In this document: piece after piece, positions 1-64,000 of the stretch
How the letters are laid out: each line of letters opens with the position of its first letter
How positions within the stretch are numbered: the stretch's first letter is position 1
NCBI RefSeq assembly: GCF_000423485.1
Contig: NZ_AUIB01000005.1
Span: 62,001-126,000 of the forward strand
DNA: 64,000 bases
Source of the DNA: Propionimicrobium lymphophilum DSM 4903
GTDB lineage: Bacteria > Actinomycetota > Actinomycetes > Propionibacteriales > Propionibacteriaceae
Reading direction: 5' to 3'
Notes under the pieces: model-generated
What the model saw: the letters and a program-made list of their open reading frames with translations, nothing else
The model's database searches: none
What the model was told of the DNA's origin: nothing
Position numbers and translations under genes: made by a program

Positions 1-27
1 TATTTTTCGCCGCAGCGGCAACCTGAT

Positions 28-46
28 CAGGCTATTGGGTAGCCTG
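28..46 (+). other. Leader hairpin abutting the treY ribosome binding site
   Basis: The arms CAGGCTA (28-34) and TAGCCTG (40-46) pair perfectly around a 5-nt loop. The stem ends directly before the GGAGGA Shine-Dalgarno of treY. It could modulate treY initiation or be the tail of an upstream intergenic structure; the upstream gene is outside the window. Confidence 0.4.
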
Positions 47-54
47 GAGGAGTT

Positions 55-2694
55 ATGAACAGCGAAAAAGAAGGCGTGACCACCTCCGCAGAGCAGAAGG
101 CAGCGGGCCAGCCGATTGCGGCTAGCCACCTGTCGTCTAGCGGCCACCGCACGCCGGTTTCAACATACAGAATTCAGTTGGGCCCCGAAATGACCTTCGA
201 CGACGCCAGGGACTCGCTCGACTACCTCGAGCGGCTGGGCGTAACAGATATCTACCTAAGTCCGATTCTGCAGGCAGCACCTGGCTCCACCCACGGCTAC
301 GACGTCGTAGACCCAACCCGGATCAGCGAGAGCCTCGGCGGACGCGAAGGCTTCGAACGCCTAGCCGACGACGCGCACAACCGAAACATAGGCGTCATCG
401 TTGACCTCGTGCCAAACCACATGGGCGTGCCCACGCCGATCTACCACAACAAGGCGCTGTGGTCGGTGCTTCGCGAAGGCCCGAACTCCGAATACGCCGA
501 ATGGTTCGACGGCACCGAAGACTCCGACGGCATCCTCATGCCGTTCCTGGGCGAGCGGATCGGCACTGCACTCGCGGAAGGCAAAATCACCCGCGAAGAA
601 ATGGTGGTGCCGGGCTTAGAAGATGAAGGCCCCGCCCCCGTGCTGAAGTACTACGACCACGTGTTCCCGGTTCGCGCCGGAACCGAATCGCTGCCGCTGC
701 CGATGTGCGTCGCCAAGCAGTACTACCGCCTTGCCTACTGGAAGGTGGCAAACGAGGAGCTCAACTTCCGTCGCTTCTTCGACGTCGACACCCTGCTCGC
801 CGTCCGCGTTGAGGACCCAGAGGTTTTCCAGGCCACCCACGCACTTCTCTTCGATCTTTACGCCGACGGAAAAATCGACGGCTTCCGCATCGACCACATC
901 GATGGCCTGGCCGACCCGCGCGGCTACCTGCGCAACCTGTCCCTGGCGACGGGCGGCGCATGGGTTACCGTCGAGAAAATCCTGGAGCCCGACGAAGAAC
1001 TCCCCCAAGATTGGCCGACTGCGGGCACGACCGGATACGACGCGTCCTGGCGGATCTCGCAGCTGCAGATCGACCCATCCGGGCACAACGAGATGGCCGC
1101 TGTTTTGCCAGACATCGGGGCTGTTCCGGAGCCGCTGTCCGTCACCATCGAAAAATCCAAGCGCGAGATCGCGACTGAGTCGCTGCACGCGGAGGTTTAC
1201 CGGATTGCGGACCTGGCGTACCAGATCTGCCACGACGACATCATGCTTCGCGACCACACGCATTCGTGGATTCAGCAGTGCATCACCGAGCTGGTGATCG
1301 CCTTCCCCCGCTACCGCGCCTACGTGGTGCCGGGCGAGCCGGCAGACAAAGAGGCCATCAGGCTGGTGGAGGAAGCCGCGAAGGTGGCCGCCACCAGACT
1401 CGACCCGCAGTTGCTAGACACCCTCGACGTCGTCGTCAACCTGGTTCTCGGCCGCGAAGTTGGTTCCGCGTCCCGCGCCCAACAGGACATCCGAGACGAA
1501 TTGGTCGTGCGCTTCCAGCAAACCTGCGGCGCGACCACCGCGAAGGGCGTAGAGGACACCGCCTACTACCGCAGTTCAACGCTCATCGCGCTGAACGAGG
1601 TGGGCGGTTCACCCGCCACCTGGAGCCTCGCCCCCGACGACTTCCACTCCTGGGCAGCGCACCAGGCCGCATATTGGCCGGCCGCCATGTCCGCCGGCTC
1701 TACACACGACAACAAGCGTTCAGAGGACGTCCGCGAACGCATCGGCGTGCTCAGCCAATTTGCCCCGCAGTGGCGTGGGCTGATCACCCAGCTGCACCCA
1801 TTCGCGGAAGGCGTCGAACCGGAGACCGAAAACTTCCTCTGGCAAACCCTTGCCGGCACCTGGACCGACGACGGCCCGATCGAAATCGAGCGCCTAAAGC
1901 AGTACATGATCAAGGCGTCCCGCGAGCAACAGTTGTGGACGACCTGGACCGAGCAAAACACCGAAGTCGAGCAGACCATGCTGGACGTCATCGACGCGAT
2001 CTACGCCAACGAAGACGTCATGGGCACGCTCGCCGACTGGTACAAGCTCACCAACCCGGCAGCGCGCGTCGCGATTCTTTCGCGCAAGGCGCTGCAGTTG
2101 ACCTGCCCGGGAGTCGCCGACACATTCAACACTTGCGAGACAACACAGAATTATCTGGTTGACCCGGACAACAGGCGTCCAGCGAACTTCGAAGAGCTTT
2201 CAGCGATGCTCGACCACGTCACCGAGCATTCGCCCCGGACGCTAGCTGAACAGAAAATGTTCTTGACAGCCAGGATCCTGCGGCTGCGTAGACGTCGCCC
2301 GGAAGTTTTCGTCGGGCCGAACGCCAGCTACCGCCCGTTGGCTTGTTCAACGGGTCACGTCGTCGCCTACGCACGCGGAGCAGAGGCGCAAGTGGTGACG
2401 ATCGCAGCACGCCTCTACCGTGGCATCCAAAAGTCCGAAGGGTTCACAGACCACACCGTCGTGCTGCCGCCTGGGCAGTGGATCGACGTTCTCACCCAGA
2501 AGGAATTCCCCGGTGGCGAGGCCAAGGTGCGTGATCTGCTGGAAAGATTCCCATGCGCTGTGCTCGAAAACCTTGACGATAATCCCGGCACCGAGACCAT
2601 CGCGGCGATCCCCGAACCGGCCGAGAAAACGGTCGAGAAACCGGACATGTTGAGCTGGCTCGTGCGCCGATTCAGCAAGAAAAACGACGAATAA
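55..2694 (+). CDS. treY: Malto-oligosyltrehalose synthase (TreY)
   Basis: This GH13 enzyme isomerises the reducing-end alpha-1,4 bond of malto-oligosaccharides to alpha,alpha-1,1, giving maltooligosyl trehalose in the cytoplasm. At 879 aa it is slightly longer than typical TreY. Visible motifs are the early beta-strand block YLSPILQA..THGYDV, DLVPNHMG (about residue 118), the nucleophile region DGFRIDHIDGL (about 274), an acid in TVEKIL (about 304) and the TreY-typical STHDNKRSEDVRERI (about 550). The normally conserved YQGTE element before LVDPDNRRP reads FNTCE here (about 684). The ATG at 55 follows a strong GGAGGA. treZ lies 54 bp downstream on the same strand, so the two form an operon. 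The C-terminal tail is charged and not recognised. The assignment is firm. Confidence 0.96.
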   Translation: MNSEKEGVTTSAEQKAAGQPIAASHLSSSGHRTPVSTYRIQLGPEMTFDDARDSLDYLERLGVTDIYLSPILQAAPGSTHGYDVVDPTRISESLGGREGFERLADDAHNRNIGVIVDLVPNHMGVPTPIYHNKALWSVLREGPNSEYAEWFDGTEDSDGILMPFLGERIGTALAEGKITREEMVVPGLEDEGPAPVLKYYDHVFPVRAGTESLPLPMCVAKQYYRLAYWKVANEELNFRRFFDVDTLLAVRVEDPEVFQATHALLFDLYADGKIDGFRIDHIDGLADPRGYLRNLSLATGGAWVTVEKILEPDEELPQDWPTAGTTGYDASWRISQLQIDPSGHNEMAAVLPDIGAVPEPLSVTIEKSKREIATESLHAEVYRIADLAYQICHDDIMLRDHTHSWIQQCITELVIAFPRYRAYVVPGEPADKEAIRLVEEAAKVAATRLDPQLLDTLDVVVNLVLGREVGSASRAQQDIRDELVVRFQQTCGATTAKGVEDTAYYRSSTLIALNEVGGSPATWSLAPDDFHSWAAHQAAYWPAAMSAGSTHDNKRSEDVRERIGVLSQFAPQWRGLITQLHPFAEGVEPETENFLWQTLAGTWTDDGPIEIERLKQYMIKASREQQLWTTWTEQNTEVEQTMLDVIDAIYANEDVMGTLADWYKLTNPAARVAILSRKALQLTCPGVADTFNTCETTQNYLVDPDNRRPANFEELSAMLDHVTEHSPRTLAEQKMFLTARILRLRRRRPEVFVGPNASYRPLACSTGHVVAYARGAEAQVVTIAARLYRGIQKSEGFTDHTVVLPPGQWIDVLTQKEFPGGEAKVRDLLERFPCAVLENLDDNPGTETIAAIPEPAEKTVEKPDMLSWLVRRFSKKNDE

Positions 2695-2697
2695 ATC

Positions 2698-2735
2698 TGT
2701 GGGGTTTCGCTCGCTGTGCCGGGCGGAACCCCACA
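2698..2735 (+). other. Intercistronic hairpin between treY and treZ
   Basis: TGTGGGGTTTCGC (2698-2710) pairs with GCGGAACCCCACA (2723-2735) with one mismatch around a 12-nt loop. There is no T-tract after it, so it is unlikely to be an intrinsic terminator. It may instead stabilise the message or partially attenuate treZ. Confidence 0.5.
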
Positions 2736-2748
2736 TTTGGAGTGAAAA

Positions 2749-4509
2749 ATGGTTGAAATAAAGCTTTGGGCGCCGTCAGCGAAGACCGCGCACGCCGTAA
2801 TCGTCGACCCGCTACCGGAGCAGCTTTCCGGGCGCCTCGATCAGCCGCTGAGCGACGAGGCGTTGGCAGGTTGCCAGCGGTTGGAGATGCACAAGAGCGG
2901 CGAGAACTTCACCATTTCGCTTCCGGCCGACACCAATTACCTGCTGTCTATCGACGACGGCTCCCCGCGTCCCGACCCGCGTTCTGCGGCCCAGCCTTGG
3001 GGTGTGCATGGGCCGTCGAGAACATTCGACGCAGGCGCCTACCGGTGGCGCACCCCGCAGGCGAGCCACAGTGTACTTGGCGACGTCATCTACGAGCTGC
3101 ACATCGGCACGTTCACATCTGAAGGAACGCTGGAATCGGCCATCGAGCGTCTCGGCCACCTCAAAGATCTCGGTGTTAAGACCATCGAGCTGATGCCGGT
3201 CTCGCCGTTCCCCGGCAAGCGCGGCTGGGGCTACGACGGCGTCTATTGGTATGGGGTCCAGGAATCTTACGGTGGCCCGGAGGCCCTGCAGCGATTCGTC
3301 GACGCGGCCCACGCGCAGGATCTTGCAGTCTGCCTGGACGTCGTCTACAACCACTTCGGCCCGGCCGGCAACTACGCGACAACTTTCGCACCGTTCTTCA
3401 CCAAGAAGCACACCACCCCTTGGGGAGACGCCATCAACCTCGACGACGAAGGTTGCGAGGGAGTTCGCAAGTTCATCGTCGAGGCAGCGTTGCGCTGGCT
3501 GCGCGATTTCCGCATCGACGCGCTACGCCTGGACGCGGTTCACGCGCTGATCGACGATTCGCCCGTCCACATCCTCGCGGAACTTTCCGAGAAGGTCGAT
3601 GAGCTCGAGGCCGAGCTGTGCCTGAAAAAGACTCTCATCGCCGAATCGGACATGAACCAGCCGCGCATGGTGCTGCCGGTTGCTGATGGCGGGCTAGGCA
3701 TCGACGGGCAGTGGGACGACGACGTCCACCACGCGCTACACTCGTACCTGACCGGCGAAACCTTCGGCTACTACATCGACTTCGGCGCGCCGGAAACACT
3801 CGCCAAAGCGCTTGAACAGGTATTCGTCCACGACGGCTGCTACTCAACTTTCCGTAAGCAGGACTGGGGAGCTCCGGTTCCCGAAACCCTGAGCCGAAAA
3901 AGATTCGTCATCTCGACGCAAAACCACGACCAGGTGGGTAACCGCGGCCAGGGCGACCGCCCCGAGGAGCGCCTGCCCCAAGGCCTACAGGCCGCAAGCG
4001 CAGCAATCCTGCTGCTTTCGCCGTTCACCCCGATGATCTTCCAGGGCCAGGAATGGGCAACAAAAGGCAGGTTCCAGTTCTTCACCGACCATGACGCCAG
4101 CCTAGGAAAAGACGTCAGCGAGGGCCGGATGGAGGAGTTCGGCGCGCACGGCTGGGAGGAAATCTACGGCGAAAACCCGTGGGTGCCCGACCCGCAGAGC
4201 CCCGAGACTTTCGAAGCCAGCACACTGGACTGGGATGAAAGCGGGCGTGGTCGGCACGCTGAGATGCTTCAGTGGTACAAGGAACTGATCCTGCTTCGCG
4301 GCGAGTTGACCGACGAGCAGATCAAGTGCGATTGGGGCAATGGCTGGTTCAGAATGAAAAGCGGCGGGTTGACCGTAGTGGTCAATAGCGACGGCGAACC
4401 AGACCTGATTGGCCAAAACCCCAGTGAGATTCTGGCCAGTTGGGGCGAGGTTTCTTACGACGACGGCAGACTGAGGCTCGGCAAAGACTCAGTGGCCATC
4501 CTGCATTAA
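2749..4509 (+). CDS. treZ: Malto-oligosyltrehalose trehalohydrolase (TreZ)
   Basis: TreZ hydrolyses the bond next to the terminal trehalosyl unit made by TreY, releasing free trehalose. The 586-aa length is normal. The N-terminal beta-sandwich (about 1-100, with WAPSA near the start) is followed by the GH13 barrel: GYDGVYWYGVQESYGGP (about 161), DVVYNHFGPAGNY (about 197), the nucleophile in LRLDAVHAL (about 258), the acid in LIAESDMNQPR (about 295) and STQNHDQVGNRG (about 387). The start ATG has GGAGTG upstream. treY and treZ together form the glycogen/maltodextrin-to-trehalose pathway. The third partner, the debranching enzyme TreX, is not in the window and would be expected upstream or elsewhere. 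Confidence 0.96.
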   Translation: MVEIKLWAPSAKTAHAVIVDPLPEQLSGRLDQPLSDEALAGCQRLEMHKSGENFTISLPADTNYLLSIDDGSPRPDPRSAAQPWGVHGPSRTFDAGAYRWRTPQASHSVLGDVIYELHIGTFTSEGTLESAIERLGHLKDLGVKTIELMPVSPFPGKRGWGYDGVYWYGVQESYGGPEALQRFVDAAHAQDLAVCLDVVYNHFGPAGNYATTFAPFFTKKHTTPWGDAINLDDEGCEGVRKFIVEAALRWLRDFRIDALRLDAVHALIDDSPVHILAELSEKVDELEAELCLKKTLIAESDMNQPRMVLPVADGGLGIDGQWDDDVHHALHSYLTGETFGYYIDFGAPETLAKALEQVFVHDGCYSTFRKQDWGAPVPETLSRKRFVISTQNHDQVGNRGQGDRPEERLPQGLQAASAAILLLSPFTPMIFQGQEWATKGRFQFFTDHDASLGKDVSEGRMEEFGAHGWEEIYGENPWVPDPQSPETFEASTLDWDESGRGRHAEMLQWYKELILLRGELTDEQIKCDWGNGWFRMKSGGLTVVVNSDGEPDLIGQNPSEILASWGEVSYDDGRLRLGKDSVAILH

Positions 4510-4546
4510 AAACCTGGACCCGGTGAATGTCCACCAGATCCAGGTT
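4508..4546 (-). terminator. Rho-independent terminator of the dnaK operon
   Basis: On the minus strand the arms at 4539-4546 and 4511-4518 (AACCTGGA/TCCAGGTT) pair, with an inner GGTG/CACC extension, and are followed by TTTTT. It lies just past the hspR stop and also separates the operon from convergent treZ. Confidence 0.75.
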
Positions 4547-4558
4547 AGATATTGAGGA

Positions 4559-4969
4559 TTATCGATCTATCGCCAGCAGATCGCGTCGGATTCTGCCATG
4601 ATAAATACTTCCGCCGACGGTGGCCGTGAACACCCTGTGTTCGTCTCCCCTAGCCAAAACCTGTTCGAGCAGCTCGGAAAGTTCCTCGTTGCGCTTCTTC
4701 AACGAATCGATCTGATTGCTCATCTCGATGATGCGTCGAATGCCATTCAGGTTGACGCCCTCCTCCTGACTCAGGTGCTGAATCAGCCTCAGTTTACTGA
4801 CATCCCTGGGGCTGTAGCGGCGTCGCCCGCTCCTAGTGCGGTTCGGCACGACCAGCCCGATGCGGTCGTATTGCCGCAGCGTCTGGGCGTGCATCCCGGC
4901 CAGCTCTGCGGCCACGGACACCGCAAAAATCGGGGCGTCCGGGTCTAGCCGCTCGGGTAACTTAGCCAT
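4559..4969 (-). CDS. hspR: Heat-shock repressor HspR (MerR family)
   Basis: HspR is the autoregulated repressor of the dnaK operon in actinobacteria and acts with DnaK as co-repressor. The 136-aa protein opens with a MerR-type winged helix-turn-helix (about residues 14-85: VAAELAGMHAQTLRQYDRIGL, then RSGRRRYSPRDVSKLRLIQHL). A short coiled coil follows (about 85-112, SLKKRNEELSELLEQVL). Its ATG overlaps the dnaJ stop in TAATG (shared A at 4969), so it is translationally coupled as the last gene of dnaK-grpE-dnaJ-hspR. The matching HAIR operator is at 8783-8803. Confidence 0.95.
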   Translation of the reverse strand: MAKLPERLDPDAPIFAVSVAAELAGMHAQTLRQYDRIGLVVPNRTRSGRRRYSPRDVSKLRLIQHLSQEEGVNLNGIRRIIEMSNQIDSLKKRNEELSELLEQVLARGDEHRVFTATVGGSIYHGRIRRDLLAIDR

Positions 4970-6084
4970 TAGTTATCACCCAGCAGCCTGGTGCGCGGAT
5001 TCAGCTGATTTGCGGCACGGTCAAACTCGCGCAGCTTCTCCTTGGCATTGTCGTCGAGGAAGCTCGGCACCTGCACCTCGATCTTGACCAGCAGGTCGCC
5101 CGCCGATTTCTTGGCAGGTTTGATGCCGCGACCGCGGACCCGAAGCACCCGACCATTCGGGGTGCCGGCCGGTAGACGCAGCTTCACGGTGCCACCCTCG
5201 AGCGTCGGGACGTCGATCTCCGCACCCAAAGCAGCCTCGCTGAACGTCACGGGGACGGTGATGGTCAGGTTTTTTCCATCGCGTCCGAAGACGGGATGCT
5301 CCCGCACCTTCACCTTCACGTACAGGTCGCCGTTCGGGCCACCGTTGCTGCCGGAGCCACCGCGCTCGCGGATTCGCACGCGTTGGCCGTCGGAAACGCC
5401 CTCGGGCAGGCGCACATTCACGTTGCGGTGCGAGTTCGAACGTCCGGTGCCTCGGCAATCTGGGCAGGGCTCGTCGACGACGAGGCCACGCCCACCACAC
5501 TCGGTGCAAGTCATGCGCATACCGCCCTGGTTCTTCATGCCAGCGCCCTGGCAGGACGGGCAAACCTTGGGCTGGGTGCCGGCCTTAGTGCCGGTACCTC
5601 TGCAAGTGCTGCAGGCGTGCTGGTCGGAAACCTTAACCGAAACCGTGGCACCCTTGACGGCGTCCATGAAGTCGATCGTCACCGTGCCCTCAACGTCCGC
5701 GCCCTTCTGCGGAGTGGTCGGCTTGCGGCCGCCCGCGTTGAACAACCCGCCGAAGATGTCGCCCAGGCCGTCAGCGCCGCCGAATCCCTTCAGGACATCG
5801 TCGATGTTGCCGGTGAACGTCGTGGTGCGCGAGCCTCCACCCGGGAAGTGGAAGCCACCGGGCGGCATCGCCCTCTCGGCGTCGTACTTTTTGCGCTTCT
5901 TAGGGTCGCTAAGGACGTCATGGGCCTCGGAGGCCTCCTTGAACCGCTGCTCGGCAGCCTTGTCTCCAGGATGCTGATCGGGGTGATTATCCCTGGCGAT
6001 CTTTCGGAACGCCTTCTTGATCTGTTCCTGCTTGGCGTTCTTAGGCACGCCAAGCACCTTGTAATAGTCTTTTTCTGCGCTCAT
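4969..6084 (-). CDS. dnaJ: Chaperone DnaJ
   Basis: DnaJ is the co-chaperone that delivers substrates to DnaK and stimulates its ATPase. The 371-aa class A protein has an N-terminal J domain with HPD at residues 34-36. A Gly/Phe-rich linker follows (about 75-120), then four CxxCxGxG zinc-finger repeats (CSTCRGTG, CPSCQGAG, CTECGGRG, CPDCRGTG; about 155-215) and the C-terminal substrate-binding beta domains. The ATG is preceded by AGGAGGG. grpE lies 40 bp upstream. The linkage to hspR marks it as the HspR-regulated DnaJ of actinobacteria, which usually carry a second dnaJ elsewhere. Confidence 0.96.
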   Translation of the reverse strand: MSAEKDYYKVLGVPKNAKQEQIKKAFRKIARDNHPDQHPGDKAAEQRFKEASEAHDVLSDPKKRKKYDAERAMPPGGFHFPGGGSRTTTFTGNIDDVLKGFGGADGLGDIFGGLFNAGGRKPTTPQKGADVEGTVTIDFMDAVKGATVSVKVSDQHACSTCRGTGTKAGTQPKVCPSCQGAGMKNQGGMRMTCTECGGRGLVVDEPCPDCRGTGRSNSHRNVNVRLPEGVSDGQRVRIRERGGSGSNGGPNGDLYVKVKVREHPVFGRDGKNLTITVPVTFSEAALGAEIDVPTLEGGTVKLRLPAGTPNGRVLRVRGRGIKPAKKSAGDLLVKIEVQVPSFLDDNAKEKLREFDRAANQLNPRTRLLGDN

Positions 6085-6124
6085 CGTGCCCTCCTAACTA
6101 AAGCGCTATATCTTTTCCGAGAAT

Positions 6125-6745
6125 TCAGTTGTCCTCGGTTCCTTCTTGCTTGTCAGCCTCGGTCTTCGGCTCTTCAGCCTGCGATTCCTCAGCCTTATCC
6201 TCTTCCGCTTCGCCGGTTGGCATGGCAACAACAACCCTGGCCGGACGAACCGTCTGACCGTTGATCTGGTAGCCAACCTGCATGACCTCGTGAATTGTCG
6301 GCTCGCCGGTGCCGGCGACGGGCTGCTGCATCAGAGCCTCGTGGATCAACGGATTGAACTCTTCGCCGACCTCGCCAACCTTAACCATGCCGTACTGACG
6401 GGCAACCTTGATGAACTCGTCCGCGGTCAGTTTGAAGCCATCGCTCAGGTGCCCCATGTTCTGGGCCGCAACGATCGAGTCGAAGGCAGGCATCAAGTCG
6501 CGAAGCACAGCATCAATTCCGGACTGCCTGGCAAGCGGGCGGTCGCGGTCGACGCGCTTCTTGTAGTTGACGTACTCGGCCTGCAAACGCTGCAGGTCCT
6601 CCGTGCGTTCGGCAAGCTGCTTCTTCAACTCGGCGACCTCGTCGACGCTCGCGTCAGCATCTGGCGAAGCCTGTTGCGCCGCCTCCCCTGCCTGAGCCTC
6701 GGGATCCGGGGCCTGGTCGGCGACTGTCTTGTCTACCTCACTCAT
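6125..6745 (-). CDS. grpE: Nucleotide exchange factor GrpE
   Basis: GrpE releases ADP from DnaK to reset the chaperone cycle. I chose the internal start giving MSEVDKTV (206 aa) because GGA lies about 8 nt upstream. An upstream in-frame start would add 28 residues unlike GrpE. The acidic N-terminus leads into a long coiled coil (about 45-85, VAELKKQLAERTEDLQRLQ..YVNYKKR). The conserved beta-wing block follows: LMPAFDSI, the region from VKVGEVGEEFNPLIHEAL, and YQINGQTVRPARVVVA. The C-terminal tail is strongly acidic. It lies between dnaK and dnaJ. Confidence 0.94.
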   Translation of the reverse strand: MSEVDKTVADQAPDPEAQAGEAAQQASPDADASVDEVAELKKQLAERTEDLQRLQAEYVNYKKRVDRDRPLARQSGIDAVLRDLMPAFDSIVAAQNMGHLSDGFKLTADEFIKVARQYGMVKVGEVGEEFNPLIHEALMQQPVAGTGEPTIHEVMQVGYQINGQTVRPARVVVAMPTGEAEEDKAEESQAEEPKTEADKQEGTEDN

Positions 6746-6793
6746 ATCTATTCCTAAAGTCTTGTAATTGAACCCCATAGGGGCAACGGAAAC

Positions 6794-6820
6794 GGGGCCG
6801 GCCGGGATTCGGCCGGCCCC
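6794..6820 (-). other. GC-rich hairpin in the dnaK-grpE gap
   Basis: GGGGCCGGCC (6794-6803) and GGCCGGCCCC (6811-6820) form a perfect 10-bp stem with a 7-nt loop in the 104-bp gap between dnaK and grpE. No T-tract follows on the minus strand. Such a hairpin could stabilise the dnaK end of the message or reduce read-through, giving more DnaK than GrpE and DnaJ. Confidence 0.55.
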
Positions 6821-6849
6821 ACTAACCAATGGGGTCTAGCCCCTAATGG

Positions 6850-8712
<1,863 letters not shown>

Positions 8713-8782
8713 GTTTCCTCCTATATAAGTCAAAAGCTAAAAGTCTGTTATTCAAGCTGAGCCTGTTTGACTCAACTTACAA

Positions 8783-8803
8783 CTTGAGTTCACTAGACTC
8801 AAC
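8783..8803 (-). promoter_or_regulatory. HAIR element (HspR operator) upstream of dnaK
   Basis: CTTGAGT-N7-ACTCAAC matches the known HAIR consensus CTTGAGT-N7-ACTCAAG at 13 of 14 defined positions. A weaker half-conserved copy, GCTGAGC-N7-ACTCAAC, lies at 8756-8776 in the same spacing, so two tandem operators are plausible. Both lie 40-90 bp upstream of the dnaK ATG, where they would cover the promoter. Confidence 0.85.
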
Positions 8804-8843
8804 TCCGACCCGCTCAGAGTTATTCCCGACCTTTAAAATTAAT

Positions 8844-9076
8844 TTTTGTATTTCATCGTCGTTTGAGACCAAGCCCGAGTACGCAGACAAGTGGATGGGC
8901 ATCGTCCACGACTTCACCGAAGCAACCCGCAAGGAGCCGGCCCGCACGTCAACAGCGCCTATTTCAAGAAGGCTATGGAAGACATGCGCCCTGTGATCGT
9001 CGCCACCCCGAAGATCGTCAGCCGCCAGGTCGAAGGCGAAGGCTGGGACGAAATGGGCGAGCTAAAAATCGACTAA
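8844..9076 (+). pseudogene. Antibiotic biosynthesis monooxygenase (YgiN-type) pseudogene
   Basis: Two fragments of one small monooxygenase are readable in different frames. The first is FETKPEYADKWMGIVHDF followed by TEATRKEP (from 8862). The second is HVNSAYFKKAMEDMRPVI, continuing through ATPKIV to GWDEMGELKID (to 9076). In intact family members the intervening segment, roughly 25-30 residues around CLFFEWSRS and DEAG, joins them. Here it is missing and the reading frame is lost. No convincing start codon or ribosome site remains. This is a decayed gene with an internal frameshifting deletion. Confidence 0.7.
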
Positions 9077-9125
9077 TCCTTTTCTTAGATTCATCTGAGC
9101 AGACGCGATTATCGGGAACCGGAAA

Positions 9126-9302
9126 GTTCGTAGTTGAGCTTTTTGGTTCCCGTTAAATTTTGACGTGTTAGCGGGGATGAAAAAGTTCATAGTCGGACTT
9201 TTTGGTTCTTGTTAATTCGTCAGGAATCAACGAGTGCAGAAAAGCTCGAGTACGGATTTTTCGGTTCCCGATGTTTCGGCGACGTGCTGATCGGTTTAAG
9301 CG
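9126..9302. repeat. Three-unit degenerate tandem repeat with 59-bp period (array A)
   Basis: Units begin at 9126, 9185 and 9244, exactly 59 bp apart. They share the core GTTCGTAGTCGAGCTTTTT then GGTTCCCGTTAAAT, with a later block GAATCAACG. The second array at 45185-45361 has the same core and period. Unit 1 also makes an inverted repeat with upstream sequence (CGGGAACC at about 9116 with GGTTCCCG ending about 9153). No coding potential is evident. Confidence 0.7.
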
Positions 9303-9416
9303 CACACGGCTGCTGGCCTGGGTTGGCTTATTAAGTGGTCTCAACATTACTGCGGCAGATTTGGCTCGTAGACGAGCCCTTTTTGACGCAATAATTCGGA
9401 TGACCACCTAAAGGAA

Positions 9417-9549
9417 TGAGGTTGTGGGAGTTCGGGTCTTTGAAGGAACATCAAGGCGTGGCGAGAGCGACGACATTCAAACGCGAACGCGTTTGAATCA
9501 GGAGCGAAGACACGTAGCCAGTGACGCAAAGACCCGAATCCCACAACCG
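9417..9549 (+). repeat. 133-bp terminal-inverted-repeat element, copy 1
   Basis: The ends are GGTTGTGGGAGTTCGGGTC with TTTG, and the reverse complement of that arm with a one-base indel. Internally, 9475-9498 is a perfect hairpin (ATTCAAACGC-GAAC-GCGTTTGAAT). The element is 97-98% identical to 45367-45499 (three substitutions) in the same orientation. It contains no credible gene. It could be a miniature mobile element or a structured RNA. The rest of 9077-9647 holds only array A and unassigned sequence. Confidence 0.8.
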
Positions 9550-9647
9550 TCGAAAAGTAACCAGACCAGCAACCGACCTAACCTGAACAGGCCGACCGCT
9601 TCGGAACAAGAAACCCGGCAAATAAACCCGTCACTTATGCAAGAGCA

Positions 9648-11339
9648 CTACAGATCTATCGGGGACGCGAATTTTAAATCGCCGCTGACGATCGGCACGT
9701 CGGCGTTCAGAGTTTCGTAGAGGGGACGATAGTCGGCGTGCTCGTCAAGGCCGAGGATTCCGACCCACGCGGGAACAACCTGGTGGGCGTAATACTTGTG
9801 CCCGTAGCCGGGGCCGACGCTACGGCACGACGTCATATCGGCGGCTACCTGCCAGAAGGTGATGAACGGCATCCACGTCATGTCGGCCATCGCGGAGCCA
9901 GGCCTAGGCTTGGCTAGCCAAGACGGTTTCTCGTAGAGCAGCCGCGAATTCCAGTAGACAACCGGGTCGGTGTCATTTTGCAGAAAGCAGAAACGCGGCG
10001 ATTCCCACTCGTTAGACATTTGCAGGTCGGCGGATTTGGCTGCGAAGCGCACGTGCCGCCCACCGTCGTAGACGGGCACGACGACGTCTGAACCGCTATC
10101 GCGTGCTTCGATGAAACCCTTAGCCAGGGGCGTAAACTCTGGGCAGCCGAGCCACAGGCCACCGTCTGCACGGGCAAGCAGGTCATCGTAGCCATCGAAG
10201 ATTCCGCAGGAACCGTATGCGCCTAACGATTCGCCGTTAAGGTAGACCTTTGGCGGATTCGGAATATCGGCCAGACGCTTCTCGACGGCCTCGAAGAGCA
10301 GTTTCGACGCCTCGACCGGCGAAGACTTCGAGGTGAGCGTCGTCACCGCGGACGGCAGACCGGAATACTGCATTGCGATCAGTGTGCAGTCGCCGCGGGT
10401 GAGATATTCGAACGCGGACGCTGCCCACTCGTTGACGTTGCCGCGGCCGGTGGTGGTGACCAGCAGCAGGTTTGCACGGCTCCAGCCGTCCATGCGATCC
10501 ACCTCGGACAGCACGGCATCGACGGCTTCGTCGAGCGAGCGGCCGTTAAGGGATGCATACGCGCGGATCGGCTCGTCGACGGCCTCTCCCATCACTCGCT
10601 CGATCTTTTCCGCGGTGGTTTTGCCGCATACAAAACGCTTGCCCTGCAGTCCGAGTTGATCCCAGGACTCCAGGGAAAACGGGCTTCCTGAGCATAAGCG
10701 CGTCAAAGGCTGTTTTAGCTCTTCCGGCGCGCGCAGGTCGACGGCGGCGGATGCCGTTTTAGCCACGCTGGGCACAGCGCGCATGATCACCTGGTCGAGG
10801 ATCACCATGATCGTGGCTAGCGTGACGGCGGTGGCCGTCAGCCTGGAAAGCAGCCGCCAGACGTGACGCTGCGGGAACTGTCGGGAGATGAAATTGATGG
10901 CGCACATGGTTGCCCGCCACTGGCCATAAAGTATCGCGAAGGCTCCCGCTGCAGCCCCGGACGAACCAAACGCCCAACTGAGATTTGGGCCTTTCACTTT
11001 CGCCTTTTTGGCAGCCCGCCGTTGCCAGCGGATGCTCAGCAGCGGCACCCCGATCAGCCCGACCGCAGCAACCGCTCCCCCAGCGATCTGCGCGGTCAGC
11101 TTCATTTTCGGGCTGACGCGAGTCGCTAGCCCGGCGCGCTTGGCCAGGCTGTTGAGAATGTAGCTTGCCCACTTGCCGAGCTGAAACCCGCCAAGCGCAC
11201 CTATACCCGAGATCAGCCCCTGAAAGTACCAGGGCCTTGGCAGCAGGCTCGCGGTGAAGCTAGCCGCGTAGCCGGCGACACCACCGAGCGTCGGCAGGCT
11301 GACTGAGCCGGGCAGCACGCACCTAAACGGGGAAACCAT
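9648..11339 (-). CDS. Membrane-anchored alpha/beta-hydrolase (Abhydrolase_9 type)
   Basis: This 563-aa protein has an N-terminal membrane part (several hydrophobic segments within about residues 1-190) and a cytoplasmic or extracytoplasmic alpha/beta-hydrolase domain typical of actinobacteria. The nucleophile elbow is GESLGAYGS (near residue 370), followed by ADGGLWLGCPEFTPL, DPVVYWNSRLL, MTWMPFITFWQVAADM and a late GHKYY histidine. Its substrate is unknown in this family. A -10 like TAGGCT lies 6 nt before the ATG on the minus strand, consistent with a leaderless transcript and supporting this start. It sits beside repeats and a pseudogene, in an accessory stretch. Confidence 0.85.
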   Translation of the reverse strand: MVSPFRCVLPGSVSLPTLGGVAGYAASFTASLLPRPWYFQGLISGIGALGGFQLGKWASYILNSLAKRAGLATRVSPKMKLTAQIAGGAVAAVGLIGVPLLSIRWQRRAAKKAKVKGPNLSWAFGSSGAAAGAFAILYGQWRATMCAINFISRQFPQRHVWRLLSRLTATAVTLATIMVILDQVIMRAVPSVAKTASAAVDLRAPEELKQPLTRLCSGSPFSLESWDQLGLQGKRFVCGKTTAEKIERVMGEAVDEPIRAYASLNGRSLDEAVDAVLSEVDRMDGWSRANLLLVTTTGRGNVNEWAASAFEYLTRGDCTLIAMQYSGLPSAVTTLTSKSSPVEASKLLFEAVEKRLADIPNPPKVYLNGESLGAYGSCGIFDGYDDLLARADGGLWLGCPEFTPLAKGFIEARDSGSDVVVPVYDGGRHVRFAAKSADLQMSNEWESPRFCFLQNDTDPVVYWNSRLLYEKPSWLAKPRPGSAMADMTWMPFITFWQVAADMTSCRSVGPGYGHKYYAHQVVPAWVGILGLDEHADYRPLYETLNADVPIVSGDLKFASPIDL

Positions 11340-11391
11340 AACTAAAGCCTATGCCAAACGAAAAACTGGTTGTTTCTGCAATTCTTATGTT

Positions 11392-11742
11392 TTAAGAATT
11401 TTTGAGCCTTATGAAAGTTCTAACGTAAAAGCCAAATCCGATTCCCCAACAGACGAGGCTGCTTGGAAAAAATTTAATTACTGGACTCGCAATGTTTATC
11501 AAAACCAGAGAAACCACAAATACACAGGTAGCTAAAATAAGCGCAGTTTTCTTCATTTCTACGTTGAATAACAGCCCTAAAAGCACCGCGAGAATTATGC
11601 CAACACAATAAAGCCAAATTGCTTTATCGCTTTCAGCTAAAAATTTAGAAGCTGAAAATTCAAAATACATGAAATACGCTGGCACAATCGCCGCAAGCAA
11701 TAGACCCGAAAGAGCAGCTTCTATTATTTTAAAAATTTTCAT
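11392..11742 (-). CDS. Small membrane protein of unknown function, partner of the secreted protein
   Basis: I do not recognise this 116-aa protein. It contains four likely membrane segments (about 9-28, 42-60, 66-87 and 93-110: LSGLLLAAIVPAYFMYF, AIWLYCVGIILAVLLGLLF, ALILATCVFVVSLVLINIA, LVCWGIGFGFYVRTFI). Its ATG overlaps the stop of the upstream gene by 4 bp (ATGA, 11739-11742), so the two are translationally coupled. Codon use is visibly AT-richer than in neighbouring genes, suggesting acquisition. An immunity or export partner of the secreted protein is possible but unproven. Confidence 0.7.
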   Translation of the reverse strand: MKIFKIIEAALSGLLLAAIVPAYFMYFEFSASKFLAESDKAIWLYCVGIILAVLLGLLFNVEMKKTALILATCVFVVSLVLINIASPVIKFFPSSLVCWGIGFGFYVRTFIRLKNS

Positions 11743-12359
11743 GCCAGAACCGTAACTTCGACTTTGAATGGACCTCCCATACCAGATTTTTGATACGTAG
11801 CTGACGAAAAAGCTCTCGCCCCAGAATATTGGGTATGTGGATACCTAGTCATCCAGCCCCAACCTGTGACATAGTTAAAAGAATTTCCCTTGGGGTACTT
11901 ATTGCCTTTATTCCCTCCCCATGGCGTACCGTCATCAGAGTAATGCACTTCCCTACCCCATATTGCGACGTTTCCAACTTGGGACACCCACTTACCCCAG
12001 ACTCGATTAAGTCTAATTTCAGAGTTATTTTTGCCCCTCATGTCATAGTCGATACTGAGGTACGCATGAACATCAGTACCTCTCGTGGCCGAAGCCACGC
12101 TCCTTAACCCATTTTCTGGCTGCTCTGTATTCTCCGTAACAGCAGATAACACAAAACTACCGTCCTCATTCAAAACAACTTCTTGCCTAGTTTCCAATTC
12201 AACAATTTCCCCTGTGCTTAAATCAGTAACTGTGGCTAAAACCTGTGGCGTCGAATAGGCTGAATTACTTGGATCATTTATAGGTGAAGCCGAAGATTGT
12301 GGAGTCAGCCCTAAAACAATCAGCAACATAGAAGCAATAATTGTAACAACATTTCTCAT
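11739..12359 (-). CDS. Secreted protein of unknown function
   Basis: I do not recognise this 206-aa protein. It begins with a clear Sec signal peptide (about residues 1-25, MRNVVTIIASMLLIVLGLT then PQSSASP). The mature part has an acidic threonine-rich segment and a Trp/Tyr/Gly-rich C-terminal half (RVWGKWVSQ, GREVHYSDDGTPWGG, YVTGWGWMTRYPHTQ). It has no cysteines in the mature region and no LPXTG signal. AAGGAG lies upstream of the ATG. It overlaps the 4-TM gene by 4 bp and both are AT-richer than the surroundings. A secreted antimicrobial or adhesive role is only a guess. Confidence 0.75.
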   Translation of the reverse strand: MRNVVTIIASMLLIVLGLTPQSSASPINDPSNSAYSTPQVLATVTDLSTGEIVELETRQEVVLNEDGSFVLSAVTENTEQPENGLRSVASATRGTDVHAYLSIDYDMRGKNNSEIRLNRVWGKWVSQVGNVAIWGREVHYSDDGTPWGGNKGNKYPKGNSFNYVTGWGWMTRYPHTQYSGARAFSSATYQKSGMGGPFKVEVTVLA

Positions 12360-12532
12360 TTTCCACTCCTTTGTGTTAATGATACCAAATTTACCAGCTC
12401 ACAAATAAGAACGCAGCACAAAATTTGTTTTTCAATTTTTCGCAGTTCTTCGCTTTTCAGCTACCTAAAATCCTGCTCAACGGTCCCCAATAACGAACTC
12501 GCAGACAACTCTATACAAGCGTCAAATACCGA

Positions 12533-12585
12533 AATTATCGGGTTCGTTAATCTGGTATCTGACCGGTTCGATGCACCCGATAATT
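12533..12585. repeat. Left inverted repeat flanking the DUF4143 remnant
   Basis: AATTATCGGGT (12533-12543) and ACCCGATAATT (12575-12585) pair with each other. The inner 35 bp (12551-12585) match the reverse complement of 13233-13267 at 28 of 35 positions. The outer part shows weaker inverted similarity. The AT-rich stretch 12360-12532 shows nothing else I can name. Confidence 0.6.
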
Positions 12586-12643
12586 AAAGCAGCCCAGCTT
12601 TAACGAGAGGTCTTAGTGAAAAACTAAAAACACGTATGCGCAC

Positions 12644-13174
12644 TCAACCCAACAGAGCCAGCGGCACTACTGCTACGCCGTCTTTGCGTCTGTACGCATA
12701 AGATCCGGTATTGATCACAACAGACCCAACCAACCGATCGCCGATTTGTTCTTTCAGCCAGAGAAGATGCCGGACATCTCGATCATCTATTGCTGAAGCC
12801 ATTTTCACTTCGAAAGCGATGATTTTTCCGTCGTAGCGTTCGAGTAAAAGATCAACCTCATGATCCCCGCCACGCGTACGAAGATGGTACGTCCTAGCTT
12901 CAGACAATTGGCCCGCCGAGCGAACGGTCAGGGACGCAAGAGAATCAAAAAGCTGGCCGAACAATTCCCCTGTTCCAGGCTGGGCAGAAAGAAGTGCACT
13001 TTCAGAAACGTTCAACACCGTTGCCGCAATGGCAGGGTCCATGAGGTGATGTTTAACTTGAGAAGTCAATCTCCGAAGTGAAGCCTGAGAGGTAGTCCAA
13101 GCCGGGATCGGGTCTAAAATCCAGATTTTTGTAAGCACCTCGCGGTAGGCGTAAGTCGTGCTCTTTGCGGGCGC
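12644..13174 (-). pseudogene. Truncated DUF4143-family ATPase (C-terminal fragment)
   Basis: Only the C-terminal part of an AAA/DUF4143 protein remains. Homologous sequence begins at STTYAYREVLTKIWILDPIP (from about 13174, directly after an in-frame TAG) and runs through RRLTSQVKHHLMDPA to the PD-(D/E)XK-like end (GGDHEVDLLLERYDGKIIAF then EVK). The Walker A ATPase half is absent upstream. The downstream part can still be read as a 164-aa ORF from GTG 13138, but as a protein it would lack the ATPase. A complete family member lies at 62596-63849. Inverted repeats flank this fragment on both sides. Confidence 0.75.
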
Positions 13175-13232
13175 CTATCATACTGTTTGCCAAGTTCTTG
13201 TCCTACCATCTGCCAGATTTCCAGAGGATAAA

Positions 13233-13285
13233 AATATCGGGTGCATAGAACCGAGCAGACGCCAGGTTTATGCACCCACTAAATC
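13233..13285. repeat. Right inverted repeat flanking the DUF4143 remnant
   Basis: This is the mirror partner of 12533-12585. Locally it is also palindromic: GGGTGCATA (13240-13248) pairs with TATGCACCC (about 13269-13277). The pair bounds about 750 bp and could be the ends of a small mobile element. Confidence 0.6.
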
Positions 13286-13299
13286 AAAGTTCGCGATAT

Positions 13300-14454
13300 T
13301 TAATCTTCGGTGGGGTTCCCGTCATGGAAGATGATTTCTTCTACATCGCTGCCAAGCCAGTTTTGGCTGGTGTTGATGCCGACATGCCAGAGTCCCTCGT
13401 AGTGCAGGCCACGGCCCAGCAACTCCGAGCCGAAGATCAGCAAGAAAGCCACGGTGACAACTGCGAGCATCTTCTGGGTGGGCCGCTTGACCTTGCGCAT
13501 CAACATGTGCATGAAGACGCTGATCAAGACGACGCCGAGGGCCAACAGCACCCAACGAACATACAGCCACGGCATTGCCAACACCTTGTCGGCAACATAG
13601 CGCTGAGCGACGTCGCCGGAGGTCATCTGCATGGCGTGAATGGGGTACGCAATCAACAAAACGATGCCAGCGAAAGCGGAGATACGACACGACAGTTTTG
13701 TGGCGGAAAGCGTCAAGGCGGTCAGCTCGTCGTTAACGCCGTCCTTTGTGATGAATCGGGAGGCAATCCAACCCTTGAACCACTTCCAGGCACCTGGGAA
13801 ACGCGCCTCCTGCCACGCCTCGCGCAGCCTGCCGAGGTCCTCGGAAAGGGAGGAATCCCAGTGAACCGCGAGTGGATTTTCCTGGTTGTAGCGATAGTTG
13901 GCCGCGTTGCGGGTCTGGGCGCGCCAAGACAGCGCGATCGTGATCGCGACGGCGAGCGGACCCGTCACCAGCGCGGAACCGAAGAAAAGCACCCACCTGA
14001 ACCACGTCGACCACGTTGTGATGGTGCCGGGGAAGAAGTAGACGCCGACCATCGCGCAGACCAGGCCCAGGCCAGCCAGAGCCGTCAGTCCGGCGAGCAC
14101 CTGGCGGGCGCTGCGCGAGAGCCAGCCGAACCACTGGCAAAGCGAGAAGATCAGGCCAAGTGTGCCATAGGCGACGCCGAACAAAATCTCGTTGGTCAGC
14201 CAGGACGAACCCGCGTGGCGCATCGAGTTGAGCGCGTTCAACGGGTAGCTCAGGTGAAAAGATGCGGCACCGAAGCCGAGGATCAGCAGCGGGCCGCAGG
14301 CGTAAAGCGCCGCGTTCGTCAGACGGTCGATGGTGGACGCCGACATCTTGCGCGCGTAGCCGAGCAGGTGAATGATGCCGAGCATCCAGAACGCACCCAC
14401 GGACATCTGCCCGACGGTGGTGAAGATGATCATTGGCAGCTCTTCGAGATGCAT
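13300..14454 (-). CDS. dmsC: DMSO reductase-type membrane anchor subunit (DmsC)
   Basis: DmsC is the integral-membrane, menaquinol-oxidising anchor of the dimethyl sulfoxide or related S-/N-oxide reductase. The 384-aa protein begins MHLEELPMIIFTTVGQMSVG, as DmsC does, and contains about eight hydrophobic segments plus a soluble loop (about 195-240). It is longer than the E. coli protein (about 290 aa) because of this loop. Its start lies 2 bp after the dmsB stop, so it is the third gene of dmsA-dmsB-dmsC on the minus strand. Confidence 0.88.
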   Translation of the reverse strand: MHLEELPMIIFTTVGQMSVGAFWMLGIIHLLGYARKMSASTIDRLTNAALYACGPLLILGFGAASFHLSYPLNALNSMRHAGSSWLTNEILFGVAYGTLGLIFSLCQWFGWLSRSARQVLAGLTALAGLGLVCAMVGVYFFPGTITTWSTWFRWVLFFGSALVTGPLAVAITIALSWRAQTRNAANYRYNQENPLAVHWDSSLSEDLGRLREAWQEARFPGAWKWFKGWIASRFITKDGVNDELTALTLSATKLSCRISAFAGIVLLIAYPIHAMQMTSGDVAQRYVADKVLAMPWLYVRWVLLALGVVLISVFMHMLMRKVKRPTQKMLAVVTVAFLLIFGSELLGRGLHYEGLWHVGINTSQNWLGSDVEEIIFHDGNPTED

Positions 14455-14456
14455 CT

Positions 14457-15095
14457 CTAGATCTCCTTGCTGTTTGCTATTTCGCCGGTTGCCTCGTCCC
14501 AGGTCTGGGCGTCCTTGTGCGGCGTGATCACCAAGTGCGGCTTCGTGATTGACGGGTCAGGTAGCGGCGCGATGCCGGCGACGTCACCGTGTTCGGCCCG
14601 CAGCTCGTCGATCGGTCCCCAGTGCAGCGCCCTGGTTGGGCAGGCGTCGACGCAGGCGGGGTTCTGGCCGCTGGCGCGGTAGTCGTAGCACAGGTCACAC
14701 TTACTCATGCGTCCTGTGTCGGAGTTGAGCTGTGGAGCGCCGTACGGGCAGGCCCACTGGCAGTATCGGCAGCCGATGCATTTGGTCTGATCGACGTAAA
14801 CGGTGCCGTCTTCGCGGATGGTCATCGCGGTGGTCGGGCAGACCTCCACACAGATCGGGTCCTCACAGTGGTTACACGAAATGGACGTGTAATAGGAGAA
14901 GACGTTCGGGGATTCGGACTCGCCGTCCAAGTCTCCGCCAACGTATTCCACTACCTTTCGCCAGTTCACACCGAGCGGCAGATCGTGCTTGTCCTTGCAG
15001 GAAATCTGGCAGGCGCGGCAGCCGTTGCAAAGCGTCTGGTCAAAATAGAAACCGAATCGTCCGTCTTTAGCAGTGAAATTCACTTCATCTGACAT
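14457..15095 (-). CDS. dmsB: DMSO reductase-type iron-sulfur subunit (DmsB)
   Basis: DmsB is the electron-transfer subunit that passes electrons from DmsC to the molybdenum subunit. The 212-aa ferredoxin-like protein holds four cysteine clusters: CNGCRACQISC (about residue 19), CNHCEDPICVEVCP (about 74), CIGCRYCQWACP (about 105) and CDLCYDYRASGQNPACVDACP split between the folds (about 130-155). These predict four [4Fe-4S] clusters. It lies 6 bp after dmsA and 2 bp before dmsC. Confidence 0.94.
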   Translation of the reverse strand: MSDEVNFTAKDGRFGFYFDQTLCNGCRACQISCKDKHDLPLGVNWRKVVEYVGGDLDGESESPNVFSYYTSISCNHCEDPICVEVCPTTAMTIREDGTVYVDQTKCIGCRYCQWACPYGAPQLNSDTGRMSKCDLCYDYRASGQNPACVDACPTRALHWGPIDELRAEHGDVAGIAPLPDPSITKPHLVITPHKDAQTWDEATGEIANSKEI

Positions 15096-15101
15096 GGTGA
15101 C

Positions 15102-17618
15102 CTACTTGGCTTTTCTGATCTGGACGTTGTTTGTGTACTGCGGGTTCGACTTTGCAAGAGCACTCGGGTGGTGCCTGGTCAGCACATTCGCGCAGCCGTT
15201 GCGGTCGATCGGAAAATCGTTGTCGTCGGTGCGTTCGGCGTCCGGCTTGTACCAGGCGCCCTCCGGAACCGAGCAAACCCCGCGGATGATTCTGGGCGTC
15301 ACCTTAGCCTGCAACTCGATGCAGCCGCGGTCGTTGAACACCTGCACCTTGTCGTTGTTTTCGATGCCCCTCGCCTTGGCGTCGGCAGGGTTGATCCAGA
15401 CCACCTGATTGTGGGCCTCCTTGAGCCACGCCACGTTTCCGTACGAAGAGTGCGTGCGGCCCTTGAAGTGATAGCCGGTCATCTGCAGCGGATACTTTTC
15501 GTTGTTCTTGGCCGCCTCGGCGTCCTCCCAGGTGTGGATGAACTCGGGTACGGCAGTGACGACGTCCCCCTCGGGCAGTTGCCAGGTTTCGGCTTTGTGC
15601 GCAACCTCGGGCGAATAGATCTCGATGAGGCCACTGGGTGTGTCGAGCGGGTTGGACACCGGATCCTTACGGAAATCCTCAAGCCCGATCGCCGACGGGT
15701 TCATCCGCTTGTAGACGCCCTGTTCGCGCATCTGGTCGTAGCCGGGAATGTCCGGGTTCTCTTTGCGGGAGTCCTCGAAGATCTGGCGGGCCCATTCCAG
15801 CTGCGTTTTGCCCTCGGTGAACTTGTCCTCGATTCCCCAGCGCTTCGCGAGTTCCGTGCAGATCTCGTAGATCGGTTTTGAATCGTAGAGCGGCTCGGTT
15901 GCCTTGGAGCTGACCGCAAGGTAGCCCATGTTCGCGGCCAGACCCTGAGGAACGACGTCGTCTTCCTCTGTTGTCATCGTGCCGGGCAGCAGATAATCGG
16001 CATAGGCGGCAGACGCGGTCAGCTGGTTTTCGCAAACCACGATGAGTTCGGCCAGCGAATCGTCGGCTAGCACACGCCTGGAGTTGTTGACCTCGGAGTG
16101 CTGATTGATCAGCACGTTGGAGCCGTAGACCCACAGCGACTTGATGGGCACGTTCAGGCGCGGATCCTCGATTGGGTTGCCGTCGGCGTCCCAATCGCGC
16201 ACACCGTCCTGGCCACGCATTTCGGGACCGCGCTCCATGGCATCCATCCACGAGAAATGCGAAATCTTCTTGGTGACGGGGTTCTCCACGGAGTTGTACG
16301 AGCTAGCGTCGAGCGCGATCCCGGAACTACCGACGAACGTGCCGGTGCCGCCGCCCTTGAGTCCGACGTTGCCAAGCATTGCGTTGAGCGTGATGATGGC
16401 ACGCGCCGAATTCTCGCCGTTGGCCTGACGCTGAGGCGCCCAGCCCTGCACGATCATCGACGGCTTATTGTTGCCCAGCTCGCGGGCCAGGTTAATGATC
16501 TTCTCGGCGGGAACGCCAGTGATTCCCTCAGCCCACTGCGGAGTCTTCGGCGTGCCGTCGGGGCCCTTACCCTCGAGGTAAGCGCGATAGGACGAGCCCG
16601 GCTTCGCACCCTCCGGCAGGTGGGCGTCGTCGAAACCCAGGCAGTATTTATCTAGGAACGCCTGATCGTGTAGCCCTTCGTCAAGCAGCACCCATGCGAG
16701 CCCTGCCGCCAGCGCGGCGTCGGTGCCGGGCTTCGGCGCGAGCCACTCGTCGGCCAGCAGCTGAACGGAGTCCGAGTAGCGCGGGTCGATTGCGACGACC
16801 TTGACCCCGGCCTTGTGAAGGAACTTGGGCAGGTAGAAAGCCTCGGAACCGCCAGACATCTTGGTCTCCATCGGCGAGTGACCCCACATGACGTACAGCT
16901 TGGTATTCACCAGGTCGTCGGTGGAGTTGGTATCGAAGTACCCGCCGTAGCAAACGCGCATGGCCTCCGTGATGCCGCCCGTGGAGTAGTCGCCGTAGTA
17001 GGTAAGGAAGCCGCCCTTCAAGCTAAGCAGTTTGGCGAGCGGGCCACCCGACGGCGAGTACGACTGCGAAACGCTGCAGCCGATGACGCCGGTGCCGTAT
17101 GCAATGAACGACGACTCGGGCCCGTATTTGCCGAGGATCTCGTCGTATTTCTTTGCGATTTCGTCGAACGCCTGCTCCCAGCTGATCTTCTCCCACTGGC
17201 CCTCGCCGCGCTTAGTGCCGGGCTTGCGCTTCAGCGGGGTTTTTAGGCGATCAGGGTTGTAAATTCGCTGCCTGATTGAGCGCCCGCGAGGGCACGCAGG
17301 GATTCGCCACGGGGTGCCGTCTAACTTTTCGACGCCGGTGTTGTCCGGCAGTACGCGCACCACCTGACCGTCCTTGACCTGCAGGCGCAGCGGACAACGC
17401 GCACCGCAGTTGACCATGCAAGCCGACCACACGGTTTTATCGGCATCCAGCATTCCTGCCGTAGACCGGGCAGCCTTTTGATCGGCCGGGTACTCCGCGG
17501 GGGCACTGCAGGCGACCAGGCCTGCGCCAACGCCCGCAACGCCAGACCACTTTAGGAATGTGCGACGCGACGGCTTCGTTGCCGCCGGATCGGATACAGC
17601 CTCTGCTCGATCGACCAT
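15102..17618 (-). CDS. dmsA: Molybdopterin oxidoreductase, DMSO reductase catalytic subunit (DmsA)
   Basis: DmsA is the catalytic subunit with bis-MGD molybdenum cofactor; it likely reduces DMSO, TMAO or a similar acceptor outside the membrane. The 838-aa protein carries a twin-arginine signal (SRRTFLKWSG, about residue 18) followed by an alanine-rich hydrophobic stretch. An N-terminal [4Fe-4S] motif, CMVNCGARC...ACPRGRS, follows (about 65-100). The C-terminal molybdopterin-binding domain ends with QMTGYHFKGRTHSSYGN and an NDRGCIELQAKV barrel. I chose the ATG at 17618 because AAGGAG lies 5 nt upstream; a TTG one codon earlier is less likely. It is first of the dms operon. The exact substrate cannot be read from sequence. 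Confidence 0.93.
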   Translation of the reverse strand: MVDRAEAVSDPAATKPSRRTFLKWSGVAGVGAGLVACSAPAEYPADQKAARSTAGMLDADKTVWSACMVNCGARCPLRLQVKDGQVVRVLPDNTGVEKLDGTPWRIPACPRGRSIRQRIYNPDRLKTPLKRKPGTKRGEGQWEKISWEQAFDEIAKKYDEILGKYGPESSFIAYGTGVIGCSVSQSYSPSGGPLAKLLSLKGGFLTYYGDYSTGGITEAMRVCYGGYFDTNSTDDLVNTKLYVMWGHSPMETKMSGGSEAFYLPKFLHKAGVKVVAIDPRYSDSVQLLADEWLAPKPGTDAALAAGLAWVLLDEGLHDQAFLDKYCLGFDDAHLPEGAKPGSSYRAYLEGKGPDGTPKTPQWAEGITGVPAEKIINLARELGNNKPSMIVQGWAPQRQANGENSARAIITLNAMLGNVGLKGGGTGTFVGSSGIALDASSYNSVENPVTKKISHFSWMDAMERGPEMRGQDGVRDWDADGNPIEDPRLNVPIKSLWVYGSNVLINQHSEVNNSRRVLADDSLAELIVVCENQLTASAAYADYLLPGTMTTEEDDVVPQGLAANMGYLAVSSKATEPLYDSKPIYEICTELAKRWGIEDKFTEGKTQLEWARQIFEDSRKENPDIPGYDQMREQGVYKRMNPSAIGLEDFRKDPVSNPLDTPSGLIEIYSPEVAHKAETWQLPEGDVVTAVPEFIHTWEDAEAAKNNEKYPLQMTGYHFKGRTHSSYGNVAWLKEAHNQVVWINPADAKARGIENNDKVQVFNDRGCIELQAKVTPRIIRGVCSVPEGAWYKPDAERTDDNDFPIDRNGCANVLTRHHPSALAKSNPQYTNNVQIRKAK

Positions 17619-17892
17619 CAAAGCTCCTTTTTGTTTCCGCGCTTCGATAACCGCCTGAAACTTAAAGATTTCTTACGAGAACAACTACAGCCCAATAATA
17701 ACCGAGGCTCAGCCGGATACAGGGATAGGACGACCTCAGCTGGTAAACGCCGAAAATCATCCCGTCTCATATTTTGAAACACCTTGTGATATGGTCGAGC
17801 CGTCGGATCTGGCTCGGCACAAGATCTTTATTCCACACCCGCGCGTTAATACCGCCGTATCGACAGCCGTGCCCCAACCTCGAGAGGTTTAC

Positions 17893-19548
17893 GTGCCTGC
17901 AGTTCTGAACCATCTGCGCTCTCTGCTGCCTAACGTCGACGACCTCAGTGCCGTCAAAAAATATTGGCGCCAGGACATCCCCGCCGGAATCACGGTCGGG
18001 ATCGTCGCGCTTCCGCTCGCCCTAGCATTCGCTATCTCTAGCGGGCTGAGCGCCGAGGCCGGACTGATCACTGCGATCATTGCCGGAATCATCGCTGCCG
18101 TCTTCGGCGGTTCGAACTACCAAATTTCGGGCCCGACGGGCGCTATGGCCGTGATCCTCGCGCCGATCGTCGCAGCTCACGGGGTGCACGTAGTGCCCCT
18201 ACTGTGCGTGATGGCTGGGACGTTCATCGTGCTCGGCGGACTTCTTGGGCTCGGCCGGGCGGTCTCGCTGATTCCCTGGCCGGTCATCGAAGGCTTCACG
18301 CTGGGCATTGCGGCCATTTTGTTCTTCCAGCAGGTGCCGAACATAATCGGCGTCGAGGCGAAATCTGGGCTTAGCACGCTGCCGGCCGCGTTCGAGGCGA
18401 TCACCCGCATCGACCCGACAACGGCGACGAAAACCGGGTTGACCTGCCTGGCGTCAATCGTCGTTATCGCCGTCTGTTCAAAGATTTCTAGAAAACTGCC
18501 GGGTTCGCTGATCGCAGTCGTCGTAGTGACGCTAACCGTCTGGGCGATGGGCATATCGATACCGACGCTCGGCATGATCCCCAACTTGCTGCCCGCACCC
18601 ATAATGCCGGAGTTTTCGATTCCGCTGGCAACCTCGCTGCTGCAGGGCTCGCTTGCCGTCGCAGCCCTGGCCGGAATCGAATCGTTGATTTCCGCTCGGA
18701 TCGCCGCCGGCATGGTTCGCGGCGGCAGCTACAGCCCCGACCGTGAGCTGGTCGGGCAAGGCCTGGCCAGCGTGGCCAGCGGAATGTTCGGGGGCATGCC
18801 CGCGACGGGAGCCATCGTCCGCACGGCCGTCAACGTACGCTCGGGTGGCCGCTCGAGACTGTCATCGATCGTTCATTCACTGCTGCTGATCGGTGTGGTC
18901 TACCTGGCCTCGACCGTGGTTTCCGTCATCCCGCTTTCGGTGCTGGCCGGCGTGCTGGCGGTGACCTGTTTCCGCATGGTCGACCCAGACACCATCCGTC
19001 AGGTGATGCGCTCCAACCGCTCCGACGCGCTGGTATTCGTCGTCACCGCCATCATCACCGTCGGCTTGGACATTATCTGGGCGATCGCCGCTGGCATCGT
19101 CGTCTCGGGCGTGCTGGTGCTGAGACGAATGGCTAACCGCTCGGGTATCTTCCGCGAGGATCTGCCATCCGATCCCAAGATCGCCATCCTGCGCATCGAC
19201 GGCACAATGTTCTTCGGCGTGGGCGACCGAATCGAGCGAGAGCTCCCTCGCCTTGCCGGCGTCGACGTCGTTATCCTGCGACTGTCTCGCGTGGGCATCG
19301 TCGATGCGACCGGCGTGCGCGTGCTGGCCCAAATTGTCGGCAAGCTAGTAGACGCGGGCAACACCGTCCTTCTGAAAGGAATGCCGAAGCAGGTTCATGA
19401 GATGGCCAAGCGCATGGAGCTGGAGCAGGTGAGCCTCGACGAATACCTGTTCGCTGATCTGCCCAGCGCTATCGCGAAGGCCCGCCAGATCGTCGCCACC
19501 GGCGAGTCTCATTCCACGGCTACCGGACGTTTCAAGACGATCGACTAG
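17893..19548 (+). CDS. SulP-family anion transporter with STAS domain
   Basis: This SLC26/SulP membrane transporter probably imports sulfate, bicarbonate or another anion. I prefer the GTG at 17893, which has GAGAGG 6 nt upstream and gives 551 aa. An ATG at 17791 (585 aa) lacks a ribosome site. The transmembrane region begins with the family motif PAGITVGIVALPLALAFAI and shows NYQISGPTGAMAVIL and GMPATGAIVRTAVNVRSGG (about 270-290). A cytoplasmic STAS domain occupies the last 120 residues (IAILRIDGTMFFG...LSRVGIVDATGVRVL). It is divergent from dmsA and convergent with the glycosyltransferase operon. No carbonic anhydrase or sulfur genes are adjacent, so the anion is undetermined. Confidence 0.9.
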   Translation: MPAVLNHLRSLLPNVDDLSAVKKYWRQDIPAGITVGIVALPLALAFAISSGLSAEAGLITAIIAGIIAAVFGGSNYQISGPTGAMAVILAPIVAAHGVHVVPLLCVMAGTFIVLGGLLGLGRAVSLIPWPVIEGFTLGIAAILFFQQVPNIIGVEAKSGLSTLPAAFEAITRIDPTTATKTGLTCLASIVVIAVCSKISRKLPGSLIAVVVVTLTVWAMGISIPTLGMIPNLLPAPIMPEFSIPLATSLLQGSLAVAALAGIESLISARIAAGMVRGGSYSPDRELVGQGLASVASGMFGGMPATGAIVRTAVNVRSGGRSRLSSIVHSLLLIGVVYLASTVVSVIPLSVLAGVLAVTCFRMVDPDTIRQVMRSNRSDALVFVVTAIITVGLDIIWAIAAGIVVSGVLVLRRMANRSGIFREDLPSDPKIAILRIDGTMFFGVGDRIERELPRLAGVDVVILRLSRVGIVDATGVRVLAQIVGKLVDAGNTVLLKGMPKQVHEMAKRMELEQVSLDEYLFADLPSAIAKARQIVATGESHSTATGRFKTID

Positions 19549-20405
19549 CCGTTGGAAAACCAGCGTTTAGCGCCAACGCCGCGATACAGTGCCTGGCGAA
19601 CGTTGGAAGGAATTAGCCGGTAGAGGCCACGAACCAAGAGGTTCCTGAAAAACTGCGGGTAAGTCACTATGCCCTCGCCGAGCAGGGCTTTCTGCAACCG
19701 CCACTCCGAGGCGAGCATCTCCAAACCACCTCGGCGGTCGTAGGCGCCAGCTCCGACTCGATATTTGACCAGCACCTTCGGGCTGTTCGCGCACGATACC
19801 CCGTCGTGCACGAGCCGGGCGAACAACCAGTAGTCCTCCATGCGTTCTAGGTGGCGATAGCCGCCAAACTCCAGAACCTTAGATTTGCGGTAGACCACGC
19901 TCGGGTGGTTGAACGGGTCGCGGTATGTGACGACCTCGCGGATTTCGTCTTGGCTCACCGGCATCGACCGGATCATGCCAGGTTCAGTTTCGTCGCTTTC
20001 GAATTCTTCGACAGCTGAGCCCACCAGGTCGTGACCGTGGGCGACCATCCGGATTTGGACGGCGAATCGCTCGGGCAACGAGATGTCGTCCGCGTCGGCC
20101 CTGGCGACGACGTCGTGGGCGCATTCACCAAGGCCAAAGTTCAACGCGGTGGCCAGGCCCTGGTTTTGTTCCAACCGCGCCACCCGCACGGGAACATCAG
20201 CCACCAGATCATCGCGGCTACCCGCGGTAACCTCGGCTAAGAACTCGTCCACCTCGGGTTTCACTGGCCCGTCGCAAACCACGACGACCTCGGCAGGTTT
20301 CAGCGTCTGCTCGACGCTCACCGACTTCAGCGAGCGGGCGAAAAAGTCGACCGGGTCACCGATATATACCGGCAGCAGGACGCTGAATTCGGGCAATTCA
20401 CTCAT
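19545..20405 (-). CDS. Glycosyltransferase family 2
   Basis: This is a GT-A-fold glycosyltransferase using a nucleotide sugar. I chose MSELPEFSVLLPVY (286 aa) as start because it overlaps the end of the upstream glycosyltransferase by 8 bp, in the usual coupled arrangement; a longer reading adds 34 Arg/Pro-rich residues. Motifs are SVLLPVY (about residue 8), VVVVCDGP, the metal-binding ARADADDIS (about 105) and MEDYWLFARL (about 195). It is the last of four minus-strand genes: dehydrogenase, acyltransferase and two glycosyltransferases. Acceptor and sugar are unknown. Confidence 0.9.
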   Translation of the reverse strand: MSELPEFSVLLPVYIGDPVDFFARSLKSVSVEQTLKPAEVVVVCDGPVKPEVDEFLAEVTAGSRDDLVADVPVRVARLEQNQGLATALNFGLGECAHDVVARADADDISLPERFAVQIRMVAHGHDLVGSAVEEFESDETEPGMIRSMPVSQDEIREVVTYRDPFNHPSVVYRKSKVLEFGGYRHLERMEDYWLFARLVHDGVSCANSPKVLVKYRVGAGAYDRRGGLEMLASEWRLQKALLGEGIVTYPQFFRNLLVRGLYRLIPSNVRQALYRGVGAKRWFSNG

Positions 20406-21342
20406 TGCCCGCACCCCGCTCGATCTGGGTGACCTCGTCGGCGACGGGCGTGCCCGCCAGCACCTCGGAATTCCTCCGCGGACACTTGCAGCCGGCGGCG
20501 ATTCCATAGCGCAGATATCCGAGCATCGCCTTGCGATCGCCGGATTTAAGAATCATTTTCGTCCAGCGCAGCAGCGTCTTACCGCCGAAGAGCAGCTTCT
20601 CAAGCGGGGATAAACCGTGAGAAAAACCGAAGACCCAGATCTTGTTGCGCACCTCATTGAAGAATCTTGGGCCCGGGTCTGCGGTGGAATTACCGAAGAC
20701 CTTCGTGCGGTGCTCGACACGGGCGGCGTCGACGTAAAGCCCGATTCTCTTGCGTAGCAACCGGGCGGTGTATTCAAAATCATCGTTCCAGAGGAAATAG
20801 TCGGCAATGGGTAGGCCCTCTTCGCGCACTGCCTGGGCGTCGATCATGATCGCAACGAAAGAGGCCGTGCGGATCTGCCGCGCGCCGGCTTTTTTGGCTT
20901 CGGTGTGCATCCGCTTGGGCATTCCGAACCGAGTGCGCGGCTTGTTCATTGGGTGTTCGCGTCCGTCAAACCAGTCGGCTCTGCAGGCCATAATGGCGGG
21001 TTCGCCGGGGTATTTCGCGAGGCTGGCCAACAACTCCGAAAGCGCTTTGGGTGTGGGGACGGTGTCGTCATCCATGATCCAGACGTAGTCGGCTCCCCTG
21101 TTGATCGCCCTGGCGATACCCGCCGCGAAGCCACCCGCGCCGCCGAGATTCTCCGGCATGATGATGACGTCGTCGACGATCTCGCTTTGGGCAAGAAACT
21201 CGGGGGTGGAGTCTGTGGAGGCGTTATCGACGACGATGATGTCGTCAACCTTGCGCTCCTGACAACCAAGAGCCGCAACGGTGTCACGCAAGATGTCAGC
21301 CCGATTCCACGCCACCACAACGGCGGCAACCCTAACACTCAT
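20398..21342 (-). CDS. Glycosyltransferase family 2 (rhamnosyl/galactofuranosyl-transferase-like)
   Basis: This 314-aa GT2 enzyme begins AVVVAWNRADIL and has VDNASTDSTPEFL (about residue 40), the Asp-rich WIMDDDTVPTP (about 90) and a WNDDFEYTARL block (about 190). The triple-Asp motif is typical of the GlfT1/rhamnosyltransferase-like branch that builds envelope polysaccharides. A -10 like TAATGT lies 6 nt upstream of the ATG, so the message may be leaderless from an internal promoter, although a dehydrogenase-acyltransferase pair lies 51 bp upstream on the same strand. It overlaps the next glycosyltransferase by 8 bp. Confidence 0.9.
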   Translation of the reverse strand: MSVRVAAVVVAWNRADILRDTVAALGCQERKVDDIIVVDNASTDSTPEFLAQSEIVDDVIIMPENLGGAGGFAAGIARAINRGADYVWIMDDDTVPTPKALSELLASLAKYPGEPAIMACRADWFDGREHPMNKPRTRFGMPKRMHTEAKKAGARQIRTASFVAIMIDAQAVREEGLPIADYFLWNDDFEYTARLLRKRIGLYVDAARVEHRTKVFGNSTADPGPRFFNEVRNKIWVFGFSHGLSPLEKLLFGGKTLLRWTKMILKSGDRKAMLGYLRYGIAAGCKCPRRNSEVLAGTPVADEVTQIERGAGNE

Positions 21343-21392
21343 AGCTACACATTAACGGTTATAAGTTTGCCGAACCTGCTTTTGGGGCTCGT

Positions 21393-22169
21393 CTATGTGC
21401 GCTTCTTCTTTTTCTCCGCGGCCCGCTTTTTGCCCTTGGGCCCCGCCTCGAGCGCGGCCAGGTTGGCCATCTCCAGTTGGGTGGGCATGTTGTATGCGCG
21501 CGCGGTGGAATCGTGCAGCTCAATAACCTTACGCCGGATTCGCTCGCTGAAGGCGTGCGCCACCTCGCCGGGCTGCGGACGAAGCGGGTTACCGTATGTG
21601 ACGTATACGTCAGGACGGCCCGATTTCCAGCGTTTGTTCTTCGCCGGCCAGGCCGCGAACGCGCCGACTAGCGCGGCAGGGACCACCTGACAGTTAAACG
21701 ATATGGCCAGAGCCGCGGTGCCCGGAGAGAACGGCCCCATGGCACCTGTGCGGGATCTGGTTCCCTCAGGAAAAATCATCAGGGGGATGCCGTCGTTCAG
21801 AAGCTGCTTGGACATTCCCCGGTGGCTGCGGGTCGCGCCTCGGTTCACCGGGTATGCGTTCATGAAAAGCTCGACGGTTGCCGCACTAAACCTGTTCGTG
21901 AAGAAGTAGTCGGCGGCCGCGCCTGTGGCTATCTTCTTGGAGAGCCGGGCAGGCAGCGACGTCATCAGCAACGGCCCGTCAAAGTGCGATGAGTGGTTCG
22001 CCACCAACAAGAAGGGCTCTTCGACGCCCTTCAACAGTTCGGTGCCGGAAACGTGCACGCTGATGGCCGTGTTCAACGCGGGCTTCAGCAACCCCCGCTG
22101 TGCACCCATCGAGGCCAATCGTTTCAGGGGCGACTTGAATCGGCGTCTGCCGCCACCGTAGTCGCCCAT
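21393..22169 (-). CDS. 1-acyl-sn-glycerol-3-phosphate acyltransferase-like protein (PlsC family)
   Basis: This membrane-associated acyltransferase probably acylates lysophosphatidate or a glycolipid. The 258-aa protein has the HX4D catalytic motif NHSSHFDGPL (about residue 57) and the acceptor-binding block FPEGTRSRTGAM then GPFSPGTAAL (about 132). It ends in a very basic tail (KGKKRAAEKKKKRT). Its ATG immediately follows the dehydrogenase stop (TAGATG), so the two are coupled. The adjacent glycosyltransferases suggest envelope lipid or glycolipid synthesis. Confidence 0.9.
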   Translation of the reverse strand: MGDYGGGRRRFKSPLKRLASMGAQRGLLKPALNTAISVHVSGTELLKGVEEPFLLVANHSSHFDGPLLMTSLPARLSKKIATGAAADYFFTNRFSAATVELFMNAYPVNRGATRSHRGMSKQLLNDGIPLMIFPEGTRSRTGAMGPFSPGTAALAISFNCQVVPAALVGAFAAWPAKNKRWKSGRPDVYVTYGNPLRPQPGEVAHAFSERIRRKVIELHDSTARAYNMPTQLEMANLAALEAGPKGKKRAAEKKKKRT

Positions 22170-22937
22170 CTACTTAGCCTTTCGCGAAGAACGTATTTTC
22201 CTTGACACAAACCTTGGCAGAGCCGCTGGGCCGTGGTTCAGGAACCAGACGGCCAACCGCCACTGCAGCTTAGGCACCACTAATACTTTACCCGCCTTTG
22301 CACCCTTTAACGCAGCCCGGGCAACGTCCCGTGGCTCATTCCAGGCCCAACCGGGCAGATTGGGGCGTTTAACCCCCGCTCGTGCGTGCAGCTCGGTCTT
22401 CACCCAGCCGGGGCAGACGACGGTGGCCTGCACGCCAGTATCCGCCAGCTCGTCGGCGAGCGCCTGGGTATATGTGACGACCCAGCGTTTGATGGCGGAA
22501 TAATTCCCCTTGATGATCCACGCGGAGACAGACCCGATGTTGATGATGGTTCCCTTGCCGTTCTCGACCATCGAGCGGCCGGCTGCGTCGGTGAGCAGCA
22601 GCACGGACGTGGCCATGACGTCCATTGCTCGCCGCTGGAGGTCGGTGTCGCCGCCGATCAGCGGCTCGTTGAGGCTGAACCCCGCGTTGTTGACCAGCAC
22701 CTCGACGGGATTTTCCCGCAAAAATTCTTGAATTTTATCGACGTCCCCGCGAACCCCGAGATCCCCGGGCAGCACCTGAGCCTCCACCCGATAGCGACCA
22801 TGCAAGTCGCCAGCCACTTCCTTGAGCCGGTTTTCGTCTCTGGCGACGAGCACCAGGTCGTAGCCTTCGCTGGCCAGTTCGACCGCGAACGCGTGTCCGA
22901 TGCCCGAAGTTGCTCCGGTGATCAGTGCTCTTGCCAT
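22170..22937 (-). CDS. Short-chain dehydrogenase/reductase
   Basis: This is a classical SDR of 255 aa using NAD(P). It shows the nucleotide-binding TGATSGIGHAFA (residues 8-19), NNAGFSLN (about 88) and a catalytic Ser with YSAIK (about 153). The C-terminal part is basic. A -10 like TAGATT lies 7 nt upstream of the ATG, suggesting a leaderless message that begins the four-gene set (SDR, PlsC-like, two GT2). The substrate is unknown; SDRs paired with acyltransferases often act on lipid ketones or acyl groups. Confidence 0.88.
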   Translation of the reverse strand: MARALITGATSGIGHAFAVELASEGYDLVLVARDENRLKEVAGDLHGRYRVEAQVLPGDLGVRGDVDKIQEFLRENPVEVLVNNAGFSLNEPLIGGDTDLQRRAMDVMATSVLLLTDAAGRSMVENGKGTIINIGSVSAWIIKGNYSAIKRWVVTYTQALADELADTGVQATVVCPGWVKTELHARAGVKRPNLPGWAWNEPRDVARAALKGAKAGKVLVVPKLQWRLAVWFLNHGPAALPRFVSRKIRSSRKAK

Positions 22938-22991
22938 ACGTCTAAATCTACCTGCCTAAGGGGACTAGCGTGCATTTGGTTCGGTACGTAA

Positions 22992-23041
22992 AGGCCGGGT
23001 GGGCGTCATCCACGCCAACCCGGCCTCAAACTCTTTTTTTA
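22992..23041. terminator. Intrinsic terminator hairpin below the small 23.1-kb gene
   Basis: AGGCCGGGTGGGCG (22992-23005) pairs with CGCCAACCCGGCCT (23013-23026) with one mismatch. A T-rich run follows on the plus strand (23033-23041) and a shorter TTT on the minus strand. It ends the minus-strand small gene and insulates the SDR operon. Confidence 0.7.
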
Positions 23042-23049
23042 CTTGTTTT

Positions 23050-23310
23050 TTATTCGCCAGGCAACTTCGTCTCGGCTTCAGCCTTCGCTAGTTTCTCCGG
23101 GTCGTCGCGCAGATCTTGGTCGGGGACGACGGCTGCAGTGCGCAGGGTGAACGTCGAATCGTGGCGCTTCACGCCCTCGGTTACGGTCTCCTCCAGCACG
23201 ACGGCCCCACCGAAAACTTTCCTGTCAATGCCCGACTGCTTCTTCACCCTGGGCTTGTGCCTTAGCTCGTTGATCTCATTCAACATCTGAGTTGATTGGC
23301 GTCTGGACAC
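23050..23310 (-). CDS. Small hypothetical protein
   Basis: I do not recognise this 86-aa charged protein (RVKKQSGIDRKVFGGAVVLEE...DPEKLAKAEAETKLPGE). It has no signal peptide, membrane segment or cysteine. The GTG at 23310 has GAGAGAAG upstream; an ATG nine codons later is the alternative. A terminator follows it directly and the ackA terminator lies upstream, so it is transcribed alone. Confidence 0.5.
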   Translation of the reverse strand: MSRRQSTQMLNEINELRHKPRVKKQSGIDRKVFGGAVVLEETVTEGVKRHDSTFTLRTAAVVPDQDLRDDPEKLAKAEAETKLPGE

Positions 23311-23361
23311 TAACTGCTTCTCTCTTAATTCGACACTCTTAAACCAGACTTGACCATAAAC

Positions 23362-23394
23362 AAAAAGCGCCCGACTTTGAGGTCTAGGCGCTTT
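23362..23394 (-). terminator. Rho-independent terminator of ackA
   Basis: On the minus strand AAAGCGCC pairs with GGGCGCTTT and is followed by TTTTTGTTT. A second GC-rich hairpin (GGAGGGGCCC with GGGCTCCCC, about 23405-23434) lies between it and the ackA stop. Confidence 0.75.
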
Positions 23395-23448
23395 GTTGCT
23401 TCGCCCAGGGGGAGCCCTACGGGCCCCTCCTAGACACTTATTTTTTGA

Positions 23449-24642
23449 TTACTTGCTGATCAGTGCCAGGGCCTGACGCGCCATGGCAAGTTCCTCGTTG
23501 GTGGGGATGACGCAGACCTTAACCTTGGAGTTCGGGGTGCTGATTACACGTGGGGACTTGCTGCGCTGCGCGTTGGCCTCCTTGTCCAGCTCCACGCCGA
23601 ACAGGCCGAGGCGCTCACAGGCCATCTCACGTATCTCGGCGGAATTCTCGCCGACGCCCGCGGTGAAGGTGATGGCGTCGAGGCCGCCCATGAGGGTGGC
23701 GTAGGCGCCGATGTAGAATACCAGGCGGTGGATGTAGACGTCGAGGCCAACCTTGGTGCGCTCGTCGCCGGAGTCAGCGGCCTCCTGGACGTCACGCATG
23801 TCGGTGTGACCGGTCAGACCAAGCATGCCGGACTTCTTGTTCAGCTCGGTGTCGATGCGCTGAGCGTCCCAGCCGAGCTCACGGCTCAGGTATGCGACAA
23901 CACCCGGGTCGATGTCGCCGGAGCGGGTGCCCATAACCAAGCCGGCAAGCGGGGTAAGGCCCATGGAGGTCTCGACGGCGTGGCCGGCGTCCACCGCGGA
24001 GATGGATGCGCCGTTACCCAGGTGGCAGACGATCTGCTTCAGATCGTCGCGGCCGAGCAGCTTAGCGGCCTCGCCGGAGACGAACTGGTGGCTGGTGCCG
24101 TGGAAGCCATACTTGCGGATCTGCAGCTTCTTGGCCAGCTCGGTGTCGATGGCGTAGGTGTGCGCCTCTGCGGGCAGGTCGGCAAAGAACGCGGTGTCAA
24201 AGATGCCGACATGCGGCACGTCGGTGAGCAGCTTTCGGGCGGCGTTGATGCCCTCGATGCCCGCCGGGTTGTGCAGCGGAGCCAGCGGCGACAGATCCTT
24301 CATGGCGTTCACGACTTCTTCGTCGATTAGAACGGGGGCGCTGAACTTTTCGCCGCCGTGAACGGTGCGGTGTGCCACTGCCACGGTTGCCGACAGGTCA
24401 GGGCCGTGCTCGTCGAACAGCTTGAAAACGGTGGCCAGCGCAACCTCGTGGTTGGGCAGATCCTGGTCAACATGGAACTCGCCGGTCTCACCACTGAGCA
24501 CCTCGTGGTCTACGGTGCCGGTGGTGCCGGTAGCGATTCGCTGCACCAGGCCCTTGGCGAGCACCTCCTCGGTCTCGGTGTCGATCATCTGGTACTTGAT
24601 CGAGCTGGAGCCGCAGTTGAGTACGAGAATGGGCTTAGACAT
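23449..24642 (-). CDS. ackA: Acetate kinase
   Basis: AckA interconverts acetyl phosphate plus ADP with acetate plus ATP. The 397-aa length is normal. Motifs are NCGSSSIKYQ (residues 9-18), VAHRTVHGGE (about 95), the signature GFHGTSHQFV (about 178), MGTRSGDIDPGVV (about 235) and TFTAGVGENSAEIRE (about 325). GAAAGG precedes the ATG. The usual neighbour pta, which would make the acetyl phosphate, is not adjacent on either side. With the CoA-transferase at 59168-60685 it gives two routes to acetate in the window. Confidence 0.97.
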   Translation of the reverse strand: MSKPILVLNCGSSSIKYQMIDTETEEVLAKGLVQRIATGTTGTVDHEVLSGETGEFHVDQDLPNHEVALATVFKLFDEHGPDLSATVAVAHRTVHGGEKFSAPVLIDEEVVNAMKDLSPLAPLHNPAGIEGINAARKLLTDVPHVGIFDTAFFADLPAEAHTYAIDTELAKKLQIRKYGFHGTSHQFVSGEAAKLLGRDDLKQIVCHLGNGASISAVDAGHAVETSMGLTPLAGLVMGTRSGDIDPGVVAYLSRELGWDAQRIDTELNKKSGMLGLTGHTDMRDVQEAADSGDERTKVGLDVYIHRLVFYIGAYATLMGGLDAITFTAGVGENSAEIREMACERLGLFGVELDKEANAQRSKSPRVISTPNSKVKVCVIPTNEELAMARQALALISK

Positions 24643-24772
24643 ACAACGCCTTTCAATTAAAAAGTGGGTTCCGCTTCAGAATATCGTGCAACGGCGTCAA
24701 TCGGCACCCCTACGGCTCGGGTGGCACTTATGTGTAGGGGTTGGCGCGCGTTTGTGTAGCTAAGATTGGCTC

Positions 24773-25360
24773 ATGACCCATCCGTTTTCTGATCTCTGGA
24801 ACGACGACACCGAGCTTTACCCGCAGATTGCCGAGCTCGTCGAGGGACGGCGGACCATTCTCGACGCCGGCTGCGGTGACGGCTCTCTGGCTTACTACTT
24901 GGCGGGTCTTGGTCACGAGGTGATCGGCGTCGACAACTATTTCATCGGGAGCCCGGAGGACCTGCCGGAAGAAAGCGACCGGGCGCACTTTTTGCTAGCC
25001 GACGCCACCAATCTGCCGTTCGGGTACGACTCTTTCGACGCGGTGGTTTCCGTCTCCATGTTGCACGAGACGAATGCGGCGCTCGCCATCGGTGAGATGC
25101 GCAAGGTGCTAAAACCAGACGGTCTCATCGTGATCGCGGATTCGGTGAAGCTGAACCCACTGGGCGCGCTTTCTACCGGCATTCGGCGGGCATGGGTTGG
25201 ACGCGGCAAGACGCCCAAACCCGCCGACACCATCAAGCCCGACCTGGGCTGGGCGAAGTCCCGCGAGGTCGTGGCCAGCGGTCTGCCCGGCTGCACCTGG
25301 CGGAAGGTCGGCAGCGGCAGGTTCATCGCCACCTGGCAGCGCGATAACAATCTGGGTTAG
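24773..25360 (+). CDS. Class I SAM-dependent methyltransferase
   Basis: This 195-aa Rossmann-fold methyltransferase has motif I ILDAGCGDGSLAYYL (about residue 29), the acidic GVDN loop, motif DAVVSVSMLHE (about 90) and LKPDGLIVIAD (about 115). These features resemble small-molecule or ubiquinone-type methyltransferases, but the substrate is not identifiable. TAAGAT lies 6 nt upstream of the ATG, consistent with a leaderless transcript. It is divergent from ackA. Confidence 0.8.
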   Translation: MTHPFSDLWNDDTELYPQIAELVEGRRTILDAGCGDGSLAYYLAGLGHEVIGVDNYFIGSPEDLPEESDRAHFLLADATNLPFGYDSFDAVVSVSMLHETNAALAIGEMRKVLKPDGLIVIADSVKLNPLGALSTGIRRAWVGRGKTPKPADTIKPDLGWAKSREVVASGLPGCTWRKVGSGRFIATWQRDNNLG

Positions 25361-25398
25361 AGAGCGCGACTGCTAGGCAAAATGCCTAGCCTAGAAGC

Positions 25399-25602
25399 AT
25401 GGGCGCGGCGAAAAAATCAACACTTTGGGTAGTCACTGGGACAGAGGGTTTCCTGGGCAATAACGTCGTGTGGCAATCTCAGCATGCCAGCCACGAACTG
25501 GCCAGCGAGGAGTTGGGTCACCAGACCCGTCCCCTATCCCAAACCATCGATGACCAGGTGCGATGGCTCTTTCGAATTAAGAAAAGGCGGCTAACCGGCT
25601 AA
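25399..25602 (+). pseudogene. Remnant of an NAD-dependent epimerase/dehydratase with large internal deletion
   Basis: The 67-aa reading frame joins the start of a Rossmann-fold epimerase (LWVVTGTEGFLGNNVV) to what looks like the family's C-terminal helix (ELGHQTRPLSQTIDDQVRWL). The roughly 250 or more residues that normally lie between, including the YxxxK catalytic site, are gone, although the frame is kept. TAGCCT lies 6 nt before the ATG, so it may still be transcribed without a leader. A functional protein is improbable. Confidence 0.6.
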
Positions 25603-25717
25603 CCGTGGGTGAACAACCGATGACGAATTGGCGACATGGCTAGCCAAGACCCTGACAACCTGCAAACATGGAAGCCTGGCTTCGCGTCGGACGCGTTTAA
25701 CCAAAGATTGGAAGAGC

Positions 25718-25942
25718 ATGGCTGATCGACTCGATTTTTTGAACGGCGTGACCAAGCTGCACGGCTTCTACACCGAACAGGTTCGGATGCTCGCGCACGC
25801 CTACGATCTGAAGCTCGAGGACGCCGCCATGCTCCTCGACCAGTACGGCTACCACAACGTTGCGCGGGCGATTCTGGTTGAGCCGCAGTCCGACGAGCCC
25901 GAGTCCAAGGACCTACACGAGGCCAAAGGCCGAAAATCTTAG
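25718..25942 (+). CDS. Small hypothetical protein
   Basis: I do not recognise this 74-aa protein. The ATG at 25718 has GGAAGAG directly upstream, which I prefer over an extended reading from 25628. It is mostly helical (RLDFLNGVTKLHGFYTEQV, LEDAAMLLDQYGYHNVARAI) with an acidic, lysine-rich tail. There are no membrane segments or cysteines. It is followed by an exceptionally long perfect terminator stem. Confidence 0.6.
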   Translation: MADRLDFLNGVTKLHGFYTEQVRMLAHAYDLKLEDAAMLLDQYGYHNVARAILVEPQSDEPESKDLHEAKGRKS

Positions 25943-25994
25943 AGACAAAAATGTGGGGACGGCTCGTGTGCGTGCTGTCCCCACATTTTTGTCT
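25943..25994. terminator. Bidirectional terminator with perfect 18-bp stem
   Basis: AGACAAAAATGTGGGGAC (25943-25960) and GTCCCCACATTTTTGTCT (25977-25994) are perfect complements around a 16-nt loop. A- and T-rich runs in the arms let it work in both directions, between the small plus-strand gene and the convergent GH3 gene. Confidence 0.85.
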
Positions 25995-25998
25995 AGAC

Positions 25999-27765
25999 CT
26001 AGATCTTTGTGTCGGGCGTGCCGCAGAAAGCGTCGACGCTGGAGACACCCTTGAACTCGCTCTTGCCTTCTAGTTTGTCGACCAGCGCTTCGAGTGTGAA
26101 GTCCTTGTCGTCATAGGCGTTAATGTAGGTCTTCACCTGCGGGACGTCGACCAGCGCGAACGGCGTGGAGACGGAGGCGTAGATCGTCGGCAGCTCGTGG
26201 ATGTACCACGGGATGTCGACGGTTCCCTTCGTCGCCGGCCACATAACGCGCTCGAACGGCTGCATCATGCCGTCGATTTTGGCGATGCACAGCACCAGGT
26301 CGTATTTGTCTGTCAGCGCGGCGATCGGGGCCTTAGACGCGTAAATGTTCTTGACCGCCTCGGCCTGCTTCTCGGGGCTCATCTCGGCGAGCTTGTCGAA
26401 TAACGACTCGTGAATTGTGACGTCGTAGCCGCGCTCTTCCAGCAGCTTGCCGACCTTATTCGCCGGGTGCTCGACCGCCCCACCGCCGCCGAAGCCGCGG
26501 GAGATCGGGTTGGGCGCGCTAGAGACCGGAACAACCAGCACCCGCTTGAACTGCGTGATCGGCAGGTTCTCGGGCTGGGCGTTCTTGACCAGCGTGATGG
26601 CCTGATCGGCCAGGTCGACGGCCAGCTGCTTATTTTCGGGCAGACCAATCTTCGCCATCGCCTCTTCCTTTGGCGGCAAGATCTGCTCGCGCGGGGTCTT
26701 GTGCAGACCGAGGCGGGCCTTCAGGCCAAGAATGCGCTCGAGGGCCTCCTGCAGACGTTCCTCGGTGATGACGCCATCCTTGTAGCCCTGCATCATCCAC
26801 TCGAAGTCCTCGTCCGGATCGTTGAAGAACAGGAAGAGGTCGCAGCCGGCGGCGATGGCGTGCGGCAGCAGATCGCGACGGGCCATCGCGCCCGTCAGTC
26901 CAACCATGTGCGATGCGTCCGTGACGACCACGCCGTTGAACCCCATCTTGCCGCGCAGCAGATCGGTGAGCAGTTCGTGGCTCAGCGTCGCCGGCAGCAG
27001 ATCTTCATCACGCACGTCCGGATTGAAGTGCTTCTGGTAGCTAGGCAGCATGATGTGGCCGGCCATGATGGACGGCAGCCCGTCGTCGATCAGGCCCCGG
27101 TACACCTTGCCGAACGTGGCATCCCACTCTTGGGTCGAATACGAGTTGATGGACGCCGAAAGGTGCTGGTCGCGATCGTCGATTCCGTCGCCGGGGAAGT
27201 GCTTCGCAGCAGGCATGATGCCGGACTCCATGATGCCCTTCATGTAGGCGCGGGAGCATTCGAGGACGTAGTCCGGGTCGGCACCGAAGGTCCTGTTGCT
27301 GATGATCGGGTTGCGCCAGTTGCGCATGATGTCGACGATGGGCGCGAAAGACCAGTTGCAGCCGATGGCGCTGGCCTCTACGCCTGAGACACGACCCATT
27401 TCATAGGCCCATTTTGAGTCGTTGGATGCGCCAACCTTGATCTCGAAGCCGACGTACGTGCCGTCGGTGCAGGCGCCGTTTCCGCCCGCCTCGGTATTGG
27501 CGGCGATGAGTAGCGGAATCTTGCTCTTGGTCTGCAGGATGTAGTTTTGCTCCCACACTTCCTCGGCCGTGCCGGGGTTATAGCGGACCGCGCCGATGTG
27601 ATAGTCATCCAGGACGCCGGTGAGGTATTCTTCTGTCCTCTCGGCACCCATGTTCACAAAGAGCTGGCCGATTTTCTCTTCGATCGGCATATTTTCGATG
27701 GTTTCGCGCACCCACTTGATGTCCTCGTCGGCGAGGTTAAAGGGCTTGGCGGAAAGATCAACCAT
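25999..27765 (-). CDS. Glycoside hydrolase family 3 (beta-N-acetylhexosaminidase-like)
   Basis: This 588-aa enzyme has the GH3 catalytic barrel (about residues 15-360). KHFPGDG followed by DRDQH (about 190) is the NagZ-type loop that supplies a His/Asp acid-base pair. The nucleophile Asp is in VVVTDASHM (about 285). A second alpha/beta domain follows (about 390-588), so it is longer than single-domain NagZ. It has no signal peptide, so it is probably cytoplasmic. Likely substrates are beta-linked N-acetylglucosaminides such as wall fragments. It is transcribed alone and ends at the bidirectional terminator. Confidence 0.85.
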   Translation of the reverse strand: MVDLSAKPFNLADEDIKWVRETIENMPIEEKIGQLFVNMGAERTEEYLTGVLDDYHIGAVRYNPGTAEEVWEQNYILQTKSKIPLLIAANTEAGGNGACTDGTYVGFEIKVGASNDSKWAYEMGRVSGVEASAIGCNWSFAPIVDIMRNWRNPIISNRTFGADPDYVLECSRAYMKGIMESGIMPAAKHFPGDGIDDRDQHLSASINSYSTQEWDATFGKVYRGLIDDGLPSIMAGHIMLPSYQKHFNPDVRDEDLLPATLSHELLTDLLRGKMGFNGVVVTDASHMVGLTGAMARRDLLPHAIAAGCDLFLFFNDPDEDFEWMMQGYKDGVITEERLQEALERILGLKARLGLHKTPREQILPPKEEAMAKIGLPENKQLAVDLADQAITLVKNAQPENLPITQFKRVLVVPVSSAPNPISRGFGGGGAVEHPANKVGKLLEERGYDVTIHESLFDKLAEMSPEKQAEAVKNIYASKAPIAALTDKYDLVLCIAKIDGMMQPFERVMWPATKGTVDIPWYIHELPTIYASVSTPFALVDVPQVKTYINAYDDKDFTLEALVDKLEGKSEFKGVSSVDAFCGTPDTKI

Positions 27766-27948
27766 GACTCTCCTTAAGATCTAGTTTGTGTTTTAAGGCT
27801 AACCAGACCAAGGACCTAAAACCCGATGTTGCCAATCATTGTGTCGGGGCGCCTCGAAGCCCAAGTCGGTTCACATGCCCTGGTGACATTTTCGAACGAC
27901 GGGCGCTGGCCTTAGGATCAATCCACCCAAAAGCCTGCATTATTTTGA

Positions 27949-27963
27949 ATTATTCGAAATAAT
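27949..27963. promoter_or_regulatory. Palindrome just upstream of the tpx start
   Basis: ATTATT-CGA-AATAAT is a perfect dyad that ends 6 nt before the ATG at 27970. Its position suggests an operator overlapping the transcription or translation start. The regulator is not identifiable. Confidence 0.45.
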
Positions 27964-27969
27964 GTGGAC

Positions 27970-28473
27970 ATGGCTAATATTACTTTTGATTCCAAACCCG
28001 TTACCACCGTGGGCGAACTGCCTACCATAGGCACCAAAGCCCCCGACTTCGCGCTTGTTGACAACGACCTCAACGAAATCAAGCTCTCCGATTACGCAGG
28101 CAAGCGCGTCCTGCTGAGCATCTTCCCCAGCGTCCAGACCGGCGTCTGCGCCATCGCGCTGCGCAACTTCAACAAGGCCGCTTCCGAGCTAGACAATGCC
28201 GTCGTCATCAACGTCAGCAAGGACCTACCTTTCGCATTCGCTAACTTCTGCGCGGCAGAGGGCATCGACAAAGTTGTGACAGCCTCCGCCTTCCGTTCCA
28301 GCATCGGCGAGGATTACGGCGTAACCATGGCCGACGGCCCACTCATGGGTCTGCTTTCCCGCGCGGTAGTCGTGCTGGACAGCGACGGGGTAGTGCTCTA
28401 CACCCAGCAGGTACCCGAGATCGGCACCGAACCCAACTACGACGAGGCGATAAAGGCCATCAAACAGGCCTAA
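27970..28473 (+). CDS. tpx: Thiol peroxidase (Tpx)
   Basis: Tpx is an atypical 2-Cys peroxiredoxin that reduces lipid and hydrogen peroxides using thioredoxin. The 167-aa protein has the family start FDSKPVTTVG, the peroxidatic cysteine in SVQTGVCAIALRNF (about residue 58) and the resolving cysteine in FANFCAAEGIDKVV (about 94). The Thr-x-x-Cys and Arg of the active site are retained. The ATG at 27970 matches homologue starts (MANITF); a GTG two codons earlier is possible. A palindrome abuts the start and a strong terminator follows. Confidence 0.93.
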   Translation: MANITFDSKPVTTVGELPTIGTKAPDFALVDNDLNEIKLSDYAGKRVLLSIFPSVQTGVCAIALRNFNKAASELDNAVVINVSKDLPFAFANFCAAEGIDKVVTASAFRSSIGEDYGVTMADGPLMGLLSRAVVVLDSDGVVLYTQQVPEIGTEPNYDEAIKAIKQA

Positions 28474-28482
28474 GCGCACATA

Positions 28483-28512
28483 AAAATTGCCCGGGAGACC
28501 GGGCAATTTTTT
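28483..28512. terminator. Rho-independent terminator between tpx and the convergent hydrolase
   Basis: AAAATTGCCCGG pairs with CCGGGCAATTTT around GAGA and is followed by TT. It serves tpx on the plus strand and, with its A-tract, the minus-strand gene as well. Confidence 0.85.
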
Positions 28513-29089
28513 AGCAGTTTTTCGAGACGAATTCCTCGATCTTTTCGGTCACCAGGCCGGTATCCTCCAAGACGCTCCGCCAGTCGCGGACCAGGAAGGA
28601 GTGATCCCTGCCCTCAACCTCGACGATCTCGCCGCCGGTGGAACGGGCCGCGTCTGTGTCCCAATAGCTGTCGCTCGTGCCCCCGATCAGCAGCCGGGGA
28701 GCCGTGGATGCCTTGATGTCATCGACCACCTGGGCGTCGTTCAGGACAGGGGTAAACCAGACCGCAGGCACCGAATTCTCAGCTGTCCACTTGGCGCCCA
28801 TCGAACCGATGGACTTGGCGACGACCAGCTGCTGCTTCGCGCCGGCCTGCGCGGACATCTCAGCTAGCGCCTCGTTCACCAGGGAACGAATTTCCTCATC
28901 CTCGAGGCCCATCATGTCGATGTCGGCATACCAGATGGTCCAGCCGGCGTCCCTTAGAGCCAGCGCCGGGAAGATCAGCCCAGGAAGCGGGAAAGCGTAA
29001 CGTTTGCCAGGCAGGAAAAGTGCCGCCTTGCTCGAATCGGCGTTCGGCAGGTTTCGCTGCCACTTTGTGATTGCGTACCTTTTAGCCAT
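28511..29089 (-). CDS. Alpha/beta hydrolase family protein
   Basis: This 192-aa protein has a reduced alpha/beta-hydrolase layout: FLPGKRYAFPLPGLIFPAL near the start, LVVAKSIGSMGA as the nucleophile-elbow equivalent (about residue 88), APRLLIGGTSDSYWD (about 130) and EVEGRDHSFLV with the catalytic His (about 158). The elbow reads KSIGS, so Ser is the probable nucleophile. I chose MAKRYAITKWQ as start because TATGTT lies 6 nt upstream (leaderless pattern); a longer reading adds 16 residues. The substrate is unknown. Confidence 0.7.
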   Translation of the reverse strand: MAKRYAITKWQRNLPNADSSKAALFLPGKRYAFPLPGLIFPALALRDAGWTIWYADIDMMGLEDEEIRSLVNEALAEMSAQAGAKQQLVVAKSIGSMGAKWTAENSVPAVWFTPVLNDAQVVDDIKASTAPRLLIGGTSDSYWDTDAARSTGGEIVEVEGRDHSFLVRDWRSVLEDTGLVTEKIEEFVSKNC

Positions 29090-29222
29090 ATCTAAAACAT
29101 ATACCCACTTCGAAAAAAATCGGCAGCCGCGGTCCACTTATTTTTTAGCGGCTAGGTATATAAAAACTCGATAAAACGCTAAGCTTTTTGCCCACGAACA
29201 TCTACCAACGACGGAGGATTCC

Positions 29223-29723
29223 GTGTCCGATAAAACCGACGATCTTTTTGCGCCGCCCGGCGAAAATTGGATTGCGCTCGATGCGCGATACCTGACCAAA
29301 CGCAGAATCGACGTGCTCACGCAATGGCCTCTCCTCCTGGTGCCAATAGTGGTGGTCTGCTTCATTTTTACCCCCACCTGGCTGGCAGCGGCAGTTTTGC
29401 TCGCCGCGCTGATCTTCTTGGGCTACCGCGTCTGGCGCCAGAAGGCCCTCTACCAGGCATGGGGCTATGCGGAGCGCGACTCCGACCTCTACATCAAGCA
29501 CGGCATTTTCTGGCGCAACCTCTCGATAGTTCCCTACGGCAGGATGCAGGCCATCGAGATCACCGCGGGGCCGATCTCCAGGTGGCTCGGGCTGGCAAAC
29601 GTCGAACTTGTCACGGCAGCCACCGTCTCCGGCGGGACGATTCCCGGAGTTAACAAGGAAGAGGCGCAGCGGCTACGCGAACGTCTGCTGGCCAAGGGCG
29701 AGTTGCAGGCGGCCGGTCTATGA
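29223..29723 (+). CDS. Bacterial PH-domain membrane protein (YdbS-like)
   Basis: This 166-aa protein has two adjacent membrane segments (about residues 38-75: WPLLLVPIVVVCFIF, AAVLLAALIFLGYRVW). A bacterial PH (DUF304) domain follows, with IKHGIFWRNLSIVPYGRMQA and SRWLGLANVELVTA. The GTG start is preceded by ACGGAGGA. Its stop overlaps the next start by 4 bp (ATGA, 29720-29723). It pairs with the larger YdbT-like protein as in the B. subtilis ydbST pair, which has been linked to antimicrobial resistance; that role is not shown here. Confidence 0.85.
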   Translation: MSDKTDDLFAPPGENWIALDARYLTKRRIDVLTQWPLLLVPIVVVCFIFTPTWLAAAVLLAALIFLGYRVWRQKALYQAWGYAERDSDLYIKHGIFWRNLSIVPYGRMQAIEITAGPISRWLGLANVELVTAATVSGGTIPGVNKEEAQRLRERLLAKGELQAAGL

Positions 29724-31231
29724 GCACCACCGATTTCCCGCCACCCACCCCAGACGAGGAAGTGGTGGACATCGAGCAGGCAGCGGCTAGTCCCGAAGCA
29801 AAGGTTGCAGAGCGCCCGCACCCGCTCAGCCCGATCGTCGACGGCTGGCTTTTCCTGGTGGCGGTCGTCATCTACTTCGGCCAGGACGCTTTTCAATCTC
29901 TGCTGAGTGGCGACATTAAGCTGTCCGAGATCGGCGTGCTTGGCAAGGATTTCTGGATCCCCGCTCTCATCACTCTCGGCGTTTTGGTGCTGGCAATCGG
30001 CTTCGCCTTCGCGAACTGGTGGTTCACCCGTTTCGTGATCGACGACGATGAGGTGCGCATCGAACGCACGTTCATCGCGCACCAGTCCCAGAGAATCGCG
30101 TTCAGCAAGATCCAGTCCGTGGACATCAAGCAGCCGCTGGTTGCCCGGCTCCTCGGCCTGGCCGCGCTGAACATCGACGTCGGCGCCAACGCGTCCAAGA
30201 AGATCCAGTACCTGAAGCGCAACCGCGCATACAAGATGCGCGACTTCCTGATGGCCAGGGCGAACCGTGCTCAGACCTCTACGAGGGGCTTCGTCGCCCC
30301 GCCTCCGCAGGCAGCGGGTGCCGCTCCAGCCGCCCAGGCCAGCGCGCTGAGCAAACCGGGCGTGCTCGAGGACGTTCTGGGCTACGACCAGGTGATCGTG
30401 CGGGTTCCCGTCGGGCGCCTGATCGGCTCTCTCGTGCTTTCGACGGGCACGATCTGGGGTATCGCGTTCATCGCCATCTTCGTCGCGCTGGGGCTCCTGA
30501 TCCCCGGCGACGCCGCTGGGCTTTCCTTGATCGGCCTGCTCCCGGCTGCTTTCGGCTACATCGGCTGGCTACTCAAGGAACTCAAGGAGGGCTTCAACTA
30601 CTCCCTCACCTGGACTAGCTCGGGGTTGAAGACCACGCACGGCCTGACCGAACTGATTTCCCGTTCCGTGCCCGTCCACCGCATCCAGGGCGTCCAGATC
30701 AGCCAGCCGCTGCTTTGGCGCCTGCTGGGTTGGAAACGGGTACGCATCGACGTCCTCGGCCACGGCATCAGTAGCGACGACGCGGGCGGCGGGATCCTGC
30801 TGCTGCCCGTCGGCAGCGACGACGAGGTAAAACGCGTGCTCGACGTCGCCATTCCCCAGCTCGAGCTGGAGACGATCCAGATGCGGCCCGCGGGCAAAAA
30901 GGCCCGTTGGATCCGCTGGTTCGACGCCCAGACCTTCACCTGGGGCTTCAACGACAAGGCGATCGTGGCCACCGGCCACATTCTTACGCACAAGGTGGAT
31001 ATCGTACCTCACGCCCGCGTCCAAGAGGTTCGCTTGAGCCAGGGCATCCTGCGGCGCTTACTAGGGTTGGCGGACGTCAAAGCGGAAAACACGTCCGGGC
31101 CCGTCGACCTGTGCGCGAAGCTGCTGGACGCCAAAGATGCCAGAAAACTGGCGCTCGCCGAGCCGCAGATGATGCGAACCGCGCGCAGCGAAATGTTGGC
31201 CAACCCGCAAATCGAGCCGATAACGGCGTAG
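29720..31231 (+). CDS. Bacterial PH-domain membrane protein (YdbT-like)
   Basis: This 503-aa membrane protein contains repeated bacterial PH (DUF304) domains. The repeats appear as RIAFSKIQSVDIKQPLVARL (about residue 127), LTELISRSVPVHRIQGVQIS (about 312) and a third near ILTHKVDIVPHARVQEVRL (about 420). Paired membrane segments lie at about 42-60, 78-100, 235-262 and 268-290. An Ala/Pro-rich linker follows the first domain. It is coupled to the smaller PH-domain gene by a 4-bp overlap. Its function is unknown beyond membrane association. Confidence 0.85.
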   Translation: MSTTDFPPPTPDEEVVDIEQAAASPEAKVAERPHPLSPIVDGWLFLVAVVIYFGQDAFQSLLSGDIKLSEIGVLGKDFWIPALITLGVLVLAIGFAFANWWFTRFVIDDDEVRIERTFIAHQSQRIAFSKIQSVDIKQPLVARLLGLAALNIDVGANASKKIQYLKRNRAYKMRDFLMARANRAQTSTRGFVAPPPQAAGAAPAAQASALSKPGVLEDVLGYDQVIVRVPVGRLIGSLVLSTGTIWGIAFIAIFVALGLLIPGDAAGLSLIGLLPAAFGYIGWLLKELKEGFNYSLTWTSSGLKTTHGLTELISRSVPVHRIQGVQISQPLLWRLLGWKRVRIDVLGHGISSDDAGGGILLLPVGSDDEVKRVLDVAIPQLELETIQMRPAGKKARWIRWFDAQTFTWGFNDKAIVATGHILTHKVDIVPHARVQEVRLSQGILRRLLGLADVKAENTSGPVDLCAKLLDAKDARKLALAEPQMMRTARSEMLANPQIEPITA

Positions 31232-31292
31232 TCAGAGGGGGTGTCCTTGGAAATAGTGCGCTACCGCTATTAAAGGATGCCCTTTCGACCAC

Positions 31293-31298
31293 TACAAT
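31293..31298 (+). promoter_or_regulatory. Putative -10 box of a leaderless ppgK promoter
   Basis: TACAAT lies 6 nt before the ppgK ATG, which has no Shine-Dalgarno. TTAAAG, a weak -35 candidate, lies 17 nt upstream. Transcription would begin at or next to the A of the start codon. Confidence 0.6.
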
Positions 31299-31304
31299 GC
31301 TGGC

Positions 31305-32111
31305 ATGACTGAAATTCTTGGCATCGATATCGGCGGCACCGGCATCAAGGGTGCCCTCGTCGATCTGGATCGCGGCGAGCTCACCAGCGAGCGCATCCGC
31401 ATCCTGACTCCAAAGAACTCCACACCAAAGAATTGCGCGGATGTGGTCGCGAAGATGGTCCACAAATTCCGAAAGCGCCTCGACCCGGAGGCCCCCATCG
31501 GAATCGCCATCCCCGGCCCCATCGTGCACGGCACCGTCATGTTCATGGCCAACCTGCACAAGAGCTGGGTTGGCGCCAACGCCGACGATCTGTTCAGCAA
31601 GAAGCTCAAGCGCCCCGTCTACCTGTGCAACGACGCCGACGCGGCAGGCTTCGCTGAGGCCCGCTATGGCGCGGCGAAGGGCGTCAACGACCTCGTCATT
31701 GTGACGACGCTGGGCACCGGCATCGGTTCGGCGATCATCTACAAGGGCCACCTGATTCCCAACACGGAGCTGGGCCACCTCGAGATCGACGGCCACGACG
31801 CCGAAACCCGCGCCTCTTCGGGGTATAAGACGAAGAAAAAGTTGAGCTACAAAGAATGGTCGAAGTGCCTACAGCGCTACTACGACGAGCTCGAGAAGCT
31901 ATTCTCTCCCGACCTGATCGTCGTTGGCGGCGGCATCAGTAAGCAGGCCGACAAGTTCCTGCCGCTGCTGAAGCTTAGGCCACGCATCGTCGCCGCGAAG
32001 CTGGAGAACCAGGCGGGAATCGTTGGCGCCGCTGCCCTCGCCGCAGAGCGTATGCCTGGCTACTCGCTGCCTTCGATGACGAACAACGAATGGTATAACT
32101 CCGCAGATTAA
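31305..32111 (+). CDS. ppgK: Polyphosphate glucokinase (PpgK)
   Basis: PpgK phosphorylates glucose using polyphosphate or ATP; it is characteristic of actinobacteria. The 268-aa ROK-family protein has the phosphate motif LGIDIGGTGIKGALVD (residues 4-19), NDADAAGFAEARYGAA (about 107), TLGTGIGSAII (about 128) and NTELGHLEIDG (about 147). The conserved ROK zinc motif is absent, as usual for PpgK. The start has a -10 box 6 nt upstream rather than a ribosome site. It feeds glucose-6-phosphate to Pgi (36022-37695). Confidence 0.94.
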   Translation: MTEILGIDIGGTGIKGALVDLDRGELTSERIRILTPKNSTPKNCADVVAKMVHKFRKRLDPEAPIGIAIPGPIVHGTVMFMANLHKSWVGANADDLFSKKLKRPVYLCNDADAAGFAEARYGAAKGVNDLVIVTTLGTGIGSAIIYKGHLIPNTELGHLEIDGHDAETRASSGYKTKKKLSYKEWSKCLQRYYDELEKLFSPDLIVVGGGISKQADKFLPLLKLRPRIVAAKLENQAGIVGAAALAAERMPGYSLPSMTNNEWYNSAD

Positions 32112-32254
32112 GCATAAGCAGGCGGGTGCCGCTTTTTCGTGCCCGAATATCTGCCAAATCCAACTCGCTAACCCACCCACGGAAAGACCGAAGTTCCCTG
32201 ACTAGGGGTGTTGCAAAACGGCTCCCCGAATCAGGGATTAGCGAGTGTGATTTG

Positions 32255-33889
32255 TCACATTCTTTCCGGCGCGACGATGCCAAGCAGGCCCAGGCCCGCG
32301 GCCAGCACCTGCTTTGTGGCGGCCACCAGGCCGAGACGGCTGGCACGAACCTCGTCGGCGCTCTTTAGCACCGGACACTTCTCGTAGAACTTCGAGAACT
32401 TGTCGGCCAGCTCGTAGAGGTAGCCGCATAGCTTGTGCGGAGTCAGATCGGCGGCGACGACGTGGACGGCGTTACCGAAGCCGCTCAGCTGCAGAGCCAG
32501 ATCCTGCTCTGCCGGTTCCGCGAGCTGCCCGACCTCGCTGGGCTGGAAGCCGCGGGCCTCGGCCTCGCGCAGAATGTTCGCGCAGCGGGCGTGCGCGTAC
32601 TGCAGGTAAGGGCCGGTGTCGCCACTGGTGGCCGTCATGCGCTCGACGTCGAAGACGTAGTCCTTCTGAAGACCGGAGCTGAGGTCGGCGTATTTGATCG
32701 CCGCAAGCGCCACCTCCGGGGTGGCGTTCTTCTCGGCGTCGTCAAGCAGATCGTCAAGGTGAACCGCAGTGCCTTCGCGGGTCTTGAACGGCTTGCCGTC
32801 GGGGCCGAGCACCATGCCGAAGCCGACGTGTTCGGCCTTGACGGAATCGGGCAGATAGCCGGCCTTTCGGGCCACGGCGAAGGCTAGCGCGAAGTGGTTG
32901 GCCTGGCGGGCGTCCGTGACGTAGATGATGCGATCGGCTTTCAACTCGTTGACGCGGTAGCGGATGGCAGCGATGTCCGTGACGTCATAGCCGTAGCCGC
33001 CCGCAGAGTTACGAATGATGGCCGGAGCGTCGAAACCGTCAACGAAGACTACGAGAGCACCCTGATCCTCGACGGCAATGCCACGGCTCTGCAGATCCTC
33101 GGCAACCTGGTTGAGAAACTCGTTGTATGTGGACTCGCCGGCCAGATCGCCGTCGTCCAGCAGCACGTTCAAGCGGCGATAGGTGTTGTTGAAGCCGGCC
33201 TTGCTGATCTCGATAAGGCGTTCCCAGATCTTCCGGGTGTCCTCGTCGCCGCCCTGCAGCTTGACGACGCGAGCGCGGGCGCGGTCGGCAAACTCCTCGC
33301 TGGAGTTCAACGACTCATTAGCGCGCTTGTAGAGCTCCTCGGCGCCGGCTAGGTCTAGCGAACCCAGATCGAGATCTTCGTCGATGATCCGCTCGATGAG
33401 CATGCCGAACTGGCGTCCCCAATCGCCGATGTGGTTCTGGGCGATGACATCCTCGCCGGTGGCGGAAAGCACCCGGTTGAAGCAGTCGCCGATGATCGTC
33501 GAGCGCAGGTGGCCGACGTGCATCTGCTTGGCGACGTTAGGGCTGGAGTAGTCGATCACGACGCGCTCCGGCTCGGCTACCTGGGAGATGCCGAGATTCT
33601 CGTCGGCGGCAAGCTTATTGACGGCGGCTGCCAGCACCGAGGTCTTCAGCCTGAAGTTGATGAAACCGGGGCCCGCGATGTCTGGGGTCTCGCACAGGTC
33701 GTCGATTTCGAGCTTATCCACGATGCGCTGCGCTATTTCTCGGGGCGGCACGCCCTCGGTCTTGGCCAGCCGCAATGCGACGTTGGACTGGAAGTGGCCG
33801 AACTGCGGCTTGGTGGCAGGCCGGAGTTCAGGGTCGACGCCTGCGACGGCCTCGACGCGCTCGGAAAGTAGTGCGGGCAAAGAAGTCAT
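32255..33889 (-). CDS. argS: Arginyl-tRNA synthetase
   Basis: ArgRS charges tRNA-Arg with arginine. At 544 aa it is a typical bacterial class I enzyme. It has the N-terminal additional domain (about residues 1-95, with GHFQSNVAL), the HIGH-type motif SSPNVAKQMHVGHLRST (about 112-128), AQNHIGDWGRQFG (about 145), a DSVKAEHVGFGMVLGPDGKP segment continuing KTREG in the KMSKS position (about 350), and the C-terminal DALR anticodon-binding domain (about 420-544). A hairpin (TCCCTGA/TCAGGGA) lies just past the stop but lacks a T-tract. Confidence 0.96.
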   Translation of the reverse strand: MTSLPALLSERVEAVAGVDPELRPATKPQFGHFQSNVALRLAKTEGVPPREIAQRIVDKLEIDDLCETPDIAGPGFINFRLKTSVLAAAVNKLAADENLGISQVAEPERVVIDYSSPNVAKQMHVGHLRSTIIGDCFNRVLSATGEDVIAQNHIGDWGRQFGMLIERIIDEDLDLGSLDLAGAEELYKRANESLNSSEEFADRARARVVKLQGGDEDTRKIWERLIEISKAGFNNTYRRLNVLLDDGDLAGESTYNEFLNQVAEDLQSRGIAVEDQGALVVFVDGFDAPAIIRNSAGGYGYDVTDIAAIRYRVNELKADRIIYVTDARQANHFALAFAVARKAGYLPDSVKAEHVGFGMVLGPDGKPFKTREGTAVHLDDLLDDAEKNATPEVALAAIKYADLSSGLQKDYVFDVERMTATSGDTGPYLQYAHARCANILREAEARGFQPSEVGQLAEPAEQDLALQLSGFGNAVHVVAADLTPHKLCGYLYELADKFSKFYEKCPVLKSADEVRASRLGLVAATKQVLAAGLGLLGIVAPERM

Positions 33890-33962
33890 AGAGTTATTGT
33901 TCCACGACTGACAAGGTTGAGGCCATTAAGCTTCTAGTAGGAGTTTCTAGGCGAGGAAAAAT

Positions 33963-35276
33963 ATGCGAATTTCTGTCATCGGATGCGGCTATCTGGGCGC
34001 GGTGCACGCTGCTTGCATGGCCAGCCTGGGCCATGAGGTGATCGGCGTCGACGTGAACGCCGCCAAGGTCGCCAAGCTCAACGCGGGCGAGCCGCCGTTC
34101 TTCGAGCCGGGCTTCAAGGAAATACTTTCCGAACAGGTGAAGTCCGGACGTCTCGCCTTCACTTGCGAGTACGCGGACGCGGCAGATGCCCAGATCAGCT
34201 TCATCGCGGTCGGCACCCCGCAGTCTTCGTCACGAAACGCTGCGGACATGAGCTACGTCGAGTCCGCGCTCGACGGGCTGCTGACGAACTTGACCGGCGA
34301 CGAACCGAAACTGATCGTGGGCAAATCGACGGTGCCGGTCGGCACAGCAGAGGCAATCTCACGCCGCCTAGCAGGAAAGAGCCTGCTGGTGTGGAATCCG
34401 GAGTTTCTGCGCGAGGGCTTCGCCGTCGACGACACCTTGCACCCGGACAGGATCGTCTATGGGCTACCCGCTGACCCAGACGACGCAAAAACCGCCCAGG
34501 GGCTCCTGGACGAGTGCTACTCCCGACTGCTGGCTGAGGGTATCCCCCGTCTGTTGACCGACTATGCAACAGCAGAACTCGTCAAGGTGGCCGCCAACAG
34601 TTTCCTCGCCACAAAGATCAGCTTCATCAACGCGATGGCAGAGCTGTGCGACGCGTCCGGTGCAGACGTCACCAAGCTGGCGGAGGCCATCGGCTACGAC
34701 GATCGAATCGGCAAAAAATTTCTGCGCGCGGGGCTCGGCTTCGGCGGTGGCTGCCTGCCTAAGGACATTCGGGCGTTCATGGCCAGGGCTGGCGAACTGG
34801 GAGTCGAGCAGGCGCTCACCTTCCTACGCGAGGTGGACACCGTCAACTTGCGCTCCCGCCAGCGTGCCGTCGAAATAGCCAAAGAGATGGCCGGCGGCAC
34901 TTTCGTCGGACGTCGGGTGGCCGTTCTGGGTGCCGCGTTCAAGCCCAACAGCGACGACCTGCGCGACTCCCCCGCCCTGGACATCGCCCAGCAGATTTCG
35001 GCCAGGGGCGCCGACATGGTGATCACCGACCCGCAAGCAACCGACGGGCTGCGAGCCAAGCGCCCGAACCTCTGCGTAGTAGACACGGCAGAAGAGGCTA
35101 TGCGCAACGCCGATGTCACCGTGCTCGGCACCGAGTGGCGCGAATATGTCGAATTAGATCCTGCCGAGGCAAAAATCTGGGTGCGCCAGCCGAATATCCT
35201 CGACGGCAGAAACGTCCTGGATGCTGCGGCGTGGCAGGCCGCCGGGTGGAACTACCGCGGAATCGGACGCCGCTAG
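33963..35276 (+). CDS. UDP-glucose 6-dehydrogenase
   Basis: This NAD-dependent enzyme oxidises UDP-glucose to UDP-glucuronate for polysaccharide or glycolipid synthesis. The 437-aa protein has the N-terminal Rossmann motif VIGCGYLGAVHAACMASLGH (residues 5-24), VGKSTVPVGTAEAI (about 118), FLREGFAVDD (about 148) and the catalytic cysteine in GLGFGGGCLPKDI (about 262). GGCLPKD confirms the UDP-sugar dehydrogenase family. GAGGAAA precedes the ATG. Its end overlaps the convergent SanA-like gene by 4 bp. A UDP-ManNAc dehydrogenase is the main alternative. Confidence 0.88.
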   Translation: MRISVIGCGYLGAVHAACMASLGHEVIGVDVNAAKVAKLNAGEPPFFEPGFKEILSEQVKSGRLAFTCEYADAADAQISFIAVGTPQSSSRNAADMSYVESALDGLLTNLTGDEPKLIVGKSTVPVGTAEAISRRLAGKSLLVWNPEFLREGFAVDDTLHPDRIVYGLPADPDDAKTAQGLLDECYSRLLAEGIPRLLTDYATAELVKVAANSFLATKISFINAMAELCDASGADVTKLAEAIGYDDRIGKKFLRAGLGFGGGCLPKDIRAFMARAGELGVEQALTFLREVDTVNLRSRQRAVEIAKEMAGGTFVGRRVAVLGAAFKPNSDDLRDSPALDIAQQISARGADMVITDPQATDGLRAKRPNLCVVDTAEEAMRNADVTVLGTEWREYVELDPAEAKIWVRQPNILDGRNVLDAAAWQAAGWNYRGIGRR

Positions 35277-35938
35277 CGAGGCCTGGCCAGCGCGTCGGCA
35301 ACCTCCGAGCTGGGCTCGCCGACGTCCGGGGTGTGGTCGAAGATGGCGTTGATCATCAGCTTGACGTTCGCCCCAAGCTCTCGGCGCTGATACCTGTTGT
35401 AGGCGTCATTTTTGATCTTGATGATGTCCGCCGACCCGATGGCGTCAACACCCTGCAACTGGCAGGCAGCAACCGTCCTGGGCAGGTGGTAGTCCTGGCT
35501 GACCACGGTTAGCTGTTCGACGCCGAAGCGCCGCTTGGCCACCGCACACGACGTGTAGGAATTGTCGCCGCCCTCGTCAAGCACGATGTCGCGGTAATCG
35601 ACTCCCTGCTCCATCAGATACGAGCGCATGGTCTTCGGCTCGTTGTCACTGATCGAGCCCGAAACGATCAACACCTTCGCCTTGCCCGAGTGGTAGAGAT
35701 CGGCGGCGACGTCGAGGCGACCCTTCAGATATGGCGAGGGCCTGTCGCCCCACACGGAAGCGCCCATCACCATCGCCACGTCCCTGGACGGCGTCTCCTC
35801 AACCGAGTAATAGATCCGACCACTGGACTCCGCCAGCACGACGGCGAGCGGAACGATGAAGACCAGCGCGGCGATGATCAGCACGGCCAAGATCACGCGC
35901 AGCAGCCCGAAGCCGCAACCACCAGTCTTTTTCGCCAT
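35273..35938 (-). CDS. SanA/YdcF-like DUF218 membrane protein
   Basis: This 221-aa protein has one N-terminal membrane anchor (about residues 11-36) and an extracytoplasmic DUF218 domain. It shows AMVMGASVWGDRPSPYLKGR (about 55), KVLIVSGSISDNEPKTMRSY and VVSQDYHLPRTVAACQLQG (about 145). E. coli SanA is a relative linked to envelope barrier function against vancomycin. TAAACT lies 6 nt upstream of the ATG (leaderless pattern). It overlaps the convergent dehydrogenase gene by 4 bp. Confidence 0.85.
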   Translation of the reverse strand: MAKKTGGCGFGLLRVILAVLIIAALVFIVPLAVVLAESSGRIYYSVEETPSRDVAMVMGASVWGDRPSPYLKGRLDVAADLYHSGKAKVLIVSGSISDNEPKTMRSYLMEQGVDYRDIVLDEGGDNSYTSCAVAKRRFGVEQLTVVSQDYHLPRTVAACQLQGVDAIGSADIIKIKNDAYNRYQRRELGANVKLMINAIFDHTPDVGEPSSEVADALARPR

Positions 35939-35977
35939 GCGAACAGTTTAATCGCCGGACAGAAACGTCAAACAATG

Positions 35978-36011
35978 AAAAGCGGGAGGAGACCATTTGG
36001 TCTCCTCCCGC
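35978..36011 (-). terminator. Rho-independent terminator of pgi
   Basis: GCGGGAGGAGACC (35982-35994) and GGTCTCCTCCCGC (35999-36011) form a perfect 13-bp stem with loop ATTT. On the minus strand TTTT follows. It lies 10 bp past the pgi stop. Confidence 0.85.
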
Positions 36012-36021
36012 CGCTACCGTG

Positions 36022-37695
<1,674 letters not shown>

Positions 37696-37741
37696 AGCCA
37701 ACAGAGTAGTAGGAGAACGAGCGACGCGGAACAAAGTTGCC

Positions 37742-37785
37742 AAATAAAAACTGATGCCCCCTAGTGTCTAGGGGGGGCATCAGTT
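37742..37785 (-). terminator. Rho-independent terminator of the NlpC/P60 gene
   Basis: AACTGATGCCCCCTAG pairs with the facing CTAGGGGGGGCATCAGTT across a short loop. On the minus strand TTTTTATTT follows. Confidence 0.85.
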
Positions 37786-37798
37786 AAAAAGTATGAAT

Positions 37799-38779
37799 CT
37801 AGATAACGCGACGGGCTGCGGTGATGCCGCCTGCCAGAGCGTTAACGCCGATCGGGATGCCAGGGGCCGAAGCCTCTACAACCTGACCGTTGCCGATGTA
37901 CAGAGCCGCGTGGCCACCACCGTAGGAAATGATGATGTCACCGGGCTGCAGATCGGAGGTGGAAACCGCAACACCTGCGGTCGCCATGCCGAATGAGGTG
38001 CGGGGCAGGGAGACACCAGCGGAGGCATAGGCGGCGTAAATCAAACCGGAGCAGTCGTATCCGGCAGGACCGGTGCTGCCCCAGATGTAGGGCTTGCCGG
38101 ACTGGGCCAGTGCGAATGCGACGGCTGCGCCTGCCGCACCGCTAGCCGGAGCCGAGGAGTAGGTGACGGGCCTGGCCGCTGCAGGAGCTGCAGCGTTGTT
38201 GGTGGCCTCTGCACGTCGGGCGTCGGCCTCTTCGCGAGCGCGATCCTGAGCTGCAGCCTCTTCAGCAGCTTTTTCCTCGGCAGCCTTGTCGTCTGCCGCC
38301 TTCTTCTCGAAAGCCGCGGTGACGCGGGTCTCGGTGTCGTCGTCAACTGCGCGGTCGCTAGTGGTCTCGGTTACATCCAACAGCGTGCGCTCGGTTGCAC
38401 GGGTTACCTTGTTGGCGGTGCGGTCGCCGGTAAGGGTTGCGGTGGTCGCCTGGGGGCGATCGGCCGCGGAGGAAACCTGCAGGGCACCCGGAACGACGAA
38501 TACGGCGGCGGCAGCCATGGTGGCCGCGGTGGCCATCAGCTTGCGGGCGCGTCCGCTAAGGCCGGTATTGTCGGCGCTCAGGCGGATCGGGTCGGTGAGG
38601 GTCTGCTCTACTGCAGGAACCGTCATGTCAACCGCGCGGCGTGCGGTTTCGACGGAGGAAAGATCAATGCTCATTACGTTCAGCACGCTATCGTCGGCAG
38701 CTGCCCGACGTGCGGCACGGGCCGGCAAAGTATCGAAGTCGTTAACGGCTTCGTCGATAAGGGCGCGGCGTGCGGTCAC
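37799..38779 (-). CDS. NlpC/P60 family cell-wall peptidase
   Basis: This is a probable peptidoglycan gamma-D-Glu-diamino acid endopeptidase acting outside the membrane. The 326-aa protein has an unusual cytoplasmic N-terminus (about 1-78), one membrane-spanning segment (about 80-103, LMATAATMAAAAVFVVPGAL), a charged Lys/Glu/Ala coiled-coil linker (about 155-200) and the catalytic domain. That domain has the Cys in YDCSGLIYAAY (about 242) and the His in GGGHAALYIGNG (about 290). The GTG start has CAGGAG upstream. The 207-bp leader contains a TCAGCTT/AAGCTGA hairpin, but I see no c-di-AMP riboswitch. The signal-anchor with a long cytoplasmic head differs from cleaved Rip-type enzymes. Confidence 0.88.
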   Translation of the reverse strand: MTARRALIDEAVNDFDTLPARAARRAAADDSVLNVMSIDLSSVETARRAVDMTVPAVEQTLTDPIRLSADNTGLSGRARKLMATAATMAAAAVFVVPGALQVSSAADRPQATTATLTGDRTANKVTRATERTLLDVTETTSDRAVDDDTETRVTAAFEKKAADDKAAEEKAAEEAAAQDRAREEADARRAEATNNAAAPAAARPVTYSSAPASGAAGAAVAFALAQSGKPYIWGSTGPAGYDCSGLIYAAYASAGVSLPRTSFGMATAGVAVSTSDLQPGDIIISYGGGHAALYIGNGQVVEASAPGIPIGVNALAGGITAARRVI

Positions 38780-38986
38780 TTGGTTCTCCTGTACGAATAA
38801 GACTTAAGAAAGTTCAGCTTCGAAGTGGAAGCTGAGATAAATATAAGAGCAATCCTGAGAAAATTTCAAACTTTGGCAACTTTTCTAAGAATTTTTTACA
38901 TTTCTTTCTTAGCAAACCGAAGGGGTGGGTGATCGGTTACCACGAAAGACACTACCCTACCTTTTTATATATGCCCCAATCAGAGA

Positions 38987-39868
38987 CTATTTATTGATGC
39001 TTCGCAGCCACTCTTTGGCAATGTCTGCGCTGGAGCGCTTGTCTCTGGTGGAGGCAAGATTCATGTTCACCAAGTCCTCGGTGGTCAGCTTCTTAACTAT
39101 CGGTTCGATAATCCCGCGAAGCTCGTCGGCCTTTTCTGCCTGCACGATCGGCACCACGTTAGAGGCTAGGAACATGCCCTTGGGATCCTCCAGGGTCACC
39201 AGGTTGTAGGTCTTGATACGCGGTTCGGCGCTGAAAATGTTGGCGACGTCCACATTTCCTGCGGCGAGTTCCTCGGGGGTGGTTTCGCCTGTTGCGACGA
39301 ACTCGACATCAAGGCCATAGACGCTTCTTAAGCCTTGGGGCCCATAGGGGCGCCCCTCCAGCTCCGGCTTGCCGCCAACACGCACCTTGCCGATCTTCGC
39401 AAGATCAGCAATTGTCTTCACCTGATTTTTCTCTGCGAACTCAGCCGTGACGTTGTACGAATCCTGATCGGCGGCCGGAGCGCGGTCGTAGGCCACGAGG
39501 TTGTCGGGCAGCGCCTTGACCAATTCATCGTAGACGGCCTGAGGCTCCGTCACCGTGGTGTCCGGCTCGAGGGCCTGCAGCAGGTTACCGGTGTATTCGG
39601 CGAAAAGCGTGATGTCACCGTTCTGCAGTGACGGCAAGTAGGCGTCGCGCTTGCCGATGTTGAAGCGCCTGTTCACCTCGAATCCCTCAGCCTCAAGCGC
39701 CTGGGAAAAAATTTCCGCCAGGATCTCGTTGGAATAGTAGGCGGACGAGCCAACGGTTATGGCGTCGGTGCTGGAACCCGATTCGAAGGGGTCGTCGTTT
39801 GCGCCGCAGCCAGTAAGCAACAGCGCCGCGACAGACGCCAAAACGGCCAGTTTGCGAAAGATCTTCAT
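38987..39868 (-). CDS. Osmoprotectant ABC transporter, substrate-binding lipoprotein (OpuC type)
   Basis: This 293-aa binding protein captures glycine betaine, choline, carnitine or a related solute. It has a lipoprotein signal with the lipobox LLLTGCGAN (Cys at about 21) and a periplasmic-binding OpuAC domain (ITVGSSAYYSNEILAEIFSQ, GDITLFAEYTGNLL, FVATGETTPEELAAGNVDVA). It is the last of four minus-strand genes (ATPase, permease, permease, binding protein), 9 bp after the second permease. Ligand identity needs the aromatic cage to be modelled. Confidence 0.9.
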   Translation of the reverse strand: MKIFRKLAVLASVAALLLTGCGANDDPFESGSSTDAITVGSSAYYSNEILAEIFSQALEAEGFEVNRRFNIGKRDAYLPSLQNGDITLFAEYTGNLLQALEPDTTVTEPQAVYDELVKALPDNLVAYDRAPAADQDSYNVTAEFAEKNQVKTIADLAKIGKVRVGGKPELEGRPYGPQGLRSVYGLDVEFVATGETTPEELAAGNVDVANIFSAEPRIKTYNLVTLEDPKGMFLASNVVPIVQAEKADELRGIIEPIVKKLTTEDLVNMNLASTRDKRSSADIAKEWLRSINK

Positions 39869-39877
39869 TGTTTTTTC

Positions 39878-40561
39878 CTATTCATTAGCCGGCTGCAGCC
39901 GGACACCTTTCGGGATAGCCAGGCGCCTGACCAGCGCCATCGCCACGTCGGCGATGACCGCCAGCGCGACCGTCACGAGCGACGCCCCGAGCACCTGGTC
40001 GAAGCGCCGCAACGCAATGCCCTGAACGATATAAAAGCCGAGCCCCCAGGCACCGACGTATCCCGCGATTGTTACCGAAGCGATGATTTGCAGCAACGCC
40101 GTGCGCAGCCCGTTGAACAGCAGAGGCAGCCCGAGCGGGGCCTCAACCTTGAACAAGACCTGTGCCTCGGACATGCCTATCGCGCGAGCCCCGTCGACAG
40201 TCGTTTTGGGTGCCGCCTCGACACCCGAGTAGGCGCCAGCCAAGATCGGCGGCACGGCAAGCAGCGTCAACGCGGCGTAGACGGCTAAGGCTTTGCCGTC
40301 AACCCCGAATAGCACGACCAAAAACAGCACCAGACCGAACGACGGCAGCGCGCGAGCCGCTCCCGTCGCCGAAATCACCAGGTTTCGAGCGCGTCCAGTG
40401 TGACCGATGAACCAGCCCAGCGGGACGGCGATGGCCGCCGCTATCAGCAGAGAAAGAAGGGAGAATCCGAGATGCGTAGATATTGCTTTGCCCATCGGCA
40501 GCACGCTCTGCGCCAGCTGATCAGAGAACATCCAGTGGAATGCCTGCTCAAAAAGATTCAT
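39878..40561 (-). CDS. Osmoprotectant ABC transporter, permease subunit (OpuC type)
   Basis: This 227-aa inner-membrane permease has about five to six membrane segments and the EAA-like cytoplasmic loop DGARAIGMSEAQVLFKVEAP then LGLPLLFNG (about residue 130). The start ATG overlaps the preceding permease's stop by 4 bp (ATGA, 40558-40561), so I shortened a reading that began 5 codons earlier. It pairs with the neighbouring permease to form the heterodimeric channel. Confidence 0.92.
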   Translation of the reverse strand: MNLFEQAFHWMFSDQLAQSVLPMGKAISTHLGFSLLSLLIAAAIAVPLGWFIGHTGRARNLVISATGAARALPSFGLVLFLVVLFGVDGKALAVYAALTLLAVPPILAGAYSGVEAAPKTTVDGARAIGMSEAQVLFKVEAPLGLPLLFNGLRTALLQIIASVTIAGYVGAWGLGFYIVQGIALRRFDQVLGASLVTVALAVIADVAMALVRRLAIPKGVRLQPANE

Positions 40562-41193
40562 TTGACCACCGTCCATGGCAAAAACATGCGTCCGGCAAGT
40601 GCCAGCAGGCGGTCGAGCGTCAAAGCCAGCACTAAACAGGCGACGACGCCCGCGAGAATCTCTTCAGGTATCTGGCGCTGGTAGCCGTTAGTAAATAGGT
40701 AGCCCAGGTTCGTAGCCCCGATCAGGGCACCGACCGTCGCCAGCGAGACGGTGGTCATGGTGGCAACCCGCAACCCCGCCAGGATGACCGGGCCGGCCAG
40801 CGGCAGCTCGACCCGCCAGAACCGGGCAAACGTGCCGTAGCCAACCGCCTTGGCTGCGCTCAGCGTCAAGGCGTCTATGGAACGAAAGCCATCGGCCGCA
40901 TACCTGGTGAGCAGCGCCGAAGCATACAGGCACAACGCGATCATCAGGTTGATCGGCGACAGGAAGCTGATGCCGAGCAGCGGCGGCAGCAGCGCAAAAA
41001 GGGCCAGGGACGGGATGACGTAGAACAGCCCGATGAAGCTGAGCAGCGCCCCGCCTGCCACCTTCATGCGGTTGGCCAGCCAGCCGAGCGGGATCGAGAC
41101 GAGCAGGGCTGCAGCAATCGGAGGCAGGCACTGCCCCAGATGAGCGAGCGCGAGCTCGAAGATCAAGCTCAGGTTGTTCGTTATCCAATTCAT
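40558..41193 (-). CDS. Osmoprotectant ABC transporter, permease subunit (OpuC type)
   Basis: This 211-aa permease has about five to six membrane segments (QCLPPIAAALLVSIPLGWLA, LLSFIGLFYVIPSLALFALL) and the EAA loop LSAAKAVGYGTFARFWRVEL then PLAGP (about residue 115). It overlaps the ATPase stop (ATGA, 41190-41193) and the next permease start by 4 bp each, which shows tight translational coupling. Confidence 0.92.
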   Translation of the reverse strand: MNWITNNLSLIFELALAHLGQCLPPIAAALLVSIPLGWLANRMKVAGGALLSFIGLFYVIPSLALFALLPPLLGISFLSPINLMIALCLYASALLTRYAADGFRSIDALTLSAAKAVGYGTFARFWRVELPLAGPVILAGLRVATMTTVSLATVGALIGATNLGYLFTNGYQRQIPEEILAGVVACLVLALTLDRLLALAGRMFLPWTVVK

Positions 41194-41987
41194 TCGAGGA
41201 CCACTCCGCGGGTGCGCCCTGTGGCGTCCTTGACGATTCCGCCCTCCAGCCGGAACTCTCTGGAGCCGTTGGTAAGGCCGACGAAGTCTCGCACGAAGTT
41301 GTCTGCAGGACTGGCGATTATCTCGTCGGCGGTTCCGGCCTGGTGAATCTTGGCTCCCTCACCCAGGATGACGATCTGATCGCCCAGTTTGAATGCCTCG
41401 TCGATGTCGTGGGTGACGAAAACCACCGTCTTGGAGAGTTCCGACTGCAGCCGGATAACCTCGGCCTGCAGCTCGGCCCGCACCACCGGATCGACGGCCG
41501 CGAACGGCTCGTCCATCAGAAGAATGTTCGGGTCGGGGGCCAGCGCCCTGGCGACACCGACGCGCTGCTGCTGACCGCCGGAAAGCTGCGCCGGATAGCG
41601 ATCGCCCACCGATGGGTCCAACCCAACCAGCTCCATCATCTGACGGGCGCGCTCTGCTGCCCCGGAGCGCGGGGTTTTCTGCAGGCGCAACACAGAAGTT
41701 ACGTTGTCGATGACTTTCAGGTGCGGCAGCAGACCGCCATTTTGCAGGACGTAACCGATGGAACGACGAAGCTGCACCGGCGAACCGCTTGAGACGGGGG
41801 TGCCGTCGATCTCGACGTCCCCCTTTGTGGGCTCGACCATCCTGTTGATCATCCTCAGCAGCGTGGTCTTTCCGCAGCCGGATGGACCAACAAAAACAGT
41901 GGTTTTATGCGAGGGCAGTTGCAGAGAGAAATTCTCCACCGCGAGGGTGGAGCCATATCTCTTCTCGACGGACTTGAATTCGATCAT
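41190..41987 (-). CDS. Osmoprotectant ABC transporter, ATP-binding subunit (OpuC type)
   Basis: This ATPase energises the importer. It shows Walker A GPSGCGKTTLL (about residue 36), the Q-loop in GYVLQNGGLLPHL, the signature LSGGQQQRVGVARAL (about 135), Walker B ILLMDEPFAAVD (about 155) and the switch His in VFVTHDID. It lacks the C-terminal CBS domains that sense ionic strength in OpuA-type ATPases. I use the ATG giving MIEFKSVEKRYG (265 aa), which matches homologue starts; no ribosome site is clear, and a GTG at 42029 would add 14 residues. It is the first gene of the four-gene operon. Confidence 0.9.
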   Translation of the reverse strand: MIEFKSVEKRYGSTLAVENFSLQLPSHKTTVFVGPSGCGKTTLLRMINRMVEPTKGDVEIDGTPVSSGSPVQLRRSIGYVLQNGGLLPHLKVIDNVTSVLRLQKTPRSGAAERARQMMELVGLDPSVGDRYPAQLSGGQQQRVGVARALAPDPNILLMDEPFAAVDPVVRAELQAEVIRLQSELSKTVVFVTHDIDEAFKLGDQIVILGEGAKIHQAGTADEIIASPADNFVRDFVGLTNGSREFRLEGGIVKDATGRTRGVVLE

Positions 41988-42169
41988 GGGCGTGGGGCAG
42001 TTTCTTGGACGGTTTTCACCATTGAGCACTTCCGGCAGAGGTGAAACCAGCCTATCAAGGCCATCAATGCCTCTGTCATAGGCGATGAGTTGAGGAGAGC
42101 AATCCTCCTATTCTCCTCCTGAAATGCAACACCCCCAGCCAAACATCCAGTTGACTAGGGGTTTTGTTG

Positions 42170-42253
42170 TGCGCGAGAGAGGAGTTGAACCTCCACGCCC
42201 GTAAAGGGCACTGGCACCTGAAGCCAGCGCGTCTACCATTCCGCCACTCGCGC
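42170..42253 (-). tRNA. tRNA-Leu (anticodon CAG)
   Basis: The minus strand folds as a long-variable-arm tRNA. It has a perfect acceptor stem GCGCGAG/CTCGCGC, the D-arm GTGGCGGAATGGTAGACGCG, the anticodon stem CTGGC/GCCAG with loop TTCAGGT (CAG), a variable arm near TGCCCTTTACGGGCG and the T-loop GGTTCAACTCC. CCA is not encoded. Confidence 0.95.
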
Positions 42254-42373
42254 GAAGCGACTGGATCGATATTACACAGCAGCGATAAAAAATAAAAATC
42301 GCAAGAGTTAAGTGGCAAAAACAGCAGCTAGCCCGTCCGGAATGACCCGCAGCCCGAGAAAGAACCTGTTCGC

Positions 42374-44947
42374 CTAATCTTTCCTATCGAACTCCGAAAT
42401 TTCTAGAACCAGCTCGCCCGCTTCGTCGCTGGCATCGAGATCGACCTCCGCAGACACCTGCCAGTCGTGATTGCCCTCCGGGTCGTCGATGATCTGACGC
42501 ACCTTCCAGACCCGATCCTCCGGATTCTCGACGATAAACAGCGACGGGCCACGCGCCTCGGCACCGGCGCCCATCTCCTCGTGCTCGTCCCAGTAGTCGC
42601 CCAAGGCGTCGTCCCAGTCGTCGATTGTCCACTCCGAATCCTCACCATCAAGATCTGCCAGCGCCTCGACGTCGTCGTCCGCCATCAGCAACACCCGACG
42701 GAACATCGCGTTTCGCACTAGCCGCCTGAACGCGGTCTTGTTGCCAGTGAGCGGGCGCTCCGGCGCCTCGGCGGCCTTGCGCACCTCCTCGACAGTCCGG
42801 GTCGGGTCATTCATGGCCTCCCACTCATCCACCAGGCTGGAGTCGGTCATCTTGATGGTCTCGCCCAACCAGTCGATGATCTCCTCGAGTTCGGGGGTGC
42901 GGGACTCTGGCGGAACAGTCTGACGAAGAGCGCGCCAAGCATCCGATAGGTAGCGAAGCAGAAGTCCCTCGCTGCGGGTGATCTTGTAATGGGCGACGAA
43001 CTCGCCGAACGTCATCGCGCGCTCAAACATGTCCCTGACGATCGACTTCGGCGAAAGCGGCGCAGCGCCCAGCCAAGGCTGCCTAGCCAGAATCGGCATG
43101 AGCGCCTCCTCCAGCTCCTCGGCCAGCGGCTGGGGCCAGGTGATCTCCTCGGCCTCCTTCTGCCTATCCAAATAATCCAGCCCATCGGCCTTCATTTCGG
43201 CGACCGCCTTGCCACGCTCGAAGGACTGCTGGGCGTAGAGAATCTGCATAGGGTCTTCGAGAGTAGCCTCCATCACGCTCACCACATCGAGAGCGTAGTC
43301 CGGGCTTTCGACGTCCAAGGCGTCAATGAAGTTGATAGCAAAACCGGCTAGCGGCTGATTGAGCGCGAAATCGTCCTGCAAGTCCGGAGCCAGATCGTAC
43401 TTCCTGCCGCCGGGAGTCGGCTCGTCACGCTGCACCACCACGCCGTCACGAATGAGCGAACGACCCAACTGGATTGCCCGCCGATACAAGCGGTGGCGAT
43501 GCTGGATGCTCTCGGTGGAGTCGTTGACCAGGTTGACGACGGCCTCGGCCGTGTCTTGATCGCGCGACAGCAGATTGATGAGCATCGAGTACGTGATCTT
43601 CATCCGCGCGTGCAGCGTTTCCGGGGTGGAATTGATCAGTTTGTTGAAGGTGTCCTCGGTGTAGTTGATGAAGCCATCGGGCGCCTTCTTCTTGCGCACG
43701 GACTTCAGTTTCTTCGGGTTATCAGCAAACTTCGCCTCGATCTTCGCGTTCTCAATCTGATGCTCGGGGGCCTGCGCGACGACATAACCAATGGTGTCGA
43801 AGCCAGCCCGTCCCGCTCGGCCGGCAATCTGGTGAAATTCGCGGCTGCGAAGCACCCGATCGCGACGGCCGTCGAACTTGCTCAACTGCGTGAAAACCAC
43901 AGTTCGGATAGGCACGTTCACGCCGACGCCGAGCGTGTCCGTGCCGCAGATCACCTTCAGCAGCCCGGCCTGGGCCAGGTTCTCCACGAGCCTGCGATAC
44001 TTAGGCAGTAGACCCGCGTGGTGGACGCCGACCCCGCTCAAAATCATGGAACGAAGAGTCTTGCCGAAACCGGGAGCGAAGCGGAAGTCCCGGATGGCAT
44101 CGGCGATCTGCCGGCGCTGCTGCGTCGAAATTAGCTTTGTGGTGTGCAGCTTGCTGGCCGCCTCAGTGGCCATCTTTTGGCTGGGGTGAACCAGGTAAAC
44201 CGGCGCCTGCCCGGTGGCGACGAGCTCCTCCAGCTTCTCCGGCAGCGGCGTCATGGACCACTCGTATTGCAGCGGAACCGGACGCTCGACGCCGCTAATC
44301 ACCTCGACCGGATAATCCGTAACCTCCTCCAGCTTCTTAGCCAGATCCGTCACGTCCCCCAGCGTGGCGCTCATGATGACGAACTGCGCTGCTGGCAGCT
44401 CCGTCAGCGCCACCTGCCACGCCCAGCCCCTGTCTGGGTCTGCGATGAAGTGGAACTCGTCCATGATGACGCAGTCGATGTCGGCGTCCTCGCCCTCGCG
44501 CAGCGCGATATTCGCCAGGATCTCGGCCGTGCAGCAGATGATCGGCGCATCGGGATTGACGGACGCGTCGCCCGTCACCATGCCAACCAGGTCCGCCCCG
44601 AAATCGTCGCACCAAGAGAAGAACTTCTCGCTCACCAGCGCCTTGATGGGTGCCGTGTAGTAGACGCGACCGCGCTCCGCCAGCGTTGCGACCATCGCCG
44701 CGGTGGCGATCATCGACTTACCCGAACCCGTCGGCGTGGTGATGATGGTGTTGGCATCCATCAGCGTCGCCAGAAGCGCATCCGCCTGATGCTGATACAT
44801 CGGCGTGCCCTTGCTCTCGGCATACTTACTGAACGCGTCGAATACCGCGTCAGTTTCAGGCTTGGGCCCCAAATCGTCGAGCAGCTTAGCCAATGGTGCC
44901 ATGTTTTCCATGCCTTCCATCATTGCAGGGCGCACTGACAATTTCAC
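42374..44947 (-). CDS. DEAD/DEAH-box RNA helicase with DUF3516-type C-terminus
   Basis: This 857-aa superfamily 2 helicase belongs to the Ski2/Mtr4-like branch common in actinobacteria. Motif I is TTPTGSGKS (about residue 70) and motif II is DEFH (about 170). SATLGD is motif III (about 205) and QIAGRAGRAG motif VI (about 375). A long C-terminal region (about 400-857) matches the DUF3516-type extension and ends in a very acidic stretch. It is probably an RNA helicase for RNA decay or ribosome maturation. The GTG at 44947 lacks a ribosome site; ATGs 8 to 15 codons later are alternatives. A tRNA gene lies just downstream. Confidence 0.88.
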   Translation of the reverse strand: MKLSVRPAMMEGMENMAPLAKLLDDLGPKPETDAVFDAFSKYAESKGTPMYQHQADALLATLMDANTIITTPTGSGKSMIATAAMVATLAERGRVYYTAPIKALVSEKFFSWCDDFGADLVGMVTGDASVNPDAPIICCTAEILANIALREGEDADIDCVIMDEFHFIADPDRGWAWQVALTELPAAQFVIMSATLGDVTDLAKKLEEVTDYPVEVISGVERPVPLQYEWSMTPLPEKLEELVATGQAPVYLVHPSQKMATEAASKLHTTKLISTQQRRQIADAIRDFRFAPGFGKTLRSMILSGVGVHHAGLLPKYRRLVENLAQAGLLKVICGTDTLGVGVNVPIRTVVFTQLSKFDGRRDRVLRSREFHQIAGRAGRAGFDTIGYVVAQAPEHQIENAKIEAKFADNPKKLKSVRKKKAPDGFINYTEDTFNKLINSTPETLHARMKITYSMLINLLSRDQDTAEAVVNLVNDSTESIQHRHRLYRRAIQLGRSLIRDGVVVQRDEPTPGGRKYDLAPDLQDDFALNQPLAGFAINFIDALDVESPDYALDVVSVMEATLEDPMQILYAQQSFERGKAVAEMKADGLDYLDRQKEAEEITWPQPLAEELEEALMPILARQPWLGAAPLSPKSIVRDMFERAMTFGEFVAHYKITRSEGLLLRYLSDAWRALRQTVPPESRTPELEEIIDWLGETIKMTDSSLVDEWEAMNDPTRTVEEVRKAAEAPERPLTGNKTAFRRLVRNAMFRRVLLMADDDVEALADLDGEDSEWTIDDWDDALGDYWDEHEEMGAGAEARGPSLFIVENPEDRVWKVRQIIDDPEGNHDWQVSAEVDLDASDEAGELVLEISEFDRKD

Positions 44948-45008
44948 CCGACGTATTCCTCACCGATCGTTCTGTTTCTGGTTCGGCTGCTTCTGGGCGG
45001 CTGCTGGT

Positions 45009-45116
45009 CTGGCTTAGTTTGTCGAGCGAGTCGCCGTGTCTACGTTAATCTCTTATCGCTTGCGCGATATCGAGATTTCACTCTCGCCACGCCTCGATGC
45101 TCTCCAAACCAACCCA
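45009..45116 (-). repeat. Diverged third copy of the inverted-repeat element
   Basis: Read on the minus strand, the ends CTGGGTTGGTTTG and the reverse complement of CTGGCTTAGTTTG are near-matching inverted repeats. Inside lies GAGGCGTGGCGAGAG, also present in the two 133-bp copies. A hairpin follows at 45047-45077 (outer AATCTC/GAGATT, inner ATCGC/GCGAT) capped by GCAA. Arm sequences differ from the other copies but keep pairing. Confidence 0.6.
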
Positions 45117-45184
45117 GCCCAGCATCCTCGCTGTTAAAAGTGGGCACCGAGTTGGGCGTCGTCGAGATTAGTGAGGAAGAAAAT

Positions 45185-45361
45185 GTTCGTAGTCGAGCTT
45201 TTTGGTTCCCGTTAAATCTTGGCGAATCAACGTGGAGGAAATTGTTCGACGTCGAGCCTTATCGTTCCCGTTAAATCCTCAGAAATCATCGCGGAAGAAA
45301 AAGTCCGACGTCGAATCTTTTTCTCCTCGCTATCTCCAGATGAGCCAAGGTGGGCACCTAT
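45185..45361. repeat. Three-unit degenerate tandem repeat with 59-bp period (array B)
   Basis: Units begin at 45185, 45244 and 45303, exactly 59 bp apart, and match array A at 9126-9302. B1 is nearly identical to A1 over its first 33 bp. It lies just before the 133-bp element, as at the first locus. The 44948-45623 gap contains only these repeats and the permease terminator. Confidence 0.7.
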
Positions 45362-45366
45362 TTAGC

Positions 45367-45499
45367 TGAGGTTGTGGGAGTTCGGGTCTTTGAAGGAACA
45401 TCAAGGCGTGGCGAGAGCGACGACATTCAAACGCGAAAGCGTTTGAATCAGGAGCGGAGACACGTAGCCAGTGACGCAAAGACCTGAATCCCACAACCG
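45367..45499 (+). repeat. 133-bp terminal-inverted-repeat element, copy 2
   Basis: It is identical to 9417-9549 except for three substitutions. One changes the internal loop from GAAC to GAAA (hairpin 45425-45448). Another turns a G-C pair of the terminal stem into a G-T (G-U in RNA) pair. Orientation is the same as copy 1. Confidence 0.8.
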
Positions 45500-45560
45500 A
45501 CCGGTACCCGTCCAAAGAAACCACAGACAAGAAGCAACCGGCGAAACCACTAGCCAAGCA

Positions 45561-45599
45561 AAAACAATGGGCACCAAGGTATAAACCCTCGGCACCCAT
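45561..45599 (-). terminator. Rho-independent terminator of the amino-acid permease
   Basis: On the minus strand ATGGGTGCCGAGG pairs with CCTTGGTGCCCAT through two G-U pairs around a 7-nt loop and is followed by TGTTTTT. Confidence 0.7.
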
Positions 45600-45623
45600 C
45601 GCTTTATTTAGATTATGTGATTA

Positions 45624-47021
45624 TCAGTGGCCTTCGGGAAGTTCCTTCGGCTCGGGGAGATCACGGAAGTGTTTGAGCACAAAGTATGAACCGAACAGAC
45701 AGATCAGGTACGGGATACCGGCAACCCAAGCCGCGTGGATCTGCCACCACAGCGCGATGAACACGCAGACGCAGGCGGCGATTCCGAGGTAGTTGACGTA
45801 TGGCGCACCCAAGACGCGGGCTGGCGCGGCCGGCTTGCCCAACTTCTTGCGCACGGAACGGAACCGCAGGTGCGTGAGAAGGACGATGGTCCACGTCACC
45901 AGGATGCCCAAGATCGCGGCACCCATCAGGTACTGGAAGGCGCTTTCGGCGGCAAAAATGGAGAGCAGGCTGGCGATGACCATGCCGATGGCGGCAATCA
46001 TGACGGCCCCGCGCGGCGCGCCGTTGTGCGACGTCTTGGCAGCAGCCTTCGGTGCCATGCCGTCGATTGCCAGCGAGTGAATCATCCGGCTCGACGCGTA
46101 CAGGCAACCGTTCGCTGCAGACAGCGCGGCAACGATCAACACGAAGTTCATGATGTGTCCGGCGGCAGAAATTCCCGCGGCGTCGAGGGCCTTCACGAAC
46201 GGCGAACTCTCTATAGTTCCATTGGCTGCGGCCGTCTCTGTCCAGGGCTGCATGGTGACGATGACACCAACCGCCAGGATGTAGAAGATCAGTAGGCGCC
46301 AGATCATCGCGCGTGCTGCGCGCGGGATGTCGCGCTCGGGGTGCTCGGATTCCGCCGCTCCAGCGGACGAGTTCTCGATGCCGCCGAACGAGAACACAGC
46401 CATGCAGGCGGCCAGCAGAATGCCGCCAAAGCCGTAGGGGGCGAAACCGCGGTGGCTGGTAAGGTTGGACAGCCCCGTCGGCGGGTTCGGGCTCGGCCAG
46501 CCGAAAAAGATCAGCGAGAGCCCGAGCAAAATGAATGCGCAGATGGCTACCACTTTGATCATCGAGAACCAGTATTCGCTGGTTCCGTAGAGACGCACCG
46601 TCGCCAAGTTTAGGCCGATGACGAACAGCGAACAGCACACCGTGCCGACGCCCAGATTCAGGCCGGGGAACCAATGCTGCAGATATGTTGCACCGGCGAC
46701 CACCTCCGCGCCGACCGCAATGAACGACTGAATGGCAAAATTCCAGCGTCCGACGTAGCCGCCCAGCCGGCCAAGATAAGCGCCCGCGACAGCACCGTGC
46801 CCGCCCGGAACCGGGTGCACCGAAACCATTTCGGCGAGCGCCCATACGATTACCAGGGCGAGCGAACCGGCGAGGATATAGCTGATGATCGTGGCGGGGC
46901 CGGCGAGCGCGATCGTCGCACCCGAGCCGAGAAACAGCCCGGTGCCGAGCGCGCCGGAAAGCCCGATCATGGCTACCTGTCCGCTGGTTAGGCGGCGTAC
47001 TAAACCTGTGCGTTCGCTCAT
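45624..47021 (-). CDS. Amino-acid permease (APC superfamily)
   Basis: This 465-aa secondary transporter has 12 predicted membrane segments. The first helix carries the APC motif GLSGALGTGLFLGSGATIAL (about residue 22), and the conserved glutamate region GGIENSSAGAAESEHPERDI lies near 200. It resembles the AnsP/CycA/GabP-type permeases; the amino acid cannot be read. I chose MSERTGLVRR because AGGAGAAGG lies upstream; a longer reading adds 17 residues. It is transcribed alone and divergent from the UvrA-like gene. Confidence 0.9.
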   Translation of the reverse strand: MSERTGLVRRLTSGQVAMIGLSGALGTGLFLGSGATIALAGPATIISYILAGSLALVIVWALAEMVSVHPVPGGHGAVAGAYLGRLGGYVGRWNFAIQSFIAVGAEVVAGATYLQHWFPGLNLGVGTVCCSLFVIGLNLATVRLYGTSEYWFSMIKVVAICAFILLGLSLIFFGWPSPNPPTGLSNLTSHRGFAPYGFGGILLAACMAVFSFGGIENSSAGAAESEHPERDIPRAARAMIWRLLIFYILAVGVIVTMQPWTETAAANGTIESSPFVKALDAAGISAAGHIMNFVLIVAALSAANGCLYASSRMIHSLAIDGMAPKAAAKTSHNGAPRGAVMIAAIGMVIASLLSIFAAESAFQYLMGAAILGILVTWTIVLLTHLRFRSVRKKLGKPAAPARVLGAPYVNYLGIAACVCVFIALWWQIHAAWVAGIPYLICLFGSYFVLKHFRDLPEPKELPEGH

Positions 47022-47119
47022 ACCTTCTCCTAATTGGCTAAGAGGCAGATTAATAGGCGTTGGGCCGCGCAAACATCAGGCGACATCTAGCGAGATAGCC
47101 AACGCCTAAACTTGGGGCC

Positions 47120-49591
47120 ATGGAGTCTTACCATCCGCAGCAGATCGAGGTCCGTGGGGCACGGGTAAACAACCTGCGGGGACTCGACGTCGACGTCCCG
47201 CTCGACCGCCTGGTGGCGATCGCGGGTGTGTCCGGTTCTGGCAAGTCGTCGCTTGCTTTGGGCGTGCTTTACGCGGAGGGTTCCAGAAGATATTTGGAGG
47301 CGCTCTCGACGTACACCCGCCGCCGGATGTCTCAAGCTCAGAAGGCGAAAGCCGAAGTCACACACATTCCGCCGGCTCTCGCGCTGCGTCAGAGGCCGGG
47401 AGTTCCGGGAGTGCGTTCGACGTTCGGCACGATGACCGAGCTGCTGAATGTCTTGCGCCTGATGTTTTCCAGGCTGGCTAGTCATCGCTGCCCTAACGGG
47501 CACTATTTGAAGCCGTCGATGAAGGTGGCCGCCGAAGTTGAGATGAAGTGTCCGGATTGCGGAAGCACCGTGACGCCGCCGGGCGCGGAATCGCTAGCGT
47601 TTAATTCCGCCGGCGCGTGCCCGAGGTGTTCGGGAACGGCGATCGTCCGCGAGGTGAACGACGACGCCATCGTGCCCGACCAAAGCCTGAGCATCGACGA
47701 GGGCGCAGTCGTGCCATGGCGGATGTTCGGTTGGAGTGTGCAGCCGGATATCGTGCGCGAGTTCGGGGTGCGCACGGACGTCCCGTTCAGCGAGTTGACG
47801 CAGGAAGAACGCGAGATCGTTTTCGCTGGCCCCGAAGAAAAGAAGCACATCACGGTGACGAGCGTGAAAGGCGTCCACGAGCTCGACTTCACGTTTAGAA
47901 ACGCCAGGCTGACCGTCACCAAGGAGCTCGATCGGGCAACCGACGAGAAGCGACTCAACAGGGTTTCGAGATTTTTGACCGAGCGGGTCTGCCCATCATG
48001 CGCCGGCAGCAGGCTCAGCGCGGAGGCCCGGGCGCCGAAAATTGGCGAGAGGAATCTCGCCGATGCCACAGCCATGACGCTCGCCGACCTGATGGATTGG
48101 GTACCGACCGTCTCGGCAACGCTGCCAGACGAGATGCATCAAATGGCGGACGCGCTGGCGGCTACCTTCGTCTCGATGGGCAAACGGCTGATACAGCTCG
48201 GCCTGGGCTACCTGAGCCTAGATCGAGCCGCCACTACGCTTTCCACCGGCGAGCGCCAGCGCGCGCAGCTTGCCAGAGCAGTGCGCAACGAGACCACCGG
48301 CGTGCTTTACGTACTTGACGAGCCGTCGATCGGGATGCACCCGGCGAACATCGAGGGGCTGATCGGTGTGATGCGCGACCTGCAGTCGGGCGGAAACTCG
48401 GTGGTTTTCGTCGACCACGACGTGCAGATTTTACGCGCCGCCGACCACCTGATCGAGCTCGGGCCGGGGGCGGGAAGCCTGGGCGGCAACATAGTTTCTC
48501 AAGGTAGCATCGAGCAGGTGACGACCAACGAAAATTCCCTACTTTCGCCGTTTTTAAACGGCGAAGCGGAGATCGTCACCAGGGCCCAGCGCACCGAATT
48601 CGACGAGTGGCTTCGGCTAGAAACGCAGCCCATCCACACCGTTCACGCCCTAGACGTGAGAATCCCCCTCGGGGCGATGACGGCGGTCACCGGGGTCAGC
48701 GGTTCGGGCAAGACGACACTCATTTTGGATTCACTGGTGCCCGCGATTAATGGCAACAAACCCAGCCACGTGAGCGGAATCGAGCCGGGTTCTATAAATA
48801 AGGTTCGCATCGTCGACGCCACCCCTATCGGCGTTAACGTTCGTTCCACCGTCGCCACATATTCGGGCGCGATGGACGAGCTGCGAAAGGCATACGCAAA
48901 GACCGACGAGGCTAAGCGCCGCAGGCTTAAGGCGGGTGCGTTCTCTTACAACACAGGCAAGCTGCGCTGCCCCGAATGCGACGGCACCGGACAGATCAGC
49001 CTCGACGTGCAGTTTTTGCCGGACGTCACTATTTCCTGCCCCTCTTGTAACGGCAGCAGGTTCGTTCCCGAGGCCAACGAGATAACGATTGAGACTGCCG
49101 ACAGCCAGATTTCTCTTCCCCAAGCTCTCGAACTGAGCGTTTCTGAAGCGGCAGCAGCGTTCGCCGGTACAAAGATGGAACGCAAACTGAAAAACCTTGT
49201 CGAGCTCGGGCTCGGTTACCTGAAACTCGGCGAGGACACGCCCGCGCTATCTGGCGGGGAGGCACAGCGACTGAAGCTGGCCGGCGAAATCACTAAGCGT
49301 CAGGCCGGCACGCTGTTCGTCCTGGACGAGCCGTCCGTCGGCCTTCACCCGTTGGACGTGCGGGTGCTGGTCGGGGTGCTGCAGCGCCTGATCGAGAATG
49401 ACGCGACGGTGGTGGTCATCGAGCACGATCTAGACCTGATTGCAAACTGCGACTACGTCATAGACATGGGCCCAGGCGGCGGCGCAAGGGGCGGCCGGGT
49501 CGTCGCAACCGGGACTCCGGACGAGGTGGCGCGGAACCCGGATTCGATAACCGGCAGATACCTTTCAAAGACGATCGGGAGAAACCAGTGA
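47120..49591 (+). CDS. UvrA-like ABC ATPase lacking the UvrB-binding region
   Basis: This 823-aa protein has the paired ABC layout of UvrA. It shows Walker A GVSGSGKSSLA (about residue 35), the first signature LSTGERQRAQLARAV with VLDEPSIGMHP (about 375-400), the second Walker A GVSGSGKTTLI (about 525) and the second signature LSGGEAQRLKLAGEI with VLDEPSVGLHP (about 712-740). CxxC zinc clusters (CPSCAG, CPECDGTG, CPSCNGSR) are present. It is over 100 residues shorter than housekeeping UvrA because the segment after RSTFGTMTELLNVLR goes directly to the zinc region, so UvrB contact is probably lost. TAAACT lies 7 nt before the ATG. It overlaps ogt by 4 bp. Confidence 0.88.
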   Translation: MESYHPQQIEVRGARVNNLRGLDVDVPLDRLVAIAGVSGSGKSSLALGVLYAEGSRRYLEALSTYTRRRMSQAQKAKAEVTHIPPALALRQRPGVPGVRSTFGTMTELLNVLRLMFSRLASHRCPNGHYLKPSMKVAAEVEMKCPDCGSTVTPPGAESLAFNSAGACPRCSGTAIVREVNDDAIVPDQSLSIDEGAVVPWRMFGWSVQPDIVREFGVRTDVPFSELTQEEREIVFAGPEEKKHITVTSVKGVHELDFTFRNARLTVTKELDRATDEKRLNRVSRFLTERVCPSCAGSRLSAEARAPKIGERNLADATAMTLADLMDWVPTVSATLPDEMHQMADALAATFVSMGKRLIQLGLGYLSLDRAATTLSTGERQRAQLARAVRNETTGVLYVLDEPSIGMHPANIEGLIGVMRDLQSGGNSVVFVDHDVQILRAADHLIELGPGAGSLGGNIVSQGSIEQVTTNENSLLSPFLNGEAEIVTRAQRTEFDEWLRLETQPIHTVHALDVRIPLGAMTAVTGVSGSGKTTLILDSLVPAINGNKPSHVSGIEPGSINKVRIVDATPIGVNVRSTVATYSGAMDELRKAYAKTDEAKRRRLKAGAFSYNTGKLRCPECDGTGQISLDVQFLPDVTISCPSCNGSRFVPEANEITIETADSQISLPQALELSVSEAAAAFAGTKMERKLKNLVELGLGYLKLGEDTPALSGGEAQRLKLAGEITKRQAGTLFVLDEPSVGLHPLDVRVLVGVLQRLIENDATVVVIEHDLDLIANCDYVIDMGPGGGARGGRVVATGTPDEVARNPDSITGRYLSKTIGRNQ

Positions 49592-50154
49592 TATACGCCA
49601 CCAGTTATTCTTCTTCGCTCGGCGAGCTCTTCTTGGCTAGCGACGGGCACTGTCTCACCGAGCTCGATTTCGCGGTCGGCACCCACACGAAGTCGCACGG
49701 CGCTACCGCCAAGAAAAGGGCTGAGGCACACTACGATGCCGTGGGCCTGCGGGATTTAGATATCTTTGCGCATACCGCAAACTGGCTCGACCAATACTTT
49801 CGCGGCGAACGTCCTCAGGACGCTCCTCCACTGGCACCTAAGGGCAGCGATTTTCAGCTAGCCGTGTGGAGATTGCTGCGGAAAATTCCGTACGGCGAAA
49901 CCATCACGTACGGCCAGCTCGCGAAGGATTATTGCGCCGAAACAGGGCGCGCCACGATGTCCGCGCAGGCCGTCGGCGGGGCGGTCGGGCGCAACCCGAT
50001 CAGCATCATCGTCCCCTGCCACCGAGTCGTCGGTTCGGATGGTTCGCTCACCGGGTACGCAAGCGGCGTCGAACACAAAGTGGGGCTACTGAGGCTTGAG
50101 GGCCTCGACGTCGACGAGCAAGAGCTTCGCCTGTCGAGACCCTCGGCTAGTTAA
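49588..50154 (+). CDS. ogt: Methylated-DNA--protein-cysteine methyltransferase (Ogt)
   Basis: Ogt is a suicide repair protein that removes alkyl groups from O6-alkylguanine onto its own cysteine. The 188-aa protein has an N-terminal RNase-H-like domain and the DNA-binding/active-site domain with FQLAVWRLLRKIPYGETITY (about residue 90), VGGAVGRNPISIIVPCHRVV (Cys at about 140) and GSLTGYASGVEHK. The GTG start overlaps the UvrA-like stop (GTGA, 49588-49591). The coupling suggests an alkylation-damage repair unit. Confidence 0.93.
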   Translation: MIYATSYSSSLGELFLASDGHCLTELDFAVGTHTKSHGATAKKRAEAHYDAVGLRDLDIFAHTANWLDQYFRGERPQDAPPLAPKGSDFQLAVWRLLRKIPYGETITYGQLAKDYCAETGRATMSAQAVGGAVGRNPISIIVPCHRVVGSDGSLTGYASGVEHKVGLLRLEGLDVDEQELRLSRPSAS

Positions 50155-51374
50155 AACAGCCTCTGGCTTGCCAGCTTCGCGCCGGCGGTAAGGGATTCGA
50201 GCTTCGCCCAGGCAATATCCGGGTGGATTCGCCCGCCGAAACCGCAGTCCGTGGACGCGATGACGTTTTCACGCCCAACCAGACCGGCGAAGCGCTCGAT
50301 GCGCTGGGCCACCAGCTCCGGGTGTTCGACGACGTTGGTGGAGTGTGAGACCACGCCAGGCACGATCAGCTTGCCTTCGGGCAGCTTGGTGTCTTCCCAA
50401 ATCTCCCATTCGTGGGCGTGACGCACGTTGCCCGCCTCGAACGAGTAGCTGCCTGCGTTGATGGTAAGCATCTGATCCACCAGGTACTTGAACTCGAGGT
50501 CTGTGGTGTGCGGGCCGTGCCAAGAACCCCAGCACAGGTGGAACCGAACCTTGTCCTCCGGCAGCCCTTCGAGCGCGTGGTTGAGCGCGTCGATGCGGAT
50601 CTGGATGAACTTCTGGTAGTCGGCCACGCTGGGCTCGGGCACGATCTGGTCCCAAGACTCTGCGATGGACGGGTCGTCGATCTGCACGACGAAGCCGGCA
50701 TCGACGATGGCCTTGTACTCGTTCTTGAGCGACTCGGCGCAGGCCCAGACCACGTCCTCGTCGCTGTCGTAGAACTCGTTGGTCAGCCTTGCCGCGGACC
50801 CCGGAGAGAGCGCAGCGACGAAGCCCTCGTTGTTTGCGTTAAGCTCGTCGAGCGCGGTGCGCAGGCCATCGGTGTCGGCCTTGACGGCGTCGGCACCGGT
50901 GTAGGTGATTTCGCCGGTAATAGATGGCTGCTTGACGGGGTTGCGGGCGACAAGAACGCCGTTTACCGGGTTTTCGTAGGCGTCTTTGAAGCGGGCGCGA
51001 TCGCGCCGATGCGCGAACGACGCCAGCCTGATCTGCCCGGGCTTCGACTCGATGAGAGGCTCCTCGGCGCCCCAACGGCTGTCTGAATCGCCCGCGGTCA
51101 GTCCGGAAAGCCTGCAGAAGGAGTAGTTCCACCAGCCGCCGTAGTCGACGCTTTGGGTCATGACGTGGCCATATTCACCGTCGTTGACGATGTCGATGCC
51201 AAGATCGATCTGCCTCTTGACGACGTCGCGCACCTCGTCGTGCAACTGGGAGACGAAATCGTCCCAGGCAATCTTGCCGTCCTGCTGACGCTTGTTCAGC
51301 TCAAGCAGGTGCTCGGAACGCGGCAGCGAACCGACGTGGGTGGTCTGAATATGGTCAGTGTTTTTCGAAGTCAT
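50151..51374 (-). CDS. Cobalamin-independent methionine synthase-like protein (MetE C-terminal family)
   Basis: This 407-aa barrel corresponds to the catalytic C-terminal half of MetE, without the N-terminal barrel. It opens TTHVGSLPRSEHLLELN. Likely zinc ligands are the His/Cys of RFHLCWGSWHGPH (about residue 270), a Glu near EAGNVRHAHE and the Cys of STDCGFGGR (about 378). Stand-alone MetE-like proteins use unusual methyl donors or cofactors in some organisms; the donor here is unknown. TAAGCT lies 6 nt upstream of the ATG (leaderless pattern). No cobalamin or SAM riboswitch is visible upstream. It converges with ogt, overlapping by 4 bp. Confidence 0.85.
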   Translation of the reverse strand: MTSKNTDHIQTTHVGSLPRSEHLLELNKRQQDGKIAWDDFVSQLHDEVRDVVKRQIDLGIDIVNDGEYGHVMTQSVDYGGWWNYSFCRLSGLTAGDSDSRWGAEEPLIESKPGQIRLASFAHRRDRARFKDAYENPVNGVLVARNPVKQPSITGEITYTGADAVKADTDGLRTALDELNANNEGFVAALSPGSAARLTNEFYDSDEDVVWACAESLKNEYKAIVDAGFVVQIDDPSIAESWDQIVPEPSVADYQKFIQIRIDALNHALEGLPEDKVRFHLCWGSWHGPHTTDLEFKYLVDQMLTINAGSYSFEAGNVRHAHEWEIWEDTKLPEGKLIVPGVVSHSTNVVEHPELVAQRIERFAGLVGRENVIASTDCGFGGRIHPDIAWAKLESLTAGAKLASQRLF

Positions 51375-51429
51375 GCTTAGAGCTTAGCTAGCCCCACTGA
51401 CAAAAAATTCAGCTTCCAAACTGGCGGGA

Positions 51430-53241
51430 CTATCGCCTGCGCGTGCCGAACAGCGAGCGAGTGATCTCGCGGCCTAGCGTCCTGCCGGCAGAACGCAACA
51501 CGTTCGTGACGACGGATTCGGCCTGCCTTGCGCGACGTTCCTTCTCCGCCTGTTCGCGCTTTTGAGCACGCTCTGCCTCTTTGCGAAGCCTCGCCTCTTC
51601 GGCAGCCTGCTCCTTCGCCGCCTTCTCAGCCTCCTTGGCTTCCTGGGCAGCACGCTCCGCCGCTTCGGCCTGCGCCTTCGCCTGTTCTGCCCGTTCCGCG
51701 AGCACCTCCGTCGCCGAACGCGGGTCTACCGGATCTTTGAAGCGGGCGTACAGCTGGGAAGAATTGATGAGTTGGTCGATTTTCGCCGAGTCAGCGGCAC
51801 CCATCACCGATGCGGGCGCCCAGATACTGAAGGGCGCTACCGGAGTGGGACGGTCCTTCTTACCCAACACGGTGATGACCGCCTCGCCAGTGCCTAGGTT
51901 CGTCAGTATCTCAGCCAAGTCGAGGTCGGTGGCAGGGAACGTCTTGACGGCCTCCTTCAGGTTCCGTTGATCCTGCGGTGTTACTGCGCGAAGCGCGTGC
52001 TGGATGCGGCCGCCCAATTGAGCGAGCACCTCGGATGGAATGTCGTTCGGCGTCTGGGTGACGAAGATTACGCTCACGCCCTTCGAGCGGATCAGCCGGA
52101 CGGTGTGCACGACCTGGCGCACGAACTCCTTCGTGGCGTCGGTGAAGAGCAGGTGGGCCTCGTCGAAGACGAACGCCAGTTTCGGCTGCTCCAGATCGCC
52201 TACCTCCGGCAGATCTTGGAAGAGCTCGGCCAACAGCCACATGATCAGCGCGGAAATGAGCGCGGGACGGCTGGACATGTCGCCCACCTCAAGCAGGGAG
52301 ATGACGCCCTTGCCGTCCGGTGCCGTGCGCAGGAACTGCGCGGTCTCGAAGCTCGGCTCGCCGAAGAACTTGTCGGCGCCCTGCGATTCGAGTGCGGTCA
52401 ACGCCCGCTGGATTACCCCAGCTGTCGCCGGGCCGACGCCGCCCAGCGTCGCCAATTCGGACTTGCCCTCAGGTGAGGTCAAAAAGGCAACCACGGAACG
52501 CAGATCGCCTAGGTCGACCAATTCGAGCCCGTTCTTATCCGCCCATGAGAAGATCAGCTGCAGAGCCTGCTCCTGCGTCGAGTTGAGCCCCAATGCGCGG
52601 GCCAAAAGCAGCGGCCCGAAACTCGAAATCCTGGTTCGCACGAATGCGCCAGGGACGGGGGCGTCGGCGCCCGCCGGAGTGAGCAACTCGACCGGAAACT
52701 GCCCTGGCTGCCAATTCTGGCCGTTCGCGCTCGTGCGCTTGAGTAGCTTTTCTGACGACGGCCCCGACTCGGCCAGGCCAGTCAGATCGCCCTTGACGTC
52801 CACCAGCACGGTCGGCGTGCCAACCGCGGAAAGCCCCTCTGCCAGCAGCTGCAGCGTGCGGGTCTTACCGCTGCCGGTTGCGCCGGCAACCAGCATGTGA
52901 CGATTCAGCGTGGCCAGCGGGATCTTCGCGTTTACACCAGGCACCTGTTTGCCGTCTTCCAAGAGAGTTCCGAATGGTATCGAAGCACCATCGAATTCGT
53001 ATGCCGAGGCAATCTGCGAGGCGAACTCTCTGACGTCCTCGGCGGGTTTTGCCGGGTTCTGCGCTTCTGCTGGCGCCTCTTGTTTTGACGCCTCGACGTC
53101 AGACGAGCCTTTTTCGGCGTTCTTTGCCTGAGCTTCCAGCGCGGCTAGCCTTGCCGCAGCTGCCTCCGCCTTAGCCTTCGCCGCTGCCGCCTCCGCGCGG
53201 GCGGCGGCCAACTGGGCCTCTAAATCCTGGTTCGCACTCAC
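51430..53241 (-). CDS. DUF853 family HerA-like ATPase
   Basis: This is a P-loop ATPase of the HerA/FtsK superfamily (YjgR/DUF853). I chose the GTG giving VSANQDLEAQ (603 aa) because TAAACT lies 7 nt upstream. The N-terminal Ala/Lys/Glu-rich coiled coil (about 5-75) precedes Walker A GATGSGKTRTL (about 120), PTVLVDVKGDLTGL (about 143), Walker B KLAFVFDEAHLLF (about 355) and VIFVTQTPNDIPSEVLAQLG (about 390). The C-terminus is another long charged coiled coil (about 515-590). Its biological role is unknown; relatives are hexameric DNA translocases. Confidence 0.88.
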   Translation of the reverse strand: MSANQDLEAQLAAARAEAAAAKAKAEAAAARLAALEAQAKNAEKGSSDVEASKQEAPAEAQNPAKPAEDVREFASQIASAYEFDGASIPFGTLLEDGKQVPGVNAKIPLATLNRHMLVAGATGSGKTRTLQLLAEGLSAVGTPTVLVDVKGDLTGLAESGPSSEKLLKRTSANGQNWQPGQFPVELLTPAGADAPVPGAFVRTRISSFGPLLLARALGLNSTQEQALQLIFSWADKNGLELVDLGDLRSVVAFLTSPEGKSELATLGGVGPATAGVIQRALTALESQGADKFFGEPSFETAQFLRTAPDGKGVISLLEVGDMSSRPALISALIMWLLAELFQDLPEVGDLEQPKLAFVFDEAHLLFTDATKEFVRQVVHTVRLIRSKGVSVIFVTQTPNDIPSEVLAQLGGRIQHALRAVTPQDQRNLKEAVKTFPATDLDLAEILTNLGTGEAVITVLGKKDRPTPVAPFSIWAPASVMGAADSAKIDQLINSSQLYARFKDPVDPRSATEVLAERAEQAKAQAEAAERAAQEAKEAEKAAKEQAAEEARLRKEAERAQKREQAEKERRARQAESVVTNVLRSAGRTLGREITRSLFGTRRR

Positions 53242-53347
53242 AACCAAAAGTTTAGAGCAGCCCACTGGCAAAATATGCCACGCGCAGCTTTCTAGATATC
53301 CACTTACAGCGGTTTATTGAGAGCCGCTGTTCCAAATTTTTCTGCAC

Positions 53348-53644
53348 TCAGGCGATCTTCAACGGTTCGATTTTATCCAGTTGTTCCCCGATCGCCTCGA
53401 GCTCAATTTCGATATCGAAGCGAGACTGCAGATTTACCCAAAATTGCGCGCTCGTCCCAAAGAATCGACCCAACCTAAGCGCCGTGTCTGCGGTGATTCG
53501 GCGTTTACCGTGAACAATTTCATTTATTCGACGCGTCGGCACGCCGATAGAAACTGCCAACTTATTCTGCGACAGACGCATCGGCTCAAGGAATTCTTCA
53601 TTCAGGATTTTCCCCGGATGAATCGGCGGTATTTTTTCTGACAT
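53348..53644 (-). CDS. higA: HigA-type antitoxin (XRE family)
   Basis: This 98-aa antitoxin neutralises the adjacent HigB and represses the operon. It has the family start IPPIHPGKILNEEFLEPM (residues 5-22) and a helix-turn-helix (about 25-65, LSQNKLAVSIGVPTRRINEI, then RRITADTALRLGRFF). The rest matches VapI/HigA. It follows higB by 10 bp. The 21-bp palindrome at 53944-53964 is a good operator candidate. Confidence 0.9.
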   Translation of the reverse strand: MSEKIPPIHPGKILNEEFLEPMRLSQNKLAVSIGVPTRRINEIVHGKRRITADTALRLGRFFGTSAQFWVNLQSRFDIEIELEAIGEQLDKIEPLKIA

Positions 53645-53654
53645 CTAGCACCTC

Positions 53655-53936
53655 CTAGTGATAGTCGACTAGCTGGACTTCTGCCGGCCCGCCAGAGGTC
53701 CATACGAAACAAATTCGCCACTGATTATTTATCCTGATGCTGTGTTGCCCTGACCTGTCACCTTTCAGCATTTCTAGCCTGTTTCCGGGTGGCACTCGAA
53801 GATCGTCAAGAGAAACAGCGGCATCCAGAATTAATAATTTCATCAACGCTTTCTTGTGCAGCCTAGGATCAATGCGTTTCACGCGCTGCCTTTGGAAAAG
53901 CCGTTCGGCATCTCTATCTGCAAAGGAAACGATCAC
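53655..53936 (-). CDS. higB: HigB-type ribosome-dependent mRNA interferase toxin
   Basis: HigB cleaves translated mRNA when not bound by HigA. The 93-aa RelE/ParE-fold protein begins VIVSFADRDAERLFQ, matching the usual HigB start, so I chose the GTG at 53936 over an upstream reading. It continues RLHKKALMKLLILDAA, DDLRVPPGNRLEMLKGD and QHSIRINNQWRICFVW, with the expected late basic and aromatic residues. The order toxin then antitoxin is the reverse-order higBA typical of this family. Confidence 0.9.
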   Translation of the reverse strand: MIVSFADRDAERLFQRQRVKRIDPRLHKKALMKLLILDAAVSLDDLRVPPGNRLEMLKGDRSGQHSIRINNQWRICFVWTSGGPAEVQLVDYH

Positions 53937-53943
53937 ATAGCAA

Positions 53944-53964
53944 GTATAACGCACAACGTTATAC
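53944..53964. promoter_or_regulatory. higBA operator palindrome
   Basis: GTATAACG-CACAA-CGTTATAC is a perfect 8-bp dyad with a 5-bp spacer. It lies 7 nt upstream of the higB GTG, in the expected promoter position for HigA autorepression. Confidence 0.75.
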
Positions 53965-53988
53965 GGGATTTTCAGAGATGACTTAGAG

Positions 53989-54059
53989 AGCGGGCGACCA
54001 GAATCGAACTGGCCTCTACAGCTTGGGAAGCTGTCGTTCTACCGATGAACTACGCCCGC
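53989..54059 (-). tRNA. tRNA-Gly (anticodon CCC)
   Basis: The minus strand has a perfect acceptor stem GCGGGCG/CGCCCGC, the D-arm TAGTTCATCGGTAGAACG, the anticodon stem ACAGC/GCTGT with loop TTCCCAA (CCC) and the T-loop GTTCGATTC. CCA is not encoded. It lies just upstream of higBA on the same strand. Confidence 0.95.
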
Positions 54060-54119
54060 GGGATCAAGTTTGATCGACGATCGTCAAGAATAGCAGATGA
54101 GGCGGTCAAGCTTAAGTCT

Positions 54120-54770
54120 TCAGATCAGGATATTCTTGATGCGTCCGTAAGCCACATTTTCAGGCAGCTCAATCGGCTCGGCTGCGGGATCGTTGAAATC
54201 GTCCCAGGCGTCGAAATACTTGCCCGCAGCAGGCAGCCACAATAGCCCCGCGGCTATCGCGGTGAGCGCGGTCGCCACCATTGCGAGCAGGAAAAATAAT
54301 ATGCACAGCACCGTGATGCCAACGGCTACGATGCCCGCCCAGCGGCACCACCTATTGCCTCGCCAAGCGTTGTAACCCGCGACGGCTGGCGCCGCGGAAA
54401 CCAGGCAGCCAACAGCAGCCAGGATGCAAACCGCAACTATCGAGCCAGCAGAACCCGGCCGCGGGTCTAGCCAGGCGATGAGGTTTGCGCTGTGCGCGAA
54501 GGTGTACATGTGGATGGCCCGCCACCAATAGAACCAGTAGCAGCCGAACGCGAAAATGCTTGCCACCACGAACAGCGCAGTGGATGCCCAGACGACCGCA
54601 GGGTGCTTCGGCTCGCCGGTCTTCTCATCGATACTTTCGTCTTTCGGCGCTTCTTCCAGAAGCGTGGAGAAGGCGACCGGAGCCTCGGCAGTGTCGGCGG
54701 GCGGGTCAAGAACGTAATCGTCAAAACCGCGTTCGGGGTCGCCCAACTGCGCGCGGGGTTCGATTCTCAC
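54120..54770 (-). CDS. Membrane protein of unknown function
   Basis: I do not recognise this 216-aa protein. An acidic cytoplasmic head (about residues 1-55) precedes about four membrane segments (about 58-82, 105-128, 138-158 and 160-182). It ends in a short Asp/Glu/Pro-rich tail. A Trp/Tyr cluster CYWFYWWRAIHMY follows the first segment. TAGAGT lies 6 nt before the GTG start (leaderless pattern). It is transcribed alone, divergent from the HAD gene. Confidence 0.75.
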   Translation of the reverse strand: MRIEPRAQLGDPERGFDDYVLDPPADTAEAPVAFSTLLEEAPKDESIDEKTGEPKHPAVVWASTALFVVASIFAFGCYWFYWWRAIHMYTFAHSANLIAWLDPRPGSAGSIVAVCILAAVGCLVSAAPAVAGYNAWRGNRWCRWAGIVAVGITVLCILFFLLAMVATALTAIAAGLLWLPAAGKYFDAWDDFNDPAAEPIELPENVAYGRIKNILI

Positions 54771-54844
54771 GCCTCAACTCTACCCGCACAGGAAGTTAAC
54801 CGAACGACGTCGGATGCGCGTGGCTGCTAACATAGACTTATCGC

Positions 54845-55489
54845 GTGAGCACTCGATGGAAAAACGTCATATTCGATCTCGATGGCACCCTGGCTAACAC
54901 CGTGCCGCTGATTCTTGCCAGCTACGAGCACGCCCTGAAGACAGTCCTGAACCAAGAGTTGGACGTCGACCTGGCGAAAACTTGGATCGGGCGCACACTG
55001 ATGGACGCCTTCATGGAACACGCCCCAGACCAGGCAGAAGACTTGGAGCGCGAGTATCTGAAGTTCAACGCGGAGCACCTGCCGGACATGGTGACCGAGT
55101 TCGAGGGCATCCCGCAACTGCTAGCCGACCTGGCCGAAGCCGGCGCAAACCTCGGCGTGGTCACCGCGAAACGACGCAGTGTGGCGCACGACACGTTCGC
55201 CCCCGCCAACCTGCCTGACGACCTGGCCATTGCGGCTGCGATGGAGGACACGCCCGTCCACAAGCCGAATCCCGAGCCCATTCTGCTGGGCATGAAGACC
55301 ATCGGCGCTGATCCGGCTTCCAGCGTCTACGTCGGCGACGCCATCTACGATCTGCAGGCAGCCGCCGCGGCAGGCATCGACGGTGTTGGCGTCACTTGGG
55401 GCGCAGGCGTGCCGGAACAGGTCCACGCCCAGCCGAACGCCGGCATCGCAGACACCGTCGACGAGCTGCGCAGCATCCTCTTCAACTAG
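54845..55489 (+). CDS. HAD-superfamily phosphatase (Gph/PpaX-like)
   Basis: This 214-aa HAD hydrolase has motif I FDLDGTLANT (about residues 11-20), motif II in GVVTAKR (about 105), the Lys in HKPNPEPI (about 140) and motif III VYVGDAIYDLQAA (about 162). The helical cap between motifs I and II fits phosphoglycolate phosphatase, pyrophosphatase PpaX or beta-phosphoglucomutase relatives; the substrate is not fixed by sequence. It starts at GTG. Confidence 0.85.
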   Translation: MSTRWKNVIFDLDGTLANTVPLILASYEHALKTVLNQELDVDLAKTWIGRTLMDAFMEHAPDQAEDLEREYLKFNAEHLPDMVTEFEGIPQLLADLAEAGANLGVVTAKRRSVAHDTFAPANLPDDLAIAAAMEDTPVHKPNPEPILLGMKTIGADPASSVYVGDAIYDLQAAAAAGIDGVGVTWGAGVPEQVHAQPNAGIADTVDELRSILFN

Positions 55490-55494
55490 GTTAT

Positions 55495-56193
55495 TTAGCC
55501 TTCCGAAGCGGGCTCGACTTCCAGAACTTTCAGCCGTTTACCGTCGACGGTGAACCGCACGTTCCATCCGGCATAGGTCAGCCCATAAACGCGCTCGGCT
55601 TCGTGCTGATATGCGGGCCTGGGGTCTTGCGCGAGCACCCCATGCAGCTGCTCCAACACAGAAGCCGGGACATCGCAGGCCAGTTCCTCGGGGAAAATCA
55701 CCTCGAGCTGATAGTCGGTGTTGCGGGTGGTGAAACCTAGCTCGGCATCCGGATGAGAATCCGCGCCCACGTACGGTTTGACGTCGAAGACCGGGGTGCC
55801 ATCGGCAAGATCTGCACCCCCGACCACCAAGTCAGTTCCGTCCACCTCGAGCAGCCGAACGCACGACAGCCCGAGCCCGTTGGGACGAAACGGTGAGCGC
55901 GTCGCAAAGACGCCCATATGTTCGTTGCCGCCTAGTCTCGGCGGGCGAACAAGCGGCGACCAGGTGCTGCGAATGTTCTTGGAAAACTGCCAGACGATCC
56001 AGAGGTGGCTGAAGTCCTCAATGCCTCGCAGGGCATCGGCAACCGCGAATTCGCCATGAAATTCGACGCGCCCAATAATCTCGGGCACCAGACCAGCCTG
56101 CCTGGGAATGCCGAATTTTTGCTCGAACCCGCCACGATAGAAAGCGACCGGGCGAATAACCGCTTCTCCCGCTGCCGAATCTTTTTGACTCAT
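55495..56193 (-). CDS. TrmO-like (TsaA domain) tRNA methyltransferase
   Basis: TrmO methylates N6 of threonylcarbamoyladenosine at position 37 of certain tRNAs. The 232-aa protein has the TsaA beta-barrel: VIRPVAFYRGGFEQKFGIPR (residues 12-31), GIEDFSHLWIVWQF (about 57), GVFATRSPFRPNGLGLSCVR (about 95) and FDVKPYV (about 135). SPFRPN and DVKPY are the family signature. A C-terminal module (about 160-232) is also typical. It converges with the HAD gene, with a 5-bp gap. Confidence 0.88.
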   Translation of the reverse strand: MSQKDSAAGEAVIRPVAFYRGGFEQKFGIPRQAGLVPEIIGRVEFHGEFAVADALRGIEDFSHLWIVWQFSKNIRSTWSPLVRPPRLGGNEHMGVFATRSPFRPNGLGLSCVRLLEVDGTDLVVGGADLADGTPVFDVKPYVGADSHPDAELGFTTRNTDYQLEVIFPEELACDVPASVLEQLHGVLAQDPRPAYQHEAERVYGLTYAGWNVRFTVDGKRLKVLEVEPASEG

Positions 56194-56238
56194 CTAGCCC
56201 CCTAAGAACAGTTTGACTACCAGGGTAGAACAGAAACC

Positions 56239-57009
56239 ATGGCTAAACGGACATCTGGGTGGTTAATCAGCCAGCACGGCGCCTACGCGATGCTGGCGGT
56301 GCCATTCATCGCAGGGTTGCGCTACACGCTTCAACCTGGGTGGTGGCTGACCGCGGTCGCGGCTGGCTGGGTGTGCGCATACATGGCTTTCAACGCCATA
56401 ACGCTTTCTCTGAAGGCGCCCAAAAACCGTAAGGCAAGTTTTCGTCCGCCGCTAATTACTTATTCCGTGCTAGCTGCGGTATTTGGCGTCGTCTCGATCC
56501 TGTTCGGTGGTCTAGGACTGCTCGGCTGGGCCGGGCTGCTGCTGTTTCCAGGGACGATCGCGCTGTGGTGCGCGGCAACCGGGCAGGAACGCAGCGTGTT
56601 GAGCGGCATGATGACGACGCTCGTGGCCTCCGCAATCGGGCTCGTCGTGGCATATCCGTCGCTAACCAGCTGGCTGCACTTCGGTTCGGCAAGGCTGGAC
56701 GCCATTTTGACGATCTGCTTCGGCTATTTCTTCGGCACGGTTCTGCACGTCAAGGCGCTGGTGCGACAGCACGGGAAATCCGGCGCGCGATTCAGGAACT
56801 TGTGCTGGCACGTGCTTGTGCTTGGTTTCGCGATCACGTCGGCTTTCGGCACGTTGAACTGGTGGTGGGCGGTGTTGGCCCTCGGCTGGCTGGTGCGCTC
56901 GTGCGTGATGTCTTGGTTTGACTCGCGCGGCAGGATCTCGGTCTCCACGGTTGGGCTGGTGGAGGTCGTCTTCAGCCTGTTGCTGCTGTTAGCGGTAATT
57001 TTTGCCTAA
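56239..57009 (+). CDS. YwiC-like membrane protein
   Basis: This 256-aa integral membrane protein has about eight hydrophobic segments and begins with the family motif WLISQHGAYAMLAVPFIAG (residues 8-26). YwiC-like proteins are of unknown function; B. subtilis ywiC sits near anaerobic nitrate respiration genes, which gives no firm clue. TAGAAC lies 7 nt before the ATG (leaderless pattern). Confidence 0.82.
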   Translation: MAKRTSGWLISQHGAYAMLAVPFIAGLRYTLQPGWWLTAVAAGWVCAYMAFNAITLSLKAPKNRKASFRPPLITYSVLAAVFGVVSILFGGLGLLGWAGLLLFPGTIALWCAATGQERSVLSGMMTTLVASAIGLVVAYPSLTSWLHFGSARLDAILTICFGYFFGTVLHVKALVRQHGKSGARFRNLCWHVLVLGFAITSAFGTLNWWWAVLALGWLVRSCVMSWFDSRGRISVSTVGLVEVVFSLLLLLAVIFA

Positions 57010-57105
57010 CTTTCGACGCTTCGCCACGCGCCTGGGCGTTTTTTGTCAGCGCCTGCCATTAAGCTCGAAGTCAGTTGTTGATGACTAACTTTTTAGGTGG
57101 GCAAT

Positions 57106-57858
57106 ATGTCTAGGAATGTTTCACAGCCCTCGGCGCGCACGGCTAAGCGGCTGAGCGTCGGGCTGCTTTGCTCGTTGATCTGTCTTGCCGGTTGCGCCGC
57201 TCCCCCAGGCCAAACACGGATGTCGCAGAGCGAGCCCAAGGTGACAACGCCTGGCATAATCACGGGCCCAGCAACTGGCGATGGCAGCTCGGAGCACAGG
57301 CCGTCGCAGACCGGTTCGGTCGACGGCCGAGAGTTGGCACGCAAAATCGACGAGGCGATGGCCAGCCTGTCCACCTACAAGCAGGTCATCGAGAAGCAGT
57401 TGGAGAATCAGAGCGGCGAGTATGCTTCCAAGACTGATGTGATCATCGATCAGAGCGACCCCAAGAACGTGAAGATCAAGTCGGTTTCTCGGGACGCCGG
57501 CCTCGAGTCTGAATCGATCATGATCGGCGACACGGGGTATCTCAAGGATTCCTCCGGCGCCTGGCACAAGCAGGACGTGCCTCCGGCCCCCGAAGTTAAG
57601 GAGCCCGGGGCCAAGTTCGGTTCCTTGCTGCTTCAGGCAACGTCCGTTGAGCCGGCGGGTTCGGAGACCATCAACGGCATCGGCACCAAGAAGTACGCTC
57701 TTAAGATGGCGGATGGCACCGCGGAGATTTATGTGGATTCGCAGAACAGACTGGTCCGTAGTGTCGTCACCATTTCCGCGGACGGCGGCATGTCGGATAA
57801 CCGGATGACGTACGGCGATTTTAATGCTCCAGTAACCATCGAGGCACCCAAGGTTTAA
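57106..57858 (+). CDS. LppX/LprG-like lipoprotein
   Basis: This 250-aa lipoprotein has a signal peptide with the lipobox CLAGCAAP (Cys at about residue 31). The mature part resembles the LolA/LppX/LprG half-barrel of actinobacterial lipid-carrier lipoproteins: TYKQVIEKQLENQSGEY, SIMIGDTGYLKDSSGAWHK, INGIGTKKYALKMADGTAEI and DSQNRLVRSVVTI. AGGTGGG precedes the ATG at 57106; a GTG three codons earlier is possible. Its ligand is unknown. It precedes the DUF1015 gene by 44 bp. Confidence 0.75.
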   Translation: MSRNVSQPSARTAKRLSVGLLCSLICLAGCAAPPGQTRMSQSEPKVTTPGIITGPATGDGSSEHRPSQTGSVDGRELARKIDEAMASLSTYKQVIEKQLENQSGEYASKTDVIIDQSDPKNVKIKSVSRDAGLESESIMIGDTGYLKDSSGAWHKQDVPPAPEVKEPGAKFGSLLLQATSVEPAGSETINGIGTKKYALKMADGTAEIYVDSQNRLVRSVVTISADGGMSDNRMTYGDFNAPVTIEAPKV

Positions 57859-57902
57859 CGCCGCTGGACGCACGAGACACACAGGTCAGGTAACCTCGAA
57901 AT

Positions 57903-59090
57903 ATGCCACTTTTCGAACCGTTTCGCGCTATCCGCTATTCGGCGGCAGCAAACATTGAGCGCAACGTAGCAGAGCCCTATGACGTGCTCTCTGAAGACGA
58001 CGCCAACCTGCTGCGCGACCGCGACGACCACAACATCGTGTGGATCGATCTGCCCGAAGGCGGTAAAGATCGCTACGAGATGGCAGGGTTCCGCCTCGAC
58101 GAGTGGCTGCGCGAGGGCATTCTTGAGAACGACGAGCGCGACTGCTTCACGATTTACCGCATGTCTTTCACCGATTCCGACAACGTCCATCGGGAAGTTA
58201 CTGGCGTCGTGGGCGCCCTGAAGATAATGGACAAGAAGTCCGACGAGATCCTGCTTCACGAGCGCATCACCAAGAAGGACGAAGAGGATCGTCTCGAGCT
58301 GATGAAGGCAACCGCGGCGAACACTTCGTCGGTTTGGGGCCTGACCAGGGCAGCAGGCCTGACGAAGGTGCTAGGCAAGCCAGGCATTCGTCTGGCATCG
58401 GTCGTCGTCGACGGGGTTCGCCACACCATCGAGAAGGTGGAGGACCCGCGTCGGATCAGGGCAATCAGCCGCTTGATCTCCAATGCTCAGGTGGTGTTGG
58501 CCGACGGCCACCACCGCTACACCGTTTCGCGCACTTACCGCGACTTGGTTCGCAAGGAACTCGGCAAACACACTGACGCCGAGTTCACGCTGGCGTTCAT
58601 TTCTGAGTTCAGCGAAGATCAACTGAATATCAAGGCCCATAACCGGGTCTACGACGGCATTTCGCTGAAGGATCTAAAACGCGACCTTTCGGGCTCTTTC
58701 ACTTTTGAGGAATTCACCGAGCAGCTGGACGAAACGACCGTCAAGAAGATCGCCGCAACTAAGCGCTTCGTCTTGGTGGATTCTAGGGGCAACGCGCTGT
58801 GGCTCGTCCCACGTCCGGGAGCTTTCATGGGTGTTCGAGATCTGCCCGGGGCTCGTCTTGAACACGCCCTGGCGGGCAGTTTCGCCAAAGTTAGCTACGT
58901 GCACGGCATCGACCAGACCATCAAGGCGGCCGAGGACGCGACAGCAGCCATTTTGGTGTCCCCGGTCTCATTCAGCGAGATCGCAGAGGCTGCCAACAAG
59001 GGCAAACTGATGCCCCCCAAGTCCACTTATTTCACGCCCAAGCCCCTTACGGGATTTGTTATTCGACCCACCGCTAAGCTTCCGCAGTGA
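57903..59090 (+). CDS. DUF1015 family protein
   Basis: This 395-aa protein opens with FRAIRYSAAANIERNVAEPY, the diagnostic DUF1015 start, and shows ADGHHRYTVSRTY (about residue 200) and YVHGIDQTI (about 332). Relatives include SbnI/SerK free-serine kinases, which carry a ParB/sulfiredoxin-type fold, so ATP or ADP binding is possible. The function here is not proven. TAACCT lies 6 nt before the ATG (leaderless pattern). Many bacteria keep this gene near serine or folate genes, but not here. Confidence 0.88.
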   Translation: MPLFEPFRAIRYSAAANIERNVAEPYDVLSEDDANLLRDRDDHNIVWIDLPEGGKDRYEMAGFRLDEWLREGILENDERDCFTIYRMSFTDSDNVHREVTGVVGALKIMDKKSDEILLHERITKKDEEDRLELMKATAANTSSVWGLTRAAGLTKVLGKPGIRLASVVVDGVRHTIEKVEDPRRIRAISRLISNAQVVLADGHHRYTVSRTYRDLVRKELGKHTDAEFTLAFISEFSEDQLNIKAHNRVYDGISLKDLKRDLSGSFTFEEFTEQLDETTVKKIAATKRFVLVDSRGNALWLVPRPGAFMGVRDLPGARLEHALAGSFAKVSYVHGIDQTIKAAEDATAAILVSPVSFSEIAEAANKGKLMPPKSTYFTPKPLTGFVIRPTAKLPQ

Positions 59091-59167
59091 GATTAAGAGC
59101 ATTGGGGCAGCAGCACACCTAGTTAGCGCTAGTGTTTAGTTGAAAGTTATTTATAGGGAGGAAACCC

Positions 59168-60685
59168 ATGGCAGGCCGCATCGGCAACCAGAAATTCTTA
59201 GACAAGGTGATGAGCGCTGACGACGCAGCTGCGTTCATCGAACCGGGCGACAGCATCGGCTTCTCCGGATTCACCGGAGCCGGTTACCCGAAGGAAGTTC
59301 CTGGCGCGCTGGCAAGGCGCATCAAGGCAGCCACCGACCGTGGCGAGGAGTTCAAGGTTCGCGTCTTCACCGGCGCTTCTACCGCGCCCGAGCTCGACGG
59401 TGTTCTGGCCGAGACCAACAGCATGGCGTTCCGCACCCCGTACCAGTCGGATCCTTCGCTGCGTAAGGTTATCAACAACGGCACCACGGACTACTGCGAC
59501 ATTCACCTTTCGCACCTGTCCAAGATGATCAACCTCGGCTACATGGGCGATATCGACGTCGCAGTCGTTGAGGCCACCTTGATCACCGAGGACGGCAAGG
59601 TTGTTCCTACGTCGTCGGTCGGCATGAGCCGCACCTACCTGGCTCACGCCAAGAAGATCATCATCGAGGTCAACGAGTGGCAGACCGAAGACCTCTACGG
59701 CATGCACGACATTTACTACGGCATCGGCCAGGTGCCGCCGAACACTCCTCCGATCCCGATCACCGCTCCTGGCGACCTGATCGGCGAGAAGGCGTTCACC
59801 ATCGACACCGACAAGGTTGTCGCCGTCGTCAAGACCAACGACCCGGACCGCAACTCGCCGTTCAAGCCGCTGGATGACGACTCCAAGAAGATCGCCGGCT
59901 ACCTGCTCGACCTGTTCGACCACGAGGTTCGCCACGGCCGGATGCCCGCCAACCTGTTCCCGCTGCAGTCGGGTGTTGGCAACATTGCTAACGCGGTTTT
60001 GGCCGGCCTGCTGGACAGCAAGTACGAGAACATGACCTCTTACACCGAGGTTATTCAGGACGGCATGGTCAACCTGATCGACGCCGGCAAGATCTCGGTC
60101 GCCTCGGCAACCTCGTTCTCGCTGTCGCCTGACGCGGCTCACCACATGAACGAGAACGCGTCCGACTACCGCGGCAAGATCATCCTTCGTCCGCAGGACG
60201 TCTCGAACCACCCGGAGGTTATCCGCAGGTTGGGCGTTATTTCCTGCAACGGCATGATCGAGGCCGACATCTTCGGCAACGTCAACTCGACGCACATCTC
60301 CGGCACCCGCATGATGAACGGCATCGGCGGCTCGGGCGACTTCACCCGCAGCGCTTCGCTGTCGATCTTCGTTTCGCCTTCCACCGCGAAGGACGGCGCC
60401 ATTTCGACGATCGTCCCGATGGTCAGCCACGTCGACCACACCGAGCACGACGTCATGGTCATCATCACCGAGTACGGTGTTGCCGACCTGCGTGGCCTGT
60501 CGCCGCGTCGCCGCCCGGAGGTCATCATCGACAACTGTGCGCACCCGGATTACCGTGCCGCCCTGCACGAGTACTACGATCGCGCGCTCAAGACCAACAA
60601 GGCGATCCACACTCCTATGGACATCGACAACGCGTTCAGCTTCCACCAGAGGCTGCGTGACACCGGCACCATGATGCCGAGCTAA
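59168..60685 (+). CDS. Succinyl-CoA:acetate-type CoA-transferase
   Basis: This class I CoA-transferase (acetyl-CoA hydrolase/transferase family, 505 aa) swaps CoA between acetate and an acyl-CoA such as succinyl-CoA or propionyl-CoA. It has SIGFSGFTGAGYPKEVP (about residue 28), an N-terminal half ending near GIGQVPPNTPPIPI, and the catalytic glutamate in VIITEYGVADLRG (about 438). GAFGN-like and SGTRM blocks fit AarC/Cat1-type enzymes. The ATG follows GGGAGGAAA. A strong terminator follows. In propionate formers such an enzyme recycles acetate and produces succinate or propionate; that link is inferred. Confidence 0.9.
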   Translation: MAGRIGNQKFLDKVMSADDAAAFIEPGDSIGFSGFTGAGYPKEVPGALARRIKAATDRGEEFKVRVFTGASTAPELDGVLAETNSMAFRTPYQSDPSLRKVINNGTTDYCDIHLSHLSKMINLGYMGDIDVAVVEATLITEDGKVVPTSSVGMSRTYLAHAKKIIIEVNEWQTEDLYGMHDIYYGIGQVPPNTPPIPITAPGDLIGEKAFTIDTDKVVAVVKTNDPDRNSPFKPLDDDSKKIAGYLLDLFDHEVRHGRMPANLFPLQSGVGNIANAVLAGLLDSKYENMTSYTEVIQDGMVNLIDAGKISVASATSFSLSPDAAHHMNENASDYRGKIILRPQDVSNHPEVIRRLGVISCNGMIEADIFGNVNSTHISGTRMMNGIGGSGDFTRSASLSIFVSPSTAKDGAISTIVPMVSHVDHTEHDVMVIITEYGVADLRGLSPRRRPEVIIDNCAHPDYRAALHEYYDRALKTNKAIHTPMDIDNAFSFHQRLRDTGTMMPS

Positions 60686-60694
60686 GGTCTAAAT

Positions 60695-60733
60695 AAAAAA
60701 TATCCGAACCCCTTAGGGGTCCGGATATTTTTT
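60695..60733. terminator. Bidirectional terminator between the CoA-transferase gene and murE
   Basis: AAAAAATATCCG with AACCCC pairs with GGGGT and CCGGATATTTTTT around a TTA loop. The long A- and T-runs allow termination of both convergent genes. Confidence 0.9.
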
Positions 60734-60741
60734 ATGCCTGG

Positions 60742-62280
60742 TTATTTTTCGCGGGCGGCGAGCGCCTCGCGGGCGACGACTCGGTCGTCCAGTTCGACGG
60801 GGCCGTCGGGCATGGGTTGGATGGTTTCGTGGCCGCGTCCCGCAAGCAAGACGGTGTCGTCTGGGCCTGCTTCGGTGATAGCGGCGATGATTGCCTCGCG
60901 ACGGTCGGCGATCTCGATCACCTGGCCGGGCTTTGCGTCGCGGGTGCCCTCGAGGACGGCAGCGCGGATGGCCGCCGGGTCTTCCTCGTGCGGGTCGTCG
61001 TCTGTGACGTAGACCTTGTCGGCGAGTTCGCAGGCGATCTGCCCCAGAATCGGTCGCTTCTCCTGGTCACGCTGGCCCGCAGAGCCGAGCAGAATTATCA
61101 GCCTTCCCTTGGTTGTCGGTCGCAGCGTCTTAAGCACCTTGCGGGTGGCATCGGGGTTGTGTGCGAAATCGACGATGACGCGCGGGTTGGCGCTGATCAG
61201 TTCCATTCGCCCCGGGACGTGCACCTCGGGGCCGCCGGATATCTTGTCGAACAGCGCAGCCACCGCGCTCTCCCCCGCCTCGGCGGAAAGCAGATGTGCC
61301 GCCATGACGATTGCCAGCGCAGAGTTGGCGGCATTGTAGTCGCCGGGCAAGTTGACGGGCACCTCTTGGTGACCGACGGGTCCGTCCAGCGTCAAGGTGA
61401 TACCGCCGGCGTTTTCGCTATAGCTGGCGTGCCAGTCGGCTTCCGCGTCGCCCATGGAAAGGGTTGTTAGGTTTTCTCCACAGGATTCCTCAGCGATTCG
61501 ACGTCCCCACTCGTCGTCGACGATGACCACCTGGTTTTTGGATAGCTCAGGCGTAAACAGCCTCAGCTTCGCCTGGAAGTAGTTTTCCATGGTGTGGTGG
61601 AAGTCGAGGTGATCTTGGGTGAGGTTGGTGAATCCGACAACATCGAACCGCATCGGGCGCACGCGGCCCAGGCTTAGCGCGTGCGAGGACACCTCCATCA
61701 CCACGTCCGTGCAGCTACTCTGCACCGCACTGGCCAAAATGGCCTGCAACTCGTCGGGGAACGGCGTGGTGTTCCGGGCTCCAGCATTCATGTCGCCGAC
61801 CTCGACGTCAACGGTGCCGATGAGCGCAGGCTTGCGCCCGAGCTGACGAAGAATGGCTTTGAGCAGGTAGACGATGGTGGTCTTGCCGTTGGTGCCGGTG
61901 ACGCCCCAGGTGTTGAGCTGCTCCGAAGGACTGCCCCAAGCCAGGCTCGACGCGGGCCCGGCTGCCTGGTTCATGTCGGAGACGACGAGCACCGGCGCAT
62001 CGATTTCACCCGCGATTTCTGCGCCTTCGCGGTCGGTCAATACGGCAACCGCCCCAGCTTCCACCGCTGCTTTCGCGAACTTGGCGCCGTGGACGTGTTC
62101 GCCCGGCATGGCGACGAAAAGCTCGCCGCCGCGCACCCGCCGATTGTCGGCCACCGCGCCGCGGACCTGCACGGCTGCGTCGCCGATGACTTTTGCCCCG
62201 GCGGCGGAAGCCACCTGTTCAACAGTTGTAAGTTCTATCTTGCCCAGGTCGGGCATGAAGGGGATGCCGTCAGAGTGCAT
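60742..62280 (-). CDS. murE: UDP-N-acetylmuramoyl-tripeptide synthetase (MurE)
   Basis: MurE adds the third amino acid of the peptidoglycan stem peptide in the cytoplasm. The 512-aa protein uses the ATG with AGGAG upstream; a longer reading adds 16 residues. It shows the N-terminal uridine-binding domain (about 1-100), the P-loop GVTGTNGKTT (about 128), VMEVSSHAL (about 195), the carbamylated-Lys region and the C-terminal VIVDFAHNPDA (about 372). The amino-acid motif reads DDDPHEEDP (about 440), not DNPR of meso-DAP enzymes, so lysine or ornithine is more likely. It lies outside an obvious mur-fts cluster in this window. Confidence 0.95.
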   Translation of the reverse strand: MHSDGIPFMPDLGKIELTTVEQVASAAGAKVIGDAAVQVRGAVADNRRVRGGELFVAMPGEHVHGAKFAKAAVEAGAVAVLTDREGAEIAGEIDAPVLVVSDMNQAAGPASSLAWGSPSEQLNTWGVTGTNGKTTIVYLLKAILRQLGRKPALIGTVDVEVGDMNAGARNTTPFPDELQAILASAVQSSCTDVVMEVSSHALSLGRVRPMRFDVVGFTNLTQDHLDFHHTMENYFQAKLRLFTPELSKNQVVIVDDEWGRRIAEESCGENLTTLSMGDAEADWHASYSENAGGITLTLDGPVGHQEVPVNLPGDYNAANSALAIVMAAHLLSAEAGESAVAALFDKISGGPEVHVPGRMELISANPRVIVDFAHNPDATRKVLKTLRPTTKGRLIILLGSAGQRDQEKRPILGQIACELADKVYVTDDDPHEEDPAAIRAAVLEGTRDAKPGQVIEIADRREAIIAAITEAGPDDTVLLAGRGHETIQPMPDGPVELDDRVVAREALAAREK

Positions 62281-62489
62281 TTTCGCTCCTAACTCTGCCG
62301 GTCCGTTCGCCACTTGGGCGCGCGACACGAAGCAGGCGGATGTTGATCACTTAGCAATAATACGCATTCGTAAGCCTTAATCCGATTCGACCGGGCGCGC
62401 GAAAGCCCCACGACCGGCTGGCAGCATTCGGCAATGTTGAGGCCGCTAATGGGACGGGTCACCAGAATCGTCGCATCCAACAATTCTCG

Positions 62490-62588
62490 CCCTAAAACGT
62501 CACCAAAGCACCCCCTGGTTTGTCAACAATATGCCCCCTAAAACGTCACCAAAACACCCCCTAGCTGCTAACATGAGGGTGCTTAGGG
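62490..62588 (+). promoter_or_regulatory. Direct 27-bp repeats in the promoter of the DUF4143 ATPase gene
   Basis: CCCTAAAACGTCACCAAAGC followed by ACCCCCT (62490-62516) recurs with one change at 62536-62562. An inverted partial copy AGGGTGCTTAGGG lies at about 62576-62588, ending next to the ribosome site. The spacing of 46 bp and the position just upstream of the start suggest operator sites. The source of repression is unknown. Confidence 0.6.
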
Positions 62589-62595
62589 AGGAAAC

Positions 62596-63849
62596 GTGTA
62601 CCTTGACCGAGTCGTAGACACGATAATAAAAGACACCTTGTCATATTCCGGTGGCATTCTGCTGGAGGGTGTTCGCGCATGCGGCAAAACCGAAACGGGC
62701 CGTCACCACTCGCTTTCAGAAGTCGCCTTAGATTCGGGGCTGCCTTCGATTGATACAGCTCTTGAAGTAGACCCCGCGTTGCTGCTCGCCGGAGATACTC
62801 CCCATCTTATCGATGAATGGCAGCTAGAGCCCAAGCTATGGAATGTGGTTCGTCGCGAAATTGACGCCCGCCAGAAACGCGGCCAGTTTATTTTAACCGG
62901 ATCATCAGTACCGGCAGGTGATGCCCGACGCCATTCAGGTGCGCACAGGATATCTACCATCCGCATGCGTCCGATGACTTTGAGCGAACGCTTTCCCGAA
63001 AATAAGCGCGTATCCCTAAAAAAACTTTTCAACCGAGATGGTGTGGAGCCAAAATTATCCTCGCCCCTTTCGTTGACCGAGGGCTTAGAGCAGCTGGCGC
63101 ACGGAGGTTGGCCATCCGATCGAAACCTAAGCAGCTCGCAAGCTCAAGCTCACCTTCGCGATTATCTCGACGATGTGGTTCAAAGCGATTTAGATCGGCT
63201 TGATGGAGAGCCTACCCGCAACCCCGACCGAATGCGGGCCGCCATTCGCTCACTCGCACGTAACACAGCCACGGAAGTGACTATGAAAACGATTGCTTCC
63301 GATATGAGCGGCTCCGAGAATGTTAAGCCCGAGACCGCCCGCGCATATCTAAATTCTCTTAAACGATTATTTATCTTGGAAGAACAAAATGCCTGGGCAC
63401 CGCATCTGCGCTCGAGAGCGGTAGTTCGAACATCGCCTAAATATCATTTCGCCGATCCCGCTATCGCGATCGCAGCCCTTGGAGGGTCAGCTGATTCCCT
63501 TGTTAAAGACTTAAATTCTGCTGGCTTTTTCTTTGAATCTCAGGTAGTTCAGCATCTGCGCGTCTTCGGAGAGGCATTGCAAGCCAGAGTGTTCCATTAC
63601 AGGGATTCGAGTGGACGCGAAGTTGACGCAATCGTTCAGCTTCCAGACGGTCGTTGGGGCGCGATTGAAGTAAAAATCGGACAGCGCCAGATTCCTGATG
63701 CTCAGAAATCGCTCACGTCTGCGGTCTCCACCATCGACGCAACCAAGACTGGCGAGTTGTCTTTCAAGGCAATCGTCACGATGGAGGGCCCTGTTATGAC
63801 CTTAGAGGACGGAACAATCACATTCCCTCTTGCCGCACTAGGTGTGTAA
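62596..63849 (+). CDS. DUF4143/AAA ATPase
   Basis: This 417-aa protein has an N-terminal P-loop ATPase domain with Walker A LEGVRACGKTETG (about residues 23-35), a Walker-B-like HLIDEWQ (about 72) and the sensor FILTGSS (about 98). A C-terminal DUF4143 domain follows, with a PD-(D/E)XK-like signature GREVDAIVQLPDGRWGAIEV (about 335-354). The GTG start has GGGAGG upstream. The family is widespread but functionally unresolved; roles in defence or DNA transactions are guesses. A truncated relative is at 12644-13174. Confidence 0.9.
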   Translation: MYLDRVVDTIIKDTLSYSGGILLEGVRACGKTETGRHHSLSEVALDSGLPSIDTALEVDPALLLAGDTPHLIDEWQLEPKLWNVVRREIDARQKRGQFILTGSSVPAGDARRHSGAHRISTIRMRPMTLSERFPENKRVSLKKLFNRDGVEPKLSSPLSLTEGLEQLAHGGWPSDRNLSSSQAQAHLRDYLDDVVQSDLDRLDGEPTRNPDRMRAAIRSLARNTATEVTMKTIASDMSGSENVKPETARAYLNSLKRLFILEEQNAWAPHLRSRAVVRTSPKYHFADPAIAIAALGGSADSLVKDLNSAGFFFESQVVQHLRVFGEALQARVFHYRDSSGREVDAIVQLPDGRWGAIEVKIGQRQIPDAQKSLTSAVSTIDATKTGELSFKAIVTMEGPVMTLEDGTITFPLAALGV

Positions 63850-63852
63850 GAA

Positions 63853-64000
63853 TCACTGCTTAACTGACCTGGTGAGGGTGTAACCGGTGTTCTGCTCCAT
63901 CACGGCGGTGGGGCCAATGCGCTTGGTCAGCGCAGCTTTCCAGGGCAGGTGAGAGTTGAACACGCACCAGAATTCGCCGCCCTCGCCAAGCACTCTGGCA
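63853..64000 (-). CDS. RsmC-like class I SAM methyltransferase (3' part only)
   Basis: The gene enters from the right edge of the window; only its last 48 codons are present. The minus strand reads ARVLGEGGEFWCVFNSHLP, then WKAALTKRIGPTAVMEQN and GYTLTRSVKQ before TGA. NSHLP followed by a Lys/Arg-Ile-Gly-Pro run is characteristic of RsmC/RlmG-type rRNA guanine-N2 methyltransferases. Confidence 0.75.
   Translation of the reverse strand, partial: ARVLGEGGEFWCVFNSHLPWKAALTKRIGPTAVMEQNTGYTLTRSVKQ

Follow-up and report, generated by a model that had tools for sequence, protein, structure and literature searches.

A genome-specific family of composite palindromic repeats in Propionimicrobium lymphophilum

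The BOX, RUP and SPRITE elements carry a variable number of internal modules, have no dedicated transposase and are thought to be parasitic (PMC3049150). In a survey of REP sequences, GTAG repeats were found only in Proteobacteria, Cyanobacteria, Chloroflexi and the PVC group (PMC3733652). Here we describe a previously undescribed family of composite palindromic repeats from the genome of Propionimicrobium lymphophilum DSM 4903 (2.04 Mb, 26 contigs), beginning with a window of 64,000 nucleotides (contig NZ_AUIB01000005.1, positions 62,001 to 126,000 of the forward strand). The 133-bp sequence that we call module A probably belongs to a small interspersed repeat of the BOX/REP/MITE kind that is modular, non-autonomous and specific to its lineage.

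Two copies of module A lie in the window, both on the forward strand, at 9417-9549 (W1) and 45367-45499 (W2). Direct comparison of the two copies confirms that they are 98% identical and differ at three sites, namely the loop (GAAC in copy 1, GAAA in copy 2), GCGAAGAC against GCGGAGAC, and the right arm (CCC against CCT), where the change in copy 2 retains a G-U pair. The terminal arms of 22 bp, which also hold one bulged G, and the internal 10-bp hairpin likewise proved real. Copy 1 consists of an outer-stem left arm (9420-9442, including the bulged G), the left core GGCGTGGCGAGAGCGA (9455-9470), an apical 10-bp hairpin (9475-9498, loop GAAC at 9485-9488), the right core GCGAAGACACG (9504-9514) and an outer-stem right arm (9527-9548), all on the forward strand. 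It folds at -64.8 kcal/mol, compared with a mean of -34.6 for shuffled sequences (z = -9.8), and the opposite strand is nearly as stable (-62.7 kcal/mol). Open reading frames drawn across copy 1 by a mechanical scan (e.g. 9424-9720) are unsupported. A 97-aa open frame at 8863-9156, between the HSP70 gene and copy 1, resembles a degraded gene fragment.

The preliminary description counted two copies. Both are genuine, but the count is incomplete: blastn against the whole genome identified 12 full copies of module A plus fragments. A weak match further revealed module B, which occurs at 9 loci in the same genome; its outer stem (GCTGGGTTGG.../...CAACCCAACCCAG) is unlike that of A and its core is the same. 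Module C, with a single example (C3 at 71.2 kb), has a third outer stem around this core. In all three modules the core consists of GGCGTGGCGRRAGYGA, a hairpin and then CGNAGACACG. The window contains one module B at 45000-45131 on the reverse strand, inverted relative to A, with its core at 45078-45093 (reverse strand). A covariance model of the core returned 24 matches in its own genome (E from 6e-17 to 0.004), the weakest of which are truncated by contig ends.

Across A, B and C, 26 of 85 alignment columns are invariant despite completely different outer stems and apical hairpins. These invariant bases, including a GRRA/GNA internal loop, suggest a function beyond that of a mere palindrome. 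The core helix may be read as CGUG/CACG, a G.A mismatch, a C-G pair, the GRRA/GNA internal loop and GY/RC, and its G.A pairs could be of the sheared type. In two B copies, the G.A mismatch is replaced by U-A. The last pair of GY/RC (columns 25/62) is C-G in 10 of 16 sequences, U-A in 5 and C-A in 1.

Modules A and B are paired at 8 loci (W2; C3 at 21, 43, 47 and 51 kb; C1 at 49 kb; the contig ends of C12 and C13), with B on the left in reverse orientation and A on the right in forward orientation in every one. Since A and B share their core in opposite orientation, the composite is a large quasi-palindrome of a few hundred bases. The interval between them holds one of two structures. One is a P hairpin, in which TTAAGTGGTC...GACCACCTAA encloses the terminator-like GGCTCGTAGACGAGCC with a T run after it; the other is a series of 59-nt H hairpins in tandem, with the pattern GGGAACC..GTTCGTAGTCGAAC..GGTTCCCG. 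Outside B there are GCTGG-rich repeats and outside A their complement, with H hairpins further out; 29 H-type hairpins (≤3 mismatches) were counted genome-wide.

At copy 2, three tandem 59-nt H hairpin repeats (45175-45351, forward strand) separate B from A. Beside copy 1, only a remnant arm of B is present (9308-9326, reverse strand), where GGCTGCTGGCCTGGGTTGG is fused directly to CTTATTAAGTGG and the remainder of B is missing. It is followed by a P hairpin (TTAAGTGGTC..GACCACCTAA; 9328-9411, forward strand) with the terminator-like GGCTCGTAGACGAGCC-CTTTTT at 9363-9383, and tandem H hairpins (GGGAACC..GTTCGTAGTTGAGC..GGTTCCCG) occupy 9113-9290 on the forward strand upstream. Each of the 59-nt tandem repeats at 9116-9233 and 45175-45351 forms one hairpin, whose loop carries GTAG, CATAG or ACGT.

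The loci vary in whether B, A or both are present, and A-only copies still have a GGTG..CAC-type sequence upstream at similar spacing. The 133-bp unit is not a free-standing element: module A is one part of a larger composite with B, as even A-only copies keep the upstream sequence and the order with B is fixed. The modules have also been shuffled. Copies 1 and 2 of A are 98% identical in different surroundings, the P hairpin of copy 1 matches that of C3 at 47 kb, whose A is another subtype, and distances among A and among B copies correlate weakly (Mantel r 0.48, p 0.054). Contigs C4, C9, C12 and C13 terminate inside B, as expected of a repeat that breaks assembly. At C3:21.5 kb (L052, ~6500-6530), a run of 10 Ns accompanies a duplicated stretch of A and its upstream P hairpin, which probably reflects a gap left by scaffolding across the repeat and not a true tandem copy.

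The 12 copies of A allowed the structure to be assessed by comparison. In the outer stem, 19 of 22 pairs are invariant and the arms are 99% paired. The apical hairpin is the covarying part: compensatory changes were found, with four pairs showing double changes in 12 cells, a score that none of 500 shuffles equalled. A GNRA tetraloop is not a conserved feature, as the loops in the 12-copy alignment read GAAC, GAAA, CAAA, CAAT, CTTT and TTGC. Among departures from Watson-Crick pairing on the forward strand, A-C is about as frequent as G-U, so neither strand is favoured. At C1:71 kb, the loop is inverted (CTTTG for CAAAG) relative to the hairpins at C13 and C3:64 kb. Template switching characteristically leaves inverted loops and compensatory changes of several bases (PMC8794818). 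Since this process yields the same pattern, structure-preserving change alone is not proof of RNA (PMC8794818). Of the interpretation put forward earlier, the dispersed family with a preserved hairpin structure is supported.

The family occupies about 15 loci, all of them intergenic. The flanking genes are unrelated housekeeping genes and include a dnaK-type HSP70, a DEAD-box/DUF3516 helicase, phoU, alanine racemase, a glutamyl/glutaminyl-tRNA synthetase, a phosphoglucosamine-mutase-like gene, a 2-oxoacid dehydrogenase E2 and a cobT-type transferase. By a simple ORF call, the 13 assignable gaps comprise 6 convergent, 6 tandem and 1 divergent, which places most of the elements at the 3' ends of genes. 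A scan scored the P and H hairpins as terminator-like, with three matches, barely above the shuffle mean of 1.6. No promoter-like site was found in two scanned regions. Seven of the 15 loci fall in a 50-kb stretch of contig C3, 33-83 kb from dnaA, a clustering reached in 1 of 200,000 random placements. H hairpins and modules are absent from ~64% of the genome, by a regional test that is post hoc and uses unordered contigs. The occupied ~36% comprises C3:9-72 kb, C1:47-250 kb, C4, C6, C9, C12 and C13; neither H hairpins nor A, B or C occur on C2 (465 kb), C5, C7, C8, C10, C11 or the far half of C1.

Outside this genome, module A was found in 0 of 57 relatives. The core covariance model, run with stricter filters, gave no match in three overlapping samples of other genomes: 198 from the family, 396 from the order and 394 from the class. 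Exact 23-mer scans of genome contigs and viral contigs were equally negative. Phages and plasmids gave no match to the element, and an origin from phage, plasmid or virus was rejected on these grounds. A degenerate core pattern matched only twice, in a chance-like manner, across 84,980 species. These two matches, in Sphingomonas (L065) and Chloroflexi (L066), were read as chance, as they score 18-21 bits and have no outer stem, compared with 56-92 bits for intact own copies, leaving out contig ends and the shortest B variants. The Sphingomonas match also lies in an intergenic CGCGAAGACACGAAG-type tandem repeat (L065:2350-2550) that has the motif CGAAGACACG in common with the core, probably by coincidence. 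Rfam gave only tRNAs at gathering scores and far sub-threshold chance matches at the element, in agreement with the initial statement that no named family fits. Contigs C21 and C22 have neither an ORF nor an Rfam match; the small contigs C23-C26 consist of N and were set aside.

The recent mobility proposed in the preliminary description is unsupported: neither a transposase with matching ends nor a visible target duplication was found, and no relative offers an empty site. At the 12 A copies, whose flanks are varied, no target-site duplication was visible by eye, with no empty sites for comparison. An insertion-sequence end was rejected, because whole-genome blastn returns element copies and fragments only; a 367-kb scan (≤4 mismatches; a few short contigs unreadable) detected no paired ends elsewhere. 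A RAYT/REPIN system was rejected, since the Y1 transposase (PF01797) has 0 matches in this genome and the controls were positive. Integron attC sites were considered and dropped because the arm polarity was judged wrong and the neighbours are housekeeping genes. It is the dispersal of the composite that suggests it has been mobile.

One possible explanation is a structured RNA family, in which the common core on a long outer stem would be a protein- or RNA-binding element in 3' UTRs. The 26 of 85 columns kept under differing stems, the exchange of C-G (10/16) for U-A (5/16) at columns 25/62, the U-A that replaces G.A in two B copies and the covariation of the apical hairpin all speak for it. 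However, the wobble bias towards G-U that an RNA should show on its own strand is not seen; the family is missing from every relative, unlike most functional RNAs; the two scanned regions contain no promoter-like site; and the loops are not conserved. We therefore consider this explanation unlikely.

If the 22-bp outer arms of A were transposase sites, the element would be a classical TIR-type MITE of a DDE insertion sequence, which would account for arms that are near-invariant over 12 copies and for homology between copies 1 and 2 that ends within a few bases of the arms, beyond which the flanks differ. This is improbable given that no insertion sequence or TIR-only copy has these ends, that the arms of B and C are unrelated while the core is the same, that no target duplication is seen, and that A keeps its spacing to the upstream hairpin sequence and a fixed order with B. 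The concentration of 7 of 15 loci in 50 kb near dnaA (1/200,000 in simulations), together with related H hairpins that avoid the same 64% of the genome, could instead point to a chromosome-organisation site (nucleoid, segregation or topoisomerase binding) concentrated to one side of oriC. We regard such a role as very improbable: the loci lie on one side only, the family is missing from relatives, the clustering is explained equally well by local spreading or conversion, and the contigs are unordered.

We then propose a model in which module A is part of a small interspersed repeat. A composite unit of B (reverse), P or H hairpins and A (forward) would have reached about 15 intergenic sites, most of them at the 3' ends of genes, and its copies have diverged and swapped modules. 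The spread most likely took place at the DNA level, through a trans-acting (or lost) transposase or through recombination or gene conversion between copies. The arms are probably held complementary by template switching or by gene conversion acting on the palindrome, and selection on the folded form may also help to maintain their pairing. Read-through transcripts would carry the hairpins in their 3' UTRs, where intrinsic termination is a plausible role for the P and H hairpins.

With 12 A and 9 B modules, the family permits tests of structure, and the two readings of covariation, RNA selection and template switching, are separable within one genome. The core kept unchanged beneath three unrelated outer stems offers a concrete candidate binding motif that can be tested, and its invariance is the single feature that could raise the family above an ordinary repeat. 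A speculative and rather doubtful idea is that a host protein binds the A/B/C core, which, with its GRRA/GNA internal loop between two short helices, would represent a new structured RNA or single-stranded-DNA motif. Outer stem and apical hairpin could then change freely provided that they still pair, and one core, re-dressed with at least three stems, would work in divergent pairs.

The family combines traits of several known systems. Like Correia elements and MITEs (~100-160 bp, dispersed, with long terminal inverted repeats), module A has 22-bp arms; unlike them, it shows no target duplication, no parental insertion-sequence ends were found, it is not AT-rich and its composite context is fixed. 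REP, BIME and REPIN sequences are also small palindromes with complementary stem variation that are mostly intergenic and often lie between convergent genes (PMC3733652). With GTAG in their loops, the H and P hairpins recall the GTAG/CGTC-tagged REPs (PMC3733652). However, module A is 133 bp instead of 20-40 nt and lacks a terminal GTAG tag, and the genome has no Y1/RAYT gene. In kind, the family resembles BOX of Streptococcus pneumoniae (boxA-boxB-boxC), RUP and SPRITE, which are composite, modular, strongly folding, intergenic and clustered (PMC3049150); here, too, an array of P or H hairpins lies between B and A at intergenic sites and the module content varies. It differs from BOX, which is streptococcal and, judged by description, unrelated in sequence, in that two related modules with a common core face each other in inverted orientation and the family is confined to part of one chromosome.
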